Shown here one piece after another: positions 1 to 42,971 of a stretch of DNA of 42,971 nt. The first letter of the stretch is position 1, and the number at the start of each line of letters is the position of its first letter. The stretch spans positions 1-42,971 of the forward strand of contig CAMDDL010000020.1 of the NCBI GenBank assembly GCA_945891505.1, in the 5' to 3' direction. Position numbers and translations under genes: made by a program. The notes beneath the pieces are model-generated. The model did not search any database. It was not told where the DNA came from and worked only from the letters and a program-made list of their open reading frames with translations. This stretch comes from Maricaulis salignorans. Lineage in GTDB: Bacteria; Pseudomonadota; Alphaproteobacteria; Caulobacterales; Aquidulcibacteraceae.

Positions 1-94
1 CAACAACGCCCTCTCATCGGAGATGGGCTTAGGTTACGGGCGGTTTGGTGGGTGGAGGATAAGTTTTTATCTGTCCCTCCAAAGGACCGCGCAG

Positions 95-136
95 CACGAG
101 CTGCGCATGGCAGCGCGTCCAGATGCGCAGCTCGTG
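95..136. repeat. Palindromic repeat E2, copy 1
   Basis: Perfect 14-bp inverted repeat, CACGAGCTGCGCAT (95-108) against ATGCGCAGCTCGTG (123-136), with a 14-nt loop. The block AAAGGACCGCG lies just upstream (81-91). The same architecture occurs at 42498-42539 with one compensated base pair, and a partial relative lies at 15192-15231. Confidence 0.8.
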
Positions 137-156
137 GCTCACGCGCTCCAACATCA

Positions 157-216
157 CTCCGCCGCCTTCGGCGATATCGGCGCATGCGCCGATGTGTCCC
201 GAAGGGACTGAAGGGG
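157..216. repeat. Dispersed repeat E1, copy 1
   Basis: Starts CTCCGCC, contains the 12-bp palindrome GGCGCATGCGCC (179-190), then TGTGTCCC, a GTCCC-GAA-GGGAC mini-hairpin and ACTGAAGGGG. The same order of blocks is seen at 42376-42426 in the same orientation. No coding potential is evident. Confidence 0.75.
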
Positions 217-325
217 TGGTTCCAGCTTTGCCCCACGAACTACTGCACACCCCCATTTGTCCGGACAAATTCTTGGTGACAAGTCGCGGGAGGCCACTTA
301 AGAAAGTCGAAGAAGAGGAGCTGTC

Positions 326-1273
326 ATGACCCACCTATCTGCCCGCCACCTATTTATCGGATTTACTGCTTGCCTAGCCGCGGTCGCCACGACGGCGGAC
401 GCTGCGCCCAAGAAAAAGGCCCCAGCAGCGGCACCTGCCCCGGTTGCTGCGCCATTGGACCTCACCACCCCTGAAGGGGTGTTGGCTGCCAACCGCAAGA
501 TGCAATGCGACATGCGCGATGGCGTGGCCGTGACCTATTATTGGGCGGGCGATGCGTATTCGCGTCGCCAAGGCGAAGCCGACAAGCTTCTATTCCGCGC
601 TGAAGGCATGAACATCCGCCATTGCGTGACGGTGAAGGACCCCGTCCGCGGGCTAGGCTATCGCCTGATTTCGCGCGAGTTGTTGATCTATACCGACCCT
701 AAGACCGGTAAGGTATTGAGCAAATGGACCAATCCTTGGACCGGCGAAGTGCTCGACGTCATGCATGTCGCCAATGACCCGGTGAATTCCGCCTCTTATG
801 TGATAGGCCGTGATGGCCAGCCACTCCGCTGGACCGGCACGATCAGTGGCGACCATTGGTGGACCAATGTGACGGTGCCCTTGTTCTATTCCAACCCTTT
901 GGCTGGTAAGTATCAGGCCGAAGTTGGCGGCACCTATCATGCGACTGAAATGTTCAATTTCGCGGGTACGGTCTCGAATATTGTCGATCCGACAAAAACG
1001 ACCGCAGAGGCAAGTGTCGCTTGGGTGCGGATCTCCGACTGGTTGCCGTGGATGCGCATGGGTGGCCGTGAGGGCGAAATTTACTTCAATACCAATGGCC
1101 GCAAACTGGACAATTGGGACCAGATGCCCGCCGTGATGAAGGATGAAATCGCCAAAAATTACCCGGCTTGGACATCGCCTCCCCCGCTGGACGATGCCCG
1201 TCCAAACGAAACCTCTTGGACCTACTTCCTCGATGTAAAAGAGGGTCGCAAAACCCTGCCGAAGCGGGATTAA
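326..1273 (+). CDS. DUF1838 family exported protein
   Basis: A 315-residue protein that I place in the DUF1838 family from its tryptophan-rich body and the segment SDWLPWMRMGGREGEIYF near residues 233-250. That segment matches the family pattern of a 'WLPWM.MG.R.G' core followed by 'GRKL'. The function of DUF1838 proteins is not established. The N-terminus (residues 1-26) is a hydrophobic signal peptide ending near ADA-AP, followed by a short Lys/Ala/Pro-rich linker, so the protein is probably periplasmic. The start has AGAGGAG four bases upstream. A clear hairpin terminator follows the stop, so it is probably transcribed alone. Confidence 0.85.
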   Translation: MTHLSARHLFIGFTACLAAVATTADAAPKKKAPAAAPAPVAAPLDLTTPEGVLAANRKMQCDMRDGVAVTYYWAGDAYSRRQGEADKLLFRAEGMNIRHCVTVKDPVRGLGYRLISRELLIYTDPKTGKVLSKWTNPWTGEVLDVMHVANDPVNSASYVIGRDGQPLRWTGTISGDHWWTNVTVPLFYSNPLAGKYQAEVGGTYHATEMFNFAGTVSNIVDPTKTTAEASVAWVRISDWLPWMRMGGREGEIYFNTNGRKLDNWDQMPAVMKDEIAKNYPAWTSPPPLDDARPNETSWTYFLDVKEGRKTLPKRD

Positions 1274-1280
1274 TAGACAC

Positions 1281-1317
1281 AAGGGCTCAAAGCACAGCTT
1301 TGGGCCCTTCTTCTTTT
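1281..1317 (+). terminator. Rho-independent terminator after DUF1838 gene
   Basis: AAGGGCTCAAAG (1281-1292), loop CACAG, CTTTGGGCCCTT (1298-1309), then a T-rich tail. The 12-bp stem has a single non-canonical position. Confidence 0.8.
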
Positions 1318-1351
1318 CCCAATTTGGGCGCTACACCGAAAGGCCTCTCAC

Positions 1352-1963
1352 ATGAAACTCTATGGCGAACATAATCCGGCCCCGAACCCACGTCGCGTTC
1401 GGATTTTCTTGGCTGAAAAGGGCATAGAGGTCGAGCATGTGCATATCCCCATGCGGCAAGGGGCGCATAAGACCCCGGAATTTCTGACCAAGAACAGCCT
1501 TGGCCAAGTGCCAGTCTTAGAGCTCGACGACGGCACCTGTATCAGCGAGAGCGTCAGCATCTGCCGTTATCTGGAAGCACTGCAACCCGAGCCGCCCTTG
1601 TTTGGCTCCACGCCGCTTGAGATTGCCAATATCGACATGTGGATCCGGCGGGTGGAGTGGCAATTGATGAGCCCGATTGGCCAGATCTGGCGCCACGCCC
1701 ATCCCTATACGGCAGCCCTTTTGACCCAATATAAGGACTTTGGCGAAAGCAACCGCGCCCATGCCAACCGCGCCTATCACTGGCTCGACCGGGAAATGAC
1801 CGACAAAGCCTATATCGCAGGGGATGCTTTCTCCGCTGCGGACATCATGGCGCTGTCCATCGTCGATTTCGGTGCCTTCATCGGCACGCCCATCCCGGAT
1901 GATTGCGGCCATCTGAAAGCCTGGCACGTGCGGGTAAGTGCGCGGCCAAGTGCGGCGGCTTAG
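1352..1963 (+). CDS. Glutathione S-transferase family protein
   Basis: A 203-residue cytosolic GST-fold protein. Residues 1-80 form the thioredoxin-like domain with the active-site region N-PAPNPRRVRIFLAEKG, the cis-proline segment LGQVPVLEL and the glutathione-binding SES motif (about residues 66-68). Residues 90-200 are the helical C-terminal domain with the conserved FSAADIMAL (N-capping box). It begins about 35 bases after the preceding terminator. Substrate cannot be read from sequence; such enzymes conjugate or reduce electrophiles using glutathione. The C-terminus is short and ends in a low-complexity VSARPSAAA tail. Confidence 0.9.
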   Translation: MKLYGEHNPAPNPRRVRIFLAEKGIEVEHVHIPMRQGAHKTPEFLTKNSLGQVPVLELDDGTCISESVSICRYLEALQPEPPLFGSTPLEIANIDMWIRRVEWQLMSPIGQIWRHAHPYTAALLTQYKDFGESNRAHANRAYHWLDREMTDKAYIAGDAFSAADIMALSIVDFGAFIGTPIPDDCGHLKAWHVRVSARPSAAA

Positions 1964-1977
1964 GCCTGATAATTCAA

Positions 1978-2023
1978 CAATTCGCTCTGCGCGGTAGGGG
2001 GCGTTCCAGCCATGGAATGCACC
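1978..2023 (-). repeat. Dispersed repeat A, copy 1
   Basis: Read on the minus strand: GGTGCATTCCA, loop, TGGAACGC, then CCCTACCGCGCAGAGCGAATT. Same block order as copies at 3031-3075 and 14198-14243; this copy has the most mismatches in its stem. Confidence 0.65.
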
Positions 2024-2133
2024 ATGGTCAATCACCCCCAAAGATCGTCGATGCTGAGCAGCAGCCAAAGCACTTGGAACGGCTGCATGCGGCACTTCGC
2101 TTGCCTTGAAGCCGCCCGACAGTTCTGTCTGAG

Positions 2134-2265
2134 CAAGATGCGGGGTCAAGAGGCGCGCTTCGCGCGTCGACGAAGTCGATAAACCCCTTGACACCCCATC
2201 TTGCGCGCTAAAACTCGAACGATGCCTTTGCCCAGGCAGAGCCTGCGGCAAAGGCTCTTTCAAAC
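2134..2265. repeat. Composite two-hairpin repeat B, copy 1
   Basis: First module: a 70-bp imperfect palindrome, CAAGATGCGGGGTCAAGAGG (2134-2153) against CCCCTTGACACCCCATCTTG (2184-2203), pairing at 17 of 20 positions, with CGCGCTTCGCGCG in its loop. After a 20-nt spacer comes a 9-bp perfect hairpin GCCTTTGCC/GGCAAAGGC (2224-2255). The whole unit recurs inverted at 13962-14093. Confidence 0.8.
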
Positions 2266-2328
2266 GGAAAAAGGGCTACGCCTTTGACGATATTGGGTTC
2301 AATACGGGGCCGCCACGCGACGTCGACT

Positions 2329-2360
2329 TTTGGCCGAAAGGAGATAGTCCGCTTTGGGGG
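2329..2360 (+). repeat. D-type dispersed repeat fragment
   Basis: TTTTGGCCGAAAGGAG followed by GTCCGCTTTGGGGG resembles, in opposite orientation, the D repeats at 13761-13812 and 15072-15134 (TTTTGGCCGA...TCTGCTTTGGGG on their minus strands). Partial match only. Confidence 0.45.
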
Positions 2361-2527
2361 AGAAACCTGCAGTTTGCAGCCTAATTGACGACGTTATCTT
2401 CACGGTCAATATCCGGCTTGTTTGCCGTCGTTCCTTTGCTAGCCGCCGCTAATAACTATTCAAAATGCCGTCAATTTAATCTGTAAGTGGAGATTTTGCC
2501 CTTGTAGATTTAGAACGTGCACGGACA

Positions 2528-3013
2528 CTAGCTGAAGGCCTCGGATTTAGAGTCTGGATATAAGGCTGATCGAACAGCCAATCCCACAACTTGTAACTCC
2601 CAGTTTGTGTCGTCAGTACCTTCATTTTTGGGCTCAACCGTGAAAGTAAACGTTACGACCCGCAGCAGCTTTTCGCCCACCCTGATTGTTACTGTCCATC
2701 GGTGGTGACTAAGTGCTTCGCCTTCTTCTTCCCCGTCTTGAACTTCATATGAGAGGACCACATGCTCGCTCAACGACTCAGTAAGTTGACCCTCATGTAA
2801 ACCGTGCGCTGTGGCATCGCGCTGTGTATTGTCATCGAAAACGTATTCCTCAGCCCAAGGTCGAAGCGTCCCTGAGGCTTCCCGATCCTCAAAGATCACG
2901 ATCTGGTCGTCGTCTTCCATCGCGACTAGCCACCAGGCTGGCACCCGGAAGAAAACCATACCTCTGTAGTCCAGCACTTGAGTAGCCGAGCGATTGTTCG
3001 GTTTTTCGTCCAT
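2528..3013 (-). CDS. Hypothetical acidic protein
   Basis: A 161-residue acidic protein that I do not recognise. The start is the ATG at 3013 because AAGGGG lies eight bases upstream; a GTG nine bases further out is less likely. No signal peptide or membrane segment. Residues around VFFRVPAWWLV and a later DREASGTLRPW resemble the pattern of small beta-rich proteins (PsbP/DcrB-like: a 'P..W' followed by a 'G.TLR' strand), but this is weak inference. It stands alone between repeat A copy 2 upstream and repeat island downstream, next to an insertion sequence, which suggests an accessory gene. Confidence 0.6.
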   Translation of the reverse strand: MDEKPNNRSATQVLDYRGMVFFRVPAWWLVAMEDDDQIVIFEDREASGTLRPWAEEYVFDDNTQRDATAHGLHEGQLTESLSEHVVLSYEVQDGEEEGEALSHHRWTVTIRVGEKLLRVVTFTFTVEPKNEGTDDTNWELQVVGLAVRSALYPDSKSEAFS

Positions 3014-3030
3014 ACAGGACACCCCTTCGT

Positions 3031-3075
3031 TAATGCGCTTCGCGCCGAGGGTGCATTCCAGCTTTGGAATGCACC
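3031..3075 (-). repeat. Dispersed repeat A, copy 2
   Basis: Perfect 11-bp hairpin GGTGCATTCCA (3050-3060), loop GCTT, TGGAATGCACC (3065-3075). On the minus strand it is followed by CTCGGCGCGAAGCGCATTA, matching the tail of copy 3. It sits directly upstream of the hypothetical gene on the minus strand and could be in its 5' leader. Confidence 0.8.
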
Positions 3076-3189
3076 GAAGTCAACAAAAAGCCGAGTTCGG
3101 TTATATGGGCGTTTAGCCAAAGTAATCCCAGATGGTGCAGTCCTATGTGACTGCACCCCACGGGCCGGATCCTAATGCATTTCGAAAAT

Positions 3190-3239
3190 AACGTCCGCTT
3201 TCGAGCAGCCGCCAAGCAGCCCCTATCGTCCACCCTTGG
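3190..3239 (-). repeat. Dispersed repeat C, copy 1
   Basis: Minus strand reads GCCAAGGGTGGACG, then GGCGGCTGCTCGAAAGCGGACGTT. The same ordered blocks occur at 10561-10610 and 13838-13889 on the plus strand. It ends six bases before the left end of the insertion sequence. Confidence 0.75.
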
Positions 3240-3245
3240 CGGATA

Positions 3246-3260
3246 TTGTTGAAAAACTCG
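3246..3260. repeat. IS left terminal inverted repeat
   Basis: TTGTTGAAAAACTCG; pairs with 4809-4823 with one mismatch. The exact outer base is uncertain by one or two positions. Confidence 0.75.
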
Positions 3261-3321
3261 TCGTTGTCAGGGTTTGCGGGTCATGATTCACTGGTTTCAT
3301 TGATTTGCGGGGAATCTGGTG

Positions 3322-4710
3322 ATGATGGGACATCAAGAAGTATCGGCCCAGTTGTTTTATGACTTTCAGATTGAGGATCATGTTCCAGCTGACCATATTC
3401 TGCGGCGCATTGATGCTCATTTAGATCTTGAGAGCGTTCGTTCGGCCCTGAAGCCCTATTATAGCAACACTGGGCGGCCATCGATTGATCCAGATTTAAT
3501 GATGCGGATGCTGATCATTGGATATGCGATGGGCATCAGGTCAGAACGCAGATTATGCGAGGAAGTCCACCTTAACCTTGCCTATCGCTTGTTCTGCAGG
3601 CTTGGCCTAGAAGGCAAAGTTCCCGATCACTCGAGTTTCTCCAAGAACCGCCATGGGCGGTTTCGCGAGAGTGATGTCTTGCGCCATCTCTTTGAGACGG
3701 TGGTTGCACGTTGCTTGTCAGAAGGACTTGTTGGCGGCGAAGGCTTTGCGGTTGACGCAAGTCTAATCGCGGCCGACGCGAACAAGCAGCGCTCCATGTC
3801 GGGTGAACAATGGCGATCTGGGCAAGACATGGAGATGGCGGGACGCGCGGTCCAAGAGTATCTGGCTGTCCTTGATCACGAGGCCTTTGGTGCAGCCTCA
3901 CCGGTTCCACCAAAGTTTGTTGCAAAGTCCGATCCTGCTGCACAATGGACTGGTGCGCATAAAGGTCATGCCTTCTTTGCTTATGCGACTAACTATTTGA
4001 TCGATACCGATCACGGCGTCATTGTCGATGTTGAAGCTACACGCGCAATTCGCCAGGCTGAAGTTGGCGCATCGCGCACGATGATTGATCGTACCGAAGC
4101 TCGATTTGGCCTAAAGCCAAGTTATCTGGCAGCCGATAGCGCTTATGGCTCAGCTCATAACCTAGCTTGGTTGGTGAAAGAGCGCGATATCGCACCCCAT
4201 ATTCCTGTCTTTGACCAGTCTATACGAACAGACGGAACAGTCTCGCGATCTGACTTTACTTGGGAGGCCGAAAGAGACCGCTATACCTGTCCCGCTGGCA
4301 AAGAGTTGGTGCAGTTCCATCGCACTTATCAAACGCCACGATCGGGCATCACCAAAGCCGGCCAAAGGCTATATCGAGCGAGCACAAAGGACTGCCGTGT
4401 CTGCCCGCTCAAAGAACAATGCTGTCCCATAGCCACAGTTCGAAAAATCCCCCGCGACCTCAACGAAGACTCCCGCGATGTCGCCCGCCTCATCGCAACC
4501 ACGCCTGCCTATGCCAGATCACGTGATCGCCGGAAGAAAGTCGAGATGCTCTTTGCTCACCTCAAGCGTATTCTCAAAATGGGCAGGCTAAGATTACGAG
4601 GCCCAAACGGAGCCAGAGACGAGTTCCTACTCGCAGCCACAGCCCAAAACCTGCGAAAACTAGCCAAACTGCGACCAAATCCACATAAACGACCAGCCTT
4701 CGCCGCCTAA
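3322..4710 (+). CDS. IS1182 family transposase
   Basis: A 462-residue DDE transposase. The N-terminal domain (about residues 10-110) has the IS1182-type pattern, with the helix PDLMMRMLIIGYAMGIRSER followed by FCRLGLEGKVPDHSSFSKNR. Candidate catalytic residues are Asp in GFAVDASLI, Asp in LAADSAYG and Glu in RRKKVEMLFAHLKRIL. A Cys-rich insert (YTCPAGKE ... CRVCPLKEQCC) lies before the last acidic residue, as usual in this family. The start is one of GTG 3319, ATG 3322 or ATG 3325; GCGGGGA is 9-12 bases upstream of the ATGs. It mobilises the surrounding element by acting on the terminal inverted repeats. Confidence 0.92.
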   Translation: MMGHQEVSAQLFYDFQIEDHVPADHILRRIDAHLDLESVRSALKPYYSNTGRPSIDPDLMMRMLIIGYAMGIRSERRLCEEVHLNLAYRLFCRLGLEGKVPDHSSFSKNRHGRFRESDVLRHLFETVVARCLSEGLVGGEGFAVDASLIAADANKQRSMSGEQWRSGQDMEMAGRAVQEYLAVLDHEAFGAASPVPPKFVAKSDPAAQWTGAHKGHAFFAYATNYLIDTDHGVIVDVEATRAIRQAEVGASRTMIDRTEARFGLKPSYLAADSAYGSAHNLAWLVKERDIAPHIPVFDQSIRTDGTVSRSDFTWEAERDRYTCPAGKELVQFHRTYQTPRSGITKAGQRLYRASTKDCRVCPLKEQCCPIATVRKIPRDLNEDSRDVARLIATTPAYARSRDRRKKVEMLFAHLKRILKMGRLRLRGPNGARDEFLLAATAQNLRKLAKLRPNPHKRPAFAA

Positions 4711-4808
4711 TCTACCTCAAAAGAGGAACTCCACCGACCTTCAAGCGAAAATCGACCAGCAATCGCAAACCAACTGCGCTGCCCAAGCACCCAATCTCGC
4801 TTAAACTT

Positions 4809-4823
4809 CGAGTTTTTAAACAA
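4809..4823. repeat. IS right terminal inverted repeat
   Basis: CGAGTTTTTAAACAA, the inverted counterpart of the left end; lies about 100 bases beyond the transposase stop. Confidence 0.75.
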
Positions 4824-4959
4824 TTTCGGCGCAAAGCAGACCAAGGGACAAATTTCACTATTGATGTTTGTAGACAGTAGGCGTTGGAAATTTGGCGTTG
4901 AAACGACGGTTCTGAGCAGAGAACATTTCTTAAAGTTGGCTGTCCGCTGTTCGGCCCCC

Positions 4960-5868
4960 TCACCCCTGATAATTCAACCTCAACCCCGGGCGGTCCCAGC
5001 GCATTTTGGCTAAGCGGCCGGTTGAGGACAAGGTGATATAGGCATCGCACATATCGGCACCACCAAAGGCGATATTGGTGGTCATCAGATCGTCGGTCGG
5101 AACAAGAGTGTGGGTGCCGGTTTCAGGATTCATGCGCGTGATACCCGGATTAATCAGGGTGGCAATCGCCACGGTGCCATCGGCTTCTATCGCCAAGCTA
5201 TCAAACAGCGTCCACTGATCGACGCGGCCGACGACACGGGCTGCTCGGAATGGGCTGACTGGGGCAATTTGCCCGGGGCCTGCAACATCAAAGGCATAAA
5301 GCCTGCCCTCCATCGTGTCGGCCATATAGATGGTGTTGCCATCAGGGCTGAGACCAACCCCATTAGGCGAGGTATAGCCGTGCGAGAGCTCATGGGCCGA
5401 CGCCGCACCCGGCGTCACATAGAACAGGCCGCCATAATCGCGGTGGCGGTGGTGGCTTTTGCCGTGGTCGGTGAAGTAAAAGCCACCGTTGCGGTCAAAC
5501 ACGAGGTCGTTGGGTCCGCGTAGGGCATGACCATCAATCGTATCGAATAGGCGCTCGACCTTGCCCGTAGTTAAATCCACCCGCTCAATTCGCCCACCTG
5601 AATAATCCTCAGGCTCATGCCCCGGCACCATCAGGCCACCAAAGTCAGACCATGCAAAGCCGCCATTATTGCAGATATACATCGCCCCATCAGGGCCAAG
5701 GGCTGCCCCGTTTGGTCCACCAGCCAAATGGACAATGGTCTCGGTCTTGCCATTCCAATAGCGCGTGAGATTACCCGATTTGATTTCAACAAACACGACA
5801 GAGCCATCATCGAATACCACAGGGCCTTCAGGGAATTGCAAACCCGTTGCAAGGATTTCGAGTGTCAT
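4960..5868 (-). CDS. SMP-30/gluconolactonase family protein
   Basis: A 302-residue six-bladed beta-propeller of the SMP-30/gluconolactonase/LRE family, which hydrolyse sugar or other lactones with one divalent metal ion. Family metal ligands are visible: Glu in FPEGPVVF near the N-terminus, Asn in GPNDLVFD (about residue 140) and Asp in MADTMEGRLYAFD (about 195). The start is the ATG at 5868, with GGGAGC seven bases upstream; an upstream TTG is rejected. No signal peptide, so cytosolic. It is divergent from an exported RidA protein, and two similar dyads lie between them. The true substrate is unknown. Confidence 0.88.
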   Translation of the reverse strand: MTLEILATGLQFPEGPVVFDDGSVVFVEIKSGNLTRYWNGKTETIVHLAGGPNGAALGPDGAMYICNNGGFAWSDFGGLMVPGHEPEDYSGGRIERVDLTTGKVERLFDTIDGHALRGPNDLVFDRNGGFYFTDHGKSHHRHRDYGGLFYVTPGAASAHELSHGYTSPNGVGLSPDGNTIYMADTMEGRLYAFDVAGPGQIAPVSPFRAARVVGRVDQWTLFDSLAIEADGTVAIATLINPGITRMNPETGTHTLVPTDDLMTTNIAFGGADMCDAYITLSSTGRLAKMRWDRPGLRLNYQG

Positions 5869-6010
5869 GTGTCGTGCTCCCAAATCTGTTTTTGCCTTGC
5901 CTCAAAATCGTGCAGGCTTACCCCATCATCACGGCTCTAACGCCGTTCAGCAAGACCAAAGCGGAAAAATTGCCTGCGCGGACTGGACAAATTTGAAACC
6001 CGCGCGCACG

Positions 6011-6024
6011 TTACTCCTGCGTAA
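6011..6024. promoter_or_regulatory. Candidate operator 1, TTACTCCTGCGTAA
   Basis: An imperfect dyad sharing 12 of 14 bases with the second dyad at 6133-6146. Such paired sites between divergent genes are typical of a dimeric repressor, but the regulator is not identified here. Confidence 0.4.
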
Positions 6025-6131
6025 TCGCCCCATTGTGGCTAGGCTTATAAGTAATCAGCTTGGTTGCAGCGGGTGCCTATCGTGCGTACTCTCACCCGTG
6101 GCCTGATACGCCACCCATCCGCAGCAAAGAC

Positions 6132-6147
6132 ATTACTCTTGAGTAAT
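6132..6147. promoter_or_regulatory. Candidate operator 2, ATTACTCTTGAGTAAT
   Basis: Perfect 7-bp inverted repeat around TT, ending about 30 bases before the RidA start codon. The centre-to-centre distance to the first dyad is 122 bases. Confidence 0.45.
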
Positions 6148-6175
6148 TAATCCATTTTCGGGAAAGTTTCAGGTA

Positions 6176-6691
6176 ATGCGTGTTTATCAGCCCATCCGAT
6201 CCACCGCCTTGGCCCTCGCCTTCTGGATCGCTATGTCGACCCCATTGCAGGCCGATGAAGTCACCCGCTATGTGCCTGAGGGGGCCTTTATCGCGCAGTC
6301 GGTTGTGGTGCCTGCTGGCTATGAGACGATTTATATCAGTGGCTTACTGCCACCGCAGAATAATCAGGCAGGCCCTGTGGGCTCAACCGCTCGTTATGGT
6401 GGGGGCACGGAGGCACAGGCTGAGTTGGTCTTCAAGCGCTTGGAGGAGGCGTTAGCCGTCCAAAACCTAGGGCTCGGCGATGTTGTGATGATGCGCGTCT
6501 ATCTGGCAGGCGATCCAGCCCAAGGTGGGGCGATGGATTTTGCTGGCATGATGGCGGCTTATAAGCGCTATTTCGGCACCCCCACACAACCCAACAAGCC
6601 AGCGCGCGCAACCATGCAGGTTGCTGGCCTCGTCGGCGGCCCAGGCCCCCTGATTGAAGTGGAAGCCCAAGCCGTGCGTCGTCCGAAATAG
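6176..6691 (+). CDS. Exported RidA family protein
   Basis: A 171-residue protein with a signal peptide (residues 1-26, cleavage near LQA-DE) followed by a full RidA (YjgF/YER057c/UK114) domain. Typical RidA features are the ISGLLPPQ strand, the segment FKRLEEALAVQNLGLGDVV and PARATMQVAGL, where the Arg is the residue that binds the imine or carboxylate substrate. The conserved Glu lies in the C-terminal IEVEAQAV. Classic RidA is cytosolic and deaminates reactive enamines; periplasmic relatives have no settled role. It faces the SMP-30 gene across a probable shared control region. Confidence 0.85.
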   Translation: MRVYQPIRSTALALAFWIAMSTPLQADEVTRYVPEGAFIAQSVVVPAGYETIYISGLLPPQNNQAGPVGSTARYGGGTEAQAELVFKRLEEALAVQNLGLGDVVMMRVYLAGDPAQGGAMDFAGMMAAYKRYFGTPTQPNKPARATMQVAGLVGGPGPLIEVEAQAVRRPK

Positions 6692-6732
6692 GGGGCACCC
6701 GCTAACCCAGAAGCCAGCGGGTGAATTTGAGT

Positions 6733-7515
6733 CTAGCGTGGAGCCATCCGAATGGCACCGTCCAAGCGGACGTCTTCACCGTTGAAATAGCCATTGGTGA
6801 TCATGGTCAAAGCTAATTGCGCATATTCATGCGGCAGGCCCAAACGTTTCGGGAAGGGCACGCTCATGGCCAGAGCGTCTTTGACGGCATCGGGTGCTGC
6901 ATTCATCAAAGGCGTGTTGAAAATGCCGGGCAGGATGGTGTTGACGCGAATACCTTCGCCCATCAAATCGCGCGCGATTGGCAAAGTCATGCCGACAACG
7001 CCACCTTTTGAGGCCGAATAAGCGGCTTGGCCCATTTGACCATCTTCAGCGGCAACCGACGCCGTGTTGACGATGGCGCCGCGCTCGCCGTCTTCTAGTG
7101 GGTCCAAAGACAACATTCCGGCAGCCGACTTAGCGATACAGCGGAAGGTGCCGACCAGATTGATCTGGATGATCATGTTGAAGGAATCGAGTGGGAAGTG
7201 CTTGATGTCGCCCGTTTTCTTATCGCGGCTGGCGGTCTTGATCGCATTGCCCGTTCCCGCGCAATTGACGAGGATACGCTCTTGGCCATTCGCCGCGCGT
7301 GCCTTGGCAAAGCCTGCATCGACGCTTTCTTCGCTGGTCACATTGACCTCACAGAAAGTAGCGCCGATTTCGGCAGCGACTTCGGTACCGCGCGCCACAT
7401 TCATATCAAACAGCGCGACTTTCACGCCATGTGCGCGCAGCGCGCGTGCTGTTGCTTCACCCAGACCAGAAGCGCCACCGGTCACGATAGCTGCGATTGA
7501 ATCGTCTAATTGCAT
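6733..7515 (-). CDS. SDR dehydrogenase, HSD10-like (3-hydroxyacyl-CoA dehydrogenase type 2)
   Basis: A 260-residue short-chain dehydrogenase. The cofactor motif TGGASGLG is at residues 12-19 and an acidic residue after the second strand (FDMN) indicates NAD preference. NCAG follows at about 85, and the catalytic Ser (NTASVAA), Tyr and Lys (AAYSASKGG) are intact. The N-terminus and the long insert around KTGDIKHFPLDSFN resemble 17-beta-HSD10-type enzymes, which oxidise short or branched 3-hydroxyacyl-CoAs in fatty acid and isoleucine degradation. GGGAG precedes the ATG by nine bases. It is a single gene here, between RidA (convergent) and the glycosyltransferases (divergent). Confidence 0.88.
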   Translation of the reverse strand: MQLDDSIAAIVTGGASGLGEATARALRAHGVKVALFDMNVARGTEVAAEIGATFCEVNVTSEESVDAGFAKARAANGQERILVNCAGTGNAIKTASRDKKTGDIKHFPLDSFNMIIQINLVGTFRCIAKSAAGMLSLDPLEDGERGAIVNTASVAAEDGQMGQAAYSASKGGVVGMTLPIARDLMGEGIRVNTILPGIFNTPLMNAAPDAVKDALAMSVPFPKRLGLPHEYAQLALTMITNGYFNGEDVRLDGAIRMAPR

Positions 7516-7638
7516 GATTGGAAACTCCCTGAATTTGTTTATGATCGCGTCTTATTATGGCGCGCTCGGGTAGGCAATTAGCTGTCTCTCAGCTAAACGC
7601 AAGAACACCGTGGCTGGAATTACTGGAATAGGCGAATT

Positions 7639-8817
7639 TTGTCCCCACCCCTCCCCCCTTTAGCGTCGCTCAAGAACAAAACCATCCTGCAGGTTGTCCC
7701 TGAAATGGCAACCGGCGGCGTTGAGCGGACAACCCTAGAAGTCGCCAGTGCCATTATCGAAGCTGGTGGCCGTGCCTTGGTGTTCAGCGCAGGTGGGCGG
7801 TTGGTGCAGGAACTAGAAGCGCTTGGTGCAGTGCACATCCATGGCGAAGCGAACTCAAAACTGCCTTGGACCGTCTTTGTGTCCAACGTGTCCAAACTCG
7901 CCCAAATCGTGAGGCAAGAGCAGGTCGATATTGTTCATGCCCGTTCGCGCGCACCAGCCTGGAGCGCCTTACTCGCAGCGCGCCGCACAAAGACGCCGTT
8001 TGTAACGACCTATCACGGGATTTATAACGCCAAATCGGGCCTCAAGCGTTGGTATAATAGTGTGATGGCGCGCGGTGACCTTGTGATCGCAAATTCCGGC
8101 TATACGCGGGACCATGTACTTCAAGAGCACAAAATCGACTCCGACAGAATCGAAGTCATTTATCGCGGCGTCGATGTCGACGCGTTTGATCCGCAAGCTG
8201 TTTCAAAAAAGCGCCGCGAGGAACTTGCTAGCCAATGGGGCATTGCCCTTCAAAGCGCGCGGCCGCGTGCCATTCTGCCTGCTCGCCTGACAGCGTGGAA
8301 GGGTCAAAGAATAATGTTGGAAGCGCTTGGAATTTTAAAGCGCGCTGGCGTGGAGATCGATTGCCTGATGGTGGGCGACCCACAAGGCCGCGATACCTAT
8401 CGGGCAGAGCTTGCCCAAGATATCCGCCGCTTGGGCCTAGGGGACCAAGTCCATCTGGTTGGGCATTGTAATAACATGCCAGCGGCCTTTTCCTTGGCCG
8501 ACTTCGCCGTCACCCCCTCCACCGAACCAGAAGCCTTTGGTCGCACCGCCGCCGAGGCGCAAGCCATGGGCTTGCCAGTGATTGCCTCAGACCTTGGAGG
8601 TGCGCGCGAAACTGTGGAAGATGGGGTTACGGGCTTTCTGAGCCCTGCCGGGGATGGTAAGGCCTTGGCCGATTGTATCAGCCGACTTTTGGCGCTGTCA
8701 CCCGCAGAAAAAGCGGAGATGGGCGCTGCCGGCTCAATGCGGGTGCGGTCGCGCTTTACGACCCGCGCCCTTCAATTGGCCACAGTGTCGCTGTACCAGC
8801 GGCTGGTCAAAGCATAG
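7639..8817 (+). CDS. Glycosyltransferase family 4 protein
   Basis: A 392-residue GT-B fold glycosyltransferase. The N-terminal domain begins ILQVVPEMATGGVERTTLE, the usual GT4 start with the GGVER loop. The C-terminal nucleotide-sugar domain has the retaining E-x7-E signature in EAFGRTAAEAQAMGLP (about residues 293-308). It probably adds a sugar to a lipid or polysaccharide precursor on the cytosolic face of the membrane. The likely start is a TTG, because no ATG lies in frame near the beginning of the domain; the exact start is uncertain. It is followed after 17 bases by a GT9 gene, so the two probably form an operon for envelope glycoconjugate assembly. Confidence 0.88.
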   Translation: MSPPLPPLASLKNKTILQVVPEMATGGVERTTLEVASAIIEAGGRALVFSAGGRLVQELEALGAVHIHGEANSKLPWTVFVSNVSKLAQIVRQEQVDIVHARSRAPAWSALLAARRTKTPFVTTYHGIYNAKSGLKRWYNSVMARGDLVIANSGYTRDHVLQEHKIDSDRIEVIYRGVDVDAFDPQAVSKKRREELASQWGIALQSARPRAILPARLTAWKGQRIMLEALGILKRAGVEIDCLMVGDPQGRDTYRAELAQDIRRLGLGDQVHLVGHCNNMPAAFSLADFAVTPSTEPEAFGRTAAEAQAMGLPVIASDLGGARETVEDGVTGFLSPAGDGKALADCISRLLALSPAEKAEMGAAGSMRVRSRFTTRALQLATVSLYQRLVKA

Positions 8818-8834
8818 AAGTGGCAGGAACGGAC

Positions 8835-9833
8835 GTGAACCCGGAGCGGATCTTAGTTATAGTTTTGGGGAGTTTAGGCGATGCGGTCTTGGCCCTTGCC
8901 CCGCTTGCTATGTTGCGTGCCCATCACCAAGATGCTGAAATCACGGTGCTGACCCAACGCGGCAATGTGCGGTTTCTGTCAAAGTCTCCTTATGTCGACC
9001 GGGTCGATGTGCGCTGGCCGCAGACCAAGCTGGTCGACAGGGCCAAGTTCATTTGGTCTCTGCATCAAGAACGCTATGCGATGGTCTATGACTTGACCAA
9101 TAGCGCGGAAAGCGATGCTTTGTTCAAGCTATTGTGGCCTTTGCAGCCCAAATGGTCGGGTGGGGCCGTTGGCTGCTCGAACCCTCATGTTGACCGCACC
9201 CGACTGACCCTGCACCGACTTGACCGGCATGCAGAGCAACTTATGACTTGCGGCGTTGGGCCCAAAGAGGGCTTTGCCCCGGGTCTGTCGCCATTACCTG
9301 ACCTCGATTGGGTCGAATCAGTGGTGAAGGATCACACAAAGCTCACCCCGCGCCACCATGGCATTGGCGAGCCCTTTGCCTTTCTGGCCCCAGAAGGCCC
9401 AGCAGCAGACCCCACAAAGCGCTGGCCGACAGCGCGCTATGGTGAATTGGCTTTGGCTTTAGAGGCGCGTGGTATTCAGCCCGTGTTAGTGGGTGGACCT
9501 GCGGCGGTTGAACTGGCTGTTGAAATTCGCACGATCTCACCCAAGGCCTTGGACCTCGTAGCCCGTCTCGATGTGTTCCAATTCATAAGTTTGGCACGTC
9601 AATCCATTCTTGCCATTGGCTCTGAAGGCGATATGGCCATTATCGCGGCGGCCGCTGGCGCGCCAACATTGGCCATCATCAACCCGAACGAAACCAGTGT
9701 GCGCAAAGCCGCGCCGCGCGGAACAGCGACCGTGGGCCTTGTTGCGCGCAACTTCGATACCATCCGTGTTCAAGATGTTTTGGCCGCTGCACGCGCAGTA
9801 ACGCCGACAATTCTTGAAGCACAAACATCATGA
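8835..9833 (+). CDS. Glycosyltransferase family 9 (heptosyltransferase-like)
   Basis: A 332-residue GT9 protein of the ADP-heptose:LPS heptosyltransferase type. It opens with the family pattern [20 protein letters not shown] (GxxGD loop) and has the C-terminal sugar-nucleotide region [18 protein letters not shown] and [20 protein letters not shown], where the family usually has 'G.DTG..H.A'; here the T-G is replaced by E-G. A GTG at 8835 is chosen because AGGA lies six bases upstream; another GTG at 8820 is possible. It overlaps no neighbour with this start. Likely role: core or outer oligosaccharide assembly with the GT4 gene before it. Confidence 0.85.
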
Positions 9834-9868
9834 CGCCTTGAAGGATTGTTCATTTACATCCATTATCT

Positions 9869-9917
9869 CGGTGTGCCCGGTGAAACCCGGGACAAAGGCA
9901 TTTGCGGCACCACACCG
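9869..9917 (+). promoter_or_regulatory. Structured infC leader
   Basis: CGGTGTG (9869-9875) can pair perfectly with CACACCG (9911-9917), enclosing a second stem CCCGG/CCGGG (9876-9880 with 9887-9891). The structure ends 10 bases before the Shine-Dalgarno sequence of infC. It may influence translation of IF-3; the pairing is seen in the sequence, the role is inferred. Confidence 0.4.
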
Positions 9918-9927
9918 CGTAATTTAT

Positions 9928-9942
9928 GGAGAGACGAACATC
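9928..9942 (+). promoter_or_regulatory. infC ribosome binding site and AUC start
   Basis: GGAGAG (9928-9933) is six bases before an in-frame ATC (9940-9942). The next in-frame ATG (9952) is 18 bases from this site, too far. In many bacteria infC uses AUU, AUC or AUA, which IF-3 itself discriminates against, giving autoregulation. Confidence 0.7.
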
Positions 9943-10476
9943 AGACGCCCTATGGCTGCAACGCCCACTAAAGACGGCCCCCGTATCAACGAAGATATCC
10001 GCGCACCGCGCGTTCTTCTGATTGACGAGAATGGCGAGAAGCAAGGCGAGATGCCTTTAGCTGCAGCGCTAGATGCCGCGACAGAGGCTGGGCTAGACCT
10101 CGTAGAAATCGCAGGAACTGCAAACCCGCCTGTGGTAAAGATCCTCGATTATGGAAAATTCAAATTCCAAGAGCAAAAAAAGAAGAATGAAGCGCGCAAG
10201 CGTCAAAAGGTTGTTGAGCTGAAGGAAATCAAGCTCCGCCCGATGATCGACGATCATGATTATGACGTCAAAGCCCGCGCGATGTCTCGCTTCTTCGAAG
10301 AAGGCGACAAGGTCAAAGTGACCCTACGCTTCCGTGGACGCGAAATGGCGCACCAACATCTGGGGATCGACCTCTTGATGCGGGTCAAGCGCGACTTTGA
10401 AACCATTGCCAAGGTGGAGAGCGAACCTCGCCTCGAAGGCAAACAAATGACCATGGTCATGGCACCGCGCACTTAA
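9940..10476 (+). CDS. infC: Translation initiation factor IF-3
   Basis: A 178-residue IF-3, close to the family's usual length. The N-terminal domain holds [17 protein letters not shown] and [19 protein letters not shown]. The basic linker is [20 protein letters not shown], and the C-terminal domain contains [20 protein letters not shown] and [11 protein letters not shown]-3 binds the 30S subunit, rejects non-canonical start codons and prevents premature 50S joining. I place the start at an ATC behind GGAGAG, consistent with IF-3 autoregulation through a rare start codon. rpmI-rplT do not follow; the gene ends at its own terminator. It follows the GT9 gene after about 100 bases. Confidence 0.95.
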
Positions 10477-10509
10477 CACGCGCTTGTGTTGTGACACTGC
10501 TGACTGAGC

Positions 10510-10544
10510 CGCCCTCCTGCCTGTGCGGGGGGGCGTTTTGTTTT
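10510..10544 (+). terminator. Terminator after infC
   Basis: CGCCCTCCTGC (10510-10520), loop CTGT, GCGGGGGGGCG (10525-10535), an 11-bp stem with two G-T pairs, then TTTTGTTTT. Confidence 0.88.
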
Positions 10545-10560
10545 GGGGTGGGGCTGCTTT

Positions 10561-10610
10561 GCGCCAAGGGTGGTCGTTTGGGGCGGGTTGGCGGCTGCTC
10601 AAAAGCGGAC
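10561..10610 (+). repeat. Dispersed repeat C, copy 2
   Basis: GCGCCAAGGGTGGTCG ... GGGTTGGCGGCTGCTC followed by AAAAGCGGAC. Matches copies at 3190-3239 (inverted) and 13838-13889. It lies between the infC terminator and the convergent GST gene. Confidence 0.7.
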
Positions 10611-10683
10611 AAAGCCAATTGCACGGCAACAATTGTTCTTTTTGGAAATGCCAAAGGCCTAACTTCGGCTATCGCCAGAAACA

Positions 10684-11307
10684 TCAGTCAAAGGCCAACA
10701 TGCCCACTCCCACAGCAGGCCGTTCGCCGATGCGGGCCAGCCATTCGGTTACAATGGGCTTGTCGAGGAGTGCGGGGAAGCCGTGATCGAGGCCGGCCTT
10801 GAGCCATGGATAGTGCATGATGTCGGCTATGGAGTAGTCGCCCGCAAGGAATGGCCGTCCATCGCCGAGCATGCGTTGAACCACGCTTGTTAAACGCACA
10901 CATTCGCCAAAGAATAGCGCCATCATTTGTGGGTTTCTGTCAGCCTCTTTGGCCGTTAGTTGCTCGTTCAAGCGACCTAGGTTGGGACCAATATGGGCGG
11001 CTTGAAAGAAGGCACCCTGAATTGCAGCGTAACGGGCCGCGCCCGACTTTGCTAGAATGATGCCTTTGGCGTCATACTGATCGGCCAAATAAGTAAGAAT
11101 TGCGCCTGATTCCCAAATTGTCATGCCCGTCGCGTCGTCATGCAACACTGGGATCTTGTTGTTGGGCGCAATATCTAAAAACCACGCTTCATGTTGCTCC
11201 TTTTGATCAAGCCGCAAATGACGGGGCACCCAATCGAGGCCAAGCTCTGCCAAGCCAATGGCGACCTTGCGCGCGTTTGTGGTCGCGGCACCATAAAGGG
11301 TGATCAT
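10684..11307 (-). CDS. Glutathione S-transferase family protein
   Basis: A 207-residue GST-fold protein. The thioredoxin-like domain starts MITLYGAATTNARKV, with NNKIPVLHDD giving the cis-proline and WESGAIL the glutathione gamma-glutamyl binding site (about residues 65-71). The helical domain carries YSIADIMHYPW. It resembles the YfcG/Ure2-like branch, which often has disulfide-bond reductase activity; that is inference. It is the last gene of a four-gene unit, overlapping the membrane protein gene by four bases (ATGA), so translation is probably coupled. Its context with an ArsR-type regulator suggests detoxification of a thiol-reactive compound or metal(loid). Confidence 0.9.
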   Translation of the reverse strand: MITLYGAATTNARKVAIGLAELGLDWVPRHLRLDQKEQHEAWFLDIAPNNKIPVLHDDATGMTIWESGAILTYLADQYDAKGIILAKSGAARYAAIQGAFFQAAHIGPNLGRLNEQLTAKEADRNPQMMALFFGECVRLTSVVQRMLGDGRPFLAGDYSIADIMHYPWLKAGLDHGFPALLDKPIVTEWLARIGERPAVGVGMLAFD

Positions 11308-12044
11308 ATGGGCCTCTCCGTATCCGTTTTAGGTTGCAAGGATGCCAACATCCAGCGTCGCCAAGACGGGACACAGAGAGGCACGAGGATGCTGATGAGA
11401 AGAATACTGCTTGAAAGGGCAATACCAGCGCCTGAATATAGCGCTTGGCCGATGTTGGCGAACAAGAAGGCCTGCACCGTGCACCCGAATAGAACTGCAA
11501 CGATGAAGCGAAAGAGGCTCATGCCTGACAATATCGCGGCGTATTGAAAGACGTGCTTCGGAAAGAACGGATACGCGCAAATGCCAAACAATGCCCACGC
11601 GCTCATGCGGCCTTGCGCCAGTTTGCGAACCCACGCCTGAACCTTAGTTGGCAATGTGCTCAATACTTTATCCCGGCCTAAAATGGCGACTAAGGCAAAC
11701 TTCAACATGCCAGACAGGAACATGCCAAGCCCAGCGTAAAGGGTGCCATAAACAGGACCAAAAATCGCGCCACCCGCCAAAAGCAACAAACCGGTGGGAA
11801 TAAGAAACAGAAAGCGGAACGCCAGAATCCCGACGAATGCGAGGGCACCCCAGATCCCCAAGCCCTGCACAAAGGCGCGTAAAGAGTCTAAGTTCCAATC
11901 GATTTTGAGTTGAGTTCGGATCACAATGGACACGCCAATAAGACCGAGCACAATACCAATCAGCAACAGCCAACGATAAAGCGGCACGCCGACAATTTCG
12001 ATGAATAGCCACCTACTTGACCTCAAAGTCGCTTCCTTATGCAT
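11304..12044 (-). CDS. TVP38/TMEM64 family membrane protein
   Basis: A 246-residue inner-membrane protein with about six hydrophobic segments. The first follows a basic cytosolic stretch (residues 19-41). The VTT (SNARE-associated/DedA-like) core is marked by FRFLFLIPTGLLLLAGGAIFG and the later re-entrant region with GICAYPFFPKH. Relatives include DedA proteins and eukaryotic TMEM41/VMP1, with roles in lipid movement and membrane homeostasis; bacterial TVP38 proteins are mostly uncharacterised. It overlaps the upstream ATP-grasp gene by 8 bases and the downstream GST by 4, placing it inside a translationally coupled unit. Confidence 0.88.
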   Translation of the reverse strand: MHKEATLRSSRWLFIEIVGVPLYRWLLLIGIVLGLIGVSIVIRTQLKIDWNLDSLRAFVQGLGIWGALAFVGILAFRFLFLIPTGLLLLAGGAIFGPVYGTLYAGLGMFLSGMLKFALVAILGRDKVLSTLPTKVQAWVRKLAQGRMSAWALFGICAYPFFPKHVFQYAAILSGMSLFRFIVAVLFGCTVQAFLFANIGQALYSGAGIALSSSILLISILVPLCVPSWRRWMLASLQPKTDTERPI

Positions 12045-13317
12045 CGGTTAGGATCACGGGGGCAAAGCCGCCGCCAGAGGTACGGAAGTTCGTTGTTTGG
12101 CCCTGATATGCCCGGGCGGCCAACATCAAAGGATCACCTGAAAACGTATAAACCCTGATATCGAACTTCAAGGCTGCCGGGCCTACTTCAGTGGCAACAA
12201 GCCGCGTATGGGGTGCCACAAAGGCTTGGGCGACGTATCCACCTTTTAGAATCTCGCTCCAAACGCGTTGTGTTAGTTTATCGCCACGATAGGCCGCCGC
12301 ACCGCCAAATCCGGTGGCAGGCTTAAAAAACAGATGCCTGCGTCCAGCCCACAGGGCATCAGCCCTTTCGAGTGTTACTTCGACGGTTTCGGGTAGGTTC
12401 GCCAGTGCGCTTAAGTGTCGGGGTGCTAAGTTCAGCGCGTCGCGTTTTGCAGCATCGCTTAGAAATGCGAGATTGCGCTTGTCGGCATACAAAGCATGAT
12501 GGCGAGGCGAAGGCGTAACGACGACTTGATCTTGCAGCATTGCAGCTCGCAAGACCTCAGAATGGGGCATAGCCAACGCAAAATCTGTCAGACGATTGTA
12601 GACTATGTCAATGACCTGATCTCCTGCCATCAGGCCGCGGGGACCAATTGCAAGTGAAGCGGCGTCGACAATGATTGTTGTGATACCCTGTTTATTCAAA
12701 AGTGCCTGCGCCAGCAACATGTCAGGATAGAGATATTGCCCTTCAGGATTGTCATCGACAATTGCAAGTGTTTGGGGCTGACCTAACCGACCAGCAGCGC
12801 GCCATTCTGACACCACCATCTCATAGATGCGCTCTTCGAAGCGACTGGCCCCAAACGCAAGAAAGCCGGGCAGCGGTCCACTCTGGACGGCGCCGCTCAG
12901 CGCATGAACAAGAAATACGCCGCCGGCATTGGTATTGACCTCAATCAGGCGCGGACCATCTGGGGTGATATGGAAATCATAGCCCATTAGAACGCCACGC
13001 GTTTGGGGCTGGATATTGACTAAAGCATCATCGGCTCTAGATGGATTTATGTTCTGATAGCTGATGGTCTTAGCCGCCGCTTCAATGGCGTGAATCTGGT
13101 CAATCATGTCGTCGAGATCGCTGGCCGCAAGAAAAACGCCAGTACTCGCAAATAGGTTTGGCTTGGCAGCCAAAAGACTGGCCATTTCTGGGACGTTTAC
13201 CGACGAAAGAATCGAAGCGTCAATTTGCTGGCGGCCCAATGGCAGACAAAAACAAGTCTCATTGAGCGCAGCAATTTCCGCCTTGTCTGGTATTAAGTTA
13301 CCTGCCTTGGCGTTCAT
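12037..13317 (-). CDS. Circularly permuted ATP-grasp protein, unknown substrate
   Basis: A 426-residue soluble protein with ATP-grasp motifs in an unusual order. The metal-binding end of the fold comes first: MGYDFHITPDGPRLIEVNTNAGG (broken here after 20 residues in spirit) spans residues 111-133, with Glu126 and Asn128 as ligands. A Rossmann-like segment follows (TLAIVDDNPEGQYLYPDM, about 183-200, to VYNRLTDF at 239-246). The ATP-binding Lys332 (HLFFKPATGFGGAA) and the Asp386/Arg388 pair (KFDIRVYTF) are C-terminal. In ordinary ATP-grasp ligases the E-x-N motif is last. Such enzymes join a carboxylate to an amine or thiol through an acyl-phosphate. It overlaps an ArsR gene by 4 bases and a membrane-protein gene by 8. 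Confidence 0.75.
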   Translation of the reverse strand: MNAKAGNLIPDKAEIAALNETCFCLPLGRQQIDASILSSVNVPEMASLLAAKPNLFASTGVFLAASDLDDMIDQIHAIEAAAKTISYQNINPSRADDALVNIQPQTRGVLMGYDFHITPDGPRLIEVNTNAGGVFLVHALSGAVQSGPLPGFLAFGASRFEERIYEMVVSEWRAAGRLGQPQTLAIVDDNPEGQYLYPDMLLAQALLNKQGITTIIVDAASLAIGPRGLMAGDQVIDIVYNRLTDFALAMPHSEVLRAAMLQDQVVVTPSPRHHALYADKRNLAFLSDAAKRDALNLAPRHLSALANLPETVEVTLERADALWAGRRHLFFKPATGFGGAAAYRGDKLTQRVWSEILKGGYVAQAFVAPHTRLVATEVGPAALKFDIRVYTFSGDPLMLAARAYQGQTTNFRTSGGGFAPVILTDA

Positions 13318-13640
13318 GCGCTGATCTCGTCGTCAAGAATCTGGACAGTCTCAGGGCGCTTGCCGCAGCAATCATGCATCAGAAACTGCATCAATTCACT
13401 GAAGCGGTCGTAGCAAGCGCAATAAATTACTTCACGACCATTGCGGGTCGATCTGACAAGGTTTGCGTTTGTCAGAACCAAAAGCTGTGCCGAAGCCGTA
13501 GTTGGGCCGATCTGAGCAAAGCGGGCAAGATCGCCCGCAAGCATGCCCTGTGGCCCCGCTTGGATCAGCCTGCGCACCAGCGACAATCGCCCTTCATGAG
13601 CAATTGCAGACAACATTTTAATAGCGATCTTTTGTTCCAT
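13314..13640 (-). CDS. ArsR/SmtB family transcriptional regulator
   Basis: A 108-residue winged-helix repressor. It opens MEQKIAIKMLSAIAHEGRLS, the usual ArsR start, followed by the recognition region GPTTASAQLLVLTNANLV and the wing RNGREVIYCA. Possible thiol ligands are a Cys-x-Cys in the wing (CAC) and the adjacent pair in HDCCGKRPE near the C-terminus; ArsR proteins with a DCCGG.PE tail are common beside arsenic genes. I chose ATG 13640; ATG 13655 is an alternative, but that codon lies within a dyad that looks like the operator. Its stop overlaps the next start (ATGA), so it heads and probably autoregulates the four-gene unit, being released by a metal(loid) or other thiol-reactive signal. 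Confidence 0.9.
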   Translation of the reverse strand: MEQKIAIKMLSAIAHEGRLSLVRRLIQAGPQGMLAGDLARFAQIGPTTASAQLLVLTNANLVRSTRNGREVIYCACYDRFSELMQFLMHDCCGKRPETVQILDDEISA

Positions 13641-13660
13641 ATTCCATGGATACATGAAAT
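13641..13660. promoter_or_regulatory. Candidate ArsR operator
   Basis: ATTCCATG-GATA-CATGAAAT, an 8-4-8 dyad with 7 of 8 pairs matching, immediately upstream of the proposed ArsR start codon. Position and symmetry fit an autoregulatory ArsR site; no experimental support. Confidence 0.45.
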
Positions 13661-13760
13661 GATGACAGGAAGCAAGGCGAAGTTTCGTCTACCCTTCGCC
13701 TTGTTTCTCATCTCCGATTCTACAGTTTTTCGAACGTCGAGGTCTTGGTGTTAAATGGCA

Positions 13761-13812
13761 GCTTTCCGCCCCCACGCACCCAAACCAGACCACCCGCTCT
13801 CGGCCAAGTTCT
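13761..13812 (+). repeat. D-type dispersed repeat, copy 1
   Basis: GCTTTCCGCCCCCACGC, ACCAGACCA, CTCGGCCAA in order, matching the copy at 15072-15134 (GCTTTCGCCCC, GCAGACCAGCCGC, TCGGCCAA). Confidence 0.6.
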
Positions 13813-13837
13813 GTTGAAATGCAGACAGTCTCAAATG

Positions 13838-13889
13838 CGCCAAGGGTTGCCGGTCAGGGCTGGGTGGCGGTTGCTCGAAAGCGGACGTT
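13838..13889 (+). repeat. Dispersed repeat C, copy 3
   Basis: GCGCCAAGGGTTGCCGGT, GGGCTGGGTGGCGG, then TTGCTCGAAAGCGGACGTT. Closest to copies at 3190-3239 (inverted) and 10561-10610. Confidence 0.75.
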
Positions 13890-13961
13890 TGAAAGCATGT
13901 AGGGTGCGGTCCGACAGGACTGTACCACCTCTTTCGCCGCGGTATTGGTTATGTTTTTTTT

Positions 13962-14093
13962 ACTTTGAAAGCCTTTGCCGCAGGCCCTGCCTAGGCAAAG
14001 GCTTAAGTCAAGTTTGAGCGCGCAAGATGGGGCGTCAAGAGGCGCGCTTCGCGCGTCGGCGAGGCCGATTTCACCTCTTGACTCCCCATCTTG
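13962..14093. repeat. Composite two-hairpin repeat B, copy 2
   Basis: Inverted relative to copy 1. The short hairpin GCCTTTGCC/GGCAAAGGC (13971-14002) comes first, then a 20-nt spacer, then CAAGATGGGGCGTCAAGAGG (14023-14042) against CCTCTTGACTCCCCATCTTG (14074-14093), pairing at 19 of 20 positions. The loop again holds CGCGCTTCGCGCG. Confidence 0.85.
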
Positions 14094-14197
14094 CGCAGGA
14101 ACAATTGTCGAGCGTCGCAATCGGAGCGACGCATTGAACCGCTCTAAGTCATTTGGCTGACATCCGACTTAAATGATTTCAGGAATTGCTTGACCAA

Positions 14198-14243
14198 GGT
14201 GCATTCCATTTGTGGAATGCACTCTACCGCGCGGAGCGCATTT
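14198..14243 (+). repeat. Dispersed repeat A, copy 3
   Basis: GGTGCATTCCA (14198-14208), loop TTTG, TGGAATGCAC, then TCTACCGCGCGGAGCGCATTT. It abuts the stop codon of the minus-strand unknown gene, so it could also act as its 3' hairpin. Confidence 0.8.
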
Positions 14244-14714
14244 CTAAGGAGCTGGGCGCTTTATTGATTCCATCAATGATCTTGCGCCTTTTAGAATCAT
14301 GCAGCGACCGAACCTGCCCTCAAAATACATTCTTGCTAATGTGTCGGCGTTAAGTGCGGACCTTATTGCAGACGCAATCTCATCCGCCCTTGCGGCAATT
14401 CGTTTCCAGTTATCTTGCAATTCCCCCGATGACAATAAGCAAGTAAATTCATCAAACTCCGGGAAAATCGTGGTATTGGAGCCGTAGACATGGCACTTAT
14501 GGGTTTCAGTCGGGAAGGCATCGTTTTCAACCAATTCGTGGATTATGAAGCCTAGTGTTAAGTTTCCTTGTCCCCCGCCCCATCTATTGAGGGTCGCAGC
14601 CAAAATCCCCGACACGTCATGACCCGACACAACTACCCCAGACTTTACCATGTTGAAGCCTTGCGCAATTAGCGCTTTATGCAGCAAGGCCGGCTTGTTA
14701 GCGGCGATCGTCAA
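14244..14714 (-). CDS. Hypothetical protein
   Basis: A 156-residue soluble protein that I do not recognise with confidence. The start is a TTG at 14714, because a strong GAGGAGG lies five bases upstream (14720-14726) and would otherwise be inside the coding region. It has an N-terminal helix (LLHKALIAQGF), a beta-rich middle with the segment GQGNLTLGFIIHEL and a helical C-terminus. The overall pattern is loosely like DUF4304-type proteins, but this is only a guess. Base composition is more AT-rich than its neighbours and it sits in a repeat island behind a probable broken gene, suggesting an acquired cassette. Confidence 0.65.
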   Translation of the reverse strand: MTIAANKPALLHKALIAQGFNMVKSGVVVSGHDVSGILAATLNRWGGGQGNLTLGFIIHELVENDAFPTETHKCHVYGSNTTIFPEFDEFTCLLSSGELQDNWKRIAARADEIASAIRSALNADTLARMYFEGRFGRCMILKGARSLMESIKRPAP

Positions 14715-14741
14715 TTTTTCCTCCTCGTGACTCAAACCGAT

Positions 14742-14983
14742 CTACTTCGCCGATCCAAAGCGGCCGGTCTCTCGTTTAAGTTCCCGACGATAGGTCTCAA
14801 CTTGTTGCCGGCCTACTATCCGTCCAGACGGGGTGCCCGGTGTTAGCGCTCTTACTGCGGAGTTTGTGTCGTTGATAGCATCAGGCACTCGCCCACTAAG
14901 CAGCCCAGTATCAGATCCAGTTCGTTATCCTTCAAACTGGGCGGGAACAGTGTTTCTTGGATGTAATGGTCGATCTTCCGCAA
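14742..14983 (-). pseudogene. Probable frameshifted small gene
   Basis: Two overlapping minus-strand reading frames look like pieces of one protein. The first (14852-14983, possible TTG start) reads LRKIDHYIQETLFPPSLKDN and ends GECLMLSTTQTPQ. The second, in another frame, ends VGRQQVETYRRELKRETGRF before the stop at 14742-14744. Joining them needs one frameshift near 14880-14900. The end lies 27 bases before the start of the next gene, consistent with a former two-gene unit. Function unknown; could also be non-coding. Confidence 0.3.
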
Positions 14984-15071
14984 TGCGATTGGCACTGTGA
15001 GGCACTTTCTGTCTGGAATGCGCCACTTCTTAGACTACAGACGACAGACAAGTTCGCTTTGAACCAAGACC

Positions 15072-15134
15072 GAACGTCCGCTTTCGCCCCAAGCGCGCCC
15101 CAAAGCAGACCAGCCGCAATCGGCCAAAACTCGC
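15072..15134 (+). repeat. D-type dispersed repeat, copy 2
   Basis: AACGTCCGCTTTCGCCCC at its left is the inverse of the conserved end of repeat C (GAAAGCGGACGTT). The remainder matches the D copy at 13761-13812. C and D therefore share a constant module with different extensions. Confidence 0.65.
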
Positions 15135-15191
15135 CAAAGCGTGACGGTGCCGGAGCCGTGCCAAGTGGTCTTTCAGCCAGCCCGAGAAAAA

Positions 15192-15231
15192 GACCTCGCA
15201 GCACAAGCTGCGCACCTAATGCTGCGCGGTC
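15192..15231. repeat. Partial E2-like palindrome
   Basis: GACCTCGCAGCA (15192-15203) pairs with TGCTGCGCGGTC (15220-15231) at 11 of 12 positions and encloses AAGCTGCGCA, the core of E2 at the window edges. Confidence 0.6.
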
Positions 15232-15249
15232 CTGTCCCGATATCCACCC

Positions 15250-15909
15250 TCACCGCGGGGCCAAATCATCCTTCAACGCACGGTCCAAAAGCTCCATGTC
15301 CAAATCGACCGAGGCCAAATCAGGCTCCACCACCGCACGTTCGAAGCTGGCGAAGGCCTCTTGTAAGCGGCCCAACGTATGGTCGATTTCCTGTAAGCGG
15401 GCTTGGCCGGCATGGGCCTCTAGCTTGAGGCGGTCAGACACCAGATCGGCTGTGGCGGGCAGATAATAAGTAAAGAATCGTAAGATGTGGTTCAGTTTTT
15501 CTGGATGGCTCGCCACCGTGTCCAAAATGGTCAAGGCGTGGCGCGCTAAGGCATCGAGCACGTGACCGACGTTAAGCGGCACAATTGGGATAGCCGCGCG
15601 CAAAACCATTATATGCTGATGGGCCTCGACCAGAAGCGCGTGGCGGGGATCGTCATCTTCTGGATCAAGCACGGGCGGACTGGGCAGATCAGCCCCAGCT
15701 TTACCTTGAAACAGTCGCGGCAAGCCCACCGTCAGAAAGCCATAGAGCGATAGCGCCACCAGCCCGGCTACAATTGGTCCAGAGCGGACCTCCACCAGCA
15801 AAGCGCCGCCAACCGCTAAAGAGACTGCCAGAGAGCCAAAAATAACCCACCACGAGGTTCCAGCCCCGCCACGGCGCGGCTTGTCCGACCGAGATGGCGG
15901 CTTTGGCAT
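15250..15909 (-). CDS. XpaC-like protein (5-bromo-4-chloroindolyl phosphate hydrolysis family)
   Basis: A 219-residue membrane-anchored protein. Two hydrophobic segments (about residues 19-41 and 45-62) are followed by a cytosolic helical domain with the family hallmark RFFTYYLPATADLV (about 140-153). The C-terminal region, LQEIDHTLGRLQEAFASFER, is predicted coiled coil. The family name comes from a phosphatase phenotype in Bacillus XpaC; the biochemical role is unclear. Three bases separate it from a paralogue, and both follow telA, the usual partner of xpaC genes. Confidence 0.82.
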   Translation of the reverse strand: MPKPPSRSDKPRRGGAGTSWWVIFGSLAVSLAVGGALLVEVRSGPIVAGLVALSLYGFLTVGLPRLFQGKAGADLPSPPVLDPEDDDPRHALLVEAHQHIMVLRAAIPIVPLNVGHVLDALARHALTILDTVASHPEKLNHILRFFTYYLPATADLVSDRLKLEAHAGQARLQEIDHTLGRLQEAFASFERAVVEPDLASVDLDMELLDRALKDDLAPR

Positions 15910-15912
15910 CGC

Positions 15913-16671
15913 TTAGCCCTTTGTCTTATGCGCGAATTCGTCGTCCAGAGACTGGTCGAGCAAGCGCATATCGATCTCTAGGCTGCGGGCATCATGGCCC
16001 CGCAGCCGGCTGGCGAAATCGGTATAGGCAAGGTCGAGCTTGCCAATCATGGTATCAATTTCAGCTAATCGAGCAGGCTCCGCACCACCTGCAACCGCAC
16101 CACGTGCGCCCAATAGGTCGGCGGTGGCGGGCAGATAATAGGTGAACAGGCGCTGGACATCGGATAATTTAGACGGATCTTGCCGCAAGCCCATCTCTAC
16201 TTCCTTAACGCGCGCGACCATATTGCGCAAGCGCGCGCCAAGTTCACCTTCGGCTACGCTGGCAGCAGCCTCTAGCCGCACCAGTGCGGGCGCAGCTTCA
16301 GCAATGACGGCTTGATGGAGCTTGGGTGGGGCTTCTGGTTCGGGTAAGGCCTCACCATTTGCGCGCGCACGGGCAGCGGCTTCGGATTCGCCACCTTGGC
16401 GACGACGACGATCATCTTCATCCTCGTCTTCGTCATAATAGTCATCGTCACTTTTGTCGTAACCCCATAGGTCATCCACGGTGTCGCGCTTGCCACCAAA
16501 GAAGCCGAGCGACCCGCCAGCGGCAAAAAACAAGCCGATGCCGACCCAGGGATTAAAGCTGCAAATAGCCCAGATGAAGAACCAGAATGCAAGCACACCA
16601 AAGGATTGCGGCGAGCGAATCCGAACGGCGAACTCTTCTTTCATCCAATCTTTCGAACGGCGACGGGACAT
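15913..16671 (-). CDS. XpaC-like protein, second paralogue
   Basis: A 252-residue relative of the following gene with the same hallmark RLFTYYLPATADLL (about residues 185-198) and the same C-terminal helical ending (DMRLLDQSLDDEF against DMELLDRALKDDL). It has two hydrophobic segments (about 22-57) and then a very acidic linker of Asp, Glu and Tyr followed by arginines (about 70-95), absent from its paralogue. It is probably an inner-membrane protein with a cytosolic domain. The gaps to telA and to the other xpaC-like gene are three bases each, so the three form an operon. Likely a tandem duplication that diverged in the linker. Confidence 0.82.
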   Translation of the reverse strand: MSRRRSKDWMKEEFAVRIRSPQSFGVLAFWFFIWAICSFNPWVGIGLFFAAGGSLGFFGGKRDTVDDLWGYDKSDDDYYDEDEDEDDRRRRQGGESEAAARARANGEALPEPEAPPKLHQAVIAEAAPALVRLEAAASVAEGELGARLRNMVARVKEVEMGLRQDPSKLSDVQRLFTYYLPATADLLGARGAVAGGAEPARLAEIDTMIGKLDLAYTDFASRLRGHDARSLEIDMRLLDQSLDDEFAHKTKG

Positions 16672-16674
16672 GAA

Positions 16675-17781
16675 TTAGGTCACGCGCCCTTGCACCAAAG
16701 CCTGTCGTAATTCTTGGGTCATTTCGTCCATCCGCTTTTCGACCATAGCCCGCTTCTGACGGCCTTCCTCTTGCGTCGAAAGGACACCGGAAAGCGTGTC
16801 GATCAAATCGCGATTGGCTTGTTCCAAGGTTTCAAGATCGACGATCCCGCGCTGAGACTGCTCTTCAATCGCGATGGCTTGCTCTTTCATCATCGATGAT
16901 GTTTGGCGCAGCATCTCATTGGTAGCGTCCGTGACGGCCTTTTGCATCGCCAAAGCGTCTTCTTGACGGCGCAGCCCCAAGAGCAGCACCATTTTTTGCT
17001 TCCACAAGGGGATGGTTAGGCGGGTTGAAGCCTGCAAGCTCTCGACCAAGGTCTCATCGCCCGCTTGCACAATCCGGATTTGCGGCAATTGTTGGATGCC
17101 GATTTGACGGGCCTGCTTCAGATAGAAGATGCGCTTTTCCAAGCGCTCCATCGCTTGCTGGGCGTCGCGGTAGGCTTGCGCCTCAATCAGGCCATCGCCG
17201 GTCAACAGGGCTTCATCGGCAATGGTCTTCAACTCTGGCAGACGGGTTGCTTTAATCTCTGCCGCAAACGCTTCGCCAGCTTCGACATAGGCGCTGAGTT
17301 GCGCAATCGACGCGGCGGTTTGCTCATGCAAGTCGTCCATGACGGCAATGTCACGACGCAAGCCGTCTTTGCGCTTTTCCAATTGAATGCCGATGGCATC
17401 AATCTGGCTGGCAACATCTTCAAACTTGCCTTTGAATTTCTCAATTTCGGCCTTGGCGCCGCCAAACAATTTACCGAAGAAGCCCTTCTTCTGCATGGCG
17501 GCAGGATCAAGGCCTTTGGCTTTGGCGATGATACTGGTCAACAAAAGGCCCGTGTCGCCAAGCTCGCGATTTTGCGTTTGGGCGAGGATCCGATCCGCAT
17601 AGGCAACCACATTGCGCTGTGCATTATCGCCAAAAGTGGCGATTGAAGCCCGGTCATCCAAGGATAATTGGCCGCGAATGCGGGTGAGGTCTTTGGACTC
17701 AACCTTGATCTCAGGCAATACGGCTTCTGCCGACACCGTATCGACTACGGTTGTTTTGGTGGCATTTGCATCATCACTCAT
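16675..17781 (-). CDS. telA: TelA/KlaA family toxic anion resistance protein
   Basis: A 368-residue cytosolic, mostly helical protein of the TelA family. Recognisable are the GFFGKLFGGAKAEIEKFKGK segment (about residues 100-120), IDAIGIQLEKRKDGLRRDIAV, and the C-terminal LETLEQANRDLIDTLSGVLS followed by EGRQKRAMVEKRM. The family is named from tellurite-resistance determinants, but in most bacteria its role is unknown and it is linked with stress or membrane functions. It leads a three-gene operon with two xpaC-like genes, an arrangement seen in other bacteria, which supports a shared complex at the membrane. Confidence 0.88.
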   Translation of the reverse strand: MSDDANATKTTVVDTVSAEAVLPEIKVESKDLTRIRGQLSLDDRASIATFGDNAQRNVVAYADRILAQTQNRELGDTGLLLTSIIAKAKGLDPAAMQKKGFFGKLFGGAKAEIEKFKGKFEDVASQIDAIGIQLEKRKDGLRRDIAVMDDLHEQTAASIAQLSAYVEAGEAFAAEIKATRLPELKTIADEALLTGDGLIEAQAYRDAQQAMERLEKRIFYLKQARQIGIQQLPQIRIVQAGDETLVESLQASTRLTIPLWKQKMVLLLGLRRQEDALAMQKAVTDATNEMLRQTSSMMKEQAIAIEEQSQRGIVDLETLEQANRDLIDTLSGVLSTQEEGRQKRAMVEKRMDEMTQELRQALVQGRVT

Positions 17782-17933
17782 TGGCCTAAAGCCTCCCCAT
17801 CAACCTTGGTCTGCACAATTCGCCCATCGGGTTGAGACCCGCTTATTTAAGAGCATTGCCTTGCTTTCGCACTAGGCAAGAGGAATTTTTGCAGTTCTTC
17901 GCACCGCGTGCCGTCAATATGTACGAAATTGTT

Positions 17934-19046
17934 TTAGATGCGGTGAATGTGTAGCGGCTGACTGAGGCCTTCAACGACCCGTCCATCTAGGCCCAGTAAC
18001 GTGCGTTTGCGATCACTTTGACGCTTTAGACCCCAGTCAAAGAAGATCGAGGCAGCGGCGACCGCAGCCGCAAGCGGCCGTGGCTCTAAAGCTGTGCGTG
18101 GGCCCGTCTTTCGGTTTGCGCTTGGGTTTCCGATCAACCCGCCAAAATTGGTCGATCGCATCGGTAAATTAAGTGCAATCAAGCCACAGCCCGGCAAGGC
18201 CGTTGGCAAGGCCCCTTGTTGGCCTGCCAAAAGCGCTAAGGCCCCGCCATCTGGAACGCCATTGACGATGCGGGCATTATTCTCCAGCGGACTTGGCGAG
18301 AGTACGAAGGCCGCCATAACGCGGCCATCGCGCGCGGTTGCACCGTCAGAATTGCTAGACCCCCAACCCGCGAGGCCAAGCGCCATCCAGGCCCCTTCCC
18401 CATGACCTGCCACGCCAACGCGGGTCGCATCCACACGATTGGCCCGTGGCCCTAAGACTTGCGCAGCCTCGGAAGCCATGTCGATGAGAAAGCGCGCTTC
18501 CGCCGGGCTCGGGCGGCGCATTTCTGGCGCATTGGCGACCAAAGTTGCCCCATCACCAGCTTTTAGGCTTATGGCGCGGGGATCGTCCAAGGCGATGACG
18601 AAATAGCCACTGGCTGCAAGCGCACCGATCAACGGATCATACATGGCACCTTTACAGCCCGCATCGGGACAGAAGATGATCAGCGGCATGCGGTCAAAGA
18701 CGGTCACTGGATAAGCGATGCGGGCCTGACACATATTGCCGTCCGGTGCGCGGATCGAAAAATCACGAGTGCGGGCGGCCACAACACCGGTTGAAGCTTC
18801 ATAGACGATTTCAAAGCTGTCCCGACCGCGATTAAGCCAAGTCATCGGATTAAAGCCGCGTTCGGTGTTCCTTGGGGTACCCCTCGATTGGGCAAATGCA
18901 GAGCTTGCGCCAAAGCCAGAGAGGCCCGCTGCACAGACACCAGACCAAATCATATCGCGCCGCACTAGGCCATAAGACCCCTGTGTGCCCGCTGTTTTGC
19001 CTGCTTCCGTGGTCTCAACAGTGTTCAAAGTCTCATCGTCCATCAT
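17934..19046 (-). CDS. Exported alpha/beta-hydrolase-fold protein lacking the nucleophile
   Basis: A 370-residue protein of dienelactone-hydrolase-like alpha/beta-hydrolase type. A twin-arginine-like signal (VRRDMIWSGV, residues 28-37, hydrophobic core and AFA-Q) suggests export. The fold is visible in PLIIFCPDAGCKG (oxyanion region), GYFVIALDDPR and the nucleophile elbow VAGHGEGAW at 212-220. There the expected G-H-S-x-G reads G-H-G-E-G, so Gly216 replaces the catalytic serine. The usual C-terminal histidine is also not evident (MRSTNFGG). It is thus probably non-catalytic or uses a different chemistry. It is divergent from the TolC-type gene. Confidence 0.75.
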   Translation of the reverse strand: MMDDETLNTVETTEAGKTAGTQGSYGLVRRDMIWSGVCAAGLSGFGASSAFAQSRGTPRNTERGFNPMTWLNRGRDSFEIVYEASTGVVAARTRDFSIRAPDGNMCQARIAYPVTVFDRMPLIIFCPDAGCKGAMYDPLIGALAASGYFVIALDDPRAISLKAGDGATLVANAPEMRRPSPAEARFLIDMASEAAQVLGPRANRVDATRVGVAGHGEGAWMALGLAGWGSSNSDGATARDGRVMAAFVLSPSPLENNARIVNGVPDGGALALLAGQQGALPTALPGCGLIALNLPMRSTNFGGLIGNPSANRKTGPRTALEPRPLAAAVAAASIFFDWGLKRQSDRKRTLLGLDGRVVEGLSQPLHIHRI

Positions 19047-19370
19047 GGATCACAATCTGCCCTTAGTAGATGTAACAACATTGGCTCGCTTTGTTTCCAC
19101 AAACCATTTCGACGTGACACACCGCCATTGTGTGGGCACTCTGGCTAAGAGGTCAATTGCCATCTAGCCAAACGTGTGATTTTGCGCTCAATTAGTTGTG
19201 AACAAGATGAGAGGACATCCCACCTACCTCACAATTGTCCACTCATTAAGGTTAAAGCATGACAAGTCGTCTGGTCATGCTAAGTCCTACCTAGAAGGCA
19301 CAAAAACCAGCCGCGTCAGGTCCCTCCCCCGCCACGACCAATGGCGCACAAACGCAAAGATGCTTAAACC
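19047..19370. other. Divergent intergenic region
   Basis: No gene seen. It separates the exported hydrolase-fold gene and the TolC-type gene and must hold both promoters. The only structure noted is a dyad at 19257-19280. TTAAGGTTAA (19245-19254) resembles paired half-sites but not the CtrA spacing. Confidence 0.5.
19257..19280. promoter_or_regulatory. Candidate operator upstream of TolC-type gene
   Basis: GCATGAC (19257-19263) and GTCATGC (19274-19280), a perfect 7-bp inverted repeat separated by 10 bases, about 90 bases before the TolC-type start. Role inferred from position only. Confidence 0.35.
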
Positions 19371-20843
19371 ATGACCACCGCAAAAAACGCCATCCGCTAC
19401 AGTTTATCGCTTGCCATTATGGCGGTCGTTTCCAGCCCGGCCTCAGCCCAATCTCTGCCAGAAGCTGTCACCTTGGCGCTGCAAACTAATCCCGGCCTTG
19501 AAAGCCAGCGCGCCAATCTGCGTGCCCTTGGTCAGCGGCGGGTGCAAGCGGTCGCGCAACGCCGGATGCAAATCGGCGGCGAAGCCACCTATGGCCAACA
19601 AGAATCCTGGACCCGATCGATCAGTTCCACCGGTGTGATCTCCAGCCGCCTCGCCTCGGAAACGACCCCCACAACTTATGGCCTTACCGCTTCACAGCCG
19701 GTTTGGTTGGCAGGTCGGGTCAAGGCTGCCATGAGCTTAGCTGAAGCACAAATTGCCCAAGCCGATGCGCGTTTGGCAGGCAGCGAATTGGCTGTGATGC
19801 GCGACGTTGTCATCGCCTATGCCGCATTGCGTCGCGATTTGCGCACTGTGGAAATCCGTCGTCAGAATCTGGCCACCTTAAACCGCCAGCTAGAAGCAGT
19901 GCGCGTGCGCTTTGATGTTGGTGACGTGACCAAAACCGATGTCGCCCAAGTCGAAGCGCGCCAAGCGGCGAGCACAACAGCGCTTGCAGCTGCTGAAGCA
20001 GCCGTAGACGCCAGTCGGTCCGCGATTGAGCGGTTGATTGGGCAAGCACCGACAGAACTGACACCAGAGATCAAAGAGGTTGCTGGCCCCGCCAACCTAG
20101 ACCAAGCGCTCGTGCTGGCACGGGCGAACAATCCAGACCTTGCTGCCATTCGTTTGGGCGAAACAATCGCTCTCGCCGGTGCCAAGGTTATTGAGGCGGA
20201 GAACCGGCCTAAAATCACCATTCAGGCCAGCCAAGCTTGGGCGGTCGATTCAAGCTTTGACGGCAACCGCAGCGGCAATACGGCCGTTACAGCGCGCCTG
20301 TCGGTACCCATCTTCACAGGTGGCCTCGCCAGCTCTCGCATCACAGAGGCTTTGGGCAATGCCAATGCAGCCCGCTTTACGGCAGTAGATGGCGAACGCC
20401 AGATTTCGGAACGGACCACCAATGCTTGGCACCAAGCCCGCGTCGCGCGGGTGGCTGTGAACGCTTCTGCAGAACAAGTCAAAGCCGCCCAAATTGCTTT
20501 CGAAGGGGCAGAGCTTGAGCAGTCGGTTGGTCTTCGGACGACCCTGGATGTGCTGATTCAGCAGCAAGAATTGTTGGAGGCCCAATTGGCCCAAGCCCGT
20601 GCGGTGCACGACTTGCAAGCAGCCACCATCGCTTTGTCCGTTATCACCGGAGTTTTAAAGCCCTCGGACCTAGAGGCTTCTAGTGCGAGCGTTAAAAAGA
20701 CAGGCCTTCCCTGGCTAACACCGCCTGAAGTGCCTTTGGCAGCGGTTGAAACGGTACTGAGTATTATGCCTCTTCCCAGCCAAGTGTCGGTGAAAGCTGC
20801 TGAACGCGCAGGTGGACGGCCCAAGCCTAATGCCAAGCGATAA
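19371..20843 (+). CDS. TolC family outer membrane channel protein
   Basis: A 490-residue outer-membrane efflux/type I secretion channel. The signal peptide covers residues 1-26 (ending PASA-Q). Two repeats of the outer membrane factor domain follow, beginning LPEAVTLALQTNPGLESQRA and NLDQALVLARANNPDLAAIR, each with long coiled-coil helices. Strand segments such as LSVPIFTGGLASSRITEA and YGLTASQPVWLAGRVKAAMS have the usual beta-barrel pattern. Trimers span the outer membrane and periplasm. No inner-membrane pump or adaptor gene is adjacent, so it may serve transporters encoded elsewhere. The start lacks a strong ribosome binding site. Confidence 0.92.
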   Translation: MTTAKNAIRYSLSLAIMAVVSSPASAQSLPEAVTLALQTNPGLESQRANLRALGQRRVQAVAQRRMQIGGEATYGQQESWTRSISSTGVISSRLASETTPTTYGLTASQPVWLAGRVKAAMSLAEAQIAQADARLAGSELAVMRDVVIAYAALRRDLRTVEIRRQNLATLNRQLEAVRVRFDVGDVTKTDVAQVEARQAASTTALAAAEAAVDASRSAIERLIGQAPTELTPEIKEVAGPANLDQALVLARANNPDLAAIRLGETIALAGAKVIEAENRPKITIQASQAWAVDSSFDGNRSGNTAVTARLSVPIFTGGLASSRITEALGNANAARFTAVDGERQISERTTNAWHQARVARVAVNASAEQVKAAQIAFEGAELEQSVGLRTTLDVLIQQQELLEAQLAQARAVHDLQAATIALSVITGVLKPSDLEASSASVKKTGLPWLTPPEVPLAAVETVLSIMPLPSQVSVKAAERAGGRPKPNAKR

Positions 20844-20904
20844 GGCCAACAGCCGAGCAAATTAGCACTTCTCTTTTTGGGGAAAGTAGGTCAGAGGTGT
20901 GCGG

Positions 20905-21987
20905 ATGGTCCAGTCGATCCACTCCGAACCTCAGCTTGATGCCACCCTCAGTCCAGCTGAAGATGCGCTTAGCTTGCTGCACGCAACCGCCTGCACGATC
21001 GATGAAGGAGGCGGATTGTCTTGGGTTGACCCTGTGAAGGCCGCACTCTTTCTACAAGTAGATCAACCGCCTGCCCATTTCGATGAGTTGGATTTGGCGG
21101 TCGAGGGTGCAGCATTCCAAGCGCTGCGTCGTGGTCAACCGGTGACAATCCGACGGCCAAGAAATCTGGAAGTGATCGCCAATGTTGCCCACCAGATCAT
21201 TGTCTTCCGCGAAATTATGGCACTTGCACCAGAATATGTGCCGCCATTCCCCAAAGCCGCCAATGATCCCGAAGCCATGATGCTAAAGTCTGCTTTAGCA
21301 GATAACCGCATGTGCTTGTTTCGTCAGCCCATCATCTCGACAGCAGATAATCAGATTGTGCGCTGGGAATGTCTGTCCCGCCTGATCCAGGTCGATGGAC
21401 GCGTCGTTGCACCAATCGATTTCATCCCCGCAGCAGAACGTGCCGGCCTTGTCGGGGAATTAGATCTCGAGACGTTAAACCTCGCGCTGAGTGCGTTGAC
21501 ACGCGAAGACACAATCAAGCTCGCGATTAATGTCTCAGCCGGGACAATAGCGGATTCTTCAGCCTGTCGGGATTATCTCGATATTCTAAATCATAATCAG
21601 GCAATCGCCGACCGTCTAACGATTGAGATTACCGAATCCATCGCGATCCATGATTTGGACGCCGCTGCGAGATTTGGACAATCTATCCGCGCTGCGGGTT
21701 CTCGCTTGGCCTTGGATGACTTTGGTGAAGGACATACCTCTTTCCGCTCGATCCGCGCCCTACCCCTTGATGAGATCAAGATCGACGGTGCCTATGTGCA
21801 GAACATTGAATCGCGGGAAGATAGTCGCGCTTTTGTGGTCGCCATTGACCAACTTGCCCGAGGCCTTGGTATGGAAACCGTGGCAGAGCGGGTGGAAACA
21901 GCGGAGGAGGCTGAAGCCCTGCGTGAGATTGGCGTGATCGGCCAGCAGGGTTATTTTTACGGCAGACCCCGCTCTTCTGGAAAATGA
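20905..21987 (+). CDS. EAL domain protein (cyclic di-GMP phosphodiesterase)
   Basis: A 360-residue protein with an N-terminal region of unknown fold (about residues 1-110) and a C-terminal EAL domain. Catalytic and metal-binding positions appear intact: Glu in WECLSRL (the EAL position itself reads ECL), Asn in INVSAG, Glu in IEITES, Asp-Asp in LALDDFGEG, Lys in IKIDGAYV, Glu in VAERVE and Gln in GQQGYFYGRP. It should hydrolyse c-di-GMP to pGpG and so favour motility over attachment, in keeping with nearby chemotaxis genes. No GGDEF domain, signal or membrane segment. The ATG at 20905 is chosen because GAGG lies seven bases upstream. Confidence 0.88.
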   Translation: MVQSIHSEPQLDATLSPAEDALSLLHATACTIDEGGGLSWVDPVKAALFLQVDQPPAHFDELDLAVEGAAFQALRRGQPVTIRRPRNLEVIANVAHQIIVFREIMALAPEYVPPFPKAANDPEAMMLKSALADNRMCLFRQPIISTADNQIVRWECLSRLIQVDGRVVAPIDFIPAAERAGLVGELDLETLNLALSALTREDTIKLAINVSAGTIADSSACRDYLDILNHNQAIADRLTIEITESIAIHDLDAAARFGQSIRAAGSRLALDDFGEGHTSFRSIRALPLDEIKIDGAYVQNIESREDSRAFVVAIDQLARGLGMETVAERVETAEEAEALREIGVIGQQGYFYGRPRSSGK

Positions 21988-21988
21988 T

Positions 21989-22005
21989 ATCCCCAATTTG
22001 GGGAT
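21989..22005. other. Short palindrome after the EAL gene
   Basis: ATCCCCAATTTGGGGAT, an 8-bp inverted repeat around one base starting just after the stop codon. There is no T-run, so a terminator is doubtful. Confidence 0.4.
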
Positions 22006-22116
22006 GTAGCCTCTCAAATTAGAAAAATACTGCACAGATAGGGCTAAAATTAGCCTTTGCCTTCTAGCGTGCGTGCGCTATGTCATGCTGCATATGCGAA
22101 ATCAGAGAGTCTTACC

Positions 22117-23796
22117 ATGAACGCTTCCACACCAACACTCCAATTGGACCTTTCCCCTTTGACCGTTCCTGCTTTGTTGGGAGAGAGCGCTGCAGCGCTG
22201 GAGCCGATTAAGGTTGCGGCTTTGGCCTTTGTTCGCAAACGCGTGGCCCCTGCTGGCAAAATCGACCGCAAACTAATCGACCAAGAGCAGCACATCGTGC
22301 ACGGCTTGGCGTGGATCGCAACCTATGTTGAGACCTTGCGCGAAGTGGCCAATTGGGCGCTAAGGCTTCAAGATGAAGGCCTGTTTGGCGAAACAGAATC
22401 CTCCCTCTCGTGCTTATTGTTCGCCAACTATTTGGCCGATCTGAAGGGCGGGATTGCCATGAACCAAGGCGAAACCATTCGCCCAGTCGAATTTGGCCTT
22501 GAAGCCATCGTGGAAGAGGCTTTGTCAGGGCCCGCAAGTGCTGCGCTATTGGCGGCAGCAACCCAAGAACTTAAGACCCGGACAGCGGATTTGGTGGCCC
22601 AAGCCCAAGGCAAGGGCACGATTGAAGTCACCGGCCTTGATGAAGTCTATGAAATGGTGCGCGACACCTTCCGCCGCTTTGGCCAAGAGAAAGTTGCCCC
22701 GTTTGCCCATGGCTGGCACTTGCGGGACGAGTTGATCCCGATGTCCGTTCTCACCGAGATGGCCGATCTGGGCGTCTTTGGTCTGACTATCCCAGAAGAA
22801 TTCGGCGGCTCCGGCATGGGCAAAACCGCCATGTGCGTCGTCTCCGAAGAATTGTCGCGTGCCTATATCGGTGTTGGATCTCTCGGAACTCGGTCTGAAA
22901 TTGCCGCTGAGTTGATCTTAACGGGCGGCACTGACGAGCAGAAGAATTACTGGCTGCCCCGTATTGCGTCTGCAGAAACCCTGCCGACTGCCGTCTTTAC
23001 CGAGCCGAACACGGGTTCAGACTTGGGTGCTTTGCGCACCCGCGGCGAGAACAAAGGCAGCCATTGGGAAATCACCGGCAATAAGACGTGGATCACCCAT
23101 GCCGCGCGCACCGACATGATGACCTTGCTTGCCCGAACCAAACCAGAAACGAATAATTTCTCGGGCCTGTCGATGTTCTTGGCGCCTAAGCCACGTGGTA
23201 CCGACGAAACCCCATTCCCCGCTGAAGGCATGACCGGTGGCGAGATTGAGGTTTTGGGCTATCGTGGCATGAAGGAATATGAGCTTGGCTTTGACGCTTT
23301 CAAAGTCCCGACAGAAAGCCTTCTGGGTGGCGTTGAAGGTATGGGCTTCAAGCATTTGATGGCGACGTTTGAAAGCGCACGCATTCAAACAGCGGCACGT
23401 GCCGTTGGCGTTGCACAAAACGCCTTGGATCTGGGCTTGGCCTATGCGCTTGACCGCCAACAATTCGGCGACGCCATCTTTGTGTTCCCACGCGTTCACA
23501 ACAAGCTTGTGCAAATGGCGGCAGAAATCCTTGGCGCGCGGCAGCTGACCTATTTTGCGGCCCGTCAGAAAGATGAAGAAAAGCGCTGTGACTTAGAAGC
23601 GGGCATGGCCAAGCTTCTGGCGGCCCGTGTGGCTTGGGCAGCAGCTGACAATGCCTTGCAAATCCATGGCGGCAATGGCTTTGCGCTGGAATATCCCGTC
23701 AGCCGCGTATTGGCAGATGCCCGTATCCTGAACATCTTTGAAGGTGCCGGCGAAATCCAAGCTCAAGTCATCGCGCGTCGCCTGCTCGAAGACTAG
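22117..23796 (+). CDS. mcd: (2S)-methylsuccinyl-CoA dehydrogenase
   Basis: A 559-residue acyl-CoA dehydrogenase with the long N-terminal extension typical of Mcd. Residues about 45-145 hold DRKLIDQEQHIVHGLAWIAT, LKGGIAMNQGETIRPVEFG, which match Mcd and not ordinary short-chain enzymes. The flavoprotein core follows: DLGVFGLTIPEEFGGSG, AVFTEPNTGSDLGALRTRG, and the C-terminal QIHGGNGFALEYPVSR and IFEGAGEIQAQV, with the Glu of FEGAGE at the catalytic-base position. It oxidises methylsuccinyl-CoA to mesaconyl-CoA in the ethylmalonyl-CoA pathway for C2 assimilation. The ATG at 22117 has AGAGAG about 6 bases upstream. Its pathway partners are not adjacent. Confidence 0.88.
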   Translation: MNASTPTLQLDLSPLTVPALLGESAAALEPIKVAALAFVRKRVAPAGKIDRKLIDQEQHIVHGLAWIATYVETLREVANWALRLQDEGLFGETESSLSCLLFANYLADLKGGIAMNQGETIRPVEFGLEAIVEEALSGPASAALLAAATQELKTRTADLVAQAQGKGTIEVTGLDEVYEMVRDTFRRFGQEKVAPFAHGWHLRDELIPMSVLTEMADLGVFGLTIPEEFGGSGMGKTAMCVVSEELSRAYIGVGSLGTRSEIAAELILTGGTDEQKNYWLPRIASAETLPTAVFTEPNTGSDLGALRTRGENKGSHWEITGNKTWITHAARTDMMTLLARTKPETNNFSGLSMFLAPKPRGTDETPFPAEGMTGGEIEVLGYRGMKEYELGFDAFKVPTESLLGGVEGMGFKHLMATFESARIQTAARAVGVAQNALDLGLAYALDRQQFGDAIFVFPRVHNKLVQMAAEILGARQLTYFAARQKDEEKRCDLEAGMAKLLAARVAWAAADNALQIHGGNGFALEYPVSRVLADARILNIFEGAGEIQAQVIARRLLED

Positions 23797-23820
23797 GTTC
23801 GGTTAGCCCTCCTAAAGAAG

Positions 23821-23856
23821 AAAGCCGCTCCCTCATCTGAGGCAGCGGCTTTTTTG
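23821..23856 (+). terminator. Terminator after mcd
   Basis: AAAGCCGCT (23821-23829), inner CCTCA-TC-TGAGG stem, AGCGGCTTT, then TTTTT. Strong rho-independent terminator. Confidence 0.9.
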
Positions 23857-23956
23857 TTGGTTTCTCGTGAGAAACGTGCATAAAATCTTGGAGTCTCACG
23901 TAGCAGGCAGAGAAAGTTCCTCCCCCGTGAGACAAATCAAAGTGCGTAAGACAATC

Positions 23957-23984
23957 AAAAAAGGCACCTTTGCAGGTGCCTTTT
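23957..23984. terminator. Possible bidirectional terminator
   Basis: AAAAAAGGCACC (23957-23968), loop TTTGCA, GGTGCCTTTT (23975-23984). A-rich and T-rich flanks allow termination on either strand; it separates mcd from the HEPN-like gene. Confidence 0.7.
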
Positions 23985-24087
23985 CCAAGTGAGAAGTCGA
24001 GCATCCGTTGCGCCGAGGCGACTGCCGATGTGGGTCCCGACTTTACATCTTTAGATTTAGGATCGCGAGCGCACTATTTCAAGAGAA

Positions 24088-24891
24088 ATGACCTCCAGAG
24101 AGATTGAGCATCTTGCGAATTTCATTTCAGCCGAGCGGCTTGATAAACTCCTGAAACTGACAGGTGATTTGCAAGTTGCCATTAAAATCCATCAGGACAC
24201 TTTGGCTTTTAATTGCCAGCTCATTAAGGTAGTTGCAACGATCGAGATCGCTTTGCGTAACACGATATACGCCAACATTATGCATCATTTCGAAGCAGCC
24301 AATTGGTTACAACAGCCCCCTGTTAAGTTGAACCTAGAAGACGGCGACAGGAAAAAAATTGTCAAGGCGTTAGATAGTGCCAAACGATCAGAATACGCCA
24401 AAAAGAGCCAAGCTGAGAAAGCTGTTCTGAAGGCCGAGGTCTTTCCGAAAGGCAAGCCTAAAGATATCAAGCCATTTAAATACGTACAAAGAAAGCGCGA
24501 GAATATTCCCGTCTCAGACGGTAAGATAATTGCAGAGCTTACTTTTGCGTTTTGGAAGCGCCTCTATGCAGCGGAATATGAGCATCAGCTTTGGCGCACG
24601 ACGCTAAAGCGGACATATCGGAACAAAAGCCTGAAACGTTCAGAGGTGTCCGCGCAGCTCGAAATCGTCTATCAGATGCGTAATCGGCTCGCGCACCATG
24701 AACCGGTGGTCGGTGACCGCTTTCATAAGCTGATAGGTGCAATTAGGTTTGTGCTGCAAGAGTTGAACACCAAAGCGTCAAGTTCACCGCATCCCTTAGA
24801 GAAATTGCTTGCTGCAGACGTGCAGCAAGCAATCAGCCTTCAATCCGCTTTAGAATCCTCGCTTGCGCCTTACCGGGATAAGGCCATTTAG
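24088..24891 (+). CDS. Abi-like HEPN domain protein
   Basis: A 267-residue soluble helical protein resembling the Abi-like (AbiD/F) group of abortive-infection proteins. The N-terminal helix has the family pattern VVATIEIALRNTIYANI (about residues 48-64). The mid-region GKIIAELTFAFWKRLY precedes YEHQLWRTTLKRTYRNK. Near the C-terminus, QMRNRLAHHEPVVG contains R198-x4-H203, the R-x4-6-H signature of HEPN ribonucleases. Known Abi proteins of this type block phage growth, some by RNA cleavage. It is AT-richer than its neighbours, stands alone between a terminator and the convergent gcrA, and is probably acquired. Trigger and target cannot be read here. Confidence 0.72.
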   Translation: MTSREIEHLANFISAERLDKLLKLTGDLQVAIKIHQDTLAFNCQLIKVVATIEIALRNTIYANIMHHFEAANWLQQPPVKLNLEDGDRKKIVKALDSAKRSEYAKKSQAEKAVLKAEVFPKGKPKDIKPFKYVQRKRENIPVSDGKIIAELTFAFWKRLYAAEYEHQLWRTTLKRTYRNKSLKRSEVSAQLEIVYQMRNRLAHHEPVVGDRFHKLIGAIRFVLQELNTKASSSPHPLEKLLAADVQQAISLQSALESSLAPYRDKAI

Positions 24892-24988
24892 TTTGTGAGC
24901 TTTGCGACGGCCACGCCACATCGATTGTTTGCCCACTAGGTTGTCGGTAACCCTAAGCTAAAGCTTAGGCTAGCCTACCCATGTTGAC

Positions 24989-25552
24989 CTAAAAGTTTGC
25001 CAAGCGGGCCAGACGACGCACTTCAGAAGCGGCGCGATCTTCTTTGCTGCCGCCTTGGCGACGGCTGAGGGCGGGCTGGAATGCGATCGCGGCATGTTCG
25101 GTGCAATAAACTGCGCCGGAGCTGCATTGGGCACCGCAGAACCCGAAATCAGGATCGCCTGGGTCACCAATTGGCCATTTGCACATATTGGTGCCCAATT
25201 GCAGCACGCCAATCAAATCGCCGCGCTTCTGCGGCGGGGTAACGGCCTTTGGTGCTGGCTTGATGACGGGGGTTGGTGCCGTAGGAGCCAGAGCTTTAAC
25301 GGACGCCTCTACTTTGGAAGCCACAAGCGGCGGCGCAACCAAAACTGGGCGCGGACGCGCGGTTGGTACCGGAATCCGCTTGATTGGACGCGACGGAGCC
25401 GCCCGACCTGCCAAGCCTAACCGATGGACCTTGCCAATCACGGCGTTGCGGGTCACACCGCCCAATTGCTTGGCAATTTGACTGGCTGAGAGTCCATCTG
25501 TCCACAACTTCTTGAGTAGGGTGACGCGATCGTCCGTCCAGCCGTTGGTCAT
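24989..25552 (-). CDS. gcrA: GcrA family cell cycle regulator
   Basis: A 187-residue GcrA protein. The N-terminal DNA-binding domain reads WTDDRVTLLKKLWTDGLSAS, with NAVIGKVHRLGL as recognition helix (residues 5-48). A Pro/Ala/Val-rich linker follows, then a C-terminal zinc-ribbon-like domain with CKWPIGDPGDPDFGFCG, and a later YCTEH, the Cys/His ligands. GcrA binds sigma-70 domain 2 and promoters with methylated GANTC sites, driving cell-cycle genes such as ctrA. The ATG at 25552 has GGGGA five bases upstream, so an upstream extension is rejected. It is divergent from chpT, another CtrA-network gene. Confidence 0.93.
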   Translation of the reverse strand: MTNGWTDDRVTLLKKLWTDGLSASQIAKQLGGVTRNAVIGKVHRLGLAGRAAPSRPIKRIPVPTARPRPVLVAPPLVASKVEASVKALAPTAPTPVIKPAPKAVTPPQKRGDLIGVLQLGTNMCKWPIGDPGDPDFGFCGAQCSSGAVYCTEHAAIAFQPALSRRQGGSKEDRAASEVRRLARLANF

Positions 25553-25621
25553 GAATATCCCCATATCTTGTGCCCGGCTTTGAAGGCCAGCTAATTGAGT
25601 GCCCACCCATAGTAGCTTCAC

Positions 25622-25626
25622 GACTC
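25622..25626. promoter_or_regulatory. GANTC (CcrM) site upstream of gcrA
   Basis: GACTC, about 70 bases upstream of the gcrA start codon. GANTC is the target of the CcrM methyltransferase, and GcrA acts at such sites in Caulobacter. A single site may occur by chance. Confidence 0.35.
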
Positions 25627-25771
25627 ATTAACACAAGGGCTAGTGATAGGGTTTTCCACAAATATGGGCTCCCCTCTACATGTTGATAACACCAGATATT
25701 GTGGGTGGGCCTTTGGGGTGCTCAATCGGGGTTTTTCGTCAGTTCATGCGCTAGAATGACCGCATTGCTCC

Positions 25772-25776
25772 GAATC
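25772..25776. promoter_or_regulatory. GANTC (CcrM) site upstream of chpT
   Basis: GAATC, 22 bases before the chpT start. Together with the site at 25622 it gives each divergent gene one candidate methylation site. Confidence 0.3.
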
Positions 25777-25798
25777 GGGGCAGAGAGAGGCCATGCTT

Positions 25799-26428
25799 AT
25801 GGATGCCTCTACCCTTGTTGCGCTAATTTCCTCACGGATCTGTCATGATCTCGTGTCCCCAATCTCCGCTTTGACTACGGCGCTGGACATTCTCGACGAT
25901 GACCACGGTGCAGACATGCGCGAACAGGCGATGGATTTGATCCGGACCTCTGCCGGTCAAGCCGCAGTGAAGCTCGAATTCATGCGCGCTACCTTTGGGG
26001 CGGGCACGACCGGTGTTGGCACGGCGGACTTGGGCGAGTTGCGCGAGTTGTCTAAGCGCTTTGTAGAGAGCCAAAAGCCCGAACTCATCTGGACGCTGGC
26101 GGTACACACTGCCCCACGCGCGGCGGCGAGGATTTTGATGAATTTGATCCTTGTGGGCCTAGATTGCCTGCCACGCGGTGGGCAATTGGAAGTTACGGGC
26201 GGACAGGAAGGCGACAAATTGACCCTGAACGTCATTGCAACTGGCACCCGGGCAACGTTGAAGCCAGCGGTGCGTGCAGGCTTAGCTGGTGAGATGCCAG
26301 AGGGCGGCTTTGATGGCCGCTCTGTCCAGCCTTATCTGGCCTTTATTACGGCTGCCGGGGCTCGTGCCGAACTTGCCGCGCGCGAAAGTGAAGAACGGGT
26401 TGAACTTATTGTTCGCATGGCCGCATAA
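25799..26428 (+). CDS. chpT: Histidine phosphotransferase ChpT
   Basis: A 209-residue ChpT-type phosphotransferase. The phospho-accepting His lies in SRICHDLVSPISAL (about residues 12-25), the ChpT H-box, in a dimeric four-helix bundle. The C-terminal half resembles a degenerate kinase ATPase domain, with the N-box-like ILMNLILVGLDCLPRGG but no ATP-binding glycine box. In Caulobacter, ChpT passes phosphate from CckA to CtrA and CpdR. Start ATG 25799 is preferred (GAGAGG eight bases upstream); ATG 25793 is possible. It is followed by the chemotaxis operon and is divergent from gcrA. A chemotaxis-dedicated paralogue of ChpT is an alternative. Confidence 0.85.
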   Translation: MDASTLVALISSRICHDLVSPISALTTALDILDDDHGADMREQAMDLIRTSAGQAAVKLEFMRATFGAGTTGVGTADLGELRELSKRFVESQKPELIWTLAVHTAPRAAARILMNLILVGLDCLPRGGQLEVTGGQEGDKLTLNVIATGTRATLKPAVRAGLAGEMPEGGFDGRSVQPYLAFITAAGARAELAARESEERVELIVRMAA

Positions 26429-26537
26429 TACTGCACTTTGGCTTAAAATTTAGTCCTGTCTTAACCGTCCGCCGTCACTGTACTCAAAGGATTGGCGTTC
26501 AGCGTTAGTTTCAACGCGTCGGCAAAGGGCTGGTTTT

Positions 26538-29252
26538 ATGGATGAACTACTGGGCGAATTCATAACTGAGACAAATGAATTTCTTGAAACGGTCGATACC
26601 CAGCTTGTTGTTTTTGAGGCCGACCCCACTGACGGTGATACCCTCAATAGTATTTTTCGGTTGGTTCACACGATCAAAGGAACCTGCGGCTTTTTAGGCC
26701 TGCCCCGCTTACAATTTGTCGCCCATGCCGGTGAAACACTTCTAGGCAAATTCCGTGACGGAACATTGGTGGCCACGCCAGACCAAGTGCAGCTGGTCCT
26801 CGAAAGCATTGACCGCATCAAAGAGATATTGGCAGGATTAGAATCAACCGGTGCCGAACCCGAAGGCGATGACAGCGCCTTGATTGGTGCGTTGGAACTG
26901 GCCGCCGAAGGCCGTCCAGCACTAAGCACGGCCCCCGCACCAGAACCTGTCGTTGCCGCACCGGTCGTCGAAGCCCAACAAGTATCCACCTCCGGTCTGC
27001 GGTGGGACGCCGACCTAGGCCGCGAATTGCGCCCCGGAGAAGTCTCGCTGGCCGAATTGGAAGCCGCCTTCTTGTCGACAGCCCCCGATGACGAAATTGA
27101 GCGTGGCGCAAGCTCAACCGTAGCACCTGAAGTTTCCCCCCCTGATTTCATAGAGGTTGCAGCACCAATTGCAGAGCGCCGCGCTGCGCCTGAAATGCGT
27201 GCGATCAAAGATGAGGATGAGGATACCGCGGCCAAGGGTGGCGCGGTTTCGTCCAGTCAGACCATTCGCGTGAATGTCGACGTGCTCGAAACCCTGATGA
27301 CCATGGTTTCCGAACTGGTGCTGACCCGAAACCAGTTGATGCAAATGGTGCGCAACACCACCGATAGCGAGTTTAAGGCCCCCCTGCAGCGCTTGTCCGC
27401 CGTGACGGCTGAGTTGCAAGACAGCGTCATGAAGACGCGCATGCAGCCAATCGGCTCGGCTTGGAAGAAACTGCCCCGGATCGTCCGCGATGCTGCGCGT
27501 GATCTGAACAAGAAAATCGACCTGATTATGGACGGTGAGGCGACGGAGCTTGATCGCCAAGTCTTGGAATTGATCAAAGATCCCCTGACCCACATGATCC
27601 GCAATTCGTGCGACCATGGGCTTGAAGCCCCCGCTACTCGGGTTGCGGCTGGGAAGTCCGAGATGGGATCAATCCGCTTGAACGCCTATCATGAAGGCGG
27701 TCATATCGTGATTGAGGTCTCCGACGACGGCGCTGGTCTGTCTACATCGCGCATCCGCGACAAAGCCATTAAGAATGGCTTGGTCAGCGAAGAACTGGCG
27801 TGGACGATGTCTGACGCCCAAATCCATCGCTATATCTTTGCCCCAGGTTTCTCCACTGCCGCAGCGGTCACCAGCATTTCCGGTCGTGGTGTCGGGATGG
27901 ATGTGGTGCGCACCAATATCGAGCTGATTGGCGGTACAATTGACCTACAGTCGACCGAGGGGCGTGGCACAAAGTTCTTCATCAAAATCCCGCTTACCTT
28001 GGCCATTGTATCGGCCTTGGTCGTTGGCTCTCGCCAGCAATGCTTCGCCATCCCACAATTGTCGATTGTGGAATTGGTGGGTGCAGGTGGCGCTTCTGAG
28101 CATAAAGTCGAAGTTCTTAATTCCGCACGGGTTTTGCGCTTGCGCGATCGCTTGTTGCCTTTGGTGGACCTGTCCGAAGTATTGGGCGTGCCACCGCGCG
28201 ATCCCGCAACTGGCGAGTCGAGCTCTGCCTTTGTCGTCGTGATGCAGCACTCGGGCCAATTGTTTGGCGTGGTTGTTGATGAAGTGTTCGACACGGAAGA
28301 AATTGTCGTGAAGCCCCTGTCAAAGGCATTAGCCGACGTGGGCACCTTCTCGGGCGCGACTATTTTGGGCGACGGCTCGGTCATCATGATCATTGATCCA
28401 GGTGCTGTCTATCGCCGCGTCGGCCAAGCTGAAGAAGTTGCTGAAGAAACAATTGAAGCGGTTCAGAAAAAGCGCGGTCAGCGCCCTGAAACCACCTCAA
28501 TGATCCTCTTCCAAGCCGGCGGTGAACAGCCAAAGGCCGTGCCACTATCCTTGGTGACGCGCCTCGAAGAATTGGACGCAACCACCTTCGAGCAAGGCGA
28601 TGGCCGCACTTTGGTGCAATATCGCGGCGAGCTGATGCCAATCGTCCCAGCAGACCCCAATACGCCCATAGCCACCACTGGGGTCCAGCCTGTTTTGGTC
28701 TTTACCTATAACGGCTTGGCTGCGGGTTTAGCGGTAGACAAGATTGTCGACATTGTCGACGAGGCGCTGGACATTGAAATGGCTGCAGAACGTCCGGGTC
28801 TTTTGGGTGTTGCTGTTCTCAAAGGCAAAGCCACGGAAGTTCTCGACGTCAGCCATTATCTAAGCCTCGCTTTGACAAATTGGGACGATCCAGGCGTCAA
28901 TAAGCCTACCAAGCATATCGTTTTGGTGGAGCGCAACCCATTCTTCCGCAACCTATTGTCGCCGCTCTTGCGCGCGGCTGGCTATGAAGTTGAAGCCGTT
29001 GACACGGTTTCAGCAGCTCTTCTTTGTGCTGAATACCGTAAGCCTTCAGCCGTGCTTACCGACATTGATGTCGACGTAGCCTCGGCGCGGCGCTTGTTAA
29101 GTGATGATCGCCTCGCAGGCACCAGCATTGTCGCACTCTCTGGCTCGCCCGATGCGGATGCGACAGGCTTTGCGTCGCTGGTTCGAAAGTCTGATCGCAA
29201 AAGTCTGATTGCCGCTGTCGAAAACGCCGCCAAATTGGAGATTGCAGCATGA
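26538..29252 (+). CDS. cheA: Hybrid chemotaxis histidine kinase CheA with C-terminal receiver
   Basis: A 904-residue CheA. An Hpt domain (about residues 1-105) holds the phosphorylated H44 in LVHTIKGTCGF. A Pro/Ala/Glu-rich linker replaces a recognisable P2 domain. Then come the dimerisation domain (about 240-300), the ATPase with LTHMIRNSCDHGLE, DDGAGLS and GRGVGMDVV (about 350-455), and a CheW-like domain (about 476-620). A second CheW-like segment follows (about 650-770), then a receiver domain (about 791-904). In the receiver the phospho-acceptor Asp (VLTDIDV, about 842) is kept, but the usual N-terminal acidic pair reads VERN. AAGGG precedes the ATG by eight bases. It autophosphorylates in response to chemoreceptors. 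Confidence 0.92.
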   Translation: MDELLGEFITETNEFLETVDTQLVVFEADPTDGDTLNSIFRLVHTIKGTCGFLGLPRLQFVAHAGETLLGKFRDGTLVATPDQVQLVLESIDRIKEILAGLESTGAEPEGDDSALIGALELAAEGRPALSTAPAPEPVVAAPVVEAQQVSTSGLRWDADLGRELRPGEVSLAELEAAFLSTAPDDEIERGASSTVAPEVSPPDFIEVAAPIAERRAAPEMRAIKDEDEDTAAKGGAVSSSQTIRVNVDVLETLMTMVSELVLTRNQLMQMVRNTTDSEFKAPLQRLSAVTAELQDSVMKTRMQPIGSAWKKLPRIVRDAARDLNKKIDLIMDGEATELDRQVLELIKDPLTHMIRNSCDHGLEAPATRVAAGKSEMGSIRLNAYHEGGHIVIEVSDDGAGLSTSRIRDKAIKNGLVSEELAWTMSDAQIHRYIFAPGFSTAAAVTSISGRGVGMDVVRTNIELIGGTIDLQSTEGRGTKFFIKIPLTLAIVSALVVGSRQQCFAIPQLSIVELVGAGGASEHKVEVLNSARVLRLRDRLLPLVDLSEVLGVPPRDPATGESSSAFVVVMQHSGQLFGVVVDEVFDTEEIVVKPLSKALADVGTFSGATILGDGSVIMIIDPGAVYRRVGQAEEVAEETIEAVQKKRGQRPETTSMILFQAGGEQPKAVPLSLVTRLEELDATTFEQGDGRTLVQYRGELMPIVPADPNTPIATTGVQPVLVFTYNGLAAGLAVDKIVDIVDEALDIEMAAERPGLLGVAVLKGKATEVLDVSHYLSLALTNWDDPGVNKPTKHIVLVERNPFFRNLLSPLLRAAGYEVEAVDTVSAALLCAEYRKPSAVLTDIDVDVASARRLLSDDRLAGTSIVALSGSPDADATGFASLVRKSDRKSLIAAVENAAKLEIAA

Positions 29253-29731
29253 ATGCCCTAGCAACGCGCCACGAAAGTGAATTGGCTCTTGCCACGGCTG
29301 GAACCAAGGAATTTGTGACTGTCCATGTCGCGGACCAATTGTTTGGTGTCGAAGTTATCGATATCCAAGATGTTTTCTCGCTCAAAAGCTTAACCCCAGT
29401 TCCCGGCGCGCGGCCTGAGATTGCAGGTGTCCTAAACCTGCGCGGGCGGATCGTGACTGCGATTGATGCGCGCCGCCGTCTTGGCCTGCCAGCGCGGCCG
29501 CAAGGCTTTGCTGGCATGATGGCGGTGGGCGTTGAGTATCAAGGTGAAGCCTATGGGATCCTTGTGGATTCAGTTGGCGAAGTTCTGCGTCTCTCAGACT
29601 CTGATTTTGAGCCGAACCCCGTAAATTTGAACCCGAATTGGAAGGATGTCAGCCAAGGTGTTTACCGCTTGGAAGGCCACCTTTTGATGACCCTAAACGT
29701 AGACCACCTCCTCTGCGTCGCCACCGCCTAG
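29249..29731 (+). CDS. cheW: Chemotaxis coupling protein CheW
   Basis: A 160-residue CheW adaptor with two SH3-like subdomains: FVTVHVADQLFGVEVIDIQD at the start, then PGARPEIAGVLNLRGRIVTA and IDARRRLGLP, and the closing YRLEGHLLMTLNVDHL. It links CheA to chemoreceptors in the signalling array. The start overlaps the cheA stop by four bases (ATGA), so the two are translationally coupled. Confidence 0.95.
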   Translation: MNALATRHESELALATAGTKEFVTVHVADQLFGVEVIDIQDVFSLKSLTPVPGARPEIAGVLNLRGRIVTAIDARRRLGLPARPQGFAGMMAVGVEYQGEAYGILVDSVGEVLRLSDSDFEPNPVNLNPNWKDVSQGVYRLEGHLLMTLNVDHLLCVATA

Positions 29732-29747
29732 TACAGGAAATAGTATC

Positions 29748-30122
29748 ATGAAGACTTGCCTTGTTGTCGATGATAGCCGCGTAATCCGAAAAGTTGCGCG
29801 GCGTATCTTAGAAGATTTAGCGTTCCGCGTTGAAGAAGCCGGTGATGGCTCAGAGGCGCTCTCCTTCTGCCGCAGCACCATGCCAGATGCGATTTTGTTG
29901 GACTGGAATATGCCCGTCATGAATGGCATCGATTTCTTGCGGCATTTGCGCGCTGATCCAGGTGGTGACCGGCCAGTGGTCGTGTTTTGCACCACCGAAA
30001 ACGATATTTCGGCTATTGCCCAAGCCATTGAATGTGGGGCGAATGAGTACATTATGAAGCCGTTTGACAGCGAAATTGTGCAATCCAAATTTGCTGAAGT
30101 CGGGTTGGTTTCGCCCGTATGA
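29748..30122 (+). CDS. cheY: CheY-like response regulator
   Basis: A 124-residue single-domain receiver. The acidic pair D8-D9 (VVDDSRVIR), phospho-acceptor D52 (LLDWNMPVMNG), the switch Thr in FCTTEND and Lys in YIMKPF (about residue 104) are all present. It should accept phosphate from CheA and act on the flagellar motor or as a phosphate sink. The gap to cheW is 16 bases and the stop overlaps cheB by four bases. Confidence 0.95.
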   Translation: MKTCLVVDDSRVIRKVARRILEDLAFRVEEAGDGSEALSFCRSTMPDAILLDWNMPVMNGIDFLRHLRADPGGDRPVVVFCTTENDISAIAQAIECGANEYIMKPFDSEIVQSKFAEVGLVSPV

Positions 30123-31258
30123 GTCTGGCCCCCGCACAACCCCATATAGGCCAAGCTCCCGCGCGTAAAATCCGCGTGCTGGTGGTCGACGACTCTGCGG
30201 TTATTCGCGGTCTCGTGACCCGTTGGCTGTCTGGGGAAGCGGATATTGAAGTGGTAGGAGCCGCCGTTAACGGTAAAGACGGGGTCGATCACGCTGAGAA
30301 ATTCAAGCCGGATCTAATCATTCTCGACATCGAGATGCCGGTGATGGACGGGGTCACCGCCCTTCCTGCAATTCGCAAAGTTGCCCCCAACGCCCGGGTA
30401 ATCATGGCTTCGACGCTGACCCAGCGTGGGGCAGAAGTTACCATCAAGGCGTTGGCTGCTGGCGCCTCCGATTATATCCCCAAGCCCGATGCGAGCCAGT
30501 TGGCAGGTGCTGCGGATTATAAGCGCGAGCTTTTGGCAAAGGTCCGGAGCTTGGGTGCCCGCGCCGTTTCCGCTGCCAACCGAAGCCAAGCCTATAGCTT
30601 GGCATCTCTGGGTTCGTCTGGCGCGCGTGCAAACGCGCCCCAGGCACCAAACCTGCGTGTTGTGACACAGAAGCTTATTCCAGAAGCCATTTTCATTGGC
30701 GCTTCAACCGGTGGTCCAGAGGCGCTGCGTGAAGTGATTGAAGGGTTGGCGGGCAAACTGCGTGTGCCAATTTTCATCACCCAGCACATGCCGCCAATGT
30801 TCACGAAAATTTTGGCTGATCACTTGACTAAGCAGACAAAAGCTTCGGTCGTTGAAGCAAGCGATGGCCTGCAAGCCCAACCCGGCGTCTTCTACATTGC
30901 GCCAGGTGATCGCCATATGATTATCAGCAGACATCTCAGTATCACGCGTATCAACTTGAGTGACGCCCCGCCAGAAAACTTCTGCCGCCCAGCCGTGGAC
31001 CCCATGTTCCGCTCAGCAGCCGAAACCTATGGCGAAAAGGCCTTGGCAGTCATTCTGACGGGCATGGGTCAAGATGGTCTGCTTGGGGCAAAGCCCTTAG
31101 TCACCAAGGGCGCGCAATTAATCGCCCAAGACGAAGAAACCAGCATTGTCTGGGGAATGCCCGGCGCGGTCACCCGTGCGGGCCTCGCGACAGCCTGTAA
31201 ACCTATTGCAGAGATTGCTCCGGCGATTTTGAATATTATGCGTGGAGTAAGTGCATGA
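30119..31258 (+). CDS. cheB: Protein-glutamate methylesterase CheB
   Basis: A 379-residue CheB with a receiver domain (residues about 18-140; VVDDSAVIR, LIILDIEMPVMDG), a linker and a methylesterase domain (about 185-375). The catalytic triad is visible: Ser in FIGASTGGPEAL (about 196), His in ITQHMPPMF and Asp in TGMGQDGLLGA. It removes methyl groups from, and deamidates, chemoreceptors for adaptation when phosphorylated by CheA. The start overlaps cheY and the stop overlaps cheR, both by four bases. Confidence 0.95.
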   Translation: MSLAPAQPHIGQAPARKIRVLVVDDSAVIRGLVTRWLSGEADIEVVGAAVNGKDGVDHAEKFKPDLIILDIEMPVMDGVTALPAIRKVAPNARVIMASTLTQRGAEVTIKALAAGASDYIPKPDASQLAGAADYKRELLAKVRSLGARAVSAANRSQAYSLASLGSSGARANAPQAPNLRVVTQKLIPEAIFIGASTGGPEALREVIEGLAGKLRVPIFITQHMPPMFTKILADHLTKQTKASVVEASDGLQAQPGVFYIAPGDRHMIISRHLSITRINLSDAPPENFCRPAVDPMFRSAAETYGEKALAVILTGMGQDGLLGAKPLVTKGAQLIAQDEETSIVWGMPGAVTRAGLATACKPIAEIAPAILNIMRGVSA

Positions 31259-32091
31259 AGCCCGCCGATTTTGAGTTTGTTTCAACCATGGTGCGGGAAC
31301 GCTCTGGCTTAGTCCTGTCAGCCGACAAGACCTATTTGGTTGAGAGCCGCCTGGCCCCGATTGCACGCAAGGATGGCTTTACATCTATCGATGATCTGAT
31401 CAGCGCGATCCGCATACGCCGCGATGCGAAACTCATTGAATCGGTGGTCGACGCCATGACCACCAACGAAACCTTCTTCTTCCGCGATAAAACGCCTTTT
31501 GACATTTTCGAGCAGTCGATCTTGCCAGAATTGGTCGCCCGCAAGCGTGGTGGCACCATCAAAGTCTGGTGTGCAGCGGCCTCTACCGGTCAAGAACCCT
31601 ATTCCTTGGCCATGATTGCTGAAGCCTTGGGGCCAAAGTTAGGAGGCTGCAAGCTTGAGATTTTGGGCACCGATATTTCTGAGCGCTGCTTAGAAAAAGC
31701 CAAGGCTGGCATCTATACCCAATTTGAAGTGCAACGTGGCCTTCCCGTTCAAATGCTACTGAAGCATTTCAAGAAAGAAGGCGATGCTTGGAAGATTGAC
31801 GATCGCCTGAAAACCAGTATCCGCTATCGCACCATGAACCTGCTGGACGACTTCCGCGCACTCGGCAAGTTCGACGTGATTTTCTGCCGTAACGTGTTGA
31901 TTTACTTCGACATGCCAACCAAGAAAATGGTCCTCGAGCGTATGGCCCAGCAAGTTGAAGGCCCTGGCTATTTGTTGCTTGGGGCCGCTGAAACCGTACT
32001 CGGCGTTACCGATAGCTTTAAGCCGGTAGCCGGTAGCCGTGGTCTATATGTGCAGAACCCCAGCAAAATGGCGGCCAAAGCTGCGGCCTAA
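31255..32091 (+). CDS. cheR: Chemoreceptor methyltransferase CheR
   Basis: A 278-residue CheR. The helical N-terminal domain (about 1-75) includes FVSTMVRERSGLVLSADKTY. The SAM-dependent methyltransferase domain has the binding motif KVWCAAASTGQEPYSLAM (about residues 102-119), GTDISERCLEKAK, and FDVIFCRNVLIYFD. It methylates glutamates on chemoreceptors, opposing CheB. It is the last gene of the cluster; no chemoreceptor, CheD or phosphatase gene follows. A dyad lies between it and the convergent acyl-CoA dehydrogenase gene. Confidence 0.95.
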   Translation: MKPADFEFVSTMVRERSGLVLSADKTYLVESRLAPIARKDGFTSIDDLISAIRIRRDAKLIESVVDAMTTNETFFFRDKTPFDIFEQSILPELVARKRGGTIKVWCAAASTGQEPYSLAMIAEALGPKLGGCKLEILGTDISERCLEKAKAGIYTQFEVQRGLPVQMLLKHFKKEGDAWKIDDRLKTSIRYRTMNLLDDFRALGKFDVIFCRNVLIYFDMPTKKMVLERMAQQVEGPGYLLLGAAETVLGVTDSFKPVAGSRGLYVQNPSKMAAKAAA

Positions 32092-32121
32092 TCAAACCGC
32101 GCTAGCTGTTTGAGATTGAAA

Positions 32122-32155
32122 CGCGCAACTTTGATCCAAATGGATCAAACCGCGC
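32122..32155. terminator. Hairpin between convergent cheR and acyl-CoA dehydrogenase genes
   Basis: TTTGATCC-AAAT-GGATCAAA (32130-32149), an 8-bp perfect stem flanked by GCGC on both sides. Position between convergent genes suggests a terminator, but there is no T-run. A related sequence occurs near 42786-42821. Confidence 0.4.
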
Positions 32156-32160
32156 TTATA

Positions 32161-33966
32161 TTAGCCCGCCAAAGCGTCCATCTCTGGCTCAAACAGTACA
32201 TCAGACCCCGCAGTGACCGAGGCCAATAGGCCCGGCACTTGCGCTAGGACGTTTTCCGCGAAGAAGCCTGCCAGCGAGATGCGTGCTGTCATATAGGCGG
32301 CATCGCCTGTTTTGGCCTTAAGATGCGTTAAAGCGGCCAACGCACCCTTAGCCAAGGTCCAGCCGCCCGTGACATCGCCTGCGAGCTTCAAGAACGGTGT
32401 CGCACCGGCCAAAGCATCGCGCTTGGCATTGCCCGATTGGGCCCGGATCAGCCAGTTGGCGGCATCAGAGAAGATATCGACCGCTTCGCTGAGGCGCTTG
32501 CCAATCCATTTGACCTGCTCATTACCCGCTTGTTCGCAAGCCAGGGCAGTCGCGCGCATTTCTTCGATTAAGGCAGCAACCGGCGCGCCACCATCCATTG
32601 TCAGCTTGCGGCTTACCAAATCAATGGCTTGAATGCCATTGGTGCCTTCATAAATCGCGGCAATTCGGGCATCGCGATAAAATTGGGCAGCGCCACCTTC
32701 TTCCACAAAGCCCATGCCGCCATGAATCTGCACGCCAAGGGAAGCCACTTCCACGCCCATGTCGGTCGACCAGCCCTTAGCGATTGGGGTCAATAATTCT
32801 TCGCGTGCTTTAGCAATCTTGCGCGCCTCAGAGGTTGGCGCGTGTTCGGAGACATCTGACGCCAAAGCCGTCATGTGACAGATCGAGCGGGCGGCAGAGA
32901 CTTTGGCCTTCATGGTCATCAACATGCGCCGCACATCGGCGTGGTGGAAAATCGGGCTAGGGCCAGCTTCCGTCCAGCCTTCCGCGCGGCCCTGCTTGCG
33001 CTCCATCGCGTACTCATAGGCCTTTTGGAAGGCAGCGTCGGCCACGGCAACACCTTGTAGGCCAACATTGAGGCGGGCCGAATTCATCATGGTGAACATA
33101 TAGGTCAAGCCCTTATTGGGCTCTCCAATCATCCAGCCAATTGCTCCACCCGTGTCGCCATAGGACATGGTGCAGGTGGGCGAGGCATGAATACCCATCT
33201 TATGCTCAAGCCCGATACAGCGCACATCATTGTGTATTCCGGGCTTACCCTCTGCGTCAGGGATGAACTTAGGCACAAGGAAAAGCGAGATGCCTTTCAC
33301 GCCGGCAGGCGCATCGGGGAGGCGTGCCAGAACCAGATGGACAATATTCTCGGCCATCTCATGTTCGCCCCAGGTGATATAAATCTTCTGGCCGAAAATC
33401 TTATAGGTGCCATCATCTTGGGGCACGGCGCGGCTTGTCAGAGCGCCAACATCAGAGCCTGCCTGCGGCTCGGTCAAATTCATGGTGCCCGACCATTGGC
33501 CAGTCACCAGCTTGGGCAAATAAAGCGCCTGTTGTTCGAGCGTGCCGTGGGCAGACAGCGCCTCAACCGCGCCTAAAGTCAGCATGGGGCAGAGGCCAAA
33601 GCTCATGTTCGCAGCATGGACCATTTCGTGCACGGCCAAGGCCACGCCCTTCGGCAAGCCCATGCCGCCAATTGCTGGATCAAATGGTACAGAAAGCCAC
33701 GCCCCTTCGACAAATTGCTGATAGGCCTCAGCAAAGCCCTCCGGTGAGACCACTGTGCCATCAGCCTGAAGCTGGGTGCCCGCGCGGTCACCGGGAGCGT
33801 TCAGCGGGGCGAGGACATCACTGGCGAGTTTTCCCGCTTCAACTAAAATCTGCTCAACCAGATCCGCGCTTGCGTCCAAGAACATCCCTTGTTCCCGCAA
33901 CGCAGAAAGCCCTGCAATCTCTTCCAAGGAAAAGCGGATATCGCGGACAGGGGCGGCATAGGTCAT
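32161..33966 (-). CDS. Acyl-CoA dehydrogenase, DmdC-like
   Basis: A 601-residue acyl-CoA dehydrogenase of the long type with an extra C-terminal domain (about residues 470-601), as in DmdC (3-methylmercaptopropionyl-CoA dehydrogenase). The flavin region is seen in GTMNLTEPQAGSDVGAL and KIFGQKIYITWGEHEM, and the C-terminal catalytic region in VQIHGGMGFVEEGGAAQFYR and AAIYEGTNGIQAIDL, where the Glu of YEGTNG is the base position. It desaturates an acyl-CoA at C2-C3, passing electrons to ETF. Whether the substrate is a fatty acyl-CoA or a sulfur compound cannot be decided. No dmdB or dmdD neighbour. Confidence 0.88.
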   Translation of the reverse strand: MTYAAPVRDIRFSLEEIAGLSALREQGMFLDASADLVEQILVEAGKLASDVLAPLNAPGDRAGTQLQADGTVVSPEGFAEAYQQFVEGAWLSVPFDPAIGGMGLPKGVALAVHEMVHAANMSFGLCPMLTLGAVEALSAHGTLEQQALYLPKLVTGQWSGTMNLTEPQAGSDVGALTSRAVPQDDGTYKIFGQKIYITWGEHEMAENIVHLVLARLPDAPAGVKGISLFLVPKFIPDAEGKPGIHNDVRCIGLEHKMGIHASPTCTMSYGDTGGAIGWMIGEPNKGLTYMFTMMNSARLNVGLQGVAVADAAFQKAYEYAMERKQGRAEGWTEAGPSPIFHHADVRRMLMTMKAKVSAARSICHMTALASDVSEHAPTSEARKIAKAREELLTPIAKGWSTDMGVEVASLGVQIHGGMGFVEEGGAAQFYRDARIAAIYEGTNGIQAIDLVSRKLTMDGGAPVAALIEEMRATALACEQAGNEQVKWIGKRLSEAVDIFSDAANWLIRAQSGNAKRDALAGATPFLKLAGDVTGGWTLAKGALAALTHLKAKTGDAAYMTARISLAGFFAENVLAQVPGLLASVTAGSDVLFEPEMDALAG

Positions 33967-34154
33967 GGAACTTTTTCCCAGTGGCAGCGGTTTGTGACAA
34001 TGATAGGAACTTCAACAATCCAAGCAACGGACTGTTTCAGATATTTTGGGTTTTACTACTCGGCAAGTCTGCCAATACCGTCTATCTAACGCAGTGTCGG
34101 ATGGTTTGCCATGATGCAAGCTGACCAAGACAATCAGCTATAAGGACATTAGAC

Positions 34155-34793
34155 ATGCGTCGCACTTTCATTCTCGCTTTCGCAGCCCCCGTCGCCTTGA
34201 TCGCTTTTGCCGCTATGACGGCTACTGCCGCTACCCCTGCAGCGGACGCTGCGAAGGCCGCTAATCTCGCCGCACAGCCTGCAGGCGTTTACGAAGTTGA
34301 GCCAACTCACACTTCCGTTCACTGGCGCCTTGATCACAGCGGCCTGTCCACCTACACCGCACGCTTTGACAAGATCTCGGGCACCATCAATTTCAACCCT
34401 CAGAACCCTAGCGCTTCGAGCGCGGACATCACGATTGATGCCACCTCGGTCAATACCGGCCTGCCAAAGTTTGACGCCGAAATCGCCAAGCAAGTTTTCA
34501 AAGCCGAAGCCAACCCAACAATCACCTTTAAATCGACCAAATTGACGCCGGTCTCTGCCACGACTGGCACCATGACTGGCGACTTGACGGTAGCTGGCGT
34601 TACCAAGCCTGTGACCTTGAACGTGACCTACAATACTGGCCGCAAGAGCCCGTTCCGTGGCGTCCAGAATGTGGGCTTTTCAGCCACCGGTTCGATTAAG
34701 CGTTCCGAATGGGGCATGAATAACTGGATTAATTTTGGAATTGGTGATCAAGTGGACCTGATCATCGAAACTGAGTTTTTGAAAAAGGACTAA
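34155..34793 (+). CDS. YceI family periplasmic protein
   Basis: A 212-residue secreted protein: signal peptide (residues about 1-26, ending ATA-AT), then a YceI lipocalin-like domain starting YEVEPTHTSVHWRLDHSGLS. The domain contains TARFDKISGTINFNPQNP and NPTITFKSTKL and ends IGDQVDLIIETEF. YceI proteins bind isoprenoid or amphiphilic ligands. It is followed after three bases by a cytochrome b561 gene and then a second YceI gene; this trio is common in Proteobacteria and suggests a quinone- or isoprenoid-linked periplasmic redox function. Confidence 0.93.
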   Translation: MRRTFILAFAAPVALIAFAAMTATAATPAADAAKAANLAAQPAGVYEVEPTHTSVHWRLDHSGLSTYTARFDKISGTINFNPQNPSASSADITIDATSVNTGLPKFDAEIAKQVFKAEANPTITFKSTKLTPVSATTGTMTGDLTVAGVTKPVTLNVTYNTGRKSPFRGVQNVGFSATGSIKRSEWGMNNWINFGIGDQVDLIIETEFLKKD

Positions 34794-34796
34794 AAC

Positions 34797-35381
34797 ATGA
34801 CGGGCGAGACTTGGTCAGGGGCTAAAGAAAGCCAATCCTACACAAAAGTAGCCATCCTGTTGCACTGGGTGATCGCTGCGGCAATCCTAGTTCAAATCTT
34901 GGGTGGCTGGGCAATGGAAGACCTCAAAGGACCTGAAAAGTTTGAAGCTTTTCAAGTTCATAAGAGTGCCGGCCTGACCATTCTCTTGCTCTCCTTGTTT
35001 CGCTTGTTTTGGCGGATGGCCAATCCCCCACCCCCATTGCCCAAAGGAATGAAGGGGTGGGAAGTTGCCGCAGCCAAGTTCACCCACTTCGCGTTCTATG
35101 CCCTTATGATTGGCATTCCACTGGGCGGCTGGGTCATCATCTCCACCTCTCCCTATAATATCGCCACCCATTGGTGGGGCCTGTTTGAGTGGCCACGCCT
35201 GCCCCTAGCGGATCTGCCGTTCCGCAAGGAGCTCAATGGCATAGCCAAGTCGGGGCATGGCGCTGCTGCTTGGGGCGTTATTGTGCTGTTCGTGATCCAT
35301 GTGGGCGCAGCAATGAAGCATGTATTCATGGACGACGATGATGTGATGGCCCGCATGGTCCCCTTCATTCGGCCGAAATAA
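34797..35381 (+). CDS. Cytochrome b561
   Basis: A 194-residue inner-membrane diheme cytochrome b with four hydrophobic segments. Candidate heme ligands are His in AILLHWVIAAAI (residue 23), VHKSAGL (about 55), FTHFAFYALM (about 100) and VIHVGAAMKH (about 166). It passes electrons between the quinone pool and a periplasmic acceptor. The upstream YceI gene ends three bases before it, with AAGGA overlapping that stop as its ribosome binding site, so translation is likely coupled. Confidence 0.92.
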   Translation: MTGETWSGAKESQSYTKVAILLHWVIAAAILVQILGGWAMEDLKGPEKFEAFQVHKSAGLTILLLSLFRLFWRMANPPPPLPKGMKGWEVAAAKFTHFAFYALMIGIPLGGWVIISTSPYNIATHWWGLFEWPRLPLADLPFRKELNGIAKSGHGAAAWGVIVLFVIHVGAAMKHVFMDDDDVMARMVPFIRPK

Positions 35382-35398
35382 GATAAGGAAACAATCTG

Positions 35399-36004
35399 AT
35401 GTTGAAGGTCCTCACGGTCGCCGCTCTGGCGCTCGCAGCCCTAATTGCGCCCTTAAATTCGGCCGCTGAGCAGCCCGGAAAGAAGGCCCCCGCCAGCAAA
35501 GCCGCCGCTGCGGGTTGGACGATTGATGCGCGTCAAAGTCGGATTGCCTTTTCGACCAAATGGGCGGGCAATGGCGTCAATGGCACGTTCCGTCAGTGGT
35601 CGGGTGACATTAAGTTTGATCCCAACAATCTTGCTGGCAGCCAAGCGGTGATCACCATCATGACCGGCAGCGCCTTTACCGGCGTGAAAGAGCCGGATGA
35701 CAATCTCGCTACCGCGGACTGGCTTGACGCGCGGAAATTCCCAACCGCCCGCTATGCCACGCAATCGATCCGCTCAGTCGGCCCCGGCCGTTATGTCGCC
35801 GAAGGTATTTTGACGGTAAAGGGCATGAACTACCGCGTGCCTTTGCCCTTCACGGTCGCAATTTCCGGCAATGTCGCCACCATGACTGGTCAAGTGAAAC
35901 TCGACCGGGTGGCCCTAAAACTTGGCCTTGAGTCTGACTCAGGCGCTGAGTGGGTCGCACGCGAAACTGTCGTTAATGTCGCCGTGCGTGCCACACGAAA
36001 GTAG
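35399..36004 (+). CDS. YceI family periplasmic protein, second copy
   Basis: A 201-residue secreted YceI protein, distantly related to the one two genes upstream. Signal peptide about residues 1-23. The domain includes WTIDARQSRIAFSTKWAGNG, TFRQWSGDIKFDPNNL, LDARKFPTARYAT and ILTVKGMNYRVPLPF. AAGGA lies ten bases upstream of the ATG. It is likely to be in an operon with the cytochrome b561 and first YceI genes, perhaps giving the cytochrome two lipid-binding partners. Confidence 0.93.
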   Translation: MLKVLTVAALALAALIAPLNSAAEQPGKKAPASKAAAAGWTIDARQSRIAFSTKWAGNGVNGTFRQWSGDIKFDPNNLAGSQAVITIMTGSAFTGVKEPDDNLATADWLDARKFPTARYATQSIRSVGPGRYVAEGILTVKGMNYRVPLPFTVAISGNVATMTGQVKLDRVALKLGLESDSGAEWVARETVVNVAVRATRK

Positions 36005-36239
36005 CCACACAATCTTGACTCGCAGTCGCTGAGCTTAGCTGGTTGGTTCTGGCGTCATCGACGCTTGCATGGGGTACGAAACGCTTCAAAGTGACGACCT
36101 GCATCCGTTCTGTCGGGCTGGCAGGCTTTGGACAGGCCGCTTTAGTCAAGCTGATGGCGGTGTGGTCTCTTCGTGAACGGAATGTGGGGCGCTGCGCACT
36201 GTTTTTGACTTTCTGGGCTAAACTGTCACAGGACAAGCC

Positions 36240-37175
36240 ATGGATCAGGAGCCCTTGAACAATGTGCGAGCAGCCGCGGCAGCCTTGGCGCGTGGCGACT
36301 TGATGGGCCTGCCGACAGAGACGGTCTATGGCTTGGGTGCTGATGCGACCAATGGTGAGGCCGTCGCGAAGATTTTTGCCGCTAAAGGTCGCCCGCATTT
36401 CAACCCCCTGATCTCTCACATTGCTAGCCTCGAAGCGGCAGAAGCGCTTGGGGTGTTTTCACCGCTGGCACGAAAGCTGGCCGAGGCCTTTTGGCCGGGC
36501 CCCTTAAGTCTCGTGGTGCCACGCCAGCCCGATTGCGCGGTCTGCGACTTGGCCTGTGCAGGGCTCGATACGATTGCTTTGCGGGTGCCTTCACACCCCC
36601 TTATGCAACAGGTGTTGCGCGCTTTTGGTAAGCCGGTCGCCGCCCCTTCTGCTAACGTTTCCGGCAGACCTTCACCGACCACGGCTGATCATGTGCTGGC
36701 GGAGTTTGGCGACAAGCTAACTCTCGTGCTCGATGGCGGACCCTGCGCTGTCGGGCTGGAGAGCGCGGTCGTATCCGTGATCGGCGACCAAGCGACCTTG
36801 CTGCGTTTAGGGGGATTAAGCCGGGCAGAGCTTGAGGCCGTGGCTGGCCCTCTACTTGCCCCTGATGCCTCTGCCAATGCAGCCCCTGCTTCGCCCGGAA
36901 TGGTGCTGCGCCATTATGCGCCGCGCGCGCCTGTGCGCTTGCATGGCTCTTCCGCGCAAGCCGGTGAAGTCATGATCGGTTTTGGTCCGGGCTATGAAGG
37001 CGCTGACTTTAATCTATCTCCGTCAGGCGATCTGGTTGAAGCGGCAGCCAACTTGTTCGCCATGTTGCGCGCGGCAGACGCCCTAAAGCCCTCCGCCATT
37101 GTCATCGCCACGATTCCAGAGACGGGCCTTGGAGAGGCGATTGCCGACAGGCTCCGCCGCGCCGCAGAGCATTGA
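36240..37175 (+). CDS. L-threonylcarbamoyladenylate synthase (Sua5/TsaC)
   Basis: A 311-residue Sua5-type enzyme. The YrdC domain (about residues 8-190) shows GLPTETVYGLGADAT, KGRPHFNPLISH, FWPGPLSLVV, ALRVPSHP and SANVSGRPSPT; a C-terminal Sua5 domain follows (about 215-311) after SPGMVLRHYAPRAP. It makes threonylcarbamoyl-AMP from threonine, bicarbonate and ATP for t6A37 modification of ANN-decoding tRNAs. The length with a Sua5 domain separates it from the shorter TsaC. The gap before it (36005-36239) shows no gene. Confidence 0.92.
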   Translation: MDQEPLNNVRAAAAALARGDLMGLPTETVYGLGADATNGEAVAKIFAAKGRPHFNPLISHIASLEAAEALGVFSPLARKLAEAFWPGPLSLVVPRQPDCAVCDLACAGLDTIALRVPSHPLMQQVLRAFGKPVAAPSANVSGRPSPTTADHVLAEFGDKLTLVLDGGPCAVGLESAVVSVIGDQATLLRLGGLSRAELEAVAGPLLAPDASANAAPASPGMVLRHYAPRAPVRLHGSSAQAGEVMIGFGPGYEGADFNLSPSGDLVEAAANLFAMLRAADALKPSAIVIATIPETGLGEAIADRLRRAAEH

Positions 37176-37181
37176 TACTGA

Positions 37182-38471
<1,290 letters not shown>

Positions 38472-38526
38472 GCCTGCGGTTTCAGGCCAAACTTCCCTTC
38501 CTTCTAGGTTCAGGCTAAGAGCGCGC

Positions 38527-39147
38527 ATGGCAGAAACGCTCTCCCTTTTTGCAACACGGCTCTACCGTGCGCCCTTAGGCGGGCGAGCGCCTGAGGACCT
38601 GCGCCAAGACTTGGCGGATGCCTGCGATATGCTGGAGCAAGAGGATGCGGCGGGCCGGCGTTGGTGCCGCGACAATGGCTATAAGGGCTATACGTCCTAC
38701 GCCTCCCTCAATGATTTGCCGACCCGGATCAGCGCCTTTGGGGACTTGAAACGCCAACTCGACAAGCATGCCGCGGCTTTTGCGCAAGAGGTTAGTTTTG
38801 ATCTGGCGGGTGGCAAGCTGAAGCTGGACAGCCTGTGGGTCAATTGCTTGCCGCCGGGTGGGGTTCATACCGGCCACATTCACCCCCACAGCGTCATTTC
38901 GGGCACCTATTATGTCACGCTGCCTGATGGCGCATCCGCGCTAAAACTGGAAGACCCACGCCTTGCTATGATGATGGCGGCACCCACGCGTCTGCCCGAG
39001 GCTGCCCAAGATTTACAGCCCTTTGTGTTTCTGACACCGCAGATCGGCGAGGTGATCCTCTGGGAGAGCTGGTTGCGCCATGAGGTGGTGCTCAATCGCG
39101 CTAAGTCCAAGCGGGTTTCAATCAGCTTTAACTATGCTTGGGTCTAG
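38527..39147 (+). CDS. Putative 2OG-Fe(II) oxygenase (TIGR02466-like)
   Basis: A 206-residue soluble protein of the putative 2-oxoglutarate-Fe(II) oxygenase type. The jelly-roll core is seen in LDSLWVNCLPPGGVHTGHIH, followed by HSVISGTYYV. The candidate distal His is in SWLRHEVVLN and a 2OG-binding Arg in KSKRVSISFNYAW near the C-terminus. Metal ligands would be within HTGHIHPH and RHEV; the usual H-x-D spacing is not obvious, so activity is uncertain. It is followed nine bases later by arfB, so the two are probably co-transcribed. A ribosome-related hydroxylase role is possible but only inferred from this neighbour. Confidence 0.78.
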   Translation: MAETLSLFATRLYRAPLGGRAPEDLRQDLADACDMLEQEDAAGRRWCRDNGYKGYTSYASLNDLPTRISAFGDLKRQLDKHAAAFAQEVSFDLAGGKLKLDSLWVNCLPPGGVHTGHIHPHSVISGTYYVTLPDGASALKLEDPRLAMMMAAPTRLPEAAQDLQPFVFLTPQIGEVILWESWLRHEVVLNRAKSKRVSISFNYAWV

Positions 39148-39156
39148 GGCCCGTCC

Positions 39157-39576
39157 ATGACCCCTCCGACCCTTTTCCCCTTTGACGAAGATGAGATTGG
39201 CGAGACGTTCGTTCGCGCCTCAGGCCCTGGTGGCCAGAACGTCAACAAGGTTTCAACGGCAGTGGAGTTGCGCTTTGACGCTGCTGCTAGCTTGTCGTTT
39301 CCTGAAGATGTGCGCGATCGCCTGATTAAGTTAGCGGGATCAAGGGCCACAAAGGACGGGATCATCGTGCTGTTGGCCCAGACCTTTCGTACGCAAGAGC
39401 GTAATCGCCAAGACGCGCGCGAGCGGCTGCAAGGCTTGATTAATCGCGCCAGCGTGCCACCTCCGCCGCCACGCAAAAAGACGCGGCCAACCCGTGCTGC
39501 ACGCGAAAAGCGACTTGAGGGCAAGGCGATCCGCTCGACCGTCAAAAAACTACGTGGCCGTGTGGGTGACGACTGA
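39157..39576 (+). CDS. arfB: Ribosome rescue hydrolase ArfB
   Basis: A 139-residue ArfB (YaeJ/ICT1) protein. The catalytic GGQ lies at residues 25-27 in ASGPGGQNVNKV. A linker and a basic C-terminal tail rich in Arg, Lys and Pro (about 105-135) would insert into the mRNA channel of stalled ribosomes. It releases nascent chains from non-stop complexes without a termination codon. It follows the oxygenase-like gene closely and is convergent with the cold-shock gene. Confidence 0.92.
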   Translation: MTPPTLFPFDEDEIGETFVRASGPGGQNVNKVSTAVELRFDAAASLSFPEDVRDRLIKLAGSRATKDGIIVLLAQTFRTQERNRQDARERLQGLINRASVPPPPPRKKTRPTRAAREKRLEGKAIRSTVKKLRGRVGDD

Positions 39577-39586
39577 GCTTTAGCCA

Positions 39587-39622
39587 ACAAAAAAAGAGCA
39601 GGAGCTTCCGCCCCTGCCCTCT
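39587..39622. terminator. Bidirectional terminator between arfB and csp
   Basis: AGAGCAGGAGC (39595-39605), TTCC, GCCCCTGCCCTCT (39610-39622), preceded by a run of seven A's, which gives a T-run for transcripts coming from the minus-strand cold-shock gene. Confidence 0.75.
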
Positions 39623-39644
39623 TAAACACCTATTTGCAAACAGA

Positions 39645-39848
39645 TTAGATGACTTGCAATTCGGTCGCTGCGGTCTTGCCGCGCTCTGTCTTCAGTTCAA
39701 AGCTGACCTTTTGGCCATCGTTCAGGCCGTTCAAGCCCGACTGTTCAACTGCGCTGATGTGAACGAAAACGTCGCCGCCACCTGCATCAGGTTGAATAAA
39801 GCCATAGCCCTTGGTTGCGTTGAACCACTTAACAATTCCGGTCGCCAT
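39645..39848 (-). CDS. Cold-shock protein CspA family
   Basis: A 67-residue single cold-shock domain. RNP1 is KGYGFI and RNP2 is VFVHIS; it begins [17 protein letters not shown], the standard form. It binds single-stranded RNA and DNA as a chaperone. The ATG at 39848 has AAGGG seven bases upstream; a longer upstream reading frame is rejected. The 5' untranslated region could be long, as for other csp genes, because the next 350 bases contain no gene. Confidence 0.95.
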
Positions 39849-40206
39849 CGAGGGACCCTTTCTCATAATTTGGCCGCTTCGCATGCTTACAGCCACAGTA
39901 ACCGTGCGATATCCGGCACAGCATTCGGCGTCTTAGAACAATGGAAGCAGGCAGGATCTATCTTGCAAAAGGGGGCAAAAAAGACCATGCGACGGCAGTA
40001 CCAGTTTCGTCGATCAGACGAGTAAATAGCACAGGAATGGCGATCTAACAAATGCAACACTGGACGTGTGGATCAACTTACGTTGATAATCTTCGTAAAC
40101 GCGACGTTATCGGAGGTGGTCTGGCCGCCCTGATTGCTATGCAATCGATTGCAATTGGGCATAAGAATTTGGGGGTGCCTGCTGCTTCCTGACCGCGTGA
40201 CAAACT
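39849..40206. other. Gene-free region upstream of csp
   Basis: No convincing coding region. It contains the csp promoter and leader and a perfect 14-bp palindrome TGCAATCGATTGCA (40140-40153). The right part follows the 3' end of the cupin gene. Confidence 0.5.
40140..40153. other. Perfect 14-bp palindrome
   Basis: TGCAATCGATTGCA, about 54 bases beyond the cupin stop codon. It could be a protein-binding site; nothing else supports a role. Confidence 0.35.
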
Positions 40207-41136
40207 TTAAGCGTCAATTTTTTCACGGACGCCAGGAATGGCTTCGCGTAGGTCAAAGCTGGGCGTGAGTTCATGCTCCTGCGCTTTTTGGATCTGGATG
40301 GCCTTAAAAGCCCGCGCCAGGGCAAGCTTACCTAGTGCACGCGGGTCAAGACCTGCTTGGATCTCTGGCGCCATGTTGAGACGGCGGCGCAGCACGCCAT
40401 TGGCGTAAATGACGTTAGCCCGCAAGAGAGCCGCCGGCGTCATGAACTCAACCGATAGCGAGACATTGACCATCGGCCCATTGACGATGCGATGGGGGGC
40501 ATTTTGCGCCCAAGTCACCATCATACCGGGTTCCAGCGTCACATCTTGAGCCTCTTGGTCCCAAGCCAGATCGAACGGAATTTGCTCGTCGGTTTCACGC
40601 AGCACAACGGCCTCAATCTGTTCGGGGCGAGCAAACGGGGCTTTTGGGGGATAGACGCGGACATGCTTGGTGCCGCGAACTTGCCAGAGCGAAACCAAGG
40701 GCGAATCCAGATGATAGAAGACCTGTGCATTCGGCGATGAAATCAGCACCCCGAGGTCGCGCTTCATCGTCTTTAGACCAGAAACATTGGCTTCCTTGTC
40801 GTGGAAAATTTCGTCGCACAACGCGGCATACTCAGGCAGATGGGAATTGGTGGCACGCAGGTTCAGCCAAATCCGTCCCTCTTCAACAGCCCGCATCAAC
40901 TCAGCGCCGCTCATGTCCCCGGCCTTGCCGATGCGCCAGGACTGCCAATCCACCGGATCATGGCCCATCGTAAAGACGCCTAACTTATCGCGTGGATAGG
41001 TGTCCAAGAGTGCCGCCAAACCTGCATCAGAGAACATCGGCCATGTGTGCAGATTATGCTCTGCCACAATGGTCTCAGGACCAAAGCGTTGAGATACGTC
41101 ATTAGGCCAAGAGACGATCAAACCTGGTTTAGTCAT
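40207..41136 (-). CDS. JmjC/cupin-like domain protein
   Basis: A 309-residue soluble protein of the cupin-like (JmjC-related) group. The metal-binding strand reads FYHLDSPLVSLWQVRGTKHV (H-x-D, about residues 138-157), and the second His is in TWAQNAPHRIVNG (about 209-221), followed by MVNVSLSVEF. Such proteins are Fe(II)/2-oxoglutarate oxygenases that hydroxylate proteins or small molecules; the target is unknown. It overlaps the upstream acyltransferase-like gene by 8 bases, so the two are translationally coupled and probably act together. Confidence 0.8.
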   Translation of the reverse strand: MTKPGLIVSWPNDVSQRFGPETIVAEHNLHTWPMFSDAGLAALLDTYPRDKLGVFTMGHDPVDWQSWRIGKAGDMSGAELMRAVEEGRIWLNLRATNSHLPEYAALCDEIFHDKEANVSGLKTMKRDLGVLISSPNAQVFYHLDSPLVSLWQVRGTKHVRVYPPKAPFARPEQIEAVVLRETDEQIPFDLAWDQEAQDVTLEPGMMVTWAQNAPHRIVNGPMVNVSLSVEFMTPAALLRANVIYANGVLRRRLNMAPEIQAGLDPRALGKLALARAFKAIQIQKAQEHELTPSFDLREAIPGVREKIDA

Positions 41137-42262
41137 CAGAAGACACTCTATCTGGTTGTTGGGCTTTACCGCGCGCCATGAGGCGGCGCGGCGCAGAGGC
41201 TACTGCAGCCCAACCCGCATGCAAACGCCCTGCCAAGTCAGGCTCCACGCTTGCGATCAAGTCTAGGCGTTTTCTGATCAAGCCGATTGGGCCTGTATAG
41301 GCCGTTGAGAAAGCGGTCGCCGCTCGCCCGATTTGGCCAGCCTGAAAAGTCACCGGATTGCGTGCAAACTGTGATTTATAGTGGCTGTGCCCTTGTGCCA
41401 AATCAATGATCTCAATGCCAATATCTTCGGCATGTCGGAACATGTAGGCTAATAAAACAATCCCCGGCGCACACATATGTGCCTTTGGGCAGGCGGAAGC
41501 GATCCAAGGATGGTACCAACCGCCTTGACGCACGCCAAATTGCCCTGAAACCAAGTGATCACCAGCGTACAGCGTATTCAGACAGCCACCAAACTCTGGG
41601 TTGGTGCGGCTAAACAAGTCCTGCATCATCGCTTTCACCCATTGCGGGCGCAGCACATCGGTTAGACCTGACTCGTGGTACTGATCTATTTTGATCTGCA
41701 AAACAGTATCCAGCGCTGATGGGTCTTGGTCGCCGGTTACAAAGCGGATCGGGCCTAATTCCCGCTCCATCTTATTTTCCCGACGCCGCAAATTCTTCGC
41801 CCATTTGTGGTTAGCCTTCTGCAGGCGTTCCAACTTTGCGGTGCCACCATCTTTCACACTGATGCGATAGCCCAGTGTCGGCTCTAATTGGACGCTTTGA
41901 AACCAACCATGCGGGTCTATCAGGCCCGAGACAGCCAAGCACTCAATCCCAACTTCGGCCAGAAACGCTGTGCCATCAGGCCTTAAGCCAGGCTCACTTA
42001 CGATGGCTTGATAGTCCGAGAACGGCGCACCAACAGGGCGTGCATGGCCGTGACTGGCCCTATGAAACGCAAAGAATGCCACGTCACGCCCGTCCTTCGT
42101 GGCAATGGCCATCTGCACGTCGCCGCGATGGCGCTGAACCAATTGTGCAAAATAGGGCCCTACAAGGGGCGAGCCAAACTCCGGCGTCTCGCGCTGCAGC
42201 GCAGCCCAACGGTCAACCTGACCTTCGGTCAGGGCGTCAGCAGAGATCGTGGTGACTTTCAC
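41129..42262 (-). CDS. FemAB/GNAT-like acyltransferase
   Basis: A 377-residue protein of the BioF2-like/FemAB-type GNAT group (double GNAT fold). Seen are the basic helix KANHKWAKNLRRRENKMERE (about 170-190), DQYHESGLTDVLRPQWVKAM, and the C-terminal GNAT half with GIVLLAYMFRHAEDIGIEII followed by DLAQGHSHYKSQF. Members transfer acyl or aminoacyl groups in polysaccharide or peptidoglycan-linked pathways. The start is a GTG at 42262, with GGAG six bases upstream. A longer frame would extend into repeat E1 and is rejected. It overlaps a cupin gene by 8 bases. Confidence 0.82.
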   Translation of the reverse strand: MKVTTISADALTEGQVDRWAALQRETPEFGSPLVGPYFAQLVQRHRGDVQMAIATKDGRDVAFFAFHRASHGHARPVGAPFSDYQAIVSEPGLRPDGTAFLAEVGIECLAVSGLIDPHGWFQSVQLEPTLGYRISVKDGGTAKLERLQKANHKWAKNLRRRENKMERELGPIRFVTGDQDPSALDTVLQIKIDQYHESGLTDVLRPQWVKAMMQDLFSRTNPEFGGCLNTLYAGDHLVSGQFGVRQGGWYHPWIASACPKAHMCAPGIVLLAYMFRHAEDIGIEIIDLAQGHSHYKSQFARNPVTFQAGQIGRAATAFSTAYTGPIGLIRKRLDLIASVEPDLAGRLHAGWAAVASAPRRLMARGKAQQPDRVSSDD

Positions 42263-42375
42263 GGGTAACTCCGTCTTTAAAAAACGAACGCGCGCTGAAT
42301 GTGACGAAACCGGTATCACCCAAATCCTAGGATTGCGTTGACGGGGCTGTGATGGGGGGCACACCCCTTCACCAA

Positions 42376-42426
42376 CTCCGCCAGCATTGGCGCATGCGCC
42401 GCTGTGTCCCAAAGGGACTGAAGGGG
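42376..42426 (+). repeat. Dispersed repeat E1, copy 2
   Basis: CTCCGCC, GGCGCATGCGCC (42389-42400), TGTGTCCC, AAAGGGACTGAAGGGG. Same order and orientation as at 157-216, with only a shortened left spacer. Confidence 0.75.
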
Positions 42427-42497
42427 CTTGCTCTCGCAAGTTTGTTATCCCCGCCGAAGCGAAGCGCAGAGCGGGGACCTCAAAGGACCGCGTGAGC

Positions 42498-42539
42498 CAC
42501 TAGCTGCGCATCGATACGCGGTGACATGCGCAGCTAGTG
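42498..42539. repeat. Palindromic repeat E2, copy 2
   Basis: CACTAGCTGCGCAT (42498-42511) against ATGCGCAGCTAGTG (42526-42539), a perfect 14-bp stem with a 14-nt loop. Relative to copy 1 the fourth pair changed from G-C to T-A on both arms. CAAAGGACCGCG again lies just upstream. Confidence 0.8.
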
Positions 42540-42785
42540 CTGCGCGCTCCTCTTTGCCCCCACCCACACTCATAGCCCCGCGCGGAAAACCACCGGGGTG
42601 CACCTTGTAGAGGGGCCGGGGCGCGTGGTGTGCGCCAGATAGGGTGGGCCAGATTAACGGCCTGGCCCGGAATACGACGCAAACCATGCGCCCCGGCTGA
42701 AATAAGTACGCGTGCCCAAGGGAAGATCATGAGCCCTCCTCTGTGGTGACATTTCCCCCGCCTGTACATGAAGGCCCATTTTAAG

Positions 42786-42821
42786 CGCGTTTTGATCCAA
42801 AGGAGCAAAGTTGCGCGGCAA
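42786..42821. repeat. Degenerate copy of the cheR-downstream dyad
   Basis: GCGTTTTGATCCAAAGGAGC followed by AAAGTTGCGCGGCAAC resembles the minus strand of 32122-32155 (GCGGTTTGATCCATTTGG, ATCAAAGTTGCGCG). A small GTTGC-GCG-GCAAC hairpin closes it. Confidence 0.45.
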
Positions 42822-42913
42822 CAAAAATGAAACGATCCCGCGAGTTTTGTTTCAAGCCTATTGAAAGACTTGACCTCCGGCTTCACACGGCAGTCGGTCT
42901 TGAGCACACCGGG

Positions 42914-42936
42914 CATAAGGACAGCTAATCCTTATG
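42914..42936. promoter_or_regulatory. Inverted repeat CATAAGGA/TCCTTATG
   Basis: Perfect 8-bp arms with a 7-nt spacer, close to the right edge. Candidate operator or leader hairpin for a gene outside the window; unsupported beyond the symmetry. Confidence 0.35.
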
Positions 42937-42971
42937 AAAACACGAGGCAGCCACGTCCACCCCGATTAACC

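Follow-up and report, generated by a model that had tools for sequence, protein, structure and literature searches.

What does a bacterium gain from an ATP-grasp protein (AG) encoded behind an ArsR-like repressor, together with a VTT-domain membrane protein and a glutathione S-transferase (GST)? The question arises in Maricaulis salignorans, in the window studied here (the whole analysed stretch of 42,971 nucleotides), and the need for such an operon is not obvious, since the same genome also encodes GshB, a GSP_synth protein and a canonical arsR-acr3-arsC operon (G000:C41).

Organization and conservation of the operon

The first-pass annotation had described four minus-strand genes overlapping end to end, and the ORF coordinates agreed with this description, the ArsR/AG, AG/VTT and VTT/GST overlaps being 4, 8 and 4 nt, respectively (Table 1). 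Its view of the genes as an operon is likewise supported, as their order and 4/8/4 overlaps are repeated in a genus-mate genome, G003 (locus L073; genes at 7640-7966, 7963-9243, 9236-9976 and 9973-10596). The G003 copy sits in a different genomic neighbourhood from the window copy, and comparison of the two gave dN/dS values of 0.085 for ArsR, 0.153 for AG, 0.090 for VTT and 0.102 for GST, demonstrating that all four genes are under purifying selection in these two genomes. Since G003 keeps the order and overlaps elsewhere in its genome, with low dN/dS, the four-gene arrangement is more than chance. Scans of the locus for sigma-70 promoters and terminators gave nothing beyond shuffled sequences.

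Table 1. Features of the operon (window coordinates)
Feature	Position	Strand	Characteristics
ArsR-like repressor gene	ORF 13314-13655; probable true span 13314..13640	-	Cys 79, 81, 96 and 97 (ORF numbering)
AG (ATP-grasp protein)	12037..13317	-	Circularly permuted, glutathione-synthetase fold (model); N19-x-x-C22-x-C24
VTT-domain (TVP38/TMEM64-type) membrane protein	11304..12044	-	PF09335, 54.4 bits against a cut-off of 33.9
Glutathione S-transferase, YfcG/YghU/Ure2p-like	10684..11307	-	GST_N families, PDB relatives
Palindrome, probable ArsR operator	13641..13660	-	ATTTCATG-TATC-CATGGAAT, directly before the arsR start codon

The repressor and its candidate operator

The repressor scored just under the curated cut-offs of NF033788 (49.7 of 55 bits) and PF12840 (26.3 of 27), and its best PDB match was AfArsR (6j05, E 2e-6), with the CC pairs of the two proteins aligned. 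It had been called thiol-bearing, and rightly so, as it carries a C-terminal C96-C97 pair in addition to C79/C81. No third cysteine follows the pair, a trait shared by the window and L073 repressors; the ArsR proteins of L134, L145 and L197, members of the same AG clade, have more cysteines after the CC pair, and a CCx6C arrangement is found in those of L074 and L099 and in the canonical ArsR of the window's genome. The window repressor was thus placed outside the type-2 (AfArsR) As(III) sensor class, having the CC pair without the third cysteine, and it displays the two-cysteine pattern of SpArsR. In PMC11868830, SpArsR is described as lacking a third cysteine; a sensor of its two-cysteine kind would be expected to respond to MAs(III) and not to As(III). 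The window protein differs from both AfArsR and SpArsR in its extra C79/C81, and its operon encodes neither a known arsenical enzyme nor an efflux pump. The canonical ars operon of the same genome is similarly headed by a CC-bearing ArsR, but that protein has a further cysteine (CCGGRPDLC) and its operon supplies efflux and reductase, whereas the window operon has neither an efflux pump nor an arsenate reductase, AG being followed only by VTT and GST.

We place the probable true start of the repressor at the ATG at 13640 (MEQKIAIK...), five codons into the ORF as called: this is where most AG-linked homologues begin, and a palindrome lies directly before it. The core pattern of this palindrome, TTTCATGN4CATGRAA, has one exact site in the 3.07-Mb genome, namely the palindrome itself, and similar palindromes occur at the same position in L073, L197 and L145, with a weaker one, seen by eye, in L134, all of the AG clade. 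This recurrence points to a probable ArsR operator, and the palindrome would be a ready handle for finding the inducer. A 14-nt inverted repeat further upstream of arsR (13669-13707) was rejected as the operator; it was not reported for G003 and is partly changed there.

AG relatives recur beside metal(loid) resistance genes

Genes for arsenic, copper or mercury resistance were repeatedly found next to relatives of AG. The first-pass annotation had proposed a search for conserved linkage of AG homologues with ArsR, TVP38 and GST genes; linkage with ArsR was recovered, and with it linkage to metal(loid) resistance genes, while relatives of the window's TVP38-type protein were not found to recur and the GST link proved weak. 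Our survey began with 147 loci, of which four without a called AG gene (L102, L180, L189 and L212) were removed and the remaining 143 reduced to 120 by dereplication at 90% identity; the window and L073, which are 86% identical, were counted as two loci, and the short-type set of 12 includes L121, which the tree placed with the long type. Any of 12 metal(loid) clusters, defined by single linkage, labelled by eye and checked by Pfam through one representative each, lay within 6 kb of AG at 78 of the 108 long-type loci, 1 of the 12 short-type loci and 2 of 20 control loci, whose positions were chosen arbitrarily by hand in 20 of the genomes. With plasmids left out, the long-type figure was 73/102 (Fisher p 3e-7), and when only copper and arsenic effectors were counted, ArsR excluded, it was 50/102 as against 0/20 for the controls. 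None of the 12 clusters was present at 30/108 long-type loci, among which pMR68 (L032) counts as a miss because mer genes are not among the clusters, and the RND and CusB-type clusters may include drug exporters. These 108 loci are a non-random sample, 61 coming from the best 80 matches of one scan and 6, on plasmids, having been chosen from 20 of 31 matches; by source, the metal-linked share was 25/41 for the genome search (window included) and 48/61 for the scan of genome contigs.

The commonest immediate neighbour of a long-type AG was ArsR, found at position -1 in 16/107 loci (13 on the same strand), with every other position having 0 to 4; the label of this cluster was checked apart from the Pfam representatives, and a few of its members lack the Cys pair (e.g., L133). 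The window AG falls in a 10-row clade (SH-aLRT 98, in a quick tree with SH-aLRT support only) in which an ArsR-cluster gene is nearby in 8 and directly upstream in 7. AG also lies within ars gene clusters in L074, L080, L099, L117, L118 and L163, and 34/108 long-type AGs lack a same-strand neighbour within 150 bp. The Pfam and NCBIfam tallies of neighbours took in 150/177 directon neighbours, and the Pfam tally covers the first 25 of 139 families, so that rarer domains may escape it. As copper, mercury and arsenic contexts all occur, the data argue against an arsenic-specific role for AG.

The VTT and GST genes as partners of AG

ArsR and AG form the core of the operon, and conserved linkage to TVP38 was not borne out. 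Queried with the window's own VTT protein, the 147 loci yielded a relative near AG in G003 (L073) only, both by tblastn and among called genes (phmmer, E up to 1), and a conserved four-gene linkage was thus ruled out for the window-type VTT, the full set being present at the window and L073 only. A GST gene was found near AG at 4/108 dereplicated long-type loci. Three GST_N families scored above cut-off for the window GST; the YfcG-type NCBIfam equivalog remained below its own (94.1 of 332 bits) and was still the best, near full-length match, and solved relatives include YfcG and YghU. The arrangement resembles that of Escherichia coli in that a thiol ligase gene stands beside a YghU/YfcG-type GST (in E. 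coli K-12, gss adjoins yghU), but gss and yghU are divergent and profile comparison does not place AG in GSP_synth.

It is possible, if on the doubtful side, that ArsR and AG alone make up the functional unit and that VTT and GST are passengers in this lineage's operon: the window-type VTT accompanies AG solely in the window and G003, and L110, L145 and L151, of the window's AG clade, have ArsR and AG without more same-strand neighbours. Yet all four genes keep their overlaps under strong purifying selection in two genomes and at different places, and a GST also adjoins AG in L084 and L138, in the latter in the order ArsR-GST-AG.

Glycosyltransferase genes beside short-type AG

A different company was observed around lower-scoring (short-type) AGs. 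In at least 34 of 70 genomes with a short-type AG, the gene immediately downstream of AG belongs to TIGR04283, a lower bound obtained from 50 of the listed TIGR04283 places, with long and short types split by score; TIGR04283 occurs anywhere in 64 of these genomes. At 16 of 20 short-type loci examined it adjoins AG, and in 14 TIGR04282 then follows. Such a link points to a sugar-bearing product, which a thiol-based reading of AG does not predict, and raises the alternative that AG acts with TIGR04283 and TIGR04282 in an organoarsenical or glycosylated-metabolite pathway, the window's partners being encoded elsewhere in the genome. Consistent with this, the window genome has a TIGR04283-TIGR04282 pair (G000:C2), a TIGR04282-like gene (131.6 bits, cut-off 134) overlaps the end of AG in Hellea (L196, of the window's AG clade), and TIGR04282 bears the NCBI family name 'arsenosugar biosynthesis glycosyltransferase'. 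We nevertheless judge this alternative unlikely: the short-type cases are not independent, coming mostly from one bacterial family (f169); the adjacency was seen in 0/19 long-type genomes of that set among the TIGR04283 places listed, with TIGR04283 present in 10/19; and ArsS reaches a sub-threshold 44.4 of 300 bits in the window genome.

AG as a distant relative of glutathione synthetase

No Pfam or NCBIfam model matched the window AG, and so its kinship was sought in structure and profiles. An AlphaFold2 model (pLDDT 91.1, pTM 0.92) had as its top PDB match in Foldseek yeast glutathione synthase with gamma-Glu-Cys (E 3e-16, TMq 0.66), followed by human glutathione synthetase (GSS) and homoglutathione synthetase and then by Cp1B, 3n6x and GspS, the best entries being 1m0w, 8fbz, 3kal and 2hgs; a structure search of BFVD returned no viral relatives at E 0.001 or better. 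An AG profile (A1) aligned collinearly over 358 columns with six bacterial eukaryotic-type GSS proteins (probability 94.7, E 5.9e-8), and a second profile (A2) gave probability 77.5 and E 1.9e-5; the six are real GSS kin, matching human and yeast GSS at E below 1e-60. Residues K280, K332, E126, N128 and D386, at ATP-grasp places, are invariant in A1 and A2, and together with the fold they assign AG to the ATP-grasp superfamily. The label of permuted ATP-grasp protein given at first was therefore apt and can be sharpened: judging by model and profiles, AG is distantly related to, and collinear with, circularly permuted (eukaryotic-type) glutathione synthetase, with which it shares the fold, the permuted motif order, the E-x-N motif and the aligned lysines K280 and K332 (PF03199/PF03917; 1m0w, 2hgs and 3kal).

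Two further families were rejected. Membership of GSP_synth (PF03738) was contradicted by hhalign (A2 probability 1.7, E 0.029) and by its absence from the Pfam matches. For CP_ATPgrasp_1/2 (PF04174/PF14403; 3n6x), likewise permuted ATP-grasp proteins, the Pfam gathering score was not reached: PF14403 was touched by 12 of 44 AG members at E up to 1, two of them with 20.6 and 19.1 of 32 bits, but not by the window AG, whose best PDB sequence match was nonetheless 3n6x (E 0.037).

ATP-grasp relatives include protein modifiers, and AG could accordingly be an amidoligase that tags proteins or peptides, modifying a macromolecule under metal stress, in line with weak TTL Pfam matches in 2/44 members (E up to 1). 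We regard this as quite improbable, as the nearest folds and profiles are small-molecule ligases and the neighbourhood survey found no constant protein partner beside AG.

AG departs from eukaryotic-type GSS in lacking a Pfam match, in its metal-island context, and in an extra N-terminal CxC, part of an N-x-x-C-x-C motif in nearly all long-type AGs (CxC in 104/108 long-type versus 0/12 short-type). It also has G112 and G336 in place of an Arg and a Glu (R109 and E368 in L234) that never vary among the six GSS compared, which makes the GSS reaction itself unlikely; R412, read by eye at an end poorly aligned by profile, may correspond to the C-terminal Arg of GSS. That AG is a second glutathione synthetase raising GSH under metal stress is therefore highly improbable in spite of its fold and collinear homology, the more so as PF03199 and PF03917 are absent from the matches of the window AG and from the 19 Pfam families touched by any of the 44 members (E up to 1), PF03917 has zero matches in the window's genome, and GshB is present.

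Proposed function of the operon

The gene order, overlaps, selection, AG fold and kinship, conserved residues, metal-gene linkage and recurring palindrome computed here lead us tentatively, at close to even chances, to an autoregulated metal(loid)-stress operon in which AG is a ligase making or modifying a small, probably thiol, peptide; from them we infer an inducer, an operator function, a reaction, a substrate and roles for GST and VTT, as follows. The ArsR-like repressor would, in resting cells, occupy the palindrome abutting its own start codon, to be released when a soft metal(loid) binds at its cysteines. This ligand would be a two-thiol binder (e.g., methylarsenite) or a different thiophile, in preference to arsenite bound by three cysteines. 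AG would then be induced and spend ATP on turning a carboxylate into an acyl phosphate for coupling to an amine, and its product, a small and probably thiol-containing peptide made or extended in this way, might bind or buffer arsenic, copper or mercury. The N-terminal CxC of AG may sense or hold metal, the YfcG-like GST may reduce or conjugate the AG product, and a membrane role would fall to the VTT protein, GST and VTT being accessories of the window lineage. The first-pass annotation had suggested the making or attaching of a small peptide or thiol compound, and this chemistry fits the modelled AG fold.

More broadly, AG may represent a new ligase family, repeatedly recruited into As/Cu/Hg islands, that together with TIGR04283/TIGR04282 produces a Proteobacterial low-molecular-weight thiol or sugar-peptide not yet described, synthesized when needed to sequester soft metal(loid)s, though we think this rather unlikely. 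The family is widespread, and its window member, which escapes Pfam and NCBIfam, appears to be remotely related to glutathione synthetase and linked to defence against soft metals; should its product prove to be a new thiol or thiol conjugate, the ars, cop and mer systems, supposedly well understood, would gain a chemical layer. In full-text literature we did not find the system, whether under AG-like proteins linked to ArsR or metal(loid) resistance or under AG's glycosyltransferase neighbours. The ATP-grasp protein treated in PMC7826186 is a different, MysC-like one, and PMC10092412 mentions one that goes up under Cd and Cu. Members of the AG family are annotated as 'hypothetical protein' on metal-resistance plasmids.

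Operon layout and upkeep of the cassette

Solid computation identifies the ATP-grasp protein of the operon (AG) as an ArsR-linked, metal-linked, glutathione synthetase-like ligase without a family match; its chemistry we infer. The genome's own GshB speaks against plain glutathione as the product. Full-text searches of open papers turned up no account of the AG family.

The first-pass annotation had described four minus-strand genes, encoding the ArsR repressor, AG, a TVP38/TMEM64-type membrane protein (VTT) and a glutathione S-transferase (GST), that overlap end to end by 4, 8 and 4 nt; the coordinates agree, and the same overlaps recur at L073, the locus of the genus-mate genome G003. The flanks differ: upstream, L073 has a UbiE methyltransferase gene, and IF-3 lies downstream in the window. 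Comparing the two copies gives dN/dS values from 0.085 to 0.153 for the four genes. Among eight genus-mates only G003 carries AG; of 60 genomes of the family, 22 (the window's own among them) have it at E 1e-10. The cassette is maintained and patchily spread. Upstream of the operon lie PF10112 and TelA genes, none of which was recognised by eye around G003's cassette, and a transposase gene lies ~6 kb from the operon.

Genes of the operon and nearby features in the window
Feature	Position	Strand	Source or note
ArsR	13314-13655	minus	gene listing of window
AG	12037-13317	minus	gene listing of window
VTT	11304-12044	minus	gene listing of window
GST	10684-11307	minus	gene listing of window
Two PF10112 genes and TelA	15250-17781	minus	TelA: toxic anion resistance, 305 bits
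Transposase gene	3319-4710		PF05598, PF13751, PF01609

AG is a distant relative of permuted glutathione synthetases

Neither Pfam nor NCBIfam gave a match to window AG at E 0.1, and 44 AG members matched several ATP-grasp families weakly (best, CP_ATPgrasp_2, 6e-5). When its AlphaFold2 model (pLDDT 91.1, pTM 0.92) was searched against the PDB with Foldseek, the top group comprised yeast glutathione synthase with gamma-glutamylcysteine (first, E 3e-16, TMq 0.66), human glutathione synthetase (GSS) and homoglutathione synthetase, followed by Cp1B (a fungal E-64 ligase; PMC12568646), 3n6x and GspS. PF03917 is present in 6 of 249 genomes of the phylum, and a profile of these six proteins recovers the human and yeast GSS enzymes (E below 1e-60). 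AG and these permuted synthetases are distantly related, since the AG profile matches the six at probability 94.7 (E 5.9e-8), collinearly across 358 columns; kinship with the glutathionylspermidine synthetase family, at only 1.7 (E 0.029), was rejected. True membership in GSS is ruled out as well, because R109 and E368 (numbering of the GSS protein L234), invariant in the six, align with glycines in AG: G112, where both AG alignments have Gly in at least 90% of members, and G336, invariant in 68 aligned long-type members. Also invariant in those 68 are N19, C22, C24, D114, H116, E126, N128, K280, K332, D386, R388 and R412.

AG falls into long-type (mostly 400 to 460 aa as called) and short-type (about 350 to 385 aa) proteins, and an N-terminal N-x-x-C-x-C is present in 104/108 dereplicated long-type loci and 0/12 short-type ones; at L196, one of the four misses, AG is cut by the contig end. 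The proteins of L033, L036 and L186 share a C-terminal extension of roughly 120 residues, for which L033 and L036 gave no Pfam match.

Long-type AG lies among metal(loid)-resistance genes

Gene calling covered 147 loci, of which 80 came from further genome contigs and 67 from genomes, plasmids and the window; 143 contained AG, and 108 were long-type after dereplication. Within 6 kb of AG, 78 of the 108 have a gene from one or more of twelve metal(loid)-resistance clusters, whose identities were checked on representatives, compared with 1/12 in the short-type set and 2/20 control loci from the same genomes. The linkage holds without plasmids (73/102, p 3e-7) and for copper and arsenic effectors alone (50/102 against 0/20 controls, p 9e-6). 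P-type ATPases (32), ArsR (25), multicopper oxidases (22), ArsC (9) and ACR3-like proteins (6) contribute, and the picture is the same when 150 neighbours are assigned to families (19 metalloregulator ArsR, 8 copper P-type ATPases, 6 thioredoxin-type arsenate reductases). On plasmid pMR68, MerT, MerF, MerA and alkylmercury lyase lie upstream of AG, while AG accompanies copper resistance B, C and D proteins and a multicopper oxidase on pHAL1 (Halomonas) and a multicopper oxidase on pSinB.

Gene order of ars gene clusters containing AG
Locus	Gene order	Note
L074	ArsR-AG-LMW ArsC-aquaporin-glutaredoxin-type ArsC	
L080	ArsR-AG-ArsC	
L099	ArsR-ArsC-aquaporin-AG	
L117	ArsR-AG-ArsI-ArsC-ACR3-like	ArsI 134 bits, cut-off 116
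L118	AG-GAPDH-ArsJ-ArsR-short ArsC	both ArsJ-pathway models above cut-off
L163	ArsH directly upstream of AG	ArsR, ArsC, ACR3-like on other strand

One gene cluster, OsmC-like in L090, lies directly upstream of AG in L090, L093 and L094. Phosphoketolase, acetate kinase or phosphoglucomutase genes are near AG in L031, L036, L098, L107 and L113, joined by copper genes in L031, L036 and L107.

ArsR, GST and VTT as partners of AG

The recurrent linkage proposed earlier for ArsR, TVP38 and GST stood for ArsR, which occupies position -1 to AG in 16/107 loci (13 on the same strand) and any other position up to seven genes away in 0 to 4. Its label on the AG tree requires 15 changes, against a mean of 22.8 and a minimum of 18 in 200 shuffles, so the association is clustered yet has several origins. 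Window AG sits in a 10-row clade (SH-aLRT 98) with eight rows labelled ArsR, seven of which have ArsR directly upstream; the label of L133 is a distant, opposite-strand gene lacking the Cys pair.

For VTT the proposal was not supported: among the 147 loci, the window's protein finds a relative only at L073. Window-type GSTs occur in 4/108: the window, L073, L084 (next gene, same strand; L187 is the same contig) and L138 (ArsR-GST-AG), with a more distant one at L180; GSTs being common genes, these four cases are suggestive only. In the PDB the window GST is closest to unnamed bacterial GSTs (6tah, 6tum, 4eci), then to YfcG (5hfk, 3gx0), Ure2p-like proteins and YghU (3c8e). In E. coli K-12 gss adjoins yghU, a parallel to the AG-GST pair rather than proof.

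ArsR probably governs its own operon

The best PDB match of the window ArsR is AfArsR (6j05), and their CC pairs align. According to PMC11868830, AfArsR uses Cys95, 96 and 102, and SpArsR, without the third Cys, answers MAs(III) and not As(III). The window and L073 ArsRs have no Cys after the pair and possess C79 and C81, while CCx6C occurs in the ArsRs of L074, L099 and the canonical operon of the window's own genome. The two-Cys state is local to the window's genus, since ArsRs of clade members L134, L145 and L197 have further Cys.

A palindrome, ATTTCATG-TATC-CATGGAAT, abuts the arsR start codon, its L073 counterpart being TATTTCATG-TATC-CATGAAATA; L197 and L145 have close versions at the same place, a weaker one was seen by eye in L134, and looser ones precede ArsRs of ars clusters (L074, L117). 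Across the genome, the pattern TTTCATGN4CATGRAA matches exactly only at the window's palindrome and with one mismatch at a single other site (C12); the reversed control pattern matches nowhere. It is therefore most likely that ArsR controls the operon in which it is encoded.

Short-type AG and glycosyltransferases

TIGR04283 lies directly downstream of the lower-scoring AG in at least 34/70 genomes and anywhere in 64/70. Among 20 fetched short-type loci, it accompanies AG in 16, with TIGR04282 behind in 14, and is absent beside AG in L273 to L276. Co-occurrence is 74/89 genomes versus 82/308, but one family dominates, so its p-value is not independent evidence. The short-type AG-TIGR04283 operon, mostly followed by TIGR04282, is chromosomal and mainly from one family (L130, L131, L259-L272, L277, L278). 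In the window's clade, a TIGR04282-like gene (L196:989-1600, Hellea MAG) overlaps the 3' end of a long-type AG. The AG product may carry a sugar, the glycosyltransferase link being the strongest hint. In other short-type loci (L122, L123, L125, L128, L132), AG is surrounded by an MFS transporter, a ~70-aa protein, an SbcC-like ATPase and a PstS-like protein, all named by eye.
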